Program-made: the position numbers and the translations under genes
In this document: positions 1 through 64,000 of the stretch, in pieces
How positions within the stretch are numbered: the first letter of the stretch is position 1
Layout of the letters: each line of letters opens with the position of its first letter
DNA from: Coffea arabica
Lineage: Eukaryota; Streptophyta; Magnoliopsida; Gentianales; Rubiaceae
Length of the DNA stretch: 64,000 bases
NCBI RefSeq assembly: GCF_036785885.1
Contig: NC_092312.1
Location: 13,286,001 to 13,350,000, forward strand
Direction of reading: 5' to 3'
Notes under the pieces: generated by a model
Databases searched by the model: none
What the model was told of the DNA's origin: nothing
The model's input: the letters and a program-made list of their open reading frames with translations, nothing else

Positions 1-9
1 TTGGCGTTC

Positions 10-755
10 TAGGGGTGGGTGTGGGTCGGGTACCTATCCCGTCCACCATTTGATTGATCCGACCCGTACCTTACAGGTCAGCTATTTTGTGATTCTTACT
101 CACCCCGCATATTAGCAGGTATCCAATTATAAAGTATCCGCTGAAATAGAGTCGGGTCAACCGGTACCCGATCCGCCCCACTTATCATTTAATTTTTAAA
201 TAAAAATTATTTATACTAATTTAATTTTATATTTTACACATTCATCTAAGATTTAATAAAGATTTCTTTCTCAAAAAATGTTTCCCACAAAGAAACAAGC
301 ATATGAAAAGAATACAAGATAAAGGAAAAAAATTAAAAGAATTCAAAATCAATAAAAGTTTGAAATAAGTTGCACATTTTTTTAAATATATGTTCCACAT
401 TAATTAAACTCTTTTTTATAAAACATAAGATCATGACCTCTACAAATGAATCTTGTAAATAAATTATAGTCTCTCATATTTGTAATTCAATTTGTTCAAT
501 GAAATTACTTATTTAGTTCTAAATTATTATTTTATAGTATGTATATAAAATAAAAAATAAAAAATATATATATGCCTGGCGGGTCGGGTACTTGTGGATT
601 TTTAATTATGTGACCCTAACTCGCCCCGCATCTTAGCAGGTACCTGACCTTAGTTTGACCCGATCAAATAATACAAATCAAGTATCCTAATTTTCGGAAT
701 GGGTCGGATCGGATATGACGGGTTTTCGAGTTAGCGGATAATTTTGCCCACCTTT
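10..755. mobile_element. Non-autonomous TIR-like element, GGGTGGG type
   Basis: Two GC-rich flanks enclose an AT-rich core of about 380 bp. The left flank opens with AGGGGTGGGTGTGGGTCGGG and the right flank, read in reverse, opens with AAAGGTGGGCAAAATTATCC. Both flanks also carry the phrase CCCCGCAT(A/C)TTAGCAGGTA in direct orientation (about 103-122 and 625-644). Termini of this kind are common in plant non-autonomous DNA transposons. I see no clear target-site duplication, so the exact ends and the superfamily are uncertain. There is no coding capacity. Confidence 0.4.
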
Positions 756-1504
756 ATCCTTGACAATGATGCGATTGGAAAGCAAATAATTTGCAGATTT
801 TTTCTTATTAATCCCTAAACAAGATTTCTTTACTACTACTTTATCTTTCTAAATACTTTTGTATCTTACAAGCATCAAATTACAAAAATTGTTATGATAA
901 ATAATAAAAAAATTCAATTAATCACTTAGAAGTTTGTAAACTACCTTATTACTAATAAAACTATTGGAAATAAAATTACAACTTAATGTCATAAATGTTT
1001 CTTTTACTCCCCTACTCCCACTTTGATAATTTTGTTTTCCTTTTTCATTTGTTCCAAATTATAATCCACCTTTCAATTAAAGAATATAGTTAACTTTTAA
1101 CTTCTTTAAAATACCCTTATTTAATATACATTGTTATCAGTAAATATAGCCTAACTTATTGAATATAGTCAATTTTTCACCAATAATTGTTCCGATGGAT
1201 TAAGCGGTTTATGGATAAAACTGGTGCACCTTGGAAAGTGGGAGGAATTTAATAGCAGTTACCCGATGTATTGGATTGATAACAACTTAAAGGATGATCA
1301 CATGGGCTGATTTGAAGAATATAAGTGGCAAATCATGTTTCAACTGCTAACTTATTTAGCATTGATGGCAAAGAACCAATTTTGCTGTACTGGGGAGAGA
1401 ACAAAATTGGAGACAAAGATACAAGCAATTCATAGCCAACCAGAGCAATTACAGAAGGCAGGGGAAAGGCAGCAACGAGAGAACCAGAGGACATCAAATA
1501 CATT
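756..1504. other. AT-rich non-coding stretch leading into a LINE remnant
   Basis: No gene is supported here. The sequence is AT-rich with short homopolymers. A phrase near 905-995 (ATTCAATTAATCACTTAGAAG and what follows) recurs in slightly changed form near 2080-2135, on the far side of the LINE remnant. That suggests the two flanks belong to a repeated unit. The last 300 bases may be an eroded upstream part of the LINE. Confidence 0.4.
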
Positions 1505-2012
1505 GCCTGACAGAAGCCTCCAGAGGCACGGATAAAAATTAATGTGGATGGAACTTGTAGTGGAAATCTGGGAGCAGCGGATGCAAGCGGATTAATTAGA
1601 GACCAGTGGGGAATATGGAGAGGGGGATTCCTGGCAAATGTGGAAACCACGACCAACATTAGTGCAGAATTATGGGCTACACAGCGTGGGCTAAAATTAG
1701 CCTGGAATATGGGATTTAGAAAGGTCGTTTTGGAAACTGATTCTAAAGCTAGTTTAGAGCTTCTATCAAAGCTGCCCCCTGACAGTCCACATCACAACCA
1801 GATAAGGCAAATACTGAGCTTTGTGGAGCAACAGTGGAAATGCAGATTGCAACACCAGTGGAGAGAAGGGAACCAGTGTGTGCTGATTTCTTAGCAAGGG
1901 AGCACCTATACTCACACCCAGGAGGAAAGTTTCTTGCTGCACCACCAGTCGACATAGGAGCCTGCTAACTCGAGATGTGATGGGCGTTGCTATGCCTAGA
2001 CTTGTATCTGTG
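1505..2012 (+). pseudogene. LINE ORF2 C-terminal RNase H remnant (frameshifted)
   Basis: Reading across frames gives an RNase H-like domain of the type at the end of plant L1-class LINE ORF2 proteins (RVT_3 family). It starts KPPEARIKINVDGTC at about 1512, where the Asp in NVDG is the first catalytic acid. It continues with an AELWA helix (about 1664-1678) and ETDSK at about 1736-1750 (second Asp). After a frame change near 1880 it resumes as ADFLAREHL, then FLAAPPVDIG, and after another shift near 1962 ends LLTRDVMGVAMPRLVSV and a stop. At least two frameshifts make it a dead 3' fragment of an integrated LINE. RNase H would have degraded the RNA strand of the cDNA hybrid. Confidence 0.8.
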
Positions 2013-3055
2013 TAATATGGCCTTAAGCCTCCCAGTAGACCGCAAAAAAAACTACAAAACTATTATACTAAATAATAGAAAATTTCAATTAATCAATTAG
2101 AAGTTTGTAAACTATCTTATTGCTAATAAAACTTTGAATAAATCTTATACACACCGACAATGTATATACTATCACTGTTGAATCTATGACATATATGCAG
2201 AAGTTAAATTTTAAATTCAAATTCTGCATAGTTGTCATTCATCAAATACTGACAGGAAAAATTAATCCTAAAACTTTTGGGAATAAAGTCACAACTTAAT
2301 GTCATAAATGTTTCTTTTACATACTTTAACTTCTTCCCTACATATATATGTACGGAGAAATATAGCTTTGGTCTCCAATGTTTGGCCTATGTGTTAAATT
2401 GGTCCCAATATTTCCGATCAAAACAAATTTAGTTCCTAAAGTTTGTGATTTAGACAGATTTAGGGCAATTACTTGAAATGGAACAATGATTGATGGCCAA
2501 TATCAAATTGCCGTTAGTCAACATTTTGACTTCACACTTTTGGTCCCTAAAGTTTGTGATTTCAGGCTTTTTTATTACAGTTAATGGAAAATAATCATAA
2601 CTAATGGTCTCCAAAGTTTGTGAACTGAATTAAATATACAATAAATATGATCCTAAATTTCTATAAAATTTCATAAAACACTTTATATTGGTACAATATA
2701 ATTGTAGCCTAAATAGCATATTTTTATTAAATAAGCTATAATTGGATGATGTTATACCAATAATAAATAAAATATAAAGTAGTGGAAGAAAAAGAGAATT
2801 CTAGTTTTATAATTTAAGTTTATTAGAGTTATTACTACAAAAATTGTTACATGTCTTGTGCACATAGACTTCAAATTCTTGTAATTATAAAACCAAGTGA
2901 TAGTAAGTTTCAATGTGGAGTAATTTTAGGAATTCTTAAGAAAACTATCTTTTATATTTTGTTCTCTTTCCTATCAATTAAAAGCTAATGTCCTTAAAGC
3001 ATTTAATTTAATATCTATGTATCGTGGTAATCATTACTTGTTTTGCCCAAAAATA

Positions 3056-3087
<32 letters not shown>

Positions 3088-3666
3088 AGTTCTTTCTTCA
3101 ACGAAAATGATAGTGTAATTTACTATAATGATGATCTTTAGACTCAAGCGATTACCACTAAAACTATTTCCTTCAACTGGCATTGAATGATTGTTGCAAC
3201 AACCATTGCTTAACTACTAGTTATAACTTGTATAAAGCTCAAGCTGTTACATTCTTGATACATGATGCAATTGCTTATAGTATTGCCCGTGGAGTAAGCA
3301 ATAGCTAAGATACCAATAATCAAAGGAAGAATTTCATGAGCTGATTTAGGGAATTCACCAAATATACTTCTTGTTTAGGCTCTTTGTTTGAACCACCCAC
3401 CATGTTACTATGACAATCCTCCTACAAATTGAGCATGAAAGAAAATCATGTTTTCATCTCTACCAAAGCTCTATTAGTAAAATCTTATTTTAAAAAATAG
3501 AAAAAAGCTAGGAATCTATAAGGAATGTTAACGTACACATAACACATGAATCAATCCTTGCCAGCCTTTCACAGTCTCACTATAACTTTAATCCTAAGGT
3601 AATTAAATTTCATACTAGAAATTCAAGAACTGAAGATGATTTTTTTTTTTTTTTGTCCTTTTTGGA
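2013..3666. other. Intergenic repeat-rich stretch downstream of the PLA1 gene
   Basis: No coding region is supported. From about 2363 to 2640 the phrase GGTC(C/T)C(T/C)AAAGTTTGTGA and close variants recur four times in one orientation, which looks like a degraded dispersed repeat. A compound (TA)n(TG)n microsatellite lies at 3056-3087. A T-run at about 3640-3654 sits just past the stop codon of the leftward phospholipase gene and would be A-rich in its 3' UTR. Confidence 0.5.
3056..3087. repeat. (TA)n(TG)n compound microsatellite
   Basis: About ten TA units run directly into about six TG units. This is a simple-sequence repeat with no coding overlap. Confidence 0.95.
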
Positions 3667-5085
3667 TCAGAAATCATCATCTTCGTGATCCTCCAGCTTC
3701 CAAGATCCATCCGACTGTTGAACCATGCCTTTATTTTGAATACACCACCAAGAAACCGGTACACAATGTTCATCCTTTAATGCATCCATATGCTTGTTAA
3801 CAAGTGCAACATCACGATTCGCCACCAGCTTGAATCCTCCTTGAAGCCCTTGTGTTCCCGCAATTCCATGCATGTAGCACTCTAGACTATGCCAAGATGA
3901 CAAGTTTCCAGGACTTTTCAGGTACTTTGATTTCGTTGTGTCAATTCCCAACTGTTCACCAACATCGGCATAACCTAGCAATGGATAATTTGGAACAACA
4001 TCTAGAGAATTACGAATACGTAGTACTTTAAGATTTTGTTGCTGAGAGAACACCTTTTCGAAGCCCTGATCCCCAACTCGAGGGCTCGCGTATACGAAGG
4101 CTGTGACAGGACAAGCCTTGCCTGGATTTTGTACAGATTTGTTGAATCCGTTAGCAACTATGTCCACTGCGTTTAGTGTCGCCACCGCGGCACCCAAGCT
4201 GTGACCTGTTACAGTTATACTAATTTCCTCACCTTTGAATTCCTCCACCAACCTCCTGATCTCGTCCAGAACCTTAAACATATACACCACAGGAGCAAAA
4301 AATTAAACTTAGTACCCAAAATAAAAACTGGAAATGGTTACCAAAAACAGGCCTAATTAAGAAAAATACAATGATGGGGTAGTTTCAAATTTTACCTGGT
4401 CTCTAGCACTGATCTTGTTGAAAGGTGATCTTGAATCATCTGTAGTGTAGATGGAGTACCAACCTTGGTGCACCTTAGGATCATCATCATTTTCTGTGAA
4501 AATCTTAGGTGCTGAGACTAACACAAATTCAAGATCATTAACCCATTCCAAACTCCTAACTGTTCCTCTCCAAGCAATCACAATATCCCTTCTTCCTAAT
4601 GCAACCTTTCCTTCATCTGTCGCCACAGCGACGTAACCCATCCAATTCGATTCCTTGCTCCATGCCTCTCTTGAGAACGATTTTACGATAAAAGCATCAG
4701 GAAGTTGGATAGATGATGTCGCGTACAAGTATTTTGTCACACGATACTTGAAGGGATTGCCATTCTGAAGGCCAACCTTAGCGAAAAGATCTTTCTTTGC
4801 ATAGAGGCAACTTCCTGCATACCTTGATGCCTTCTCTGCATTGAAGGAATCGTAAGTTGCTTGAGCCATTTCTCCATAGTGAATGATGTATCGACGAAGA
4901 TCGTAATCCAGGGGATCCAATAGACCATCCCAGTCGTAATTGCCGCTGAGAACTTTCCATCTTTTGGCTATGCTATCCATCTTTTTATCTATGGTATTGG
5001 AATCTATATTTTGGTCAGTGCTATCTATTTTTTTGGGCCTTTTTCTGAAACAATTCTTAAAATTCCCCATAACTAATCTATTCAA
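3667..5085 (-). CDS. Class II phospholipase A1 (PLA1-IIgamma/DSEL-like lipase)
   Basis: Lipase class 3 protein of the plant cytosolic PLA1-II group, which removes the sn-1 acyl chain of phospho- or galactolipids. There are two coding exons, 5085-4396 and 4272-3667, joined by a 123-bp phase-0 intron (CAG|gtaaaa ... tttaag|GTT), giving 431 aa. The family usually runs about 400-420. The N-terminal half has the family phrases [19 protein letters not shown] and IVIAWRGT. The second exon has the nucleophile elbow GHSLGAA (Ser about 255), the Asp region DVVPNYP and the His region CYMHGIAG, so the triad looks intact. No transit or signal peptide is visible, as expected for class II. A second in-frame ATG five codons on (5070) gives 426 aa and could be the true start. 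An AT microsatellite lies about 40 bp upstream. Confidence 0.93.
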
Positions 5086-5124
5086 GTTTTTATTTTGTAC
5101 TTCTTGCTCTTCAGGATGAGCTCA

Positions 5125-5126
<2 letters not shown>

Positions 5127-5164
<38 letters not shown>
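5127..5164. repeat. (AT)n microsatellite at the 5' side of the PLA1 gene
   Basis: About 19 AT units followed by ACACAC, about 40 bp from the phospholipase start codon. It lies in the likely 5' UTR or core promoter. The repeat itself is certain; any regulatory effect is inference. Confidence 0.95.
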
Positions 5165-5168
<4 letters not shown>

Positions 5169-5384
5169 GCGAGGTTGCTTCCGACATTCCCCAACCCCAC
5201 GTATACGCCATGTATATATATACATATTTATAAACTAAAAAAACTAGCAACTGTTGATCAATCTCATTCCTCTAACTTTGTATAATCAACAAGTTGGATT
5301 TGTTGATAAACTTGAAGAATTATAGTCAAATCAACTATAATGTTATTGAATTCGTAAAATCAATTCTGGAGCAAATTCTGCTAA

Positions 5385-6750
5385 ATACTTGTTTGTTTAA
5401 CCTTTGAATCGGGGAACTTGATTATGACCTTAAAGTTTAGCCCAAATTTATACAAGAGTGTTGCTTTTTTTAACTTAATATTGTACAAGACGTGTAATAA
5501 ATTGAGTTTAAAAAAAAACATGAGACATTTTTCTAAACTAAAGCCGCCAACTGAATTTGCATTTAAGAGTAAGAAAAAATGAATGCACGAAATGGCCAAG
5601 TTTGACACGTGGACAGTTAAGTATTTTATCCCCTTGCCTATCTCATTTAATCATGACATGTAATTACCTTAATTCCTCAAATTCTCTTTAGAGTAAATTA
5701 CAAATAAGCCTCCTATAGTTTTATCTATTATCACATGATCCCCTACCGTTTCAAAATATCTGCTTCATCCTTTTATGGTTTCATGTAAGATGAAAACTTG
5801 ACGGAAAATAATCTATATAATGTCATTAGTTGAAATACCAGTAGTACCCTTAATTAAATGTTAAATCAAATGATAATTTAATCACCTTATATAAAATCAC
5901 AAGAGAATTATATGGATAAATGCAAAAATTGCAGGATTTAATGTGGATATTTATGTAAATATAAGGGTGTTAAATAGATATTATGATTTAATTACACGCA
6001 ATTCTATAGTGCGTCTCGTCTAATCTCCGTAACTGATTATATATTCCATCCATTTTTTACTTTATATAAAACCAAATGGGGGTTGTATGACTATTTTGAA
6101 ATCTTAAGGAGATCATCTATCATTATGTAAAGTCATGTGAGGGGTTATATGTACTTTAACCTACTTTTTAATTTAATGCCCCTTTAGGGGAAACTTATGT
6201 TTTTACTATAAAAGAATTTTATCCTTTGCACATTCTACACGTAACCTTGGAGCATCATTCATGTTACAGATTGTCATATAATAAGTTTTTTTTTTTAATT
6301 ATGCTACGTAATAAGTTGAAAAACCTCAAACCTCTGTTCTTAGTAATTGGACAATTACATGTGTAACGATTCATAATCTTGTATCCCTCAATAACTTCTT
6401 TAATCTACCAAACGCTTGTTTTTTAACCCATGACTAGAGAAACTTCATCTTGAAGTTTATCCCAAATATGCACAATAATATTGCTTTATTACTTATTATA
6501 GTTTGAATGACTAAGATATATAGCTTGATATATAACTAATAAGAGATGCTTCTCATGACTAAAGCCGCCCACTCAATTTGCATCTATTTTCATTTATGTT
6601 GAGAGAGATATAATGAGAGCACGGAATTGTCAAATTTGACATGCAGAGACTTGTCAGGTATTTTAGCCCATGGCCAATCTGTTTAACACTTTAATTATGA
6701 CATCTCACAAACTTAACTCCTCAAATACTTTTCCAATTAAGACTTTTCTT
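5385..6750. repeat. Diverged direct duplication, about 5385-5690 and 6410-6750
   Basis: Two stretches about 1 kb apart share the same order of phrases. These include AGTTTA(G/T)CCCAAAT followed by TATTGC-type words, CTAAAGCCGCC(A/C)ACT(G/C)AATTTGCAT (about 5538 and 6560), AATTTGACA(C/T)G, GGTATTTTA or its variant, and ATTCCTCAAAT or its variant. The likeness runs for roughly 300 bp with many substitutions and small gaps. No reading frame is kept, so this is a duplicated non-coding segment upstream of the phospholipase gene. Confidence 0.75.
5691..6161. mobile_element. MITE with long inverted repeats, inserted in the first duplicate
   Basis: The left end GAGTAAATTACAAATAAGCC and the reverse complement of the right end GGTTAAAGTACATATAACC align. 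The match continues inward for about 65 bp (ATGATC(C)CCT, GTTTCAAAATA). The element is 471 bp, AT-rich and non-coding, and a TA dinucleotide lies just outside each end. The partner duplicate at 6.4-6.75 kb lacks this insert and so acts as an empty site. Confidence 0.72.
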
Positions 6751-7890
6751 CACTGGGAAACCCATGTTATTACTAGCAAATGATAAGTATAACTTGAATA
6801 TATGGATATGCTAATATGTTCAAATAACACTTTTACTTTGGAGAATCCTTCAAGTTTCAAATTTTATTTGATAAGTTAAAAAGATTTCTTGGATTTATTC
6901 TTGACTAGGACATCCTTATGAGTAAAGAAATGATTCATTCTCATGTTCCCCTCAATCACTTCACCATTCTTAGCCACTTCAACCACACATTTTTATTAAT
7001 TTTTACCATGCAATTTGACGATCATAGTCGTGTACAAAATGCATTGGAACAATTGCTTTCTTATACCACGTCACCAATTTGTCCATGCAAGTAACCATAC
7101 AATTCCTACGTCATTATTTCATTTTGGCAAGTTTCCAAGATTTGAATGGTGTGGCTTTGGCCGACCATGTCCGTTCACATATTCTTGGAGTCTAAGGTCA
7201 ACTTCTGTTGATTCAAACTCGCAAGTAATCCCAATTATCAACACTATCTATACCATAGAAGTACTGTAGTAAGTACTATCAATAAAATTTGTCAAATTTC
7301 TTTCATGAAATTGCCACAAATAATTGGCCTGGACAAAATTTGAGAAAGAAATATCGGCCTAATAGAATTAAAACTCAATTTGACATCTTGAGAATAGAAT
7401 ATTTCATGCACAAATTCCAACTTAATTGCCAAGGTTGTAGTTTATCTCTTAATTTTCAGGTGAAGGTTTTTCTGGGATACAATGGCCATAAAGGGAAGAA
7501 ATAGAGCAAATGTCAGTGCCCGCATTTCCCTCCACTCTTGATGTTGATATCGGATTTTTTTTCTTTATTGGGGTTATAGATATTAGGTTTCAAAATCGTT
7601 CAAAAATAATCCATCTAAGGCTTTTCTTGAGGACTTATCAAACGAGAGCTCAAGTTAGAAAGTCTTTGCTTTGAAGTCGACCCAACTGCAAGGTGACGAT
7701 GCTTGCAAGTTTCACAGGAACACGTCTGTCGAAATTGTAGGAATGATAATTCGAATGTCCATTTCTTGGTAACTCCACTTAATTCCGTTAATAGATCCAC
7801 AAACTTTAGTTATACTAAGATGCAGCATGATAAAAGAAAGTATGTTCCCTTAAGCTAAGTGCAATGTCTTTGAATTGCCCTAGCTAAATA
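6751..7890. other. Non-coding stretch between repeats
   Basis: No gene is recognised. The short open frames at 7015-7269 and 7289-7504 are AT-rich, start without context and resemble nothing I know. A segment at about 7600-7810 is somewhat richer in GC and has a coding-like texture on the minus strand, but every frame is interrupted. It could be a worn gene fragment. Confidence 0.4.
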
Positions 7891-8167
7891 CTCCCTTCAT
7901 CTCATTCAAATTATCATACTTTTCATTTTGAGATGTACTAAAATATAATGGATAAATCTTATATACACTGACAGTGTTATCTATCAAAATCAAAATTACT
8001 TTTGATCTCTTTTTTCATCGTTATCCCTAACTTTATCTATATTTCAAATTTGAAATTTGAAGTTTCAAAGATAAATTTAGAAACAAATCCACTAACATCA
8101 TCATCAACCCACTATTCTTAAAAAGTTGAAATCCAAAAATGCAACAAACAATTTGGGACGGAGGGAG
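7891..8167. mobile_element. Stowaway-type (Tc1/mariner) MITE
   Basis: The left terminus CTCCCTTCATCTCATTCAAA and the reverse complement of the right terminus CTCCCTCCGTCCCAAATTG are the classic Stowaway CTCCCTCCGT end. TA dinucleotides at 7889-7890 and 8168-8169 fit the TA target duplication of the Tc1/mariner superfamily. The element is 277 bp with no coding capacity. Confidence 0.9.
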
Positions 8168-8970
8168 TAACTTGATTAATTGTATTGTCTTTGTACTATT
8201 TGTTGTTGTAAATGTATTAATGATATTGGATCTTGTAACACAAATGGTACTATTTTTTCTAGTCTGTCCTAATTACTTTATCACGCACACTTTCTATTTT
8301 GGCACATCACATACTGTAGAACTCAAAAATTACACGCATAAGTATAGGAGGTCACAAATTTCATAAGAATCATGTATGGAGAGGCAATTAAATAAATCAA
8401 CAATATAATATCCATTATATATCAAACTTTCACACTTCTCAATTAAAAATAATAATAAAGCTCTCTATTTATAAACTAGATGACATGATAAACAAGTTTT
8501 AACAGCCACAATAAATTACTTAATAAATTACCAATTCCTAAATAATAAACTACTATATTTGACTTCAATAAACTACTAAAAACTTAATTTGAGTAAAATA
8601 CTAGTATTAAATAATAACGTAGAGATTTCTATTTTTAGACTTGATTTAACATGCCAACGCATACCTCATGTTACCATTCCAATAGAGTTAATGATATAAT
8701 CTACATATAGTAAATTTGGTACTTTTCAGAAACTTTAACCAATAAAATTTGTCTTTCTATTTTATCTGCTAGGCTAATTCAAGTACGGCAAAGTTCATTT
8801 GGTTAAAAGTCCACTAATAGTTTTCCAATTTAAATTCCAGAGTTCCGGGATGAATTGATCTCCAAACAAGTACTTCGCACGCTTGAAGAAGTGGTCTTTG
8901 ACAAGTCGGACAATGAACTTGGTCCCTTCAAGAGTGAAAAGTAGAACCCCCCGGGCCCCCAAAAAATATG
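8168..8970. other. AT-rich non-coding stretch
   Basis: Nothing supportable as a gene. Open frames here are short and lie in poly-A/T-rich sequence. A short GC-rich patch at about 8945-8962 (CCCCCCGGGCCCCC) sits at the edge of the next element. Confidence 0.5.
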
Positions 8971-9191
8971 GTCTCGTTTGGCAGACAAGTTTTTTACCAA
9001 ATTTATCTGTTACAAGTTTTTTTAAAAATTTTAGCCACAGTAAATTCAAAAAACTTCTCAAAATTTTTAAATTATACACTTCAAAATATTTAAAAAAAAC
9101 ACACTTCAAAAATTTTTTTAAAAACTTCTATAGTAAGCTACCGTAAAATTTTAGATAAACACAAAAAAAACTCATTTACCAAATGGGATCA
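8971..9191. mobile_element. Short TIR element (GGTCTCGTTTGG family)
   Basis: The left end GGTCTCGTTTGGCAGACAAG and the reverse complement of the right end GATCCCATTTGGTAAATGAG match, and both run on into T-rich tracts. The interior is a long series of A/T homopolymers with CAGTAAA-type words, as in the related elements at 14.4, 18.3, 23.8 and 24.6 kb. I found no certain target-site duplication. hAT-like origin is likely but not shown. Confidence 0.65.
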
Positions 9192-9923
9192 TAGTTTCTT
9201 TCACAGTTTATTGATATATTCGTAATTACCTCCTCTTCTTTTTTTTTTTTAGGTGAGGTGATTACACACGTTAGTATTTGAATCTTTCGTTGGAACTGTG
9301 TGCTGCACTTCAATCTGCCCTGTTAAATGCACCTCATAGGGTTGTAAAAATATGATAGGACATTAATAATACCTGCCTATGTATATGAATTGTAATACTA
9401 TTTACACCACCAACTGTGCTTTTGATGGAGCAAGTAGGACTGGGTATTGTTGAGGCACTAAATTTCCATCATACCAAACAGACAAAGTCTATTGGAGAAA
9501 TGGACACCCTGCCCTAGCTGCACCTAAAGAAGTATACATGTTTGCACATCGCTCAACAAAGTAGCCCCCCATGCATTCATGGTTCACCAAACAGGACCCA
9601 AGACAATCTGGGCTACAGATGACAACGAATCGAATGTTTGGCAATCTAGGACTGCCTAGAGGCCCATCTGTAAATCATTTGTCCAGAGAGTTTGGACCCA
9701 GATCATCTTCTATCCCTTTTTGGGGAAAGCACCCAGCACTGGCAGCCAGGTGTTGGAGTAAATCAGTAATGTTCCAGTTATGAGTTCCTATCGCACAGTT
9801 TTCAAACTCTTTCCAGGTGATAGCTTGAATACAGGACATGACATGACATGAGATTTTATTACATATATTCTAATGATTAATGTGCATGATCAATAATTTT
9901 GGAACAACTACAATGCATCAAAT
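9192..9923. other. Non-coding stretch before the SINE
   Basis: No gene is recognised. The 210-bp open frame at 9571-9783 has moderate GC but no family resemblance and no start context, so it is treated as chance. Confidence 0.4.
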
Positions 9924-10192
9924 AACCACTGGGCCTTTGGCCGGTGGCCACCACCTACTTGGTGAGGGTGGGAGGCAAGGATTCGAACCTTATCTCTCGA
10001 AATCTTGCCTTCCACCAAAAATATCACATTTCTGTGAATTGTTTTCAAAAAATTCAAGTGAGTGTGCTGTGCATCCGTCTGAGCCGGTGATAGTTCAGTC
10101 CCCTTCAATTTATTCTTGGTCCTCTTTAAACCCGCCCCCTTTCCCTTAGCGTAGGATAGATTAGATTTATCGTCTCCGGTATCAAAAAAAAA
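9924..10192 (+). mobile_element. tRNA-derived SINE with perfect 15-bp target duplication
   Basis: The 269-bp insert is flanked by identical copies of TACAATGCATCAAAT at 9909-9923 and 10193-10207. It opens with a pol III box A-like stretch (TTGGCCGGTGGCCACCA, about 9937). It then has a box B-like GGATTCGAACCT (about 9977-9990) and ends in an A-run just before the right duplication. This is the standard anatomy of a plant tRNA-derived SINE mobilised by LINE machinery. The head is on the + strand. The intact duplication implies a fairly recent insertion. Confidence 0.92.
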
Positions 10193-10207
10193 TACAATGC
10201 ATCAAAT

Positions 10208-11225
10208 GCTTCATAGTCTCGCCAAAAGGAATGTAAAAGGAATAACATGAATGTATCTCACATATGTCATGTCCGGAGCCGCATTCTGTTGAGGGCGCCT
10301 CAACTTTAGTCGTTATTAACAATACAAGTAAAAATTCTTCCCTTCTCTTACAACTGTGCCCCTTCAACTTTTTCAGATTTTCACTTTTCGATCACATTAC
10401 CTCCTCTTAAACGTTAAAATATGCTTAAATTGCCCCTTGCTAAGATTATTCGAAGTACCAAAGCATGTTACCTAATTGAAGGAAAAATGTGAAACAATTA
10501 TGGAGGCAACTGCATAACATTAGTTTAAAGATCAATAACATATTTTTCTTCGTAACGAAGTGCATTACAACTTCTCACATCCTTTTTGTTCTCAACTACC
10601 AGATTCAAAATTTGATCTTTAAACCTAACAACGAGGAGAGCTCCACTGGGCTAACAACGTTAGTGATTTTGGATGTATTACAACTATGATTTTTGTACGC
10701 ATCAAATTTTACACGTATAACTTTAATTACTATTGCGTGCGTCTACTCATCACGGGAACTTGCCTGCACTTAGCCTTGTCTTTATATTGATGAGAATACA
10801 TATTTTAGAGCACGGATGGATGACCCTGCAATTCTCGCTAACCAATGCAACAGACACAAACATCAAGAAGACAAATATTGTAGATATAATTAACAGTTAA
10901 CGTTCAAAATTGCACGAAAGGTTTTTGAATATTGCTTTCTTAATGTATAAATTTGTTGTTTTGGTACCTACACACGTGAAGTTAGAGCTGACGTTTTCTT
11001 TACACAAATTGTAGCTAACAATTGCAAAACTCTACATCCGCAGACCATGCACATTTAATGGTCGATGGGTAATTGCAGACTCTTAAGGGGGAGATGGGTC
11101 GGGGTTGGAACAGGTACTTTCTGACTCTTAGTCCGGATTTCATTTCTTTTCTCCGCTTTTTTTTTTTTCCTTCCAATTCAATCAACATATGCTCATTAAA
11201 AAAAAAATTTTCTTGAACTTGTGGA
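10208..11225. other. Non-coding stretch
   Basis: No gene, RNA gene or clear transposon end is recognised. The short open frames on both strands show no domain resemblance. Confidence 0.4.
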
Positions 11226-11480
11226 AATTAATGCATTGCCACCAGCAATCCACCGGGACTCGTGAATCCGGCCAACGCGGCCCCGGTCGTGAGGCAGAAT
11301 AGCTTTCTTGATGTTGATTTATCGTCTCCTGAGCCTGGCAAACTGAATATGATCACTACTGTTATCGCCTACTTCATTTTATCATTTATAGTCCCCACAA
11401 AGGAAGATGATCGGTCATCACCCCCCGAGAATCCATGCAATATCTTCACGAGAATTGGATCACCTTCAATTTGGCCATAG
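11226..11480 (+). pseudogene. Possible gene fragment of unknown family
   Basis: This patch is clearly richer in GC than its surroundings. One + frame stays open from after a stop at about 11229 to 11480 (about 83 codons). It begins ATSNPPGLVNPANAAPVVRQ, continues NSFLDVDLSSPEPGKLN, then has a hydrophobic stretch (ITTVIAYFILSFIV) that could span a membrane. There is no good ATG at its start and no flanking exon that I can join. I do not recognise the family. It may be a captured or orphaned exon. Confidence 0.3.
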
Positions 11481-13598
11481 CTACCATGAAAAAACAGTAC
11501 ATGCATGACCCCCCTTGGTCGGTGTCCTTATGAAAACATTCATTGATTAACAAAATCAATCCATCTCCTTTTTTTTGACAAGCCATAATAAATAGCTCAA
11601 AGGGTTCAAATTGAAGTCAATACAGATATAAACTAGTAGCATGCTTGTTTCACATGTATGATGTATCCCTCGGTGGCCTTTACCTATTTTGAGCATGACT
11701 TTGTTCATGAAGTTAACTATTAGCCTAATGTCTATTGATAAGACGTTTAGACTAAGACTAGTACTGGAATTGTAGATTATCATTGGCCAACTCAGACTTC
11801 TGCTTCCTGAAAATAGTTGTTGCTTTGTTTTTTTTGATTATAAAAGGGTAAACGTGCTGTGGTTTATTAATGTATGCCCTGAAAAAAACAAAAAGAAAAA
11901 AAATGAAGTATAGATCAAAATATTCAGGATAACGACTTCTTGTGGCCTCTTATTTTTATATCTTGAAACATTTATGCATGGGCATACCAAATTATATTTA
12001 AGAAACACAACATGTAAAATAATTCCAAACAAGTATACTCCAAAACACGACTATCGATACTCCCAGAGAGGTAATAATAATACACTATCGTTTATCTATC
12101 TTTTCCTTTTATTTCAATGTGATCTGGATAGGGAAAAGAATTGTATCATTTGCTTGAGGATTAATTTTACCCTGAAACCATATGGGGTAAACGTAGAGGA
12201 AGAACTGAACTGAAGTTTGAGAAATTCGATGTGATCGCCAATTGGTCAGAGCCAGAAATTTTGCTTGGGGGAGGGGTAAATAATAGAGGATGTAGAAATT
12301 CAAAATAATGAAGCAAAGAAAGTATCTCAAATTACATTCCAAATTCAAAGTACCTTAACTAGCATTTAATACTAGGACAAATCTTAAACAAAACAGTCAA
12401 AATCAAACTCTCTATCATTTTATTCTTTAGCAATTCGAGTTTTAAGCGATGAAAATATTATTTTATTATCACTCACTACGTAGAAAATTATGAGTGGTTA
12501 TACTTTTTTGCAAAAAAAAAAAATAGAATTCAAAGAAATTAAGTTTGATTTGATACTAAAGTATAATAATATAGAAAAAAAAATCACATATTACCATATT
12601 GCATTAAAGTTAGGTGTTAAGAATAATAATCTCCACTTAAGAATAATTCTTTAAATAAAGAATAATTAAAGATTGAAAATATAATAGAGCAATATCTCTA
12701 GAGTATTGAAAAATTAGCAATAGTACTGGAATTGGAGTTTAGAGATTGATAGATAAGTTCAAATAAGAAACTTTCACTTTTCATGTTTGTGACAGTGACG
12801 TATTGACTTTATATGTTGATTTTATTTTCATTTTTTACTTCTATTTTAATTGGTATTTCAGTTGAGTCTAATTAGGATTTGATCGATACTTTTAATTTAT
12901 TTAAGAATTAGAGGTTGTTATCTTATGTGAAAGTTATGTAGAGAAAGGATGTGAAAGTTACTATTAATTATTTTGGAGGAGCAAAATTGGAGAATTTTAT
13001 TAAATTGTTAGAAATAAGTATATACCAAAATAGGATTCACCAAAAATTTTGTTCCCCTCGTGGTGGACCATGATATTACTTCCAGACATATGGAAAGCTG
13101 AGTTTTATGCAAAGATCACAGATTGTATGATAGTGAAAACACGTAATCGCCAATATTAACTCTAGAGTATCCCATACATAACTCTCAAAAAAGTTTGTTG
13201 ATTTGATGAGTCATGAAGCCTTTGCCAACTACATACTACTGGGATGATTTTGCCCAACTGTTTTGTATATTTGACAGATACAGTTCTGCTATTTGGTCAC
13301 TTTCTCCATAATAAGAAGAATAAGCAATGTTGTTGTTATACTTAGACAATCAATTCTTGGACCAACAAAAGGAAATCACCGACCTTCTGCTCATTGCTTA
13401 CTCATGTGCTTAATTGGCTAAATCTGCATGTATAGGTTGGCTAAACTATTTTTTCTTGGGTCCCTATTTGGTTCGCATTTGCTATAGAGGTATTCAATAT
13501 AAACATATTTGGAATGGCCCTTGATATGAAGTAAGATATATTGCATTAGTTACTCCCTTTGTAGTCTTGTGCCATGTCATGTAACTCACAATACCATT
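11481..13598. other. AT-rich intergenic stretch
   Basis: About 2.1 kb with no supportable gene. The short open frames are chance frames in AT-rich DNA. Several A-runs (about 11881-11902, 12512-12523) are present. Confidence 0.5.
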
Positions 13599-13850
13599 TT
13601 TTTTTATCAACAAACGACAATATCTTTATATATATTAACACTTGATAATACAAGAATTAATTGCAAAAGGGGCAACAGCCCCTTCATCTATTCTATTTGC
13701 TTCTATCAACCAACTTGGGAAGCCATTTACCCAATCTATGTCATTAACTAGCTTTGATGCAAAAAGTGCTAGCCTATGACTTGCTATATTAGATGTTCTA
13801 GGCACCCAAGATATTGTGCAGTAATCAAAATAATTTCTACTAAACATTTA
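13599..13850 (-). pseudogene. 5'-truncated LINE tail with RNase H C-terminus
   Basis: On the minus strand an open frame reads CTISWVPRTSNIASHRLALF and on to WVNGFPSWLIEANRID. This matches the closing part of LINE RNase H domains (WVPR..N..AH.LA, then P.WL). Downstream on the same strand is a short AT-rich 3' UTR ending in an A-run (T-run at about 13599-13607 on the + strand), as expected of a 5'-truncated LINE. No clear target duplication is seen. Confidence 0.7.
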
Positions 13851-13954
13851 AAAAAAAAAGAAGAAGAACAATCTAGACACTGAAAAATGATGTAGTTTAC
13901 CTGCTTGAAGCTTGAGTTATATTGTCCATTAATGATCTTTAAGGTATATCATAA

Positions 13955-13955
<1 letters not shown>

Positions 13956-14004
<49 letters not shown>
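13956..14004. repeat. (TA)n microsatellite
   Basis: About 24 uninterrupted TA units. A long simple repeat in intergenic DNA. Confidence 0.95.
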
Positions 14005-14007
<3 letters not shown>

Positions 14008-14381
14008 CTCAAGTCTCTGGTTTCTTTTTGAAATATTAATTGTTATCATGTCAAACCATCTTGCCCTTTAAGAATATTCTATTCCACATATGGTAGAGCC
14101 AGTGAGTACAAGAGATAATACGTGTACAACTACTAATTTGTGACAATAGATTTGCTATCAACTTCAGATTGCAAATTGCTATAATACAGCCATATTCCAA
14201 CATATATCAAGATGACTAAGGCACTTAGGGTGTTAAATATTTATCCTCATCATTGTTTAAGGATGACAGGTCTAAACGGACTAAAATGCTGGAAATTCTT
14301 GTGGATAATGACTAGGAAGACTGCTAGGTTATATTCGCTAGTATGACTATAAAAATTGTTAAAAATAATTTTTGAATCTAA

Positions 14382-14585
14382 GACTCCGTTTGGATTGGCT
14401 ATATTTTCAACAAAAAAAAATTTCAAATACAATGTTACAGTAATATACAATAATTCAAAAAATATCTCATCCATATTAGTATATCAAATATTTCAAAAAA
14501 ATTTTATAGTAAAAATTTTTTATATACATTGCGACAATAAAATATTTCAAAAACATCCCAAAAAACAGCTAATCCAAACAGAGCC
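14382..14585. mobile_element. Short TIR element (CTCCGTTTGGATT family)
   Basis: The left end GACTCCGTTTGGATTGGCT and the reverse complement of the right end GGCTCTGTTTGGATTAGCT match at 16 of 19 positions. The 204-bp interior is AT-rich, with the ATTTCAAA and ACAGTAAT words typical of this family. The superfamily is probably hAT or PIF; no certain target duplication. Confidence 0.8.
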
Positions 14586-14593
14586 CTTGCTAT

Positions 14594-15165
14594 TTGAGCC
14601 CAATGGGTACCCAAGTATTTCCCAAAATTTTTCATCAATTAATGGGTACAATTGGGATTTGTCCCATTTTAAACCCAATATCAAATTCCAGTATCCATCC
14701 CGCCCGAAATCCACAACGAATCTTCTGTCCCACACTCTGTGCCACTCTCTGTCCCATTTTTTATTATATTGCTATTTCTCCTACATAAATATCATGTTTT
14801 AATTCTTTTTTGTTTCCTTAAGATCTAATAACTATTAATTCATTAAAAAATAAATACAACAGCTTCAAAAAAGTAATATATAATAGAAATTAAAAAATAT
14901 AGCAGAAAATTCATCAAAAATCTCATTTTTTATGCATTTTGATTTTTTGAGTTTGTTAAATATTGTGTATTACTCAATTAATAGTCATTGGATCTTAAGG
15001 AAACAAAAAAGAATTAAAACATGATGTTTATGTAGGAGAAATAGCAATATAATAAAAAGTGAGACAGGGAGTGGCACATGATGTAGGACAGAAGATCCGT
15101 TGCGCCCAAAGTCCCTATGGGCATGGGTAACCCATTGGGACTTGGGACAAATTGCATGTCACATA
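14594..15165. mobile_element. Long-arm fold-back element (hairpin-forming)
   Basis: The arms at 14718-14840 and 14971-15098 are reverse complements with only about a dozen differences in some 123 positions. They share for example TATTATATTGCTATTTCTCC and TTTAATTCTTTTTTGTTTCC. A loop of about 130 bp separates them. Weaker pairing continues outward (CAATGGGTACCCA against CAATGGGTTACCCA, TTTGTCCCA words) to about 14594 and 15165. No coding frame spans it. It abuts the TIR element ending at 14585. Confidence 0.85.
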
Positions 15166-18100
15166 TTCAGAAGGCCAAAAAGGATTTACAAATAGGAAGT
15201 TACAAAAATCAAAGCCAAATGTTGCCAGCAGAAGAATAAATCATCAATGCAAGTCCATGCAGGCAAGTAGTTCCTAAATGCATTTAATCATCAATCACCC
15301 TTGGTTGGCTACGTTACCGGCATCCTTCGTGAAGCCATCCACGATCGGACAATTTTGGGGATGCGGGCAATTTAAGGACCACTTTCATTTATTAGTTCGT
15401 TCCCAGCTCTTCTCTGTCACATTCCTTTCTTGCTCTTCGGACGCTAGCTGCTCAAATCTTGCATTGCTTTAGCATTTTCTGCCTCGCCTTTTGAGATGAT
15501 GATTCAGGCTGCATTTGATTCTTTGATTCTTTCTTTGCAGAATCAAATTGATTTGCAGAAACCTAATGTTCGGTTAGTTCTTGAACTCAATTTGTTTGAC
15601 AGAAAACGTCAAAATTTTTACATGTTTTGCACCGGTAAAAACTAGGCAAAGAAAGTTGGTTTTACAATTCTTATTAAAAGGGGTGTCACAACGGTAAAAG
15701 ATAGGTAACAATATTAATCTTCTAATTCTTATTAAGAAGGGAGTTGTAGCGTAGTGAGGCTAAATTGCAGCTTTTTGTTGGGTCAATGGAGATTTTAAAC
15801 TTTAAATGGATGAAGAAAGGAAATGTTAGACTTTAAAAGTCGAACTAAAAATCTCATTTTGTTAAATTAATGTCTCTATCAACAAAGGTAAGACCACATA
15901 AAATTATAATTTGCGATAATTATTTGAGGAAGTTCATATGCTAATAAAGTATTATTATCTACCAATTTATGTAAATTTCGGTAGAAGTAGAATTAGTATG
16001 CCATTGACTAAATTAAATTCACTCTGACGTATTAAGAAATTGCTAATATCTTATTAGTTTGTGTATACATACAATTACTTCTAATCTACTTTAACGTTGA
16101 CACGCCAAGCACCATCATCAAAATTTAGAGGACTTATAGTTAATGTTATAGTTATCATTTCAGAAACCTCCCTCGAATTTCTGACAATATTAATTATTGC
16201 CCTTAAATTTTCAATATTACACCTGACTCTCCTATTTCCAATTAATATTGGAGTAACAAAAATAGCAGATTACAACACAGATTTAGTCCTAATTACTATT
16301 GGTATGTTAAGCACTGAGTGTATCTTCAAATAAAGTGCACTAGAATAAGCCATCTACACATATTGCATTAAGGAAATCAATTTTAGTAAAATAAAATCTC
16401 ATGTAACTGCGTACCAAAGGCCAGCTTTCAAATGGAGCTATAAGAACTTAGGGCAGGAGCGGTTGAAAATTGATAAAATAATAAAAAAAAAACTGTAATG
16501 CTCCAATCATTGTATGTACAATGATTTTAACATTGCATACGAGGTCCATAAAAAGTTATTTCATATTTACTTTGTATTTATACTCTGAAGAAATAAATAT
16601 ACATATTGTGTAATGGACAAAATCAGCAGAAACAATTGATCTACCAACTGTTTGTGCCCTAATGTCCAGCTTCCAGATGGGGTGACCAAAAAGGTGAAAG
16701 GCACTGGCCCAAAATATATTAGAAAAAGAGCACTAAATTGAGCAAGGAGTTCAGATATTCATACATCAATTTCAGCACAGGAGCCCTCTTGTTCGCTCTT
16801 TTTGGTATTCAACTCTTTTCTCCAATTCCAAAACAACTGTGAATAAAATAAGACAAATTACTCAGTAAGAAGAGGGGTGGGGCCCTGGGATTGCCTCAAG
16901 AGTTGCCGGCTTTTGAGGTTAATTCTGGGATTAGGTTTATAAAACAACAAAAGTCTGATTCAGGCTGTTGAAAAAAAGAGGGGTGGGGCGAGCTAAGTTG
17001 GTTGTTTGTCAGCATTTGACAGGCTCAGCATAATGCAGTGAAAGTGATGTATCAGCCCTATCAAAATTCAAAACAAAATCTCTTCATCCCTTCCATTAGT
17101 GCTTTGCATGTTCTGTTCAACTGCCTCACCTAAATAGTTGGCCATGCAAACATTTCCTTTCCTTGTCCTTTTGTCAAGTAATTAAGGGCTATAGAAGGTG
17201 CTGGTTATATCTAATTGTTTTCAAGTTCACCTGCTGTTCGCTTTTAAGCTAACTAATGTTTGAATCATAATCGAAGCTCATAATGATCTTGTTATTGCAA
17301 GAACGAGATTAAACTTTATTAGTTCAAATGCTTTGCTTGGGTAGTTGTTCATTTTAGTATTTTAATCAGTACTTGACCTTGTTCTCATCTCTAAGATTAT
17401 TTTATTAATAAGGAACAAATCTTTATTGTACTCTTTTTTTTTTTTTTGTTGCTTTGTAATATGCAATGAATAGTTATTAACTCGTAAATTTCATTGTTTC
17501 CCACGGATATATACATATACATACACACGCGCGCACACATTTGGATTCCCATGCATTTACAATTAAAGAAACGATTATGTACTTTAATGGAGTTAGTACT
17601 TCCACCAATGGGAACTACAATACTTAATAACATTTTTGAAACTAATGATATCAAGATCATGGCATAAATTTAGCAAAGGCATTTTCAATTACACCAATTA
17701 CAAGTATTCTCTCTTTGTTAATGTGTAGGAAATAACCTCCATAATCTCAGGTAAATTTAAATACTGCAAGAATTGCAAGTGCAGAGGAGTGATTAATTTG
17801 AACAATTAGACATTAATGCAAATGGAAGCCAATTGTCACTCCTATGTTGTCTAGGGTAAGTAATAAACAAATTTTCAGCTTAATAAAGGACCAAAAATTT
17901 TATTCTTTTTTTTTCTAAAGTCCTTCAAGGGAAAAAAAATTTCTATGATATTTATCAATTTGTTTAGTCTATAACATACATGTACTAGTGATTTCTCTAA
18001 AATCATTGCTTTTTATCCAAAACGACTGTTAATGGTCTCCAATAGAATTATTACTTTTACTAAACAAAACACTTACGGCATATAAATATAGCTATTGCTT

Positions 18101-18343
18101 GTTTAAAGGCAAGAATTAATAATGACTTTTGTGTCCTGTACTATGGACTCCTACATAAGCACAGCATTACTTAAAATACTGATCTGGCTTTCCTCTTCTG
18201 AACAGTTTTAAATAGCAACACTCAAAATACATAATCAGCAATGATCAAATCAAGTAAAATTTTTCATGGCTGTCAATGTTATAAAAAAAAAGTTGCAAAA
18301 CAAACAAGTGAAATACATACATGGCATACAGCTATAGCTTATT
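15166..18343. other. Intergenic stretch, partly promoter/leader-like
   Basis: No gene could be built. Around 15278-15560 GC content rises and pyrimidine-rich leader-like sequence appears, including a splice-like TTTCTTTGCAG at about 15530-15540, but no coding exon follows. A phrase GAGGGGTGGGGC occurs twice (about 16873 and 16978) around 110 bp of non-coding DNA. A T-run (about 17430-17447) and an alternating TA/CA/CG tract (about 17508-17540) follow. Confidence 0.4.
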
Positions 18344-18512
18344 GGGTTTGTTTGGGTAGAGAATTATTAGCCAAAATTTATTTGCTTACATCATCATTAC
18401 AATTTCCAACGCACCTTTTTATCTTCCCAATTACCTTTTTATCTCACATACATCACATCACAAAAAGTGTTACAGTAAAAATATCTCAAATAATTTACAA
18501 TCCAAACAGAGC
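18344..18512. mobile_element. Short TIR element (GTTTGGATT family)
   Basis: The left end GGGTTTGTTTGGGTAGAGAA and the reverse complement of the right end GCTCTGTTTGGATTGTAAAT pair, followed by a shared AATTATT. The interior holds CACCTTTTTATCTTCCC and ACCTTTTTATCTCACATACA, the core phrase shared with the copies in the CHUP1-like gene introns. Confidence 0.75.
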
Positions 18513-19074
18513 AATGTTTATTTAAATGCAAGAATTTATGAATTTTGTGTCCTGAAAAATGGACTCATAACCACAACATAACATCAATTACCTAATCATT
18601 TTTTCCCTTTTTTGAAAAGTTATAGATGTCAATACTTAAAGTACATAATCAGCAAAATTCAAATTGAGTAAAATCATGGTTATCAGTGTCTAAAAAAAAT
18701 TAAAAAAATATAACAAAGGAAATACCAAAACAAACGGGTGACATCACTCTTAACAAATCCCAACATCATGATGACTAAGAAAACCTTTAAATCGAATTAA
18801 CCAATGTCATAATGGATCTTTTTGTTAAAGATAAAAGTAGTGTAAAACTTGGAATTCATTCAACATTAAGTCAAACCCCCAAGTCAAAATTTGGACATAA
18901 ATAAGACCCCCTGAATTCAAACCAAGTAACCCCCAAAATTCCACGAATATATGCAATATATCGCGCGATTTTCAATTAAGTTAAAAAAAAAAAAAAAAAA
19001 AGCCGACCGTTGGCGTTGGAAACCTCTTTTCACTTTCCTAATTTTCTACTATATCCCATATCTGAAAAATTTCT
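18513..19074. other. AT-rich non-coding stretch
   Basis: No gene. A phrase just after the element above (TGAATTTTGTGTCCTG, about 18539) echoes one just before it (TGACTTTTGTGTCCTG, about 18123). The two flanks are therefore an old local duplication around the insertion. An A-run lies at 18983-19001. Confidence 0.45.
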
Positions 19075-19210
19075 CACATTGTACTCCTCCAACTAATCAC
19101 CATATATAGCTTTGCACCAGAAGTTCCACTCTCTCAGTCAGCGCGTTACTCTTCTGCAGCATAGCCCAATCGGCCTAGCCTAACAACACTCCCTCTCGCT
19201 AACGTGAGTG
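19075..19210 (+). promoter_or_regulatory. Orphan promoter and leader-like segment
   Basis: A TATATA box (19103-19108, in ACCATATATAGC) is followed at the right distance by a C/T-rich leader with CTCTCTCAGTCAG. The leader ends in a good plant splice donor, AAC|GTGAGTG, at 19204. This is how many plant genes with an intron in the 5' UTR begin. No coding exon could be tied to it before the CHUP1-like gene 2.2 kb downstream. It could be a distal first exon of that gene, a non-coding RNA start or a promoter relic. Confidence 0.4.
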
Positions 19211-21385
19211 AAAATTCATATGGTTATTGCATCATTAATTACTGTATGTTTTTTTAAGCCTTCGTAGGTTATGAGTTCAAACAAGACGTGTATGCTTATG
19301 CTCAACAGCCTCAACCCAAAAAAAAAAAAAAGGTTCTTAATCATTGCGCATGTGATTTTAAATAGTAACTCATGTTTAACCTTTTACAAATTTCTCAAGA
19401 ACCCTATGTATGATTTAAATAGTAGCTCATGTTTCATATAATGTGGTACAAAACAATTCTAATCATATTTTCATTCAGTAAAATTACTAGGTTTTATCTA
19501 CTATTATTTGCTCTAGGGCTTAAACTATTCCAAAAGAAATTATGGCACTGTAACTACAAATTATACACAAATTTTCATTTTGTTTGAGACCTACCAAAGA
19601 TACATGAGAATCAATCGATATGTATGGCTTGTAAACTCGATTGGTTTGTTTATCAAATGTGTTCGATGTTTTTTGTAGCCAACTTTTGCATTCATGATTG
19701 TTTCTATTCCACTTAAATATCAATTTAACTATTGAATTACAATTTCTTTTATTGCTTAAAACCAACTTCTAACTAATATTTGCATATATGTACATCCATA
19801 ATAAAGTTGTGTATGCATACTCATCTGGACGCATACAAAATAAGAAAAATGTACACTTTTTTATTATTTATTGCCCAAAACTAAACTCATTTATTAAACA
19901 AATGCAATTGAGTTCAACTCATAAACATTCATGTAAGCTTATTTAGACTTGTATATAGATTAATTGGAGTCTAACACTCCAATTCAATAGCATCAAAGTA
20001 CTTCCATTGACGTACAACAATGAAAATGCGGACCAAATCTATTATGTTGAAGAGAATATGGATGGATGAGATGAGTATTCTTTTTTCATAATGGAGGTGA
20101 AGTCTTATTTTAATTTCGTTGGTGATTAAGTAAACTTATCTGGTCTTGATAGTTTAAAATTTATTTTACATTTAGCATTTGGGCATCTTCTTATATTTGA
20201 TAAAATTTTTCTTTTTTAGTAGGTTTATTAAAATGATTAAATTTGATGAGTTATTTTTTTTATAGGATTTTCTACTTATTCGAGCTTGATTAATTTGTGT
20301 TAAATGAGTTGACTTCAAATTTGGGATTTCTTTAAATTAACGAGACAAGCTCGTACACAATTTTATACTCGTTATATAAATGAGTTGAGTTCAAACCGAA
20401 TTTTCAATAAACCAAACAACCTCAAACAGAAAAAACTTAGCACATCCCGTTCATAACTGGATTGGTATATCATATAACTGATCAAGCTTTTAAATTTCAT
20501 ATCTTTATGATAGCTTGTGCTCCTAGTTATTTTCTTGTTAAGGGATTTTAGTAGCCTAACGGTAACTTTAAAAGTTACAATCATTTACAAAACTTCTTCA
20601 GTCGTTATTACTTCTATTATTTGAGATTTTGAATGCTTGCGTAAATGTCTAAAAAAATCATGGTGAAAATATCTAAAACATAAAGATAAAGATAACCAGA
20701 TAGGATAACAATAGTAACCAAAAGTAACCAAAGTAATCTATTATGACTTTCAAAATTTCAGAAAAATTAGTAACCAAAAGTAATCTATTATGACTTTCAA
20801 AATTGTGACGTCTATCACAATCCTATTTGGTTCTCTGGCTGAAAAACAGGTGAACTTGAAAGGACACCGGGGCGCGTGAACAAGTTAAAATCTGATTCCA
20901 GTTTTTAAAACTGCCAAGTTCATTTTGTTTTTGCCCTTTTCAAACTGGATCCAAGGAAAGAAGACCGTTCCTCGATTTTGCTGCCTTAATTACATTCACA
21001 AAATCTCTCTTAAGGACTAGGATTATATCCTACACTACAGGCTAGTGGCTAGTGCTACAGCCTACAGCCCAGTTTAGTGACTTCAGTCTTCTTCTCTCAG
21101 TTTTGACTGACCTCCTGGCTTCCTTCTCCATCACTACCGCCCCATCAGAATAGTTACCATTTACTTCCAATACCAACCATTGGCTTCTTCTTCATACAGC
21201 CTTTCAATCTTCTGGCAAAAGAGAAAGTGACCCATTTGGAGTTTTAGTCATGTCTTTATCTTTCCTTAACTTCAAAACAGATAGCATTGGCAAAAATTGA
21301 GAGATTACCATTTCACTGGGAGATAAGGGAAAAGAAAGAGAGGTCTGGGGCTGATCTGGGCTTCTCAAGAAACAGGCAAACAACA
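19211..21385. other. Upstream region of the CHUP1-like gene
   Basis: No coding exon is seen. The first 1.6 kb is AT-rich. From about 21000 the sequence becomes C/T-rich (CTTCTTCTCTCAG, CTTCCTTCTCCATCACTACC), as expected of a plant proximal promoter and 5' UTR. An in-frame open stretch precedes the ATG from 21287 but has no ATG of its own. A direct repeat, AGTAACCAAAAGTAA(C) with TCTATTATGACTTTCAAAAT, occurs twice at about 20707-20810. Confidence 0.45.
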
Positions 21386-24300
21386 ATGGTTGCTGGAAAA
21401 GTGAAAGTCGCCATGGGATTACAAAAATCACCACTCATAACTCCAAAGCCAAAACCCTCTTCAGAGTCATCCCCAAAACCAGCATTTTCCTCATCAGCCA
21501 GTTCTGGAAAGCAGCAGCCGTCAAACCAAAAAGGACCTGGTTTTTCGCGTTCATTTGGAGCTTATTTCCCCCGCTCGTCCGCCCAAGTCCAGCCTCGCCC
21601 GCCAGACGTGGCCGAGCTCCTTCGATTAGTGGAAGAGCTAAGGGAAAGGGAGTCCCGGTTGAAAACAGAACTGCTGGAGCAAAAACTCTTGAGAGAGTCT
21701 ATCGCCATTCTCCCGGTTCTGGAAAGTCAAATCTCTAACAAAGACGTGGAAATCGAAAAATCCAAGAGGAAGATCGAATGCTTAGAGGATGAAAACGAAA
21801 GATTACGCCAAGAAGTGGAGGTTTTACACATGGAAATTTCTAAGCAAAATTGTAGATACGAAGAAAAGATAAACTGTTTGGAATCACAAGTTTCAGAGAT
21901 GAAGAAGTCCAATGAAGAACTCGCAACCGCCGTTTCATCGTCACAAAAACAAGTCGATTTTCTCATCAAGTCGAAGAGTTTTAGGAAAAGTTTGAGCATA
22001 CAAACAAATGGTCAAGTGAATGTTCAAGCTACAGTTGATAGTAGTAATAATGGTGCTTTAAATTTGAAATCTGAATACGAGACAAAAAAGGAGGATAGCA
22101 CATTAGGACTGGTTGAGAACGAAAAACCAAGGCATGGTCGTCGCAACTCTGATGAAATAGTAGATTCTTCAGAAAATTTAATGGGTTTAAAATCCCGCGC
22201 TCCCCGGGTTCCTAAACCGCCTCCACGGCCGTCGTCTTCGCTTCTTTCATCGTGTTCATCTTCATCATCTGCTTCATTGCGTTCTTCATTATCTTCACCT
22301 TCATACGGGTGGTTATCTGATTCAGCAGAACGGGCACTGGCAGAAATATCTAATATTCCTCCACCGCCGCCACCTCCACCAGCCCCCCCAGCAGCAGCAG
22401 CAGTAAAACAAGCAATAGCTCCACCACCTCCTCCTCCTCCTCCTCCACCGCCGCCTTCACGGCATTCCAAGGCGGCTCCGCCACCACCTCCTCCCCCTCC
22501 TCCGCCAAGAGGGTTGAAGCCTGTGCCGGCTAAGGTGAGGAGGGTGCCCGAGGTGGTGGAGTTTTATCATTCCCTGATGAGAAGGGATTCGCGGCGGGAT
22601 ACTGGCTGCGGAGCAGGTGGCGCCGCCGAGGTTCCTGCGGCGGGTGCGACGGCTAAGGATATGATAGGAGAGATTGAGAACCGGTCTACTCATTTACTAG
22701 CTGTAAGTTTTATTTTTCTTTTTTCTTTTTTTTCTGAGCCCAATTATCTTTGTCTGAGTCTATTTACTATTTTGCCACTGGGTTTTGGTCCTTTGAGACC
22801 CTCTGTCATTGAAAGCTGACCAGTCCCTAGTGTCTTTTTGCTTTTGCTATACCCCTATCTGCGCTTTTTGTTGGTTTTTCCTTTGTTTTCTATACAAGAT
22901 AAGACAGCCTATGGATTCGACAAATCCAATTTGGTTTTTAATGCAAGGGTTGTCATCTTAATGCCAGCATGTGGGCAATTATGACAATTCAATGCCAAGA
23001 ACTTCTTCCAAATCAAAGTTACACTCAATGCAGAAGAACAACGGTTCTTGAAAATTTTCGTACTTTGTCTGTTGGTGGGACTTGGCCCCAGATTTCATAT
23101 TGTTCATAAAATTGGCTACCTCAAATGTGAAAATTTCATGTTGTTGTTGCCTACAACTATACCTATATCTTTGCCAAGTATATGAGAATTGTTAGAACAG
23201 ATATGGGGATTTAACATTTGTCACTACTACTGTTTGAAATGTTTAAATTGTTGCATCCCATTTTTATTGGTTAGTTGTTCAGATTATGATGTGGATAAAT
23301 TTCAGATTAAGACAGATGTAGAAACACAAGGAGATTTTATCAGGTTCCTAATCAAAGAAGTTGAGAATGCTGCATTTACAGATATTGAGGATGTTGTGCC
23401 TTTTGTAAAGTGGCTTGATGATGAGCTATCTTTCCTGGTAACCTTCGTCTTAATCTACAACAACTATTTTATTTTATTTTATTTTTTGGTATCTGCCCAC
23501 TTAAAATTGAGGTTCTCAATTTTCTTCCTTAGGTTGATGAAAGGGCAGTATTGAAACACTTCAATTGGCCTGAGCAGAAGGCAGATGCATTAAGAGAAGC
23601 TGCATTTGGGTATTGTGATCTGAAAAAGCTCGAATCTGAGGCGTCTTCATTTCGTGATGATCCTAGACACCCTTGTTCTTCGGCTCTCAAGAAAATGCAG
23701 GCCTTGTTTGATAAGTAATGCATTTCTCTCACTTACACTCGTTAAACTATCTTTTATTTTCAGTCTCTCATCTTTCTTTACAAGAATAGTTCTACTATAA
23801 AATCCCATAAATTTTTGTTTGGATTGGCATTTTTTCCCAAAAAAAAACTTTTACGTTTTCGGCGAACACATTTTTCAATCACCTTTTTACCTCACATACA
23901 TCAAATCGAAACAGCACATTTTTCTACAGATTTTTCAAAAAAAAAAATAGCAATCTAAGGATGATAAGGACACACCAACTATGATGCATGAATTTGTACG
24001 TAGGTCTATTATTCTAAGAATGATATAGGTGATTTAATTTCAGACCCTACATATTTAAATAAGTTTTTCTCATAGTTGTTTAACCTAATTGGTAGTTAGC
24101 TTTTTCGTTTCTGCATGACTTTTTAAGCGTACCTAGCTAGTAGACGAATATCGTAATTGATTGTTTTCCACCCTACTAAACAAGATGCTTGTTTTCTTGT
24201 GCAACAGAGTAGAGCATGGTGTCTACAATTTGTCAAGAATGAGGGAATCTGCAACAAACCGATACAAAGGGTTTCATATTCCAATGGAGTGGATGCTAGA

Positions 24301-26861
24301 TACTGGATATGTTAGTCAGGTATAATTTACTTTTAAATTCAGGTTTGGCCCTCGTAATTGGAGTAAAACTCTTTAAAATTCTGATTAGGAAAACAGCCCA
24401 GTTACAAATTCATAATTGCTCACTGATTTTCTGTCCCCTGCTCACATCTGCAAGCAAACTACAATATTGTACACGTACAGAAAAGCCAACTATTGCTAAT
24501 AATATAATCATTTATAGGTGGTCCATGCAATAATTGTATGTTTGTTGGTATGATTCAATTGGCAAGAACTCGACCTCGCATTAGAAATATTTGGGTTTTG
24601 CCTCCTATGGATTGTCATTTTTCCTCGAAAATTTTTTTACATTTTTTATGAGCACATTTTTCAATCACTTTTTTGCTTTGCATGCATTAAATCGTTCCAA
24701 TATATTTTTTTTTTTATAAAATCTCTAGAAAATAGCAATTCAGACGGACCAGCTCCGTTGATAGTAGGAACTAGTAAGTAATTGAACCCTTAATCCTCCT
24801 AAACTTTACATTAAAAAAAAAGTAATAATTACATGTTCATGTTTAGATGTACAACTTTTTATCCATGTAAGGCCAATCTGATTTGCCCAAACCAGTGGAC
24901 TTCTTGTTATACAAACTAGTACCCGAGTACCAAGAGATGGTGAATAAAAAAATTGAAAGACTTTGGTCTACCAAGAATTATGCCAAAGTATCGATAGGTC
25001 TTACTAGATGACAAAGAGAAATAGAAAAATTATTAGCATACCTCAATTACTATGCCCACGCCTGCATGGGCACATGTGAATACTCAGATCTCTAGCATTT
25101 TATTTGCTTGTCTGCATTGCTTTTGATGTTTGTTGTAGGTGAGTATAAAAAGAATCAGATTCTACTTGTTGACCTTTTAATATATATCACTATGGTTTTT
25201 TATATTTCCACACTTGTGTTGACCGGAATTCTTTTAATGGGGGGGGTGGCCTTAATAATTGCGAGTCTAAAGTGGAAAGGTGTGAAGTTTCCTTCCAATT
25301 CTCTTTGGATTTACATAAACCAATATGCATAGGTTTGCATGCAGAGTCATTCCTTTCTTCATGTGTCTTGTTTAGGCAATTAAGACTTTAATGTGTTAAT
25401 TTAATGTTTATTAAGGAAGACAAATTGGATCTTAAATTCCATATTTTACGTGTATTGTCTATGATGTTGTTGCAATAGATTGATTGACTAGTAGTAGTGT
25501 ATTAGAAATAATAATACAATAGAATTAACAAAAAACAAAAGTAAGAGAAAGGATTTTTCCTTCCTTGGGAGCATCAATCATCTTGCATTGTTTACCTAAT
25601 GCTCTGCTTTATCGTTTTCTTCCTTTTTGCTGCTTTTACGCGGGTGGTGGTTGTTACCTTCCATATTTGGGATTTGCAACAAATTAACCTTACACGCAAG
25701 TTGATGGCTCAGATTCAGATAGATATGCACACAGAATCTATTGTACAATAATGGTTAGGTGTTTTTGAGCTTCAAATGTTATGTGAATATCCACCTAAAT
25801 TGTAACATGTAATTGCTACAATTGGTTGGGGTGCTATCCTAATCTGTGTAAGTGTTCCAAAAGCGCAAGTGTTCCAATAACATGAAAACCCCACTTGGGA
25901 AATAAATTTACTATCACCGAGAATTATGATGGTCCTCTGAATTAAAGATGGCAAATTTTGGCCATAATCCATTTCAAGAACTGTTTCAATTCCCTCTTGG
26001 TTGGGGAATGCCACAAATGAGATGAGGGCTTGTGATTGATAATAATGCATGGGGGCGGGGACATTATTGCAGATAAAGCTGGCATCTGTGAAATTGGCCA
26101 TGAAGTACATGAAGAGAGTTTCAGCAGAACTTGAGACCGTGGGTGGTGGTCCCGAGGAAGAAGAGCTTATAGTTCAAGGTGTTAGGTTTGCCTTCCGGGT
26201 TCACCAGGTAATGTTTGGCTTGCATTCAGTACACGACGATCCCTACCATTTTGGCTTTTCTCCTTCACATGCATATACAAGTCCATATACACACGTATAA
26301 AATTGAAACATGCATTTACCTTCGCGAAATTTCCTAAATTAAAACCTTGTGTAGAGCTGAATGTATGTCTTGCATTTCATGTCAAGATTGACTAATTCAC
26401 ACACCATCAGGGGAGGGTAGAGTTGGGTGGTAAGGTGAGAATATCATAGTTATAAAACCCGTTCTAACGTCGAACCAGTCAATCCGGTGAATTGGCCATA
26501 AGCCCTCGTTTGCGGTTGCGGTACATGAAGTGCTTTCTTATACGTCATTGCAACTCCAAATGGGGCTTAACACACTACCAAAGATATAGTACTACCATAT
26601 TAATTTGGTAATTTACAAGGGCATTTTAGTAATTAAGCATGGTTATCAGTAATCAAAATGCATGTTTTCATTAGGTAATTTATTTTTGCTACAATGCTTG
26701 CCTAATTGATTTTTGGTTGTACATTGTTGCAGTTCGCTGGTGGTTTTGATGTGGAGACAATGAGGGCGTTTCAAGAGCTGAGGGACAAGGCAAGGTCCTG
26801 CCATGTACAATGTCAAAATCAGCAACAACACAAGTACCTTTGCAGGTCCACAGCTTACTAA
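21386..26861 (+). CDS. CHUP1-like proline-rich coiled-coil protein
   Basis: Resembles Arabidopsis At1g48280 and the CHUP1/IPGA1 group, plant proteins linked to chloroplast positioning or microtubule-guided growth. The molecular role of this branch is inferred from the family. Exons: 21386-22702, 23306-23437, 23533-23714, 24208-24319, 26073-26207, 26733-26861. All phases fit, giving 668 aa. The start MVAGKVKVAMG is the family N-terminus. A charged coiled coil covers about residues 75-210 (LRLVEELRERESRLKTELLE). Ser-rich and poly-Pro runs cover about 310-375. The conserved C-terminal domain follows: RSTHLLAIKTDVETQGDFI, VPFVKWLDDELSFL, EQKADALREAAFGY, IKLASVKLAMKYMKRV, FRVHQFAGGFD. It ends RSTAY. 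Introns 3 and 4 each hold a short TIR element; intron 4 is about 1.75 kb. Unlike CHUP1 there is no N-terminal membrane anchor. Confidence 0.93.
23815..23956. mobile_element. Short TIR element in intron 3 of the CHUP1-like gene
   Basis: The left end GGATTGGCATTTTTT and the reverse complement of the right end GATTGCTATTTTTTT pair. The interior has the core phrase ATTTTTCAATCACCTTTTTA followed by CCTCACATACATCAAATCG. That core is shared with copies at 18.4 and 24.6 kb. About 142 bp, non-coding. Confidence 0.75.
24606..24747. mobile_element. Short TIR element in intron 4 of the CHUP1-like gene
   Basis: The left end ATGGATTGTCATTTTTCC and the reverse complement of the right end TGAATTGCTATTTTCT pair. 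The core phrase CACATTTTTCAATCACTTTT continues with TGCTTTGCATGCATTAAATCG. It is a diverged copy of the element 0.8 kb upstream, in the same orientation. Confidence 0.7.
26502..26567. mobile_element. Very short TIR element (GTTTGGAGTTGC family), intron 5
   Basis: The ends GCCCTCGTTTGCGGTTGCGG and, in reverse, AGCCCCATTTGGAGTTGC pair around only about 30 bp. It is probably an internally deleted copy of the two larger elements 0.6 and 1 kb downstream, and it sits in the last intron of the CHUP1-like gene. Confidence 0.6.
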
Positions 26862-27147
26862 TAATCTCATCTGTAGCCAACTCAGCTTCAGAAACTGGCT
26901 TCCATGACATTTTGGTGTAAAGATACAAGAGGGATAATCACAGATGTGAATATACAATTGCCTGCTGCCATTTTGCACTTAAATATATACATTGATTTAT
27001 TTTATAATAACCTCAATTGTTTCTCAACTTAAAAGAAGAAGACTGAAATTTGGTGGATGCCAAAATCATCGAGCCCCCCACCTTCGTAGATTTGCAAGGG
27101 CCAATGTTTGCACGAGGTTTTCGAATCTAATTCAATCGATGATTTGT
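26862..27147. other. 3' flank of the CHUP1-like gene
   Basis: Presumed 3' UTR and downstream sequence; AATAA-like words appear around 26985-27010. Nothing coding is supported. The gene spacing here is filled by transposons rather than by another gene. Confidence 0.45.
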
Positions 27148-27555
27148 GGGTGCGTTTGGAGCTGCGGTAGTTTATTGAAAAATATTTCTTCTCTAGTAGG
27201 ATTTTAAATAAAAATGCTTATTAACTGTTTAAATACTTTTAAATATATTATTTGAAGACATAATTCAACAAATACTCATTGTATTGAATAGTGTGTAATT
27301 TGAAAATTTTTAAAAGTGTTTATCTTTGTATTTGATTCATAATATAGGATAAAATGATTAAATTTGATGTTTTATTTTTTAAAATCACAAAAGCTACTCT
27401 AAAAGCATCACATTTGAGATTTTGCTAAAAATGCTTTGAGCACCAGAAACTCTACTTCTAAATTTATGAGATGATGTTCATCAAACACTTTAAAAGTTAC
27501 TTTTAACACCTAAAAGTACTTTTTTACTAAAAGCATTGCAATTCCAAACGGGGCT
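27148..27555. mobile_element. TIR element (GTTTGGAGTTGC family), copy 1
   Basis: The left end GGGTGCGTTTGGAGCTGCGG and the reverse complement of the right end AGCCCCGTTTGGAATTGC pair. The interior (about 400 bp) is rich in AAAAGCACTTTTA-type palindromic words. It abuts copy 2 almost without a gap. Confidence 0.72.
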
Positions 27556-27945
27556 AATTTGGAGTTGCGGTGCTTTCTGTTAAAATAGTGCTTTTAGAAG
27601 ATAAAAGCACTTTTAACATGTTTGATCAACATCATTCCTAGAATTTAGGAGTAGAGTTTTTGGCCATTAAAGTTCTTTTAGCATAAGCTCAAAATTATTG
27701 ATTTTAGAGCAACTTTTATGTTTAAAAATATAAAAAATTAACTTAACAACTTTATTATAAATTTTGAACTAAATGAAGAGATAAATATATTTTAGAAATT
27801 CAAAATCACCTATTATCAAATAGAAAAAGTACTTATGCAAGTACGTACCTACATAATATGATTAACTACTTAATTAGTACTTTGATAAAAAGTTCTATTA
27901 ATTAACATGCTTCCTGATAAACCATGCAACTCCAAACATACCCTT
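27553..27945. mobile_element. TIR element (GTTTGGAGTTGC family), copy 2
   Basis: The left end CTAATTTGGAGTTGCGGTGC and the reverse complement of the right end GGGTATGTTTGGAGTTGCAT pair. It contains the same AGTGCTTTTAGAAG and AAAAGCACTTTTAA words as copy 1. The two lie head to tail with overlapping termini. Confidence 0.72.
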
Positions 27946-28956
27946 AATAAGAATTGGCATGATTTTCTTCCCTTGCGTAAGCATTTTCTCGAAGAGAAAA
28001 CTGCATTTGGAAGTAAGTTTGGAGCATGTCCCGGCGTAGTGCTAAATTGAAGTGGGGCGGATGTTCTCTTGTTCGCCATCAAATTAGTCAATTGCAGTGA
28101 ACACAACCCCTTCAGAAATTTGGGCCGGCTGTGCTCATCGAAGGTTTTGAATTGGGTTTCGTGTCTTCCTCCTCCATGAGTGGTTAGATAGGAGATTATT
28201 CTAAGAGAAAGATTAGGAATAAGACGTCATAATATAATGATACGAAATATATGAAATAAAAATGTGATTCGTATTATAAAAAATTGCTTAGAAAATATAT
28301 TTAAGATGCAAAAAAAATGATATTTGCAAAAAATTGGATATCCAAACACAATACTTCAAGTGTCAACCATAGAGATATTAATTAAGTAATCGTGAGATCC
28401 TTAATTCCATCCTCATACCTTCCATAATCTTCGTTTCCTTTGCAAGACTTAGAACCATCCTTGAACAAATGTCAAAAAAATAAAAAGTACAAAAATATTT
28501 TAATAAGGGTTCTTCAATGTTTCAAGACCTAACTCAACTAATATGGGATATTAGTTTCTTGGTTAAGTAAGAAAGCTTCCACGTAAACAAAATATTATAG
28601 AAATACCTTTTCCTTTTGATATTCAATGGGAAGGAGAAAAGATAGACATTATGTAAATTGTGGTGACACTAAAACTCTTTGAATTGTACATTTGGACTTT
28701 GTGTTAAAAATAGCACTCATAATAATTCTTTGAGATGTAATGTATGTTAAGTAAAAGATGAATTAAAACTTTATGAAAAAAATATTCATTTAAAAACTCA
28801 AAATTATTCATGAAACTAACAATTCAACTCTTGTAATTTGTGTTTGATAGTGGTTAATTTTATAAAGAAAGCATCTCATAAATTTGTAAAGAAAACATTG
28901 GTGAATTATAAAGAAAGAAAATCCAACAATAAAAAAAGAAAATTGCAATTCAACTG
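27946..28956. other. AT-rich stretch before the solo LTR
   Basis: About 1 kb without a supportable gene. The minus-strand open frame at 27870-28106 crosses the end of the TIR element above and has no family resemblance. Confidence 0.45.
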
Positions 28957-28961
28957 CGTTT

Positions 28962-31900
28962 TGTGAGGACCTAGTCCGTTCGTACGTTGAGATTAGGGTT
29001 ATTCATTATTTTGTACGGTTAAATTAAGGTTTTAGGGCTAAGGAGAAACCCTAATCTCGGCCAAGATTGAAAACCCTAACTTTGCTTATGATAAAACCCT
29101 AGTTTCTGCGGTATTCTAGTGTGTGTTTTGGCACAAGTAAAAATAAGATTTGTTATAGTTTACAGAGGTTTAACAAGTTTGAAAATGGTTAGTAAACTCT
29201 GGATTAGTAAACCTCTAGTGTTACAATATTAGAAAGCTTAAGAGGAGTTTTGTTTATCGCCCGCCTTTTCTACATTTTCTTTATTAGAAAAATTCCCCAG
29301 ATAATTTTTATGAGTAAATATAGATTTTAAATGATTTTTCTAGTATCGGTTAGTTTTTGCGAAATTAAGAACGTACATCGGATGTGGGACCCACTAGTGC
29401 GAAAAGTTCGGAAAAATTCGGCCAACTAGGTTAAGTTTTGGATATTGGATTTCATTTACCAGGTGTTATGAGATAATTGAAGGTTGTTATATGGATGAGA
29501 GTGGAGAGAGACAAAGTGATAGAGATGCATTAAATAAGGTGACAAGTGTCACCATAAGATTAACTCTTACAATTTGACTTACTATTCATACTTTTACCAT
29601 TTTGCTTAAATATCTCAAAAATTTGACCCAAAAATTATCAAAAATTCCTCCATAAGAGCCGCCCCTCTCTTCTTCTCTTCCTCTCTCTCTTACTCCAAGC
29701 ACAAGGAAGAAACACTTCAATCTTGTTCCAAATCATCAAAACCAACCATCCAACCTTGATTTTGCTCCATAAAACACCTTCAAGTGGTGGTTATGAGTTG
29801 TTTTGTGGATTTGTTTGGAAAGTTAAGGTGGTCAATAGCTCTCTCTCTTGTTCTTAAGGTAAGTTGTGAAGAACCACCTTCTTCCTTTAATTGATGCTTA
29901 AATCATACTTAGTGGTAGCATAAGATGCAAAGTTATGGTTTATTTCTTGATTTGTGGTTGTAGTGATGAAGTTTTATTATTTTTGGGAATTTTCTGTTTT
30001 AATATAAGCATGATGGTATGGTTATCTATGATAATGGGAAATGGTATATAATAACTCTAGGAGGTGGAACAAGTGATTAATTGCACCCAATTTCTGATTT
30101 GGAAGGAATTTGAGAAAATTAGGGTTTTATATCCCCAATTCTGTCCGATTTTGTATCTCATGGTTAGAGGCCGAATTGGCCTTGGCTTAAAACATGAAAG
30201 TTGTAGGTAATGATGTTTTAAAAGTGCCTGCAAATTTCAGGTCCATCGGAGTAGTGTAGAGTGAGATAACTCGAAATTACTATTGCTGTTCTGGTTTACC
30301 CAGAATTGGAAAACTGTGATTGTAATTGGTTGTTTTGGCTAGGAATGCTTCCGAATTGATTGTTGTGGTCTTCTGATGAAATGTAGCCCTGTTTCTAAGC
30401 TTTCATATGACTTTGGAATTTCTGGATTTAGACTTGTGTAGGCTAAGTTATGATGTTTACGCTAGACTGCATTTTGTGAACCTGTTTGCGGTTCTGGGAT
30501 TTTGTACTGCATTTTGACCTAGTTATACTCGAAACTAGATTGAGTGGTCTTCTTCAACATTGTAGCCCCTTGAGTCCTGAATATACCTGTAAAATCTCAG
30601 GTCAAATGGATTAGTGTACTCTGAGTTATGGACAAAAACCTCAGGCCTGTTGTTTTAGACATTACTTGGTGTACGTTTGGAATTTCAGCTTCTGACCGTG
30701 GGTTTTTCCGTTTTGATACCTTGCGAATTGGGTGCTGATCCCTTCATAAGAAATTTAGATCGTGGTCTCAGCTTCGAAATGGTATAGAGTGCGTCGAAAT
30801 CCAAGTTCCGTAGCTCCTGTTATGACCGAAATAAAAGTGATCGTCAGAACTGCCTTGTATCTGGACAGTTCTGACGGGTACTTTGGCACTCGATTTTCGT
30901 TCTGTTTTGAGTGGATTCAGGTCTTGGCCAAAACATCAAAGTTTTACCTTATGTCTCAGCTTTCTAATGCCTTTGGAATTTTCTGATTTGGAGTTGTGAG
31001 CTGGGAGTTATGGTCTAGCAAAAACCCTGTTCGTCACCCTAAGACGTAAACTTCTGGTACCGTCTTCCACGATTTCGGCCTGCTTTGATTCAGATCTAGA
31101 TTAAGGTGTCTTCATGAAAATTGTAGCTCTATCTCATAGCTTCGAAACGGTATCTTGTTCACTTTGATCCAACATTTTTAGCCTAACTTTTGACCAAAAC
31201 GGTTTGAGATGGCAGATTTGGCCGTCCCGTTTGCCGTTCCGCGCATACGCGTGTGCCCCTTTTTGCCGTTTCTGCACTTGCGCGTGCCAATTTTGTCGTT
31301 CGGCTTGTTTTAAGTACGTTAGTGGCCGTTTGTGATATATTATGACACAATCTTCTATTTCAGACAGTGGTGAGTTAGGCGGAGCCGGTGGGGCTCACTA
31401 CTAGCGAAACATGCGCGAAGCAATTTTGCTTTTGTACTACTTTTGTATTTTGAGTAAGTATTCAGGCCGCTTTTATGTGTTAGTTGCTTATGTGTTTCGA
31501 CATGTATGAAGAGGGTACTTAGGCGAGGGTGTACTTTATCGCACTCGCTCTAAACCCGAATTTACGCTCATATTTGTACATGACATATGTATGTGAATCA
31601 TTTTGGAACTAAAACCCTTGAGCTTGTGGCTCGGGGTGATTTTGAATAATTTTGTGAAGTTTGTGAGTTTGGGGCGAGCTCTTGACCTAGATGGACTATT
31701 CGAGCCGGTTAGGGCTTGGTCGAAGTCAGTCCAACCTGGTTGGAGGTCACCAAGTTTGTGAATCCGGTTCACCGAGTATGTGGACCAAGTTTGTGACCCG
31801 AGCTTGTGACTCAAGCTCAAGTTTGTGATTTCGTTCGCCCGGGCAAATTTGTGAGGTGACTGGCCAGTGAGGGTGATAAGGTGTCGGTGGGTGTACAAGT

Positions 31901-32456
31901 GAAGTTCTACGGACCATTAAGTGTGGTCGACGGAGTGTCGGCAGGAGATCACGCATGGCATACGAATTGGTTTTGGAGCCACCTGTATCCTTATTATGTG
32001 ATGTTATTTTTCTGCTTTTGCTTTACTCTTACTATGTCACTGTTGTTACGTGAAATTTACGCTTTTGCCCCTGTTTACTTACTAAGCATATAGCTTACCT
32101 CATTGCTTTTGTTTTCCTTAGCAGGGGCCGACGCGGGGAGTTTTGGCTCGTACACTAGTATAGTTAGATTGACTTGTATTAGTTGAACAGTTAGAATGTT
32201 TGTTTTTGTTTTTGTGGTTTGTATAAGAACCCTTCTTAGGGTCTATCTTCTGCTGGTGGTGGTTATAGTGTATTAGAGTGGTTTGACTCGAGACTTTTGA
32301 AGATGTAAATATAACTTTTGGGATTGTATATATTGTATATAGTGATCTTTCGATTTATCTAGTTTTATTGCGTTAAGTTTTGAGTCCTGGCGCGAGTTAG
32401 GCAGGCGGCCCGCCGATACCCTTGGGTTCGCCCTTAGGAAAAGCGGGGTCGTCACA
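28962..32456 (+). mobile_element. Solo LTR of a long-LTR retrotransposon (3,495 bp)
   Basis: The segment starts TGTGAGGACC and ends GGGTCGTCACA, the TG...CA ends of an LTR. It is flanked by identical 5-bp duplications CGTTT at 28957-28961 and 32457-32461. There is no gag, protease, integrase or reverse-transcriptase reading frame inside and no second LTR in the window. It is therefore a solo LTR left by recombination between two LTRs. A promoter/leader-like part (29640-29860, CTCTCTCTCTTACTCC and donor CTTAAG|GTAAGT) gives a + orientation. LTRs this long and GC-patterned at the 3' end (GGCGCGAG, GGCGGCCCGCCG) suggest Ty3/gypsy, perhaps Tekay/Del-like. The lineage is inference. Confidence 0.88.
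30190..31190 (+). repeat. Degenerate array of about 184-bp period inside the LTR
   Basis: A variable phrase of the form GAAAATTGTAGCYCT, often followed by AGCTTTC-AATG and GGAATTT-CTG or a -GAGTTATGG tail, recurs along the LTR. TGTAG or its counterpart sits at about 30202, 30382, 30561, 30754, 30942 and 31122. Spacings are 179-193 bp and average 184. The units are too diverged for a recent tandem duplication. Confidence 0.7.
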
Positions 32457-32461
32457 CGTTT

Positions 32462-32867
32462 GTATTGAAAATTTTGACAAAAAATTTGAAATCCTCCCAA
32501 ATCTTTCTAATTGTTTATTTAAGAAGACATTTAAATTTATAAATCACAAATTATTGTCAGGTTCAAAGCGTGTTTTGATTTTTGATAATGGATGAATTAT
32601 AAATTTAAATAGCTTTTAAGCAATATTTATGTGAATTTCCTTGGTCAAATTCCTCATCCAATTGAATTTATTTCCAATATTTATGTGCCTCTATCTCTAT
32701 CTTACCACAATTATGCAACCTATATGAAAAAAAAAAAAGAATTATAAAGATAATAAATTTTAAAATTAGATTACTTTGGATATATATTTTAAAAGAAGAG
32801 TTATTTTGGCAATAAACTACAGCTATTAGTGCCCAATGGAAGCAAGATCAAGAAGCTAAGAAACAAA
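32462..32867 (+). promoter_or_regulatory. Promoter region and uORF of the Lin0512-family gene
   Basis: This 400-bp AT-rich stretch lies between the solo LTR and the start codon. An upstream ATG at 32836 opens a seven-codon frame (MEARSRS) that stops at 32859, nine bases before the main ATG. Such short uORFs can lower re-initiation; any effect here is inference. No convincing TATA box was chosen. Confidence 0.45.
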
Positions 32868-35800
32868 ATGATGATTGCTTCTACTTCTTTCACTGCCACC
32901 TCCACTGCTAAACTTCTTCATTCTTCTTCTGCAACCCGCAATTCTAACCCTTTTCTTGGATTCACACACAAGACGCCTACCAAACAGTCCTCTTCTCCGC
33001 CTCGCCGTGTCCTCCACCTGGTTCTCACGGCTTCAATTTCAAGATCATCACCACCAGCAGCTCCACCACCATCGCAACCCAAAACAAGCATGGCTAGTGA
33101 AACTGTTCCCTCCCCTTCAATGAAGCTGTTGTTCGTTGAAATGGGTGTTGGATATGATCAACATGGGTACTTTCTATTCTTTTTCAATCCCCTTACCACC
33201 TTTTTGTTTCGATATTCAATCTTTTTCGATATCTGAGTTTTTTTTCAAGTGTTAAAGAAATTGGGAAGTGGATATATAGAATAACTGTGGTTCTCCATAC
33301 GTTGTCATGTGGAATTGATACTTTCTTGGGAGTCGTATGTGTATGGGAAATTGATGGAGAAGGAGAGGGAAGAGTGAAAAATGAGTGAGGGAATATGGGG
33401 AGAAAAAGAATAAAGAGTCAAATAAGCGGAAGAAGAGAGAGAGCAGAAACAGGAAAGGAAGAAGAAAGCGATCTCTGAGAGATTTGACTTTAAAGTCGAC
33501 CTCTATGACATTAAAACTTTAGAGGGGATTTTTCACAAATTTTCCTGGTTTGGGAATAACAAATTAAAACTAGAAATAATATATTGTTTTCAAAATTTCA
33601 ACACAAGTTTCAAAATTCAAGTATATAGCCCATTGCATAAAAGCGGGATTTTGGATGTAGTTTTAGCTGAAATTAGAGAATGGAAAGGTAAGACGTAGCT
33701 TGCTAGTGATTTCTTAAGAATACAAAGAGATGGGACTTTGGCCTGAGCCCTATTATACAGAGCAGTTTGTTTGCTGTATGTTTTTTCGTTAAAACAAAAA
33801 AAGGATCTTGGATTAAGCATATTGGAAATGAGTGAATGAACAGGCAGGTCAATAGTTTAGATGAATTTCGTGGATTTTGGACTGGACCATATGATATGCA
33901 GTAATAAGCTAATGTGCATGTTGGTTTGAGTAGAATGGGATTTTGGACTGAATCCAGTTTAAACAAATGGATGAACAGGCAAGATATTACTTCAGCTGCC
34001 ATGCGAGCTTGTAGGGATGCTATCTCTTCCAACTCCATTCCTGCCTTCAGGAGAGGTAATTGTCACCTTGTTATTATTAACTAAAGTGTTAATCTGTTCA
34101 TAAGTTTCTGATGATTTATTCATCTATTATTATGTATGGAAGCAATATATGCAACTATCTGAAAATTACAAGGTCATATGTGAACACTTTTTGTTGTGCT
34201 TATTGATCGAGGAATAATTGTTGGTTTTCATTGCTCCAACTTAATTTATGAATTCACATGTGGGGTTGGATTTACTGCTTCATTATTCAGAAAGAATGTA
34301 TGCCTGATTACCCCAGAATGCTAGCAATTCAAGTAGAACATCTTTGAACTTAGAAAGAAACATAACTAGAATACTTCCCCTACCTTTTCTTGAGTGTCTT
34401 TGCGATTTGGAGATCGAGGCTTGTTGCTGCAGGGACTAAGATATGAATGAGGGTCCTCTGGCCATTTATTCTTTAACTCAAAGCCAATGTTTTGATAATT
34501 GTTAGCCAGAGGGACTGCCTATATTTGTTTCTGGCTCTTAATCTTGGATACTATGCATCCTATAACATTTTAAGATGAAATATTCTTATCTGAATCTGGA
34601 ATTTTAGTCTGCTTGCTACCAAATTGCAGAGTCCACTCAGACTCTGAGCAGATAGAAGTATTTCATTGGAATAACTAGGGTGAAAACGTTTCAAGAGTCA
34701 AACATTTCTTAGAAGATGCCTTCTGCCTTTCTCACTGAACTGAGCACTGTAGCTTCCCTTTTTCTCTGAACAACTAGGATATTATTACCTATCAATGCCC
34801 AATTTAAGACCATCAATTGCCAAACTTGTTTTCATGCTCGCTTTCTGTTTCCTATCCTCACCCCCAGTGCTGTTTGTCCTCTTTTGATAAGCAAGCTTGG
34901 GTTTCAAGGTACCTTTTAACTGCTTCAAAAACGATAGTGTCTTTTATTTAGATACCATGAGTAACAAGCACATATTCAGTTGTACTGTGATTTCTATTAC
35001 TCGGCTTTCTTCGTGATGTATGTATTGATTATAATAGTATTCTTATCATAAACAGCTGACTTAACCATGCATTCCTTCTTTACCACGATTAGATATCTTG
35101 ATGGCGCTGCACATTCCTTGTGTAATGTGTTGAAAGACTAGAAAGGTCAGGATTCATTGGCTGAACCTCTATTGTTGTTTGAAAGAAGAAACAAGGTATA
35201 GACAAAAGGATAGAGAATAGAACATCAAAGCAGTAGCTCAGATGTTCCGTGCAGGTTTTTGAATTCTGAAATCTATGTTGGTTTTTTTCAAATCTTTGGT
35301 TCCTCAATTGTCTTGGTTGTACAATTGGGTTTTTCTAGTTGCTGCCAATTAGAATGAGTAATTGAAACATGTATTTGAACCCTTTGTTGTTTTTAAAGTT
35401 AAGCAGAACATTTGATTCAGCTTTTGTCATAGCTTTGCGTGTGCAAATCTTGAGATGCAAACCATTTTGCGGCAACCTTGTGCTTGCACGGATACCTTTC
35501 TATATTTATCTGTTTATAAAGAAAAAATCCTATATTTGATTCTCTTCTCTCTCTCAAATTTGAAGCTTGCACTCTTTGATTATTAACTTTAGAAACTGTT
35601 GGTATCTATTTGTGCCAGCCAGAAGCTCTATGCTGAGCCATATTAAGAATATTCAAAGAGAAAAAATTAACAATGTGAAGAAAATGTAATTCTGCATTTA
35701 TGACAACAAGGAAATGCACTTCAAATATTTTAGTTGCAAACGGTTTGCTTTGTCTAGGTCAAACTATGGCTTGTTTTTTTCTCCTAATTTGGATATTCTG

Positions 35801-36747
35801 TTGTTGGTCTTTTTTTAGTGCGGCATTATGTTGTCATTTGTAAGCCTTTAAATTGAATGTTTATTGTTGTAAGTAGTAACTTATGTAGTAGAATGCTTTG
35901 CTTATTGCAGGTTCTATACCTGGTGTTTCATTTAATGAGATGAAACTACAGATCAAATTGGGAGTTCCTCGACCTCTCCAGAATTCCCTGGAAATTGAGA
36001 AAGTCAAGTCTGTTTTCCCTTAGTGAGTATAATGCACTCTTTTCAGTACTGTGTATAAACCCAACCTTCTGATTCTCAAATACGTATTGGAGCTTAGCAT
36101 AATTTCTTTATGAAGTTTGCATCAGATTCTTATCGCTGAGGTACTGTCATGTTGTCCATTTCTGTCTTAGGTTATTCTTAACTTGTAATTAAGATATCCT
36201 AGATAAATCCCATTATATGTCAATTTTGCTGATATATCAAGCTGTGTGTCTATTGTTCTTCTTGTTGTATGGCATTCTCTTATAGTTTTTAGTAACAATG
36301 ATGCATAATTAACAAAAGTATTACCATCTTTTCAAAGAAAAAGTTCTTTTTGTCCTGGAGTTTTCTCAAGAATACAGGGTCTTATATAGAAGCTTCTTTC
36401 TATTTCCCAACTTTTCGGTAACTCTGAAAGTGTTAGATTTCATGTTGTTACTTTTCTTCTTTCTCCTTATTGTTGTTACTGGGGGTTGGTTTTCAGCTCG
36501 AGAAGGACAGTAGGTGGGGGGAAGGGGAACTGGGAGAAAATTCAACCTTTTCTTTTAATTGCCTCAAAAAATGTTCTTTCTCTGCGACTCATGGCTGTCT
36601 TTTTGTCTCTTTGACAGTGGAAGCATCTTGAGCGTTGAAGTCGTGGATGGTGGGCTGATATGCTCAAGTGGTGTGCACGTAGAAGAAATGGGTGATAAGA
36701 ATGATGACTGCTACATTGTGAATGCTGCTGTTTACGTTGGCTATTGA
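32868..36747 (+). CDS. Lin0512-family protein, likely plastid-targeted
   Basis: Four exons: 32868-33166, 33979-34055, 35911-36022 and 36618-36747. All phases fit, giving 205 aa. Residues 1-85 are rich in Ser, Thr and Pro with few acids, like a plastid transit peptide. The conserved domain starts at MKLLFVEMGVGYDQHGQDIT and runs through SAAMRACRDAISSNSIPAF, SIPGVSFNEMKLQIKLGVPR, and VEVVDGGLICSSGVHVEEMG to the end VYVGY. This matches the Lin0512 family (Pfam PF09585), small proteins of bacteria and plants with no established biochemical role. Two ATG codons are adjacent (32868, 32871); the first is used. Intron 2 is about 1.85 kb. The stop is well supported by the family ending. Function remains unknown. 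Confidence 0.9.
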
Positions 36748-38145
36748 GTTGTTTTCGTGACTGTCTAAAGATGTCAGCTTTATCCCTTTGTCCTCATTAC
36801 CAAGTATATCACTTTCACCTTGATGGCTTACCAGAACTGCGTAGGATAGATGGTTCTTTTTCCAGATAACGTAATAGGCACAAAATGATTCAAAATAGTG
36901 GATTTGTTTGTTTTTTCTTGCTGACTCACACAGAGATGTGTGTGGACAAACACGACATGTCTGTCTTGCTTAGATTTGCTAATATGCCTTTGTTTGTTGT
37001 GGTTGTGTTGCTTGTCTTTTTATAGACCTTGAGATGTTTGAATTTTACCACATGTTGTCTGAGATTGATAAATATGCCGATACCAATGATGCTGTTTTTC
37101 GTGATGTCTTCTCTGGCATTTTCTGCATGTCAAACTACCGACACGGCTACCGCTACCGCCACCGCCACCGCTACCACCACCGCTACCTACCGCCTCCGCC
37201 ACCGCTGCTGCATCCAGCATGACAAAAACAGCATTTCTTGCTGCTATGATCTGCCGATCCCGCTACCGCCACCGCATCTAGCATGACAAAAATAGTATTC
37301 TTTGCTGACTTGCTGCTATGATCCGCCGATCCCAATGCATGCTAAAAGCAAGACTTGAGGGAGTAAGGGCAAAAGAAGATGAGGATCAGAATTTTCTCAT
37401 ATGCCGACATCATGATTGGGGTCATCTCTACCTGGTTGCTTGCATTTGTGTTACTAACACGTGAAAGATACTTGATCATGAGGTGTATACAGGATTAAGT
37501 TTTTGTACTCTCTTTTGTCTCTACTTTTCCGGTTGAGACAGATTTCTCTTTGCCAAAGTCCGCCAATTGGTTACCTTTGCACGTCCTGAGCCTTTATCTT
37601 TGCTTTTCTTTTCTCGTTTGGTAGTAGAATTTGAGCTATAATTATGAGGGGCCTAACGAATTACTCGTATCTTTGACTGACTTTACATGGTAAATGAAAT
37701 GTCAGTAGTTGAGAGGTTGTGTTGGTGCTTGCTATACTGAGACGCTATCTTGAGACAGAGCCCATTTTTCTTCTCTGGTTTTCACTCTCTGCAGCATGCA
37801 TCCACCTACCGTATTGCTCTTAATGAAGAATCTCTTGTTTAATTGAATTGCCGAGCAACTTGGCTTTGTGAAAAAGGAATGTTGTTGTTCACTTGAGGCA
37901 TGGGCTAAGAACAGAATAGAGGTGCAAATAACAAATAGACTGCATTCTTGGCTGTACTTGTACAAGTATTCAAGCGTGAGTTGATTCCTAACGGAAGCAG
38001 CCTTGTATATGTTTACATTTGTAATTCCAAAAGCATGATTTTCTCTGTCTTATTCCTTTCTACGTAGATTTAATGATAGGACAAGTAAATCTGCAGCCTT
38101 GATTGTTTCCACGAATACAGGTCATGCAGATCATTCCTGCGAGAG
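36748..38145. other. Intergenic stretch with a CCGCTA/CCGCCA minisatellite
   Basis: The gap separates the 3' ends of two convergent genes (Lin0512-family and TBL). At 37034-37130 a + frame reads MFEFYHMLSEIDKYADTN and continues DAVFRDVFSG. It looks like real protein but runs straight into the minisatellite and is not joined to anything. The rest of the gap probably includes the 3' UTRs of both genes. Confidence 0.45.
37138..37330. repeat. CCGCYA minisatellite with a duplicated unit
   Basis: A run of CCGCTA, CCGCCA and close triplets occupies 37147-37205. A module then appears twice (about 37208-37262 and 37274-37332): GCATC(C/T)AGCATGACAAAAA, then a TGCTGCTATGATC(T/C)GCCGATCCC tail. A short second CCGCTACCGCCACCGC lies between the copies, so the whole unit was duplicated once. 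Confidence 0.8.
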
Positions 38146-40043
38146 CTAAAGCAAAGCATAGAGGAGCTGGTTCCAAGTATCAGGCACCCCAGGAAGGCAC
38201 CAATGGCTGCAGTCATTACCCGATTTCGAACCACCGTAACCCGACGGATGAGCATCTTTTCTCAGTTGTGAGAGTGTTGTAATATCAAGCAGCACAACTG
38301 GTTTCTGCATGCTGCTTAGGGTCTTTTTAACCACGTCCACAGCCGGGGGTAATCCTGCTGGATATCTTGACCCTTGTAGTGGCTCTTGCTCTCCATAGCA
38401 ACTCTTGGAATCTGAACCCCACTCCTTGCCACTGTTTTACGGTAAAAAGAAAGTAGACTTAGTTTCCAGAGATGGATTTTTCTAGCCGGAGGTTCATCTG
38501 TTACTTACTCGTAATGTGAGGGAGAGATCCCCTGGAAAAAGACCTTGGTCTTAGAAGAGTCGACATTCTGATTAACCCATTGTGCCCAAGTCGACAAGCC
38601 TTTGGAAAATGCCACTAGACGGTCCATATCTTTCGAGACAGTGGAACCATCTTGCACATAATCCCATCTGCAAAAAGCACAAAATATGATAATCATGTGA
38701 AAAAGTACATCTTTCTTTCTTTTCTGGCCAAAAGAGGATTCCCCCGCTTGAGCCCATCTACATGAATTGATACTTTTAAGGGAAGATGGAGTAAAAATGG
38801 AATGCCTCAAAGTTACAGAAAATGGAATATGCTGATTCTTACGGCTGAGAATCTCCCCTATGGAGCCACCAATGCCAGGTGTTGAAAACCAAAGCATCCA
38901 TTCCTTTCCATGCATCATTGCCTCGATCAATGGAGTCCAATTTCAGTACCCGGCCAATATTTTCTTGTGCTATATCCACCAAGTATGTTGAATGGTAAAG
39001 ATAGATGGTTACATCATAGTCCTACAAGACATTGTCAATAAAATTAGACCAACATTTTAATCAGATGTGCAGTAATTTGTGAGCTATTGGATAAACAACT
39101 TGGTAGCAGCAGTATCAAGTGCCATGAGAGATGGAATTTTTTTCATAGAATTGAAGAAACATAATCCTTTGTAATGGTGCAAACTGAAGAAAGAGCTTAC
39201 GTAGTAGTCATAATGTTGGCTGTACATTGAATTTATCAAGTATAGGAAATGGTAAAACACAACAAAATTGTACCAAATGTTTGTTCCCGACAACTAGTAA
39301 AGCCAAACGTTTAGGCTTTAGCAAAGATACGAAAACGCCACCCCGTTTTGGATGTTTCAGAGGAATAATTGGCCTCTCCCAAGAAAAACAACAAAAGGGA
39401 ATAAAAAAAAAAAGAATAAAAGAGAACTACATATAATAATTACCTGAAAAGTCGCATAAGAGAGGATCTCCTTCCTCACAAGATTGGTGTTAGCACTTGG
39501 CACCGACGCATGAATCAAACACAGGAAAGATTGCCACTGGTTCAAGCTCAAAGAATCTCCGACAAACATTATCTTCTTCCCTTTCCACCTCTTCAAAAAG
39601 TCCAAGCCATCAAACCTTTTGACCCAAAAAAGAGAAAAAAAAAATATGTAAACAATCATTGAAAATTTAAAAAAGAAAATTGCGTAGAATCTTTAATTCT
39701 TGGCTTTGAATACAAGTGAAAAGGGAAGGTGCATTCGATACCTGGGCAAGTTGCAAGAGTCAGGTTTCCAAGCATACTTGAGGTACTGTTTGTCTGGGCG
39801 GCCATATTTTTGGCAATCAAATTCATAGTCAATGAAGGGACATCCTGAGGATTCATAAGGAGGAAAAGAGCTATCGACGACCCATTTTCCTTGGAACAAG
39901 TTGCATCCACCGCCCAGGTGTCGACCTCTGTATCCAGTCACATTATAATGCACTGTCTCAACTGATGATGAGTTTGCATGCTGCACTGCAAATAACACAA
40001 TAGCAGAAGCAAACAACAGTATTGATTGATGAAAAACAACCAT
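38146..40043 (-). CDS. TBL: TBL/PMR5-type cell-wall polysaccharide O-acetyltransferase
   Basis: Trichome birefringence-like family, Golgi or secretory enzymes that acetylate xylan, pectin or related wall polymers. Exons on the minus strand: 40043-39742, 39615-39444, 39021-38843, 38667-38509, 38431-38146. All phases fit, giving 365 aa, the length of the short PMR5/TBL37-43 members. An N-terminal hydrophobic stretch (residues about 4-22) is a signal peptide or anchor. The PMR5N part has [11 protein letters not shown] and [12 protein letters not shown]. The esterase part has [11 protein letters not shown] (nucleophile Ser about 122) and, near the end, [15 protein letters not shown] (the DxxH pair, Asp 344 and His 347). 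Catalytic motifs look intact. Which polymer it acts on cannot be read from sequence. It converges with the Lin0512-family gene. Confidence 0.94.
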
Positions 40044-40695
40044 GGTTCACGGGTTCTTGTACCAAAAATCCCTCTTGGATTTCGGTACCCAAAAGTTCAA
40101 AAGGTAGAGACGAAATTGTAAAGGCTAACAAGCTGTACTCTCTTTTTTGTAGTATTTTTCTTTTTGGCAATGAGCAAGATGTCCTCTTGACCAGGCAAGG
40201 GGGGATATATTTATCTCTGCGTACGATAAGAAACGGACAGGTACATAAGCAATGGTGAGGTTGGGAATTTGGAGGTTTTTGGTTCGGGGTATCAGACGGT
40301 CAAGAGGTGGTAGAAGGCGGATTGATTTCTGTATCTCACGCTTACATGAGTTGGGTTTTTTTGGATTGACTCGGAAAGAGTGTTTATTTATGGTAATAGT
40401 GTCAATACTGCTCAAAATCTTGAATCGGCAATTGCAAATATTGTTTATTTATAACTTACCAATATATATATATATGTATATGTATATATATATATGATTA
40501 AATTAATTTCTAAATTGAAGTCATGCATGCAATAGAGTATGCTAGTATCTAAGTAGTAAATACAGTTTCATTTGCTTACGAAATAAAAATAGGTAAAGTA
40601 AATTACTTTCTAAAAGCCATTCATGCACTCAAATTAGTCGTAAATTTTGTTAAACAAAATAGTAGTTCAAGTTACTTGCTTAAATTCATGCATCT
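40044..40695. other. Upstream region of the TBL gene
   Basis: Presumed promoter and 5' UTR of the leftward TBL gene. Read leftward from about 40220 it has leader-like sequence up to the ATG. A (TA)n/(TG)n tract lies at 40460-40496. The short open frames here show no family resemblance. Confidence 0.4.
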
Positions 40696-40795
40696 AATTT
40701 TTTTTTTTATTACAAGTGAGAGGTTTCGAATTAAGAACTTCTCACTTATACTCACTCCTTTTATATTACCCAACCCACCTCTCCTTCCAAGTCAT
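40696..40795 (-). mobile_element. Probable tRNA-derived SINE tail, reverse orientation
   Basis: Read on the minus strand: GAGGTGGGTTGGGTAA, a GGAGTGAG stretch, then the box B-like TTAATTCGAAACCTC, then CACTTGTAAT and a long A-run (T-run at 40699-40710 on +). The phrase ATTCATG on both sides (about 40685 and 40795) could be a target duplication. The 5' part is missing or worn. Confidence 0.45.
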
Positions 40796-40816
40796 TCATG
40801 TACTTATTCTTATTTT

Positions 40817-41153
40817 GGTTAATTAATTTTACACCCTTATTTTGTTTTAAACAATACTTTATTTCTCACTTGATCCCTAAGTTAAAATTGGGACGCTTTT
40901 TTCCCTGAAATTTTAAATTCAATTTGCTTTAGTCCAACATTAATGAAATATAAAATATTCTAATTTTAGTGCCAAGGATATGGGGAGTAGCTAGAAATTA
41001 CAATGTCAGTTTTTTTTTTTTTTTGTGCATTTTGTTAATGATTGGACTAAAGTGGAACGAGTTTAAAACTTCAGAGAGCAAAATTTTGCAGACTAAATTA
41101 AAGGATCAAGTGAAAATTGAGGTGTAATTTAAAGGTACAAAATGAAATTAACC
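40817..41153. mobile_element. Fold-back MITE with about 110-bp arms
   Basis: The left arm starts GGTTAATTAATTTTACACCC and contains CTCACTTGATCC and TTTAGTCCAA. The right arm read in reverse starts GGTTAATTTCATTTTGTACC and contains TCACTTGATCC and TTTAGTCCAA in the same order. The arms are about 110 bp around a centre of about 110 bp with a T-run. Non-coding. Confidence 0.75.
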
Positions 41154-44030
41154 CTTCTTCTTTGTCTTTCTTGAAATAGATCATAATTAATCAGGGAAAC
41201 ATAGAACTATGGGAGGCTTGAGGGGGAAGAGATTTTTCATTATTTCATTTTCTAAGCTACATCTCCCGTACAACTTGGAAATAAAATTCAACGCACAGTC
41301 ATTAGACAATTAGTCACAGTGGAGGAGTTTAGTATCACGGGGGTAAGTATTTTTTTTTTTTGGGGGATGGATCACGGGTGTAAGTTTGTTAGGGAAATCA
41401 GAAACCACTAATGTGGCTTTTCGATTTGACACTTGTTGACTCTGATCTCTGCGTTTGAAAATTTAAACCTACCTCCCGTAATTTATACATTTGTAGGATG
41501 CTGCCCCGATAATAAAAAAATTGTACAACACTACTCTTCGTGTCTAAAAACTTAAAAGGGACAAAGTTGTTAATTGAGGAACATTTTTTTGCAATCATCG
41601 CCGTTATTGATGAGATTTTGTTCTAATGATTGAAATTAAAACTCAAGAACTTAGATGTCGTAGATTTTAATTTCTCTTTCTTCTCTCTATTTTTAAAATT
41701 TCATCTTTTTTCCTGCTAAAAACCTTTTTTCTTTGTAAAAAAAAAAAAAGAAAGCCACCGCCTCCAACCTTACACACACCTCTGCCTCCCTCCCTGGCTT
41801 CCCATGATACAAACTTTGTGGCTGATCACCTCCATCATCACTTCTCTAATGTCTCGCACTACCTAAAAATCCAAAGCAAATCTACCCCATCGAACATTCC
41901 CACTCCTATGTGATCAAATCTTGCGTGCAACCTATATGATCCTCATTTCCAAAAAAGTTGCCTCCATCTTAAGCCCATCATCACAATTCACCCAAACATA
42001 CATATCCGGATAGATAAATCCACGATATTGAATTTTCAATGGCGCATTTTCCTCTGAAGATGATAGTGAATGGGAAATCACTGTCACTACAGGACCATGA
42101 TAGCATAAGCACGTTTGGAATTGGAAGAACTAATCTGCACACTCCAAGAGGTCATCACTGATCATCCACCCCTTCATGGAATTCAGACGAACCAAACAAA
42201 CATCAAATGACTGAGAAATGGATGCATGCCTCGATATATTGTCGTCGATGTCTTCTTGTGTCCCTCCAAGTGCAAACCACCTCTAATTAAACTCATTCTT
42301 GGCATTCTCCGTTTCATGGCAACTTAGTGGTTTTTGCTATGGGGCCTGCTGTGGTCCTCCTCTCTTTTAGACGTACATGTATTAGCCGCATTCTAGAGTA
42401 GAATAGAAGTCACATGATTAAGAAATGGTGGTTGCTCGAGGAGGGTTGTCAAAAAATGAGTGGATTCGGTTGTCAAAAAATGAGTGGATTAGAAGGCTCA
42501 ACACTTTGCTGCTTGATACCTTTAGTTTTGATTTGATTGTCCTCAACAATACTGGATTAATATAGCAAGTGGATCTTGAAGTTTCTTATTGAATAGAAAA
42601 AGTAGTCCCGTGACCTTGCGAGCCAAGTAAGGATTTCTTTTTCCTTTTGAGTTATGCGTTAATGACTTGTACGACAAAATTAAGAGTTATAAACTATATG
42701 AATTTTAGTACTTTTTTTTTTTTGTATTTATATGGATATAACACATATCAAAACGAGTTATATATAGTGTTCATTTGCTGAAGTCAATTGAGCTCGATTA
42801 TTAAAATTAGATCGAGGCTAATTGATTGCAAAAGCCCTTGGAGGTTAATTGATCTCACCTCTATGCGCATGTAATCTTCTGGGAAAAAAAAAAAAAAAAG
42901 AGGCTATAGAGAGTCTTAAGTTAATAGTTGATTGCTCATTATTGCCAATTATTGGTACCTACATGGCTAAGGCTTATAATTAGGCGTATGAGGTCATTTT
43001 AATCAACTTCAATTGATTGGAATCGCCCCACATAGAGCTTCATTCAACTAACTAACTCATAATCCTGAGGGAACAGCTCTATTTTTGTTTCAATTCCCTT
43101 AATTCCAATTTGGAGAAGCTTGAAGTTTTCTTAGACAAATTGGGTGTCAACTTTGGGCTGGAAACTTTTTTTTAGAGTGTCAATAATTGTCATCATTGCA
43201 TGACAAAATGATGGTTTCAATGAAATAATTAGCACATTTACATTGGCAGCTATGGTAATAGCAAGTCAAGCCGCATTATGAAATTCTCATTTTCACTCTT
43301 TTTCTGGTTTTAATGATGAAGAACTGGATTGCCTCAACTTGCAGTCTCTTTCAAACTATGGTTTCTGCATGATTATATCATTCTTGTGTGCTTTGCTTTC
43401 CAATTTTTGTCCAGTGGAAAATTTATTTAAAAAAAAATCTTTTTCGGTGGACAGTAACATTAGTTTGGCCTCCAAATATCTTCTCTTGAGCTCCACCACT
43501 TGAATAATGGGTTTAGATAATTCAATTTATATTGGACGCTGATTATGACTTCCAAAAAGATTGTCGTAGTTATATACATTTCTTTTGTTTTTGATCGTTT
43601 CACCCACCTCATGTTAGGTTTTCATGAAAAATGCGTAGTATTTGAGTAAATTGTGTTTGGATTTACACGGAATTAATGTTTACTACACTTTTAATGGAAA
43701 GATTTTTTTTTTTTTTTTTAACTTTAGTAAATCAGGATGTAAATGCCACATACGTAAAAAAAAAAAAAAAGATTTCAAATTTGACTACAGTCGTATGTCA
43801 TAAATCTAGGCCATCAATATAAAAAAAAAAAAAACATTAGGGTCACAATATAGGAAAATTTAATCTTTTCACCATATTATGGATAACCTCACAAATGTAG
43901 TTTTATGTGTAATATTGGGAAGACTTTGGTATTATTATTTATGAAGAAACTAATTTGCCTTGGAATATATTTTGCAGTTTCATACGGATTTTGAGAAAAT
44001 ACTACAGAAAAAATTGGAAAGCTAAGAAGT
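41154..44030. other. Long intergenic stretch without a recognised gene
   Basis: Nothing coding is supported over 2.9 kb. T- and A-runs are frequent (41352, 42712, 42884, 43687, 43757, 43822). The 24-bp unit GTTGTCAAAAAATGAGTGGA plus 4 bases is present twice in tandem at 42445-42492. The segment 41755-42370 has a more even base composition and may be a worn exon-bearing fragment, but every frame is broken. Confidence 0.4.
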
Positions 44031-44138
44031 AAGTTCTATAATCATGGCAAATAACACCAGGTAATTCATCCTATTGTATAGTTTAAGTTCTGTAATTATG
44101 GCAAATAACACTAGATAATTCATCCTATTGTATAGTTT
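44031..44138. repeat. 54-bp tandem duplication
   Basis: Two copies (44031-44084 and 44085-44138) start AAGTTCT(A/G)TAAT(C/T)ATGGC and end ATCCTATTGTATAGTTT. They differ at only about five positions, so the duplication is fairly recent. Confidence 0.9.
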
Positions 44139-44409
44139 ATAATTATTTTTTTAGGTCAGTCAGAGGCCGAAGCCAAATTACCATAGTTCTATTATGGATT
44201 ATACCCATTAAATCTTCAACTAAACATCGTTTAACTATATGTGTGGTGAGTTGAAACTTGAAAGAAGAAGATGCAATCCTTTTTGCAAATTGAAACTATG
44301 CTTTTTATTACCAGTAAAGGAAATTATGCTTTAATGGAATATTAGCACATGAATTACCTTCCCGAGAAAACGTGGGTTCTAAAGCATTCCCAGTTTCGGC
44401 CAAATCAAA

Positions 44410-44730
44410 TTGTATAGTAGTATTGAGGCTCCTCGATTGCATGATCTATTGTATGAACGCTCATTTGAGAATCCGCTTCAGCTTCCAAATGTCTCGCACC
44501 AATATCGCAAACGAATTCAAGAACTTTCTCAAGGCCCCAATAGTTCATGGTTTTGGGTGGAGTACGGTTGTGTATCAACTCCATATTGCGATCTTAGCTG
44601 TAAATACAAGTTGATTCCAATGATAAGAACGGATTACTTATTCATTAAAGATCGTGCGTTCAAATTTTATCATCGATATAAAGACTGTATTAATGAACGA
44701 TCTATAAGAATTCCTGTAAATGATCTATAA
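44410..44730 (+). CDS. Unidentified open frame, possible gene fragment
   Basis: About 106 codons without a stop, in a pocket of protein-like sequence. It reads APRLHDLLYERSFENPLQLP, then SHQYRKRIQELSQG, WFWVEYGCVSTPYCDLSCKY, and ends KDCINERSIRIPVNDL. There is no ATG at the front (the frame opens at a TTG and would need an upstream exon). The amino-acid mix (many Tyr, Arg, Cys, Trp) is unlike chance frames in this AT-rich region. I do not recognise the family. It could be an exon of an unseen gene, an organelle-derived piece or a transposon part. Confidence 0.3.
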   Translation: MYSSIEAPRLHDLLYERSFENPLQLPNVSHQYRKRIQELSQGPNSSWFWVEYGCVSTPYCDLSCKYKLIPMIRTDYLFIKDRAFKFYHRYKDCINERSIRIPVNDL

Positions 44731-45534
44731 TTTCAGTGTATAAAAATTTTTGTAAACGATCTATAGTTCTAAAAGTATGTTCTACTCTGTAGTAATGGCC
44801 GAACCATGGCCAAATCCACCTAAATTTTTTTCCAAAAAAAAAAAAAAACAGTAATGGGATGTTGGCTGGACCAGAACTGGGCAATGTGGTAGTGTAAGCA
44901 GAGAGACATCCATTGGTGGAGAGCATACTGAATCCAAAATGGGCTAAGGTCAAGGTGGTTACTCTAGACAGTGGGCTGTAGGTGGGGCGGGAGGCGGGGG
45001 TGGACGCCAACTTGAGCGGCTGGTGGCGCGTGATATGTGTACATAAAAGAACAATAATTTCAATTGTTACGGCAATGTACAAACCATATCATGAATTGTG
45101 CTCTTTAAAGAAATACACTACTCCCCAAAACAAGCATTTGATACACTAATGGATTGGATCCATACAGCAATTTCCTATGTGCAATAATGGATCTCAGTGG
45201 CACACTTTTTAAGCAAAGAGGTTGGGAGATTCATAGGCAAAAACAATCAAGATTGGTGATTTTCATGTTCTAACTCCATATTCTAATTTTACTAGTATAT
45301 CATGATTCTAAATAAAGGTGTTAAAAAAAAAAATGTGGTAGGTAATTACCACGTTCTGAAATGGAGATTCTCTGATTTGCTAACTATTCATATCTGTTTG
45401 ACAGTTAATCTTATACCGCCTCTTTTACTTTTGAAGTAACCAAATTTCCGTTGCATGAACCTTTTTCGATACTACGAAGGGCTGGTCAGTGACTGCCTTG
45501 ATGAGCAACCAGCACTTCCGAATTCAAGTTTGTA
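44731..45534. other. Non-coding stretch
   Basis: The phrase GTAAA(T/C)GATCTATA with AATTTC/TTCTA tails recurs at about 44715 and 44752, just past the open frame above. Otherwise nothing is recognised. The minus-strand open frame 44702-45082 crosses an A-run and has no family resemblance. Confidence 0.4.
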
Positions 45535-46090
45535 TTGGGTCTGTTTGATAAGATTGAGATCCGAAATTTGAAATCAGAAAATTAAGTGTTGAAAGTGTTT
45601 GTTGAATTGATCAAATTATACATGTTTGATAGTTAACTGAATCATAGTGCTGAACTGAAATATCATAAAATTATTTTTTTTTATTTTGTTTAAAAAAATT
45701 ACGTTTATTTGTGTATTTAGAGAGAAAGAAAAGCATGTATATAAGTGAGAGAAATGGAAGATAATGAAATAATTTGTATGTGGTGTTTAAATGTGCATAT
45801 TTATGTAGGAAAGTGTATATTTGCATGCGTGTGTGTGAACAGAAAGAGAAAAATCTGTATTCTGTACTATTAGAGTATGTTTGAGAGCGTGTTATATGTT
45901 TGAGAGCTAAAGTATGTGTAGTCAATTCAGAAAATTTAATGAAAAATTTTCGCTAAAAACTTTGTAAACAAATTAAGCAGTGCTTGATACATTAAGTAAT
46001 AAGCATTTCTGTTATCAAATATATTGAATTCAAAAAGTTTTAAATGAATTAATATTTGGTAGTAAGTAGAGTTATCAAACAAATCCTTAG
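45535..46090. mobile_element. TIR element (GTCTGTTTGATAA family)
   Basis: The left end TGGGTCTGTTTGATAAGATT and the reverse complement of the right end AAGGATTTGTTTGATAACTC pair. The left subterminal sequence (AAATTAAGTGTTGAAAGTGT) and the AAAGCATGTATATAAGTGAG interior recur in the shorter copy at 47.2 kb. About 556 bp, non-coding; probably hAT-like. Confidence 0.65.
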
Positions 46091-47202
46091 ATTTCAATCT
46101 CATAACACTAAGAATTACGCTACGAAATTGATAGAGTTAGGAAAGTTGGCTCCATGCATGTGATGACTTGATATTCACTTCAACTTTTCGGCATGCAGGA
46201 CTTCAATTCCTTGGAGGATTGCCCAAAACTTTTAGCCATGACAAGCATATCTCTTGAAATCCATAAAAATAGGTAAATTAACATAACTCTTTTATGCTTT
46301 CAAAAATCATAACACGATTCTCTTGCAATTTGGACGAAAATGTCAAATCATGACAATCATTTTCTACAAGGAAACCAAGTGAAATGTCAGGATTATCGTA
46401 ATTTAAAAATAAAAATGATTGAAATATATAAATGTAGTATGGAAAAGTACGTAGGTCCTATAGTTTAGTAGTTTTCGATGTAATCCTCTTATAATTTTTT
46501 TTAAAAAAATTTATACATAATCCCTTGTGGTTAATAGCTAATTTTTATAATGACATTGGGGGTAATTTTAACATTTATGTCAGGTCTATTATGGAGGAAA
46601 AATATTACCACTTTTACACTTTAGTCCAAACCATAAAAGAACTGTTCAAGGAGCTAGACATTGGAAACTTGGAGCTAGACTTGGAGATTGGTTTCAAGGA
46701 ATCGGAATTTTACCAATGAAATCCAAGCTGCTATTCTTTACCAGTAACTGACTTCTGCCAACTGGACTTTCCAAGTAAGGTCCCCTCTCAATAGTGTTTA
46801 TAAAGATTAAGTAGCCAATGTAGGTCATAAATTAAAAACAGAACCTAAAACATGGGATTCCGCACATAACCTTAACGTTGCAAAACACACAATTAATCCC
46901 TCTTTTCTTTCACTTGCTTTTAGCAACAATTTAAACGAAAAACACAGTACAAGATCACAAACGAACACAAGATTTTGTACATTTTAACACAAATACTAGT
47001 ATATGATGAATATATCTAACCATATATAATATAGCAGGAAACTGATTTTAAGATTTAGGGAAAAAAATTAGGCTAGAGGGAGGGAATATAGGAAAAAGAG
47101 AAAGGAGAGAATACAGAGGAAGTTCAATTTTGAAACTTTACCATTTCTCAAACATATGTATAATGGAAGAAAACTTAAATCATAAAGGCTCCTAAACACT
47201 AA
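46091..47202. other. Non-coding stretch between two related TIR elements
   Basis: No gene is supported. The 195-bp frame at 46525-46719 contains a small internal duplication (GGAGCTAGAC twice, about 46650 and 46671) and has no resemblance to a known family. Confidence 0.4.
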
Positions 47203-47455
47203 GGCCCATTTGATAAAAACAAAAGTTTGAAATCTCTGAATTTTGAGACCTGAAAATTTAAGTGTTGAATATACTAAGTTTCTCAACTAGCAAAGTTACA
47301 CTTGTTTAATGATTAATTGAATCTAAGCACTGAGTCAAAATATTGCACAGATATGATAAGTTCATCTTCAAAAAAAAAAAAATCTTCATTTTTATTTTGA
47401 AAGGAACAAAAAGCATGTATGTGAGAGAAGATATAATGAAACAATTTAGAGGCAG
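47203..47455. mobile_element. Truncated TIR element, relative of the 45.5-kb copy
   Basis: It starts GGCCCATTTGATAAAAAC. It then follows the 45.5-kb element in order: AAATTTAAGTGTTGAATATA, TTGTTTAATGATTAATTGAA, AAAAGCATGTATGTGAGAGA. The match stops near 47455 and no right terminus is found, so this copy is truncated. Confidence 0.6.
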
Positions 47456-47915
47456 TACTTTCTTTAATTTTTTTTTTTTTTTTTTGCATTAGCTAACCAT
47501 AGTATCATCTTAATCCAGTAAATAATTCTATAAAATTTAATCGGTTAATAGTATAGTTTAACAGTTTTTAGAATGTAAAACTACACATTTTCTCCAAAAA
47601 TTAAGCCTAGCTCAAATCCCCTGATCAATAAATGGGTACAGATAGAGCCTCACAAATGTCATTTTGAGAGTGGGCTAGGTCGACAATTGCGAGTTTTCCT
47701 TCTGCCCAAGCTCGACTTGTGGAAACCTAGATCATTGGGCCAAATTGATTGGGCTAAATTTACAGGCCTACGTGTATCCATCTAAATTTGCCTTTGAGAA
47801 GACCTTAGTATTTGTTACCATTTCATGGGCTCGTAATCACGAATTCGGTTAAGAAATTTGGATTTCTTTTAATTTTTAATTTTTTTTTACAAGACTTAAC
47901 CATTGAAACTTTTGA
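47456..47915. other. Short non-coding stretch
   Basis: A T-run (47468-47485) followed by ordinary AT-rich sequence. No gene or RNA gene is recognised. Confidence 0.45.
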
Positions 47916-48548
47916 TTTTCAACCAATGTTTAAAAAACCGGACCGTTCATTGAACCGGTGAAGTGAAAGGGTCGAGGTTCAATCGGTCGGACCGGTTCAA
48001 TCTCGGTTCAATGAATTTTTTTAAAAATTATTTATATAAATATATATATGTACAAAATAAGACATGTAATGGATTAATTTAATACTTTATATGATGAAAG
48101 GTTTACTATTTTTTAATAACTTGAATTTTTTAAAAATAAATTTTTTAAATTATAAGTTAAAACAAATAAATTTCATCTCAATTTCAATTATATCTAAATC
48201 CAACCCAAAAATATCACAATATTTTGAAATTATACAAAATTCACGTCTATGAGAATTTAGATATTGTGAACTTAAATTTTAATTTACGTTTTAGAGATTG
48301 CAATTTAAAAAAGGAAGTTTGGAGTTCAAAGGAAGTCAAGAAAATCGAAAATAGAAATGTAAACTTGATAAGAAATAAAAAATGAGATAAAAGTGAGTGG
48401 TTGTAGCATTAAATAATTTGGGTTAAAAAAATAATTCTTTTTGAACTTTTTTCAATTTAATGGACAAAAACAAAATTAAAAGATGGAAGAAAACATCAAT
48501 AAATTAAAAATAAAAAGGTTTGATTAAAAAGGGAGTGACAAAAAAAAA

Positions 48549-48579
<31 letters not shown>

Positions 48580-48689
48580 TTGAAAATTAAAAAGAAAGAG
48601 TCATGAGAGGATGAGATTTTGTAAGAAAAATGGAAAAAAGAAATATGAGTGTTTGCTTTATATAAATAAGTTATCAAAAAAATTTAATA

Positions 48690-48785
48690 GGATGTGATGG
48701 TGTAACGGTTAATACATTGGTCTTCTAATTACAAAGGTCTTGAGTTTGAATCTTCATAACTGCATTTTGCAAAAAAAAAAAAAAA
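48690..48785 (+). mobile_element. tRNA-like SINE head with A-tail, nested in the hAT element
   Basis: It reads GGATGTGATGGTGTAACGG (box A-like), then GTCTTCTAATTACAAAGG, then GAGTTTGAATCTTC (box B-like), then about 20 bases and an A-run of 14. The order and spacing are those of a tRNA-derived pol III promoter followed by a retroposed tail. The anticodon and acceptor stems do not pair well, so it is not a working tRNA gene. Confidence 0.6.
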
Positions 48786-49030
48786 GAGGAAGGTTGAAAA
48801 CCGGTTCAATAGCGGTTCGATCGTGATTTTTACGGTTCGACCGATTCTTGACCGATTTTCTGACAAAGTCAACTATGGCATTGAACCAGACCGGTGCCAT
48901 GACCACGAACAAAAGAGGAAGGTTGAAAACCGGTTCAATAGCGGTTCGATCGTGATTTTTACGGTTCGACCGATTTTTGACCGATTTTCTGACAAAGTCA
49001 ACTATGGCATTGAACCAGACCGGTGCCATG
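48782..49030. repeat. 129-bp tandem duplication at the right end of the hAT element
   Basis: GAGGAAGGTTGAAAACCGGT starts at 48786 and again at 48915. The copies agree for about 115 bp with one visible difference (GATTCTTGACC against GATTTTTGACC) before the second runs on into the terminal sequence. The near-identity points to a recent event. The repeats contain CGGTTCGATCG and CGGTTCGACCG words. Confidence 0.92.
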
Positions 49031-49088
49031 GTCGGTTCGTGGTTCAACCGGTCGAACCGGCCGGTCCGGTCCAATTTTCAAAACATTG

Positions 49089-49514
49089 TTTTCAACAAGG
49101 TCTCCATTAAATTAGTAATGTCCAAAATTTTGAAAGCAAGCAAAGAGTGTTAAATTTTCTCTCTTCATCAAGAATAAGCTGACAGCAACATGTGTTTGTT
49201 GTGTGAGTGATGATTTATAACACCATTTATTATTAGTTATAACATCTTTGGAAACTCCTTTATTTAATTTAGAGGGCAAATTGACATCTTTCCAGATTAT
49301 GGAGGGCCACACGACTATTAACTCTCGAAATTGTATTTTCACTATTGGTTAGACTAACCAGGACAAAAACACTCCTTAATCTGCAGCCAAAGGCGATAAG
49401 GTGGGAGAATTCAGCAGAACAACAGAACCCAAGAAAAAACCAGCGGTAAGGTAGGAGTAAGAAATAGGGAGATTGTACTACTGAAGCAGAGACAGGGAGG
49501 GCAAAAGGAAGAAA
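49089..49514 (+). promoter_or_regulatory. Promoter and 5' UTR region of RPL34
   Basis: Region between the hAT element and the RPL34 start codon. Purine-rich, leader-like sequence (GAGACAGGGAGGGCAAAAGG, 49487-49506) precedes the ATG with a good context (GAAAATGGCT). No certain TATA box was assigned. Confidence 0.4.
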
Positions 49515-51086
49515 ATGGCTTGCATTTCAATGGCCACAATGTTGTCTTGTAGAACCAATTTTACTGTCCCTTCAGCTTCATTATCTATTCTCACCGGTCC
49601 AAAAACAACTTCTCATGGGTCTCTCAAATTTGCAGCCAAGGCCAAGGCTGCCACTTCGCGTTCTTCTGGGCTGCTTCACTGCTCCTTTTTAGCCCCTTCT
49701 TCTTCACTCTCCTTTTCTTCCAACTCTGCCTTTTCAGGTAATGCAAATTCTTGGTTTTCTTTTTGGTTTTGAATGTTGATGTTTGATCAATCTGAATTGC
49801 TGGGCTATATAAAGATTGAAGCTTTTTTGTTGGGCTGCTTCTTGGTACCTAGCTTTATGCGTTTTGGTTTACGGTAAATGGTGGATTCTAGACTTTTATT
49901 TTGTATTTCTCTCTAAAAAATTTAGTTTTTCCTTTTCCTCTTTTAAGAAGGGCAAGGATGGGGAGGAAGAAGCTGGGACTTAGGAGGGCATTGAGGCTGG
50001 AGACTTTAAGAGTAGAATCTTCTCATTCTTAGACAAGAAATAAGGACCTTTATCCACTTATTCTAGAAAATGGACTTGTATTCCTTATTAAGGGCTGCTT
50101 CTTTTGAATTTATTGAGTATTCATAGACATTGGCTTAGTCAATTCTTGGGATGAAATGAAATTTGTAGTATGGTTTTTGGAAATTGATAATTTATTGAGG
50201 GGAGAAAAACTGCAAGTTTGACAAAGCTGGGCAAAATTCCCATTTATTTGCTTCAATTCCCAATCCTCCCCACTTTCACTCCAAAAGAGAAAGAAAAAGA
50301 AAAAGAAAAGTAGAAGTGGAAAGCAATGAAGGAAGACTATCTTTTCAATTGTTCATGAAAAATTTGAGGCTTTTTTTTGTCCATTTGGCTGGTCATTCCT
50401 TTTTTTTTTTTTTTTTTTTTAATGTTTAAAGTGTTCTCTGATTGTAATACATGTCAAATTTCAAATTTTCAACACATTAAAAAGAAAAGTTAAATCAATG
50501 GGAATTAGAGAATTATGGTAAAATGGATACGAGTATGCCAAATATAGTTCATACAGAGTTAGATACCCATGTGGATAGCAGACTTCTGAATTATGTCACT
50601 CACTTCCTTTTTGTTTGTGTGTTCTATGGTGGTCTTCCCTGATTGAAAAGCTATAGCTTTTAACTGCTGATTTCATCATGTGTTTTGAAGGTTTACATGT
50701 CTCTAAGTGGTGCTGGACCTTATGTGATTGGCATTTCCACTATTACTTAATTTCCTTTCAATTTGTTAAGTGAATGCTGATGGATTGTTGGCTTCTTTAC
50801 TGGCACTAACATCTCTTAAAAAATTTCAGGTTTGTCATTGGGATGGGACTTGCATTCTAATGGTGCAGCAAAGATAGTGAAAAGGCGCGGTTTGGTTGTG
50901 CAGGCTAAAAAATATGCTCTTTGTCAAACAAAGAGGAATAGGTCAAGGAAGTCTTTGGCTAGAACTCATGGCTTTCGGAAGCGTATGAGCACCACAAGTG
51001 GAAGAGCAATTATCAGGCGACGTCGTGCCAAGGGTCGATGGGACCTCTGCCCAAAGTCCAATCCAAGCAGTGGAAAACGTGCCTAA
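49515..51086 (+). CDS. RPL34: Plastid ribosomal protein bL34c precursor
   Basis: Large-subunit protein bL34 of the chloroplast ribosome, encoded in the nucleus. Two exons, 49515-49737 and 50830-51086 (phase 1, TCAG|gtaatg ... tttcag|GT), giving 159 aa. Plant homologues are about this length. Residues 1-90 are rich in Ser and Ala and poor in acids (MACISMATMLSCRTNFTVPS), a clear plastid transit peptide. The mature part holds the bL34 signature: KRNRSRKSLARTHGFRKRMS then TTSGRAIIRRRRAKGRWDLC. bL34 binds 23S rRNA through its basic residues. The C-terminal tail after RAKGRW (about 15 residues) is typical of plant plastid forms. Confidence 0.96.
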
Positions 51087-53688
51087 ATATTGACTGTTCA
51101 ATCAATTTTCTGTAGGTGCGGAAAAGTAATGTCTACTATTAGTGATTTATACTCATGCTTCACCATTTCATGTGGGAAATTGGTTTTGTACGAGATATAT
51201 GGTATGTTTGTGCCAATCATTAATTTCTGTTCTTGTCTGGTTAATTGAAATGCGATTTCAAGGAATGAGAAAGTAACAAGTATGCTGCTCAAACTAGTGT
51301 TAAATTTACCACAGAGACGACAGGAATGATTCTAGTGATGATCGATTCCCAAAGTAGATGTGATTACTTGTAGAAGCCAGATGCTAAATTTCCAAAACAG
51401 GAATGTGTTTAACCAAAATAAATGCTGTAATTAGATACCTCTCGATGGCTGGGCTCTAAACTTGCAGCTTTCTTTTTCTTTATTAATGGCCCTGCCACTG
51501 TGGCCTTCTATGATGGCATTATCTTTTTGTTTTGGCTATTGGTTTGGCCTTTTTACTTTTTTGCATGCCCCTTCATTGCAGCTGGTGCCTAGTGAGTTTG
51601 TAACGAGCAAATGTTTTTATTCTTTCCAGTTGTGACCTCCTGCAAAAAGATTGCATAATGAATATTTGGATCGTGGAGTCTTTGCATGTATGGCATCAGA
51701 GTGGTTGTTTGGCGGCAAACTTCGTTTGTGTTAGCTAGTTATCTGGGTCAGATCACTGTCTTGTAGCCTGCAATATTTTCTGCTACTGAACCTACTTTCT
51801 GGTAAACACCTTTTCACCTTTATAAGGGTAACCTTCATTATCGTCTGGGGCTGCTGAGGGAAATGTAGCAATTGCATCATTCATGATGCTACACCATTAA
51901 TTTTTATACCAGTCCAGAAGTGTGCCGTTGTATCATGAAGTTGCCTTTTCTGAGCGAGTACATCCCTTTAATCATGACAGTGAGGATATATTTGTTTTAG
52001 AGTGGTCAAGTCAAACGACAAATCCAATTTCAACTTGGTCTTAGTTCCTGCAAGAAACTAGTTGTGGATAACATTCTAACACAGATGATGAGGTTGTTTG
52101 TTGCCACATGCTTCTTGATCTTTGATGCCTGTAACAACTCCTTTTCTCCTGTCAATGCATCAAGTAGATTTGTTATGCTAACATTACCTAAATGTTGTTG
52201 TGTTAGTCTGACTTTGGAGTGCATCGCTAACAACATGGCGCTTGGTCATTTCTAGGATCTGCAGATAGTCGATTTCTGACTCTTATTGGCATCGCCAGTG
52301 CAGTTGAAATTCAACATTCTCAGGAATTATCTGGAGTCATTTGGCCTCTTTCTATCTCATATTTCTACCTTCATCCATCATGAGCCGTGAATCTATTAGT
52401 CTCTTAGCCATGTACATTTCATTTTGTCTGGGTTGGGGTTTTGAGCAAAGAACTAGGAGTGCAGGAACCTCTTTGCCACTTAGAATACACTGGGGGATTG
52501 TTTGTGGTACTATGATTTTGCAGAATGTGAATATCAAAACCTGCATGTTCCAAAAATTTGTAACATTGTTAGCGTCCTTGCTCATGATGATATAATATTA
52601 GTCCTTGTCAGTTAGCCTTTTAGGTAACATTAGTATCATCCAAGTGATTTAACCTGGAGCTTTTAGTGAGGTAATATGAATAATTGGAGTTTTGTAGGCT
52701 GTTGGAAGCTGTTAACGTAGTTCTGAGGGAGGCACTAAAAGCTGTAACGAGAAAAATTGATCAGCTGGTTGGAGGAATTGATAATGTTTTATCTTCCATT
52801 TTTTATTTTCTTGAAGTTTGTTGATTAGTCCCAAGTGCTTTGAGCTGATCATATAGTAATAATCGTACAAGCATTATGCCAAACTGCCAACAATTACTTT
52901 TGCATCAATTGATATACCATTAGGGATTTTTTTTTTTGTTTTTTTTTTGTTTTTGTGTGGTGGTTGTGTGGGGGGTAAGGGAAGTCTTTCTGTGATGCTT
53001 TGCTTGATAAATCATTCGAAGCTTAAAATAGGTTTTGATGGTGGAAATGATCATACACCATTTGCTCCTATTTGGATGGATTGCTTTATGGTTCCCTACC
53101 TTTTCACTAAGAAAAAAAATTAACTCCTATTCACCAGTGTAATAACTAGCAATAGGTACCCAAGCAGTGAGAGATGCAGTAGAAAAAGAAGTAAAAAACT
53201 TTAATGTTTCCATTTAAACTCTGAAATTAATTTTCATTAATTAGTTTTCACACCAAAAAAAAAAAAGGTTACAAATTTTTCTTAAATTACACGGAGCGTA
53301 TGCAAAGAGGGAGTCCTTGTCTGCGTGTGCTCCATTTGATAAGCAGAGACTGGTGCTGAGGACAATAGGCAGCCGGTGCCAGTAGAACATTGTGCTATGA
53401 AACGTCCAAAAGATAATAATATTCTCAAAGTACAAGGTTACAACGTTCAAGGAAACTTATTTATTGTCTTTCCTAGGGTGCTAAAAGTTTTCAACGTACG
53501 TACCAGGAAACTGATATCTTTCCTTGGGTATTAAGATTTTTTTATGCCCTTCCAGAATTACAGCAACTTTCTATTTCATTCTCAAATGGTCACCAAATCA
53601 CTGCTGCAGCTTTTGTTCCGCATATAGTCACCAGAGCAGGTAATGGCGAGATTCTCCTTTTCCAGTAGTACTTGGTGCTGCTTTAGAA
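51087..53688. other. Intergenic stretch between RPL34 and HISN6
   Basis: No gene is established over 2.6 kb, although composition is less AT-rich than in other gaps. At about 52698-52823, after an AG, a + frame reads LLEAVNVVLREALKAVTRKI and DQLVGGIDNVLSSIFYFLEVC before a stop. It looks like an amphipathic helix and might be an orphan exon. T-runs lie at 52927-52950. Confidence 0.4.
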
Positions 53689-56600
53689 TTAAGATAAGCA
53701 TTTGAGACACTTCATTAAGGCATCTGTTTGCTCAGGCTTGCCCACAGACACACGAACATAACCTGACAATTCTTTGTTGTTGTAGTGACGAATCATCACT
53801 CCCATTTTGGCAAGGTCTTCCTGCAAGACACCGAATGCCAGTAAGCCAAAGAAGTAGATGGAGCAATAACATCTTGTTGAAGTAATGAGGTAGCAACTTA
53901 CAAAAAAATGTGGACGGGAAAGGTTTGGAGTTTCTTTTAGATGAAGAAAAACCAGGCCATACACATTCATAATGAGTAGGTTGCAACACTGAAAACCATT
54001 GATCATACTCGACTCTAGAGCAAGATATAGTTGGATAATCACTTCTATACCTATAAGTATAATATATTTTCTACATTGTGCCTCTTGATTAAATCTGAAG
54101 TAAATTTACAACTATTAGAGGAGATGACAAAGAGAACCAATTTCAGGTTGCTTGGCTACCTGCTGACTGTGGTAAGCAGGAAATTGGCTCATCAAATAAT
54201 TCTAGCGTACAAGGTGGCAGAAAAGAATATGAACCCTGTTCATGAACTAAGGAAACAAGCTGAAGATGGGTTTGCAACTGCATACAGGACTAGCCATCAA
54301 GGGTCAAATGCTGAGATGAAGCTCCGTTTTTTGGCCAAGATAAGTGGTGGCTCAAAAGAATAGCCAAAAAATGGAACAATGATGGAAGAAGCAGAGTGGA
54401 TTCTGTATTCTCAAACCATAGAAGAGCTGCTGTATAGTAACGTTCATGAATATTTTTCAAAGAGGTTAACAGCAAGCAACTTAGCAGTCATACACAGGAG
54501 ATACATAAATACACACACAAGTACATTTTTTCATAAGGGAAAGAAAAGGCAGCAATCTTAAAGATAGGGAGGTTAAACTGAGTTATGGAGACGGAACAAT
54601 AACCCAAACTTTCATAGTGGCAAACAACAATGATCATTTAAAACTCAAAAAATTTTTTCATGATAACGAAGTATTGTACCTTCAACTTCTTGGCATCCAT
54701 TCCAGATGCAACCTCACAGAGGATGAAATTAGAATAACTTGGAAATGGATTAAGGAATGGTACTTCTTTCAAAAGCTTAAACAGCCTTTCACGTTCTTGC
54801 ACCAAAGCCACTTTTACTTTCTGGCAAAAATAAATCACATAGGTGATGGTCAATGGGACATCAAAAGTGAAGATTACCGATCGATCTGAACATCAGAATT
54901 TTTTAGGCCCTCTGCAAAGCCAGAGTCTTGAGCTTACCTCCAGGTAGGCAGAGTTTCTCAATGCTGCACATGCAGAGACTTCTGCTGCAACAGACACATT
55001 ATATGGTTGTTTTGCTCTCCAGAGGTATTCAATAATACTCAGGGGAAAAGCTCCATAACCCACACGAAGACCAGCTAAACCTGAATGACAAACATTCCAA
55101 TCCAAACTGATAGGTATAAAGCAGAGAGTAAAAGTTCCACAGGGTTCTAAATGTGATGTTTTATTTGAGTGCCTTTTCTTCTCTTTTATATTCTCCCCAT
55201 GCATGACTAATAAATAATTCTTGGACACATACACATAATTTAAACATGAGCCATCAATTAGATTTAAGTTGGTTCTCTGTCGCCATATTTTCAAAATATA
55301 TAACTTAGAAATAAGGATAGAAGAAAGACGCCCACTATATTACCCGGACTGAGGTATGGGAGTCCCGCCAACACGACTACTCTAGTGCAAAATGAAGAGT
55401 TGGACATAGGTATGGCAGAGCAAAGTGAAGAGTCAGGGTAATATAGCACACCCGTACCCATCCCCATGCAGAATCCTAGTTAAGACATTTCATGAATCAG
55501 ACACCTAGAAATATTTCCTTGTCCAACATCCATACCCAAGTCCATGTAGTATGGCTCCATATTATGCAAGGCAGGGTGTAAGACTTAAATCAATTTGATT
55601 AACTAATAAATAAAACCATCCTCTCTTCAAAGTGAGTAGTGAGGTTGGTCAGGCATTACAGTATCACAGTAACTGTTACGACCGGTCAAGGTTGTGACAG
55701 ATACGCCTTGAAATAGAAATAGGAGAAAGGTCTTCCTAAAATTCCAGACCGTTAAAAACTGAGGGCGTATAAACCTACCAGCTCTTTTACTGAATGTGCG
55801 GAGAACAATCAGATTCTCATGCTTCTTCACCCACTGCATTTTAGACTCAATTCCTGAGAATTCAATGTATGCCTCATCCAAAACAACCAATATGGGCAAA
55901 TCAAGTATTTTCAGAAGAGTATCATCTCCAATTATGCTGTTCCACACAAACACCAAAAAAGTTCATATTAAAACAAAATCCAGGAAGTTCACATTATCAT
56001 TTGCCTTTAGCAAATAAAGTCTTAACAGAAAAAACTAAATGACAAATATTTAAGCACAAATATATCATCATTGTTTACTGCAGTATGATTAAGAAGTAAA
56101 ATTTGAATACAAAGAATCATCTATCTTTTTACCAGACATATGAATAAATCTATGAATAAAGTAAAAGCAATTGGTCTTCTAAAAAATCTGACCGTTCATT
56201 CCATTTTTTCCTTAATTACAACATCTTAATCTTTTATTCAAAATAACTATAGAACAGGGATACTGTACTCCCACAATCTTTGTTCTCTTTCTTCATACTC
56301 TAATAAGTGATGAATTACAATAATTAAGCTTGCATGATGAGTTCCGGGCAGTTTCCATGTTCAACAATTGCATGGAAATAAATTACTGCAGCACTTACTG
56401 TTCTAATCGTACACTTTAGCTTCCCTTTGCCAACCTTGTAGTTACTATAATTTGGTTGTTCTTATGCAATCTTATTATTCATAGTTCTCTACCATATCTG
56501 TAGCAATTTGGAGGGCTATAATTGCTAAACAACCATAAAACATCAGAATCCCCACTTTCCTCCCCTTCCTCTCCTTCAGCCTTTACTATGGCACATTTAA

Positions 56601-59600
56601 GAGTATATATACATGGATCTGATTGAGAAATATCACCTTGCAAAAGGTATTTGTGATAAACTATAATAGAAGATATACCTGCTAAGAAAGATGCTTCTCA
56701 AAATAAAGGTACAAAAAAATTAAACCAGTTCCTATATAGCATAAGACTCAAATATGCCCAACTTGGAATCTAAATTAGCCAACATCAACTGTTGCAGCAC
56801 TAATGTTAGCCTCTTGTAGCCCAAATTTGAACTAGTATGAGTTTTTTAGTCAAGGAAATTACTTGACTGACTAGGATTGTTGTCAGTAAGATGCTTGATA
56901 GATTCTAATTTGGTCAATTTGAAGTAACTTCGGAAATTACTTCATAGTGAATTAGTATCAACTAATAGCTAAACTATGTAGAATTCCGCTTTAGAAGGTT
57001 ACGTAGCTCATTTTGAAGAGATGATTCTGGCAGAAAGAATATTTAGAGCTCATTTAAAATCAATTTGTCATAGTTTTCCTCGCCTATCAAGTGCCATCCT
57101 TATTTTACTTATCTGGACAAAAGATAATTTGAAATCATATTACTTTGCCTAGCTGACAAACATCTGACAGAGAAATTTGACACCCGCTATTTCTAGAGAC
57201 CCCACTCTAGAAATGAGATATCCGTAATGCGACCCACCTAAACAAAACCTGTAGGTATGCTTTCTCATTTCTCCATTTCTTCTTGTTGCCGGTACTTCGT
57301 TCCATTCATGTTCTATATTTTAGTCTTATTCAAGCAATTGGTAAAGTTTCATTCATTAAACATAAGAGAATAACTAAATGAAAAATAACAACTACATCAA
57401 AATTAAGCAATGAGAAAATGGAAGACCAGATGACTAGACAGTAAATTTAATCTCATTCTGTCAAAAGACAAATTGCAAACTAAACCACAAAAAGATCAGC
57501 ATTCTTGTAACCAAATATTAATTTTGCATTAGAAAAAACATGCATTGACTCGGAAGAACATACTGTAGAGACTCCTAAGTGATCAAATTCAAACTTAATG
57601 TTGCAACAAGTATGGAGCAACAAGTACCATATTTGATGCAAGGTAATACATAGATTGACCACATTTAAAGCAAGAAGTACCATTAAAGAACAGATGAAGT
57701 ATTAGATTACCTCCCATCTGGATTATTTGGTGAAGTTAAAAAAATGCATTTTGGTTTTTCCTGCTCAACAACCTGCACAATCCGTTCAACATCCAAGCTA
57801 AAATCCGAGTTGCGAGGTACTGTAACAGTTAAAGATGACCAATGTTATTATCCGTGAAATAATGAAGATAACCATCCAGAAATAAGACACTAAACCAGCT
57901 AAAACCTAGCTTTAGAAATTGAACCATTCCTCATTTTATGATTAGCACAATTGTCCTCTTTATCATCACTAAAAAGTGCATTCTTGCTAGGAAAAATGTT
58001 AGATCAGAAAGAAAATTACAAGATAGAGAACAGAACTGAGAAGGAATTCAATAACTCATGTTATTGTTAGGGAATGCAACCTATGACCAAAGGGATGAAA
58101 TCAAATACTCCAAAAAATATAAAAAAAAAAGTTTGTTAAAAATGGGATTCAAAATAATTGACACATGAATCTGGTATATTACCAGGAAGTAAACAGAGTT
58201 AGAATCAACTTTGGAAAAGATAATTAAGAGAAGACAAATATCAAAATTCTGTCTACCCTTAACTACAAAGGCACCATTAACAGCTGCATCAAACTCGTAC
58301 ATGGTAAAAGTAGGCGGACAGTCCACAATTTTATCACCTGGATCTAGTACACACCTGCACGGGATACATGCAAACAAAAGCTAAAGGTCAAAAACATGCA
58401 AAAGATTATATTGCAAAGTCACAATGCACAATAAGAAACCTGCAAAAGTAATGCACTTTATAAAGTACATCATCTTAGAAAACAGACCGCATAATCAAAT
58501 CAATGAGCTCATCTGCACCACAGCCCGCAAGAATGTATTCAGATCCAAGACCAGAATCTTCAGCAAGGGCTGCACGCAGTCGTCGACTTTCAGGGTCAGG
58601 GTAAATATACGGGAACTTCATTGCTCCCAAAGCTTCAAAAACCTGTAAGAAAGTGACATCTTAGCAGCCAGGAAAATTAAATATCACCTACAAATTGCAC
58701 GGAAAGCATATTTTTCTTAAAAGACCTATACTGATATTAACCCATAGATAAACTTAGGTAAGAAAAACACTATTTAACACATGACTTACCTCTGGTGGTG
58801 GGCCATATGGGTTTTCATTGGCGTCCAATTTTACAATATCCTCAGGTTTCCTACCTAGTTGAGCTGACAATACCTAATAAGAAGCATTGTAATGTTCACA
58901 AAATCCTCAGGCTTCATAACAAGGCATGATCACTAAACAAGCGAAAAGAATAACACTTTAGAAAAATAAATTAGTAAAAGGTTTCAAGATCTCAAGAAGT
59001 CAACAAACAAAAAGCTAATAGGAAGTAGCAGTTTCTCATAGCTCATACAGATATTCAAGGTCCAAATAGTACTAGCTTGAGGATAAAGGGCAACAGAGGC
59101 AAAGGATCACATTTTAAAAGGAGTAGACTTTTGCTCTACAGAACGCATAACTAGCTAACTGCTTCAGAGAAAGGCAAAAAAATTCACAAGGTAAGTAATA
59201 GCATATTGAATTGAAGCACAACCAAATCAAGTACGCTAGCACGCCAACACACTCCTCTAGAAGCACTACAAATTTCTCAAACAACTCAACTCAGCAGCTC
59301 ACTTTTAAGCATTTGTTTCAATTAAAACAGTCTCAAACAACTGTTTATCATTTCCGTATTGATAAAATAACAGAACCACAAAAAAAATGGAACTATTACT
59401 CAAAGAAGAATACAACAGTAAACGGAACAGAACTATTAAAATTAATGTTTCAGTCACCTCAAAAGGCAAAATGGGCTGATAAGGTTTCAACTTTCGGAGA
59501 TGGGATCGGATGAACGAGTCCCCAGAGACCTTCGACAAGCATTCTAGTTGTTCACCATCGTCTTTCTCGTTGACAGCAGCTGCAGGCACAGTTGACGATG

Positions 59601-59745
59601 CCATAATGCTAATCGAAGTCTGTAATCCTCTGTTGCCTCTGCTACAGATGCTTTGCTGCTTTCCCTCAAATGGCCAGATGGGCTTTGGTCTGTCAATGCA
59701 AAGAGATGACAATGTTGTGTTGCCCAGTAGCTCAATCACACCCAT
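53689..59745 (-). CDS. HISN6: Histidinol-phosphate aminotransferase, plastid precursor
   Basis: PLP enzyme (EC 2.6.1.9) that transaminates imidazole acetol-phosphate with glutamate to histidinol phosphate, in plastid histidine synthesis. Nine coding exons on the minus strand: 59745-59458, 58873-58790, 58642-58488, 58354-58257, 57819-57711, 55936-55779, 55080-54938, 54820-54680, 53820-53689. All phases fit, giving 435 aa. Residues 1-75 look like a transit peptide. Family motifs in order: [78 protein letters not shown] (PLP lysine about 295) and [15 protein letters not shown] 200-bp intron in the 5' UTR (59961-59762) is likely. Intron 5 is about 1.8 kb. Nothing suggests inactivity. Confidence 0.96.
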
Positions 59746-60110
59746 TACACCACAGAAACTTCTGCATTTACATTGAAAATCAAATGCTCAAAATATACAA
59801 CCAAATAAATAGTAAACAAAGCAAAGCAACAAAAAAAAATAAAATTACAGAATATAGATTTCGATCATTTTGGGCCCAAATTAACTCCATCGAGAATTCC
59901 CAAACCAAAAAGAAAGAAAAGAAAAAAGAAAAAAAAACAAAGATAGAAAAACCAGAAATACCGAGGAATAAGAACAAGGGCTGAGAATGAAGTTTCCCAG
60001 AGGAAGATTCCCAAATAGGCCTGGCTGCTCTGCTCTCGGCGCTGGAAATGAGGAGCCCAAATGGGAGAGATTCTGCAAAGAGTTATGAGCGGGGAGTGTG
60101 GTGGTTAGGC
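59746..60110 (-). promoter_or_regulatory. 5' UTR intron and promoter-proximal region of HISN6
   Basis: Read leftward, a GC-richer leader (about 60105-59962) ends TTCCTCG|GTATTTCTGG. After 200 bp of T-rich intron comes AAATGCAG|AAGTTTCTG at 59761, only 16 bases before the start codon. This gives a first non-coding exon and a short leader intron. The splice sites are read from sequence and the use of the leader is inferred. Confidence 0.55.
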
Positions 60111-60635
60111 CTGTAAGTTGGTCACACGCCGGCGTAAACTATAGAATGGTAAAGGGTTTTAGGTTGCGGTCGAAGTCCATCGAGGCTTACCTTAATTTGG
60201 TTATGCCGCAGCTTAGTTTTCTAACCAGTGTACCGCCTCTATAAAATAATCTTTTGAGTTTTGATTAGGAATTCTTTGAATCTTATAAAGCAAATCAGTT
60301 ATCAAATAGTAGACTCGGGTAGAGGCTTGGGGGCTCGCAAGCTGCCAAGGACTCGAATTCTAATTTGGCAGCGGGGAAGATGCTAAAAGCTCTCCCGTAA
60401 TTATTGCGCCGACTAACCAACGACCTTGATAGTTGTTGGCCATTAGGAAGCGGATCAAGGGATTAAATCCTTTAACTTATACAGTGCATTCGTTTGATTT
60501 AATAGTGATTCAATGTCATCCGAATTCTTCTTTGATCCAGTTGGATTCACATTCTCTATAGTAGAAATAGGTATAAAATAGAATTTATCGCTTCAACGAA
60601 AAAAAATCATTGGAGCGACTCCTAGGATTTCAAAC
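60111..60635. other. Non-coding stretch upstream of HISN6
   Basis: No gene is recognised. The sequence has mixed composition and may include distal promoter elements of HISN6. Confidence 0.4.
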
Positions 60636-61022
60636 GAGTTGAACCGAGTCAAGTTTTGATCTAATCGAGTCGAGTCTTGACTTAATTTTATTGAATTCGA
60701 ACTTGAGTTCGAACTCGACGAGCTAATAATTTAAAACTCAATCTCGAGCTCGAAAATATAAAAAATAATTATTTTATTTTTTAAAAATAAATAAGATAAT
60801 ATTTTTTTCTTAATAAATAATAAAATATTAAGGATATATATATAATTTTACTATTAAAATAAAATATATATACTATTAATAAATAAAAAAAAATATATAT
60901 ATATATATATACTCAAGCCGGCGAGCCTAACGAGCTTAATAATTTGAACTCAAGTTCGAACTCGATTTCGACTCGAGCCAACTCGAAATTGACTCGAGCG
61001 GCTCGCGAGCGATTCGGTTCGT
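60636..61022. mobile_element. Probable TIR element of the GAGCTCGA/AACTCGA type
   Basis: Both ends are built from words of the form CGAGT, ACTCGA and TTCGAACTCG. The left part has ACCGAGTCAAGTTTTGATC and TTCGAACTTGAGTTCGAACT. The right part has TTGAACTCAAGTTCGAACTC and GACTCGAGCGGCTCGCGAGC. An AT-rich core with TA runs (about 60826-60911) lies between. The inward phrase AACTTGAGTTCGAAC recurs inverted as GAACTCAAGTTCGAAC. Exact termini and target duplication are unclear. Confidence 0.5.
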
Positions 61023-62546
61023 TTTTGCAGCCGACTCCAATGGTTAATATACAATGGATGTATAAAAATTATGATGAAGTTGATCCAAATGACATTGAGT
61101 TGTCCTCTCAAGCTGTTTAATTCATCTGTTCGACTACCTCTGCACAACCTAACTCCAAAGGCTTCAAGCAATCTTCCCTTTTGTGTTTGAGTTTTTGTTC
61201 CTTTTGATAAAGCCAATCAGCCAGTTGAGGGGGGACAAATTGTAATCAAGAGAATTTGGTAGGCTTGTCTATCATCATAGGAAAATTATAGTTTCAAATG
61301 TTAAAAACATTAAATAGCTCATAAGCACGCTTTGCTACATTTCCCAAGAGGAAGCAACTTAATTAGAAGGGAGATTATCAAGAACCATTGGAAGCTTGGT
61401 ATGGTGTTGCATGTGACAAACCTTGACAGACTATCAGTTTCGACTGGTTTGTTCCGAAGATTTCCATGCAACGAATTAAATGGGCTTTAAAACTAAGCCA
61501 GTTTAAGAGAAAGAACCTCATATCTACGAGAGGAGATTGTGCCAACGATAGCACAATCAGTAATTTTTCCATAGTTTGATGATAATTGATAAGAAACTTG
61601 GACCAATAAGTATATGCACAAAGTCATACAAGAAGGAAAATTGGGAGACTTCTTGCTTTCCACTGCGGGGAATACTTGAATCGCTAGAGAGGCAAAGTTC
61701 CCAAGCATCATATTTTCACTCTAACTAGGAGATGTCGGTGCTTGGTGGAACCGTGGAAGTAATAGAAACGTTAAATCACCATGAACCTGAAAGCTAATAC
61801 CCGCCATTTTATGATATATCTTCTGACAGCTAGTAATCGTCCAAAATTCTGTATTTCAAATTTCAGGTCTGATTTACTGGGAATTTGTTGCTTTTTAGGA
61901 TGTGAAGCCATATTCTCCGTTAGAAGGTGAGAACACGTATAGATAGACTTCCCTTGCATCTTACGTTTAACCAATTGGCCTAGAAATTAGACCCCCGAAT
62001 GAGCCCGGTAACATATCATTGTTATCAATGACAGGGACAACCAAAGGTTAGCTACGTACGTAGACGGTCCTCCATTTATCTCACATAGCATTTCTTAATT
62101 ATCTTCATTTAGAATGTTACAATGAGTCTGTTTCCTACTATTTTGGACCTTAATGAGATAGGATAAGCATAAAAGTCACAATGTCATATTCTAACTTTTG
62201 CTTGTGAGCTTATCTTTGTAATTTTACTTGCTCTGTTTTTTTTTTACTACGTTTATTTCTAGAGCCCTAATGATCAGACATCAAGGCAAATATTTGTCAA
62301 AAATATCGAAATTTGGACCACCATAACGTCCTCATTTGTCAACATAAAAGTTTCAGCTGATAGGCAATGCCTTGTGGATCCAGATAGAAAAACAGCATCA
62401 GACGACATATGCAAAATACAAGCCGAAAGTCAAGAGAAAAGGACATTAGTTTGCTCCATACGGTAGGAAAGAAATGGAAATCAGTGTATTTAAGCAAAAA
62501 AAATTGAGTGCTAAATGCTAATAGTACATTGCTTATTCCTTAGACC
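61023..62546. other. Upstream region of the cysteine protease-like gene
   Basis: No gene could be built. Minus-strand frames at 61378-61974 lack a common frame, splice sites or a known family. From about 62030 the sequence is presumed promoter. Confidence 0.4.
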
Positions 62547-62554
62547 TATATAAG
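62547..62554 (+). promoter_or_regulatory. TATA box of the cysteine protease-like gene
   Basis: TATATAAG lies 67 bp upstream of the chosen ATG (62621), which places transcription start near 62580 with a leader of about 40 bases. This spacing also argues against the upstream in-frame ATG at 62555. Confidence 0.65.
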
Positions 62555-62620
62555 ATGATATATCTTGTGAACAACTGGTCATCAGAGTTCTCCAAATCAA
62601 TTCTAGACAATTATAGACTA

Positions 62621-63719
62621 ATGGGATCAAGTATCTTGAAGCAGTTTGTTTGCTGTTTTCTGATCATTATCATTTCATGGGAACCACAGGCATTGTCTCG
62701 AATGATCCCTGATGTTTCCATGATAGAAAGGCATGAAGACTGGATGTCTAGTTATGGACGCCAGTACAAGGACGCTGCAGAGAAGGAAAGGCGCTATAAC
62801 ATATTCAAGGCAAATGTCAAGTATATAGATTTTGTTAATAATGCAGGGAATAAACCATATAAGCTAGCTGTCAATGAATTTGCAGACCTGAGCAATGATG
62901 AGTTTAAAGCTGCTCATATTGGACAAAGAAACCTCTCCAAGACAGCAAAGTCGAGCACAGCAAACCCTCTCATGTATGAAAATGTCACCTCAGTTCCCCC
63001 TAGCATTGATTGGAGGAAGAAAGGAGCTGTTACACCTATCAGGGATTCAACATGTGGTAAGTGTGAAGCAGTTTTTAGATTCTTTATTGATTGTTATTTT
63101 GCAATTGTTCTATAGAATTCATAATAATTGTATAGGAGCTTGGACAATTCCCGCTGTTGATGCCGTGGAAGGGCTTACCAAGATCAAAACTGGAAAGCTG
63201 TACACCTTGTCAGTTCAAGAAATTCTGGACTGTGATGGTGGTGGTCACAATGGTTGCGAAGGGGGTTTTACAGATGACGCCTTCCAATTCATTAAACAGC
63301 ATGGGCTGACTACTGAGAGCAACTACCCTTCTAAAGGAAATGTAGGCACTTGTGACACCAAGAAGGAAGACGAACCTGTGGCAAAAATTAGTGGCTATGA
63401 GAATGTACCAGTTGACAATGAGAATGCGCTTATGCAGGCAGTAGCTAACCAACCAGTTGCTGTCATAGTTGATGCTTCTGGTATGGACTTCCAATTTTAC
63501 TCGAGTGGTGTCTTCACTGGAGACTGTGGAACTGCTTTAGACCATGGTGTAACATTAGTTGGCTACGGCACCAGTAATGGCAAGTTGAAGTATTGGCTGA
63601 TTAAGAACTCATGGGGTGTTGACTGGGGAGAGGATGGATACATGAGGATGCAACGAGATATTGCTGCTAAGGAAGGTTTGTGTGGAATTGCTATGGAAGC
63701 CAAGTATCCTACTAAATGA
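62621..63719 (+). CDS. Papain-like (C1A) cysteine protease homologue lacking the catalytic Cys
   Basis: SAG39/SAG12-type member of the papain family. Two exons, 62621-63056 and 63136-63719 (phase 1), giving 339 aa, full length for the family. Residues 1-26 form a signal peptide. An I29 prodomain (about 36-95) has ERRYNIFKANVKYIDF and NEFADLSNDEF. The mature domain starts VPPSIDWRKKGAVTPIRD (about 125). The usual DQGQCGSCWAFS is replaced by DSTCGAWTIP: Cys25 and the oxyanion Gln19 are gone and one residue is missing on each side of the first disulfide Cys. The catalytic His (LDHGV, 282) and Asn (KNSWG, 303), the NGCEGG motif and all six structural Cys remain. The intron sits at the family's conserved place. 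The downstream acceptor is required, since an earlier TATAG acceptor would bring a stop. Probably secreted or vacuolar and proteolytically inactive; any role is unknown. Confidence 0.92.
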
Positions 63720-64000
63720 TCCAAATGCAGTTTAAGCTTATATATGTCGTATTTTAGTTGATTTACCTGGCTTGCTTTCATTAGGGTGCAATCTCAGTTT
63801 GGAACTTCTTGCGGTTGAATCTTGACTGAGTTTACAAATATCAATCCCTGCAATGTACATTTGGTGTCATATGATAGTTTGATGAATGTTTGTGGAATTA
63901 TTTCTTCCTAGTTTCCAATTTCATTATGCTAAATGAGCTGGAAATTCAGTTAACGAGTCTAGTGTGAAAACCTCTTCCAGCTTGTCAACTTGACGAACGA
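63720..64000. other. 3' flank of the cysteine protease-like gene
   Basis: Presumed 3' UTR and downstream DNA. AT-rich, with no further gene before the window ends. Confidence 0.5.

Follow-up and report, generated by a model that had tools for sequence, protein, structure and literature searches.

Gene Structure at the Locus

The window analysed here, a stretch of 64,000 nucleotides, is C3:13286001-13350000 of the 1.198-Gb genome of the allotetraploid Coffea arabica. In the genome search, the contigs of this genome come in pairs of like content, C4 being the partner of C3 and C18 the partner of C17. At 62621-63719, the forward strand of the window carries a two-exon gene with an intact spliced frame of 339 residues; all of its features given below are on this strand. 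Exon 1 (62621-63056) encodes a hydrophobic signal-like start, from which a putative signal peptide was read by eye, the I29 prodomain and the mature domain up to Cys145 at the place of papain Cys22. It is followed by a 79-bp GT-AG intron of phase 1 (63057-63135), located at the same place as the intron of the modelled paralogues, and by exon 2 (63136-63719), which contains the remainder of the papain-like domain through the stop codon. The prodomain, residues 38-95 (62732-62905), matches the Pfam profile Inhibitor_I29 (PF08246) with 70.5 bits against a cut-off of 24.4, and its ERFNIN-type pattern is intact as judged by eye. Residues 125-338 match the Pfam profile Peptidase_C1 over its positions 1-220 of 220 with 231.5 bits, the curated cut-off being 20.7. 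A search of NCBIfam with the protein gave no match. The intact 339-codon gene with prodomain and 79-bp intron proposed in the initial annotation is thus confirmed by the spliced frame and by Pfam. Judging from the sequence, the full-length domain, the I29 prodomain and the disulfide cysteine places make this gene a member, by descent, of the papain family C1A.

A TATA-like box, CTATATAAG, is present at 62546-62554, about 70 bases upstream of the ATG, where a TATA box had been claimed. It is a sequence match only and weak evidence alone, as the window contains two matches of this kind where 0.73 would be expected. An identical CCTATATAAG precedes the C17 paralogue described below, and the regions upstream of the C3 and C17 genes have a 38-base stretch in common (79% identity). 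A sigma-70 promoter scan is not meaningful for plant DNA.

The best solved relatives of the protein are 8zlq (triticain alpha) and 1s4v (a cysteine endopeptidase). The active site of 1s4v reads Cys-Trp and that of the 8zlq chain Ala-Trp. The latter is probably a mutant made for crystallising the proenzyme; if so, Ala at this place would be compatible with the proenzyme fold.

Other Features of the Window and the Genome

The window contains several other features. Pieces of a class 3 lipase (Pfam Lipase_3), presumably resembling phospholipase A1-II, are found on the reverse strand at 3667-5121. At 21248-22819 (+) there is a long open frame with proline-rich stretches and without a Pfam match, which we take to resemble CHUP1-type proteins. 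Pieces at 53689-59787 (-) look, by eye, like a histidinol-phosphate aminotransferase gene; the three single pieces searched gave no Pfam match. Elsewhere in the genome, match clusters of the methyltransferase family of the caffeine enzymes are located at C18:32.88-33.06 Mb, at C17:35.90-36.06 Mb and on both C1 and C2 near 0.7-0.8 Mb. Two of the methyltransferase places were read and are close matches to 2eg5 and 2efj; the C1 exon agrees in 132 of 133 residues with PDB 2efj, a 3,7-dimethylxanthine methyltransferase that we take to be coffee caffeine synthase.

Copies of the Gene and Its Family

The C4 copy is nearly identical to the one on C3, with 432 of 436 bases shared in exon 1 and 582 of 584 in exon 2, without gaps; over the coding sequence this amounts to 1014 of 1020 bases and three amino-acid differences. 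A second intact gene, with introns of 936 and 923 bp, is present on C17 and C18 and carries the same lesion at the active site. On C17 it scores 207.4 bits with Peptidase_C1 and 69 bits with Inhibitor_I29. The four intact copies (C3, C4, C17, and C18) share CGAWTIPAVDAVE as well as two active-site deletions.

The genome search gave at least 140 exon-level matches to the family; only the best 150 of 235 candidates were scored, so the counts of family members are lower bounds. The cysteine place was read in 38 family loci, near-copies and broken copies included. In 34 of them a Cys is found, followed by Trp in 33 and by Arg in one broken copy; the only loci without it are the C3, C4, C17, and C18 copies. 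Gene models were sought in 30 loci and obtained for 26 (all but L019, L022, L039, and L040). The alignment comprises 20 of these models, with near-copies and the odd short model L033 left out, while 13 were used for a tree without active-site columns and 10 for a branch model. All paralogue comparisons are made within the same C. arabica genome. The two-exon structure and the I29 prodomain are common to the gene and its cysteine-bearing paralogues. Within the family, at least 13 near-identical matches to a cysteine-bearing SAG12-like exon 2 are located at C11:16.520-16.633 Mb, several of them about 8.9 kb apart, against at least three at C12:15.722-15.776 Mb, the partner of this region. Either one side has been amplified recently or the imbalance stems from the assembly.

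Loss of the Catalytic Cysteine

The active site spans the exon junction and reads IRDSTCG|AWTIP. In the alignment with 14 cysteine-bearing paralogue rows, the DQGQCG(C/S)CWAFS of the latter corresponds to DS-TCG-AWTIP. In papain numbering, which is approximate for these columns, Ser replaces Gln19 and Ala replaces Cys25, the residues of columns 20 and 24 are missing, and the AFS of positions 27-29 has become TIP. The codons GCT TGG of Ala147-Trp148, with Ala at the place of the catalytic Cys, are located at 63138-63143. His282 (63543-63545) and Asn303 (63606-63608) occupy the catalytic His and Asn places in the alignment with the paralogues. The C17/C18 gene reads REVSCG|AWTIPAVDAVE, and it has additionally lost two glycines of the GCxGG motif. 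Across the four copies, Ala is always found at the nucleophile place, the place of the oxyanion Gln is taken by Ser (C3/C4) or Val (C17/C18), and the triad His and Asn are kept in LDHG or IDHG and in KNSWG. The mature part of each copy contains exactly six Cys, all at aligned disulfide places; six cysteine-bearing rows that were counted have 7 to 9 mature Cys each. Formation of the usual three disulfides would therefore leave no free thiol. By the residues that define an active C1A cysteine peptidase, the nucleophile and the oxyanion Gln are lost, and the His and Asn are retained. Because the key cysteine is gone, the proteins of both genes should no longer cut other proteins.

These results agree with the initial annotation as to the DSTCGAWTIP site without its catalytic Cys, the six disulfide cysteines with the catalytic His and Asn, and the two one-residue deletions with substitutions after which the frame stays open to the end. 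The loss of the oxyanion Gln stands as well, but its spacing does not: counting back from the first disulfide Cys, its place is reached after three residues instead of four. The same annotation named two ways in which its reading could fail, namely an assembly wrongly lacking CGSCW and an alternative splice restoring Cys-Trp. The lesion does lie at an exon junction, where gene models easily fail. However, the same lesion is found at four separate places of the assembly, three of them outside the window, which rules out an assembly error. The donor has the consensus GTAAGT, and Cys-Trp is restored by none of the 33 GT-AG pairings that keep the frame, with donors taken from 62951-63120 and acceptors from 63062-63262, which rules out such splicing within the pairings tried. 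The probability that an assembly or splice-model error explains the active site is therefore negligible.

A Probable Single Origin of the Loss

The four copies group together as a clade in a tree of 20 rows (100/100), and the same support is obtained in the 13-row tree from which 22 active-site columns were removed. Two more one-residue gaps, at mature domain columns 62 and 78, are common to the four copies, although their placing is less sure, as some other rows are gapped close by. Counting gaps, there are 29 mature columns in which the four copies share a state that is absent from the 14 cysteine-bearing rows. No sign of gene conversion between the two genes is seen in their dS values for the prepro (1.27) and mature (0.90) parts. 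The simplest reading is that the nucleophile was lost once, before the two genes separated. In the tree of coffee rows alone, the clade is nested among paralogues whose exon 2 begins with SCW or CCW. A CCWAF motif has been described for SAG12 and its homologues (PMC4949590). By motif and by tree, the latter built without any named SAG12 sequence, the genes would therefore be of SAG12-like descent. They share the two-exon structure and I29 prodomain with these coffee paralogues, but differ from SAG12-like proteases in lacking the nucleophile and the oxyanion Gln and in having a shortened active-site loop.

Selection after the Loss

Over 335 codons, the C3-type and C17-type genes differ with a dN of 0.21 and a dS of 1.01, giving an omega of 0.209; an omega of 1 is rejected (LRT 87.7). 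Omega is 0.25 in the prepro part and 0.18 in the mature part. For comparison, 11 of 12 cysteine-bearing pairs have an omega of 0.06 to 0.32, e.g., 0.104 at a dS of 0.92 (L013/L020) and 0.145 at a dS of 1.50 (L028/L020); the twelfth, L024/L030, has an omega of 1.01 at a dS of 0.02. Constraint on the dead pair is thus firm, although its omega is roughly double that of cysteine-bearing pairs at a similar distance. In a branch model of 10 rows and 314 codons, with 12 active-site columns left out, omega is 0.194 within the clade versus 0.153 in the background; equality is not rejected (LRT 1.5), whereas an omega of 1 is (LRT 101.7). These values are approximate, because they come from a script of ours that assumes one rate for all sites and a single fixed tree, in which some inner forks among the cysteine-bearing rows have bootstrap values of 41 to 84. 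The strength of purifying selection on the clade since the loss cannot be told apart from that on the cysteine-bearing paralogues. The stem branch has an omega of 0.23, with an omega of 1 rejected (LRT 13.4) and equality with the background kept (LRT 1.5), so that relaxed selection on it is not supported. This result is given little weight, since synonymous change between the clade and the other rows is near saturation: pairwise dS is 2.6 to 7.0, and the mature L037/L013 fit gives a meaningless dS.

A real pseudogene is found next to the gene. A decayed tandem copy of the promoter and of exon 1 up to about residue 119 starts about 1.2 kb past the stop codon; on C3 it lies about 0.9 to 1.5 kb beyond the window end. 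With stops and frame breaks, it is present on both C3 (L011:2889-3530) and C4 (L009:6707-7344). Its exon-1-like part is identical between C3 and C4 at 399 of 428 bases with five gap runs, compared to none for the intact gene; decay is seen in the fragment and none is shown by the gene. That the gene itself might be a pseudogene, young or old, that looks intact by chance is in keeping with this neighbour and with the partner-contig pairs, which alone do not reject an omega of 1 (omega 0.28 and 0.30, LRT 2.1 and 2.0) because they hold too few changes. Against this stand the four open copies, the coding sequence free of indels between C3 and C4, and the rejection of an omega of 1 on the branches after the loss. 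Neither a disabled frame nor neutral evolution, the marks of a pseudogene, is found here, and such a chance is very small. The very young pseudogene that the initial annotation had allowed for is rejected, because the lesion is common to two intact genes at a dS of about 1.0 and an omega of 0.21.

Possible Functions

The pseudo-protease kept for a non-catalytic job, offered in the initial annotation as the other reading, is supported by the lesion in two intact paralogues, by their omega and by the constraint after the loss, which the branch model measures outside the active site as had been suggested. Probably, the genes are conserved pseudo-proteases of SAG12-like descent that lost the nucleophile once and were then kept by purifying selection. 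All this suggests that the pair, which is old, intact and conserved, was kept for a job other than cutting. After a single loss in the common ancestor of the C3/C4 and C17/C18 genes, the protein would still enter the secretory pathway, fold and be made as a zymogen like its relatives; unable to cleave peptides, it would work by binding. It may engage inhibitors or pathogen effectors whose targets are the cysteine-bearing SAG12-like proteases encoded by the same genome, or alternatively lend its prodomain to restrain these proteases. Our tentative preference is for a non-catalytic partner or competitor in the protease-inhibitor network of the plant. Tomato Rcr3 and Pip1 are grouped with the SAG12-like proteases. 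The proposed role relies on descent and on a review in which Rcr3 is suggested to be a decoy that mimics Pip1 for Avr2, and in which, of 11 immune proteases for which pathogen-derived inhibitors are known, nine are Cys proteases (PMC8042752).

A simple decoy is disfavoured by the state of the former cleft, which shows no special conservation: the two genes agree at 33 of its 47 columns versus 129 of 166 elsewhere; four cysteine-bearing pairs share 42, 37, 35, and 35 of 47 cleft columns and 127/166, 118/165, 116/161, and 111/165 elsewhere, so that in all four the cleft is the more conserved part. The cleft columns are our own choice from five motifs, and the counts are small. Without a cleft excess, a decoy that binds through the cleft is a possible but not the evident reading. 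The glycines missing from the GCxGG motif of the C17/C18 gene and the non-significant tests on the partner-contig pairs also speak against the preferred explanation.

The same pattern, an overall fold under constraint with a cleft that does not stand out, is what a storage protein or a role of another surface would lead one to expect. The gene might thus encode a vacuolar storage or ligand-binding protein like soybean P34 (Gly m Bd 30K), although constraint looser than an omega of 0.2 would presumably be expected for storage; we regard this as rather unlikely. Somewhat less likely still, the prodomain could be the working part and, released or within the whole protein, inhibit cysteine-bearing SAG12-like proteases in trans. 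Both genes retain 31 of the 38 prepro columns in which the 14 cysteine-bearing rows do not vary, and the I29 scores of both are high above the cut-off. Propeptides of cathepsins K, L, and S are reported to act on some cathepsins with nanomolar inhibition constants (PMC7863939). A job of the prodomain only, however, predicts a prepro part more constrained than the mature part, and the reverse is seen. Of 110 mature columns invariant in the same rows, both genes retain 78, one gene alone retains 13, and 19 have changed in both. Finally, the protein could still be an enzyme that uses a different nucleophile or catalyses a different reaction. The retained His and Asn would fit this, and silicateins are papain-fold proteins in which the nucleophile is replaced and some chemistry is kept. 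Yet Ala-Trp-Thr at the nucleophile place offers neither Cys nor Ser, each of the six mature Cys occupies a disulfide place, and Ser in one gene and Val in the other stand in for the oxyanion Gln, making any such activity highly improbable.

Comparison with Known Pseudo-Proteases

P34 has Gly at the place of the catalytic Cys. The coffee gene differs from it in having Ala, two flanking one-residue deletions and the loss of Gln19. Compared by description, the two are alike as plant members of the papain superfamily with a prepro region and a missing catalytic cysteine, P34 being described as without enzymatic function (PMC2292165); the family membership of P34 is left uncertain in another review (PMC10931198). 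TINAG and TINAL are animal proteins with extra domains. The coffee gene can also be likened, again by description, to these inactive papain-like proteins, which in human affect how tubule cells and the matrix interact (PMC10318531). FtsHi proteins such as AtFtsHi3 are plant pseudo-proteases with measurable roles (PMC10151539), but they belong to the FtsH family, which is unrelated to this papain-like gene.

In coffee, a cysteine proteinase study describes two genes that have the four catalytic residues, and the portion of it examined does not mention a papain-like pseudo-protease (PMC3311568). A study of the leaf apoplast names an aleurain-type cysteine proteinase (PMC4484983). In the open literature, searched without the motif as a query and mostly outside subscription papers, no description of a coffee papain-like pseudo-protease or of its active site was found. 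The kind is already known from P34, and the lineage with an active-site loop remodelled by deletions looks like a further form of it.

Implications

One survey of plant papain-like proteases discarded sequences without the catalytic Cys or His (PMC4949590), and another applied filters for length, for the presence of the domains and for large deletions (PMC7659060). In such surveys, genes of this kind may be counted as enzymes or thrown out. More speculatively, the two genes could belong to a branch of the papain-like proteases of immunity and senescence that is dedicated to non-catalytic work. Such a branch would predate the genus, would have been fixed when the active-site loop was remodelled once, and would act on inhibitors and effectors as a bait or a regulator; many related plants should then carry members of it, annotated for instance as SAG39-like protease. 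In a crop, a dead but conserved family member offers a testable natural example of a protease fold that persists without catalysis, with many cysteine-bearing paralogues in the same genome for comparison, and the two intact genes, each in two near-identical copies, allow direct expression, editing and binding tests.
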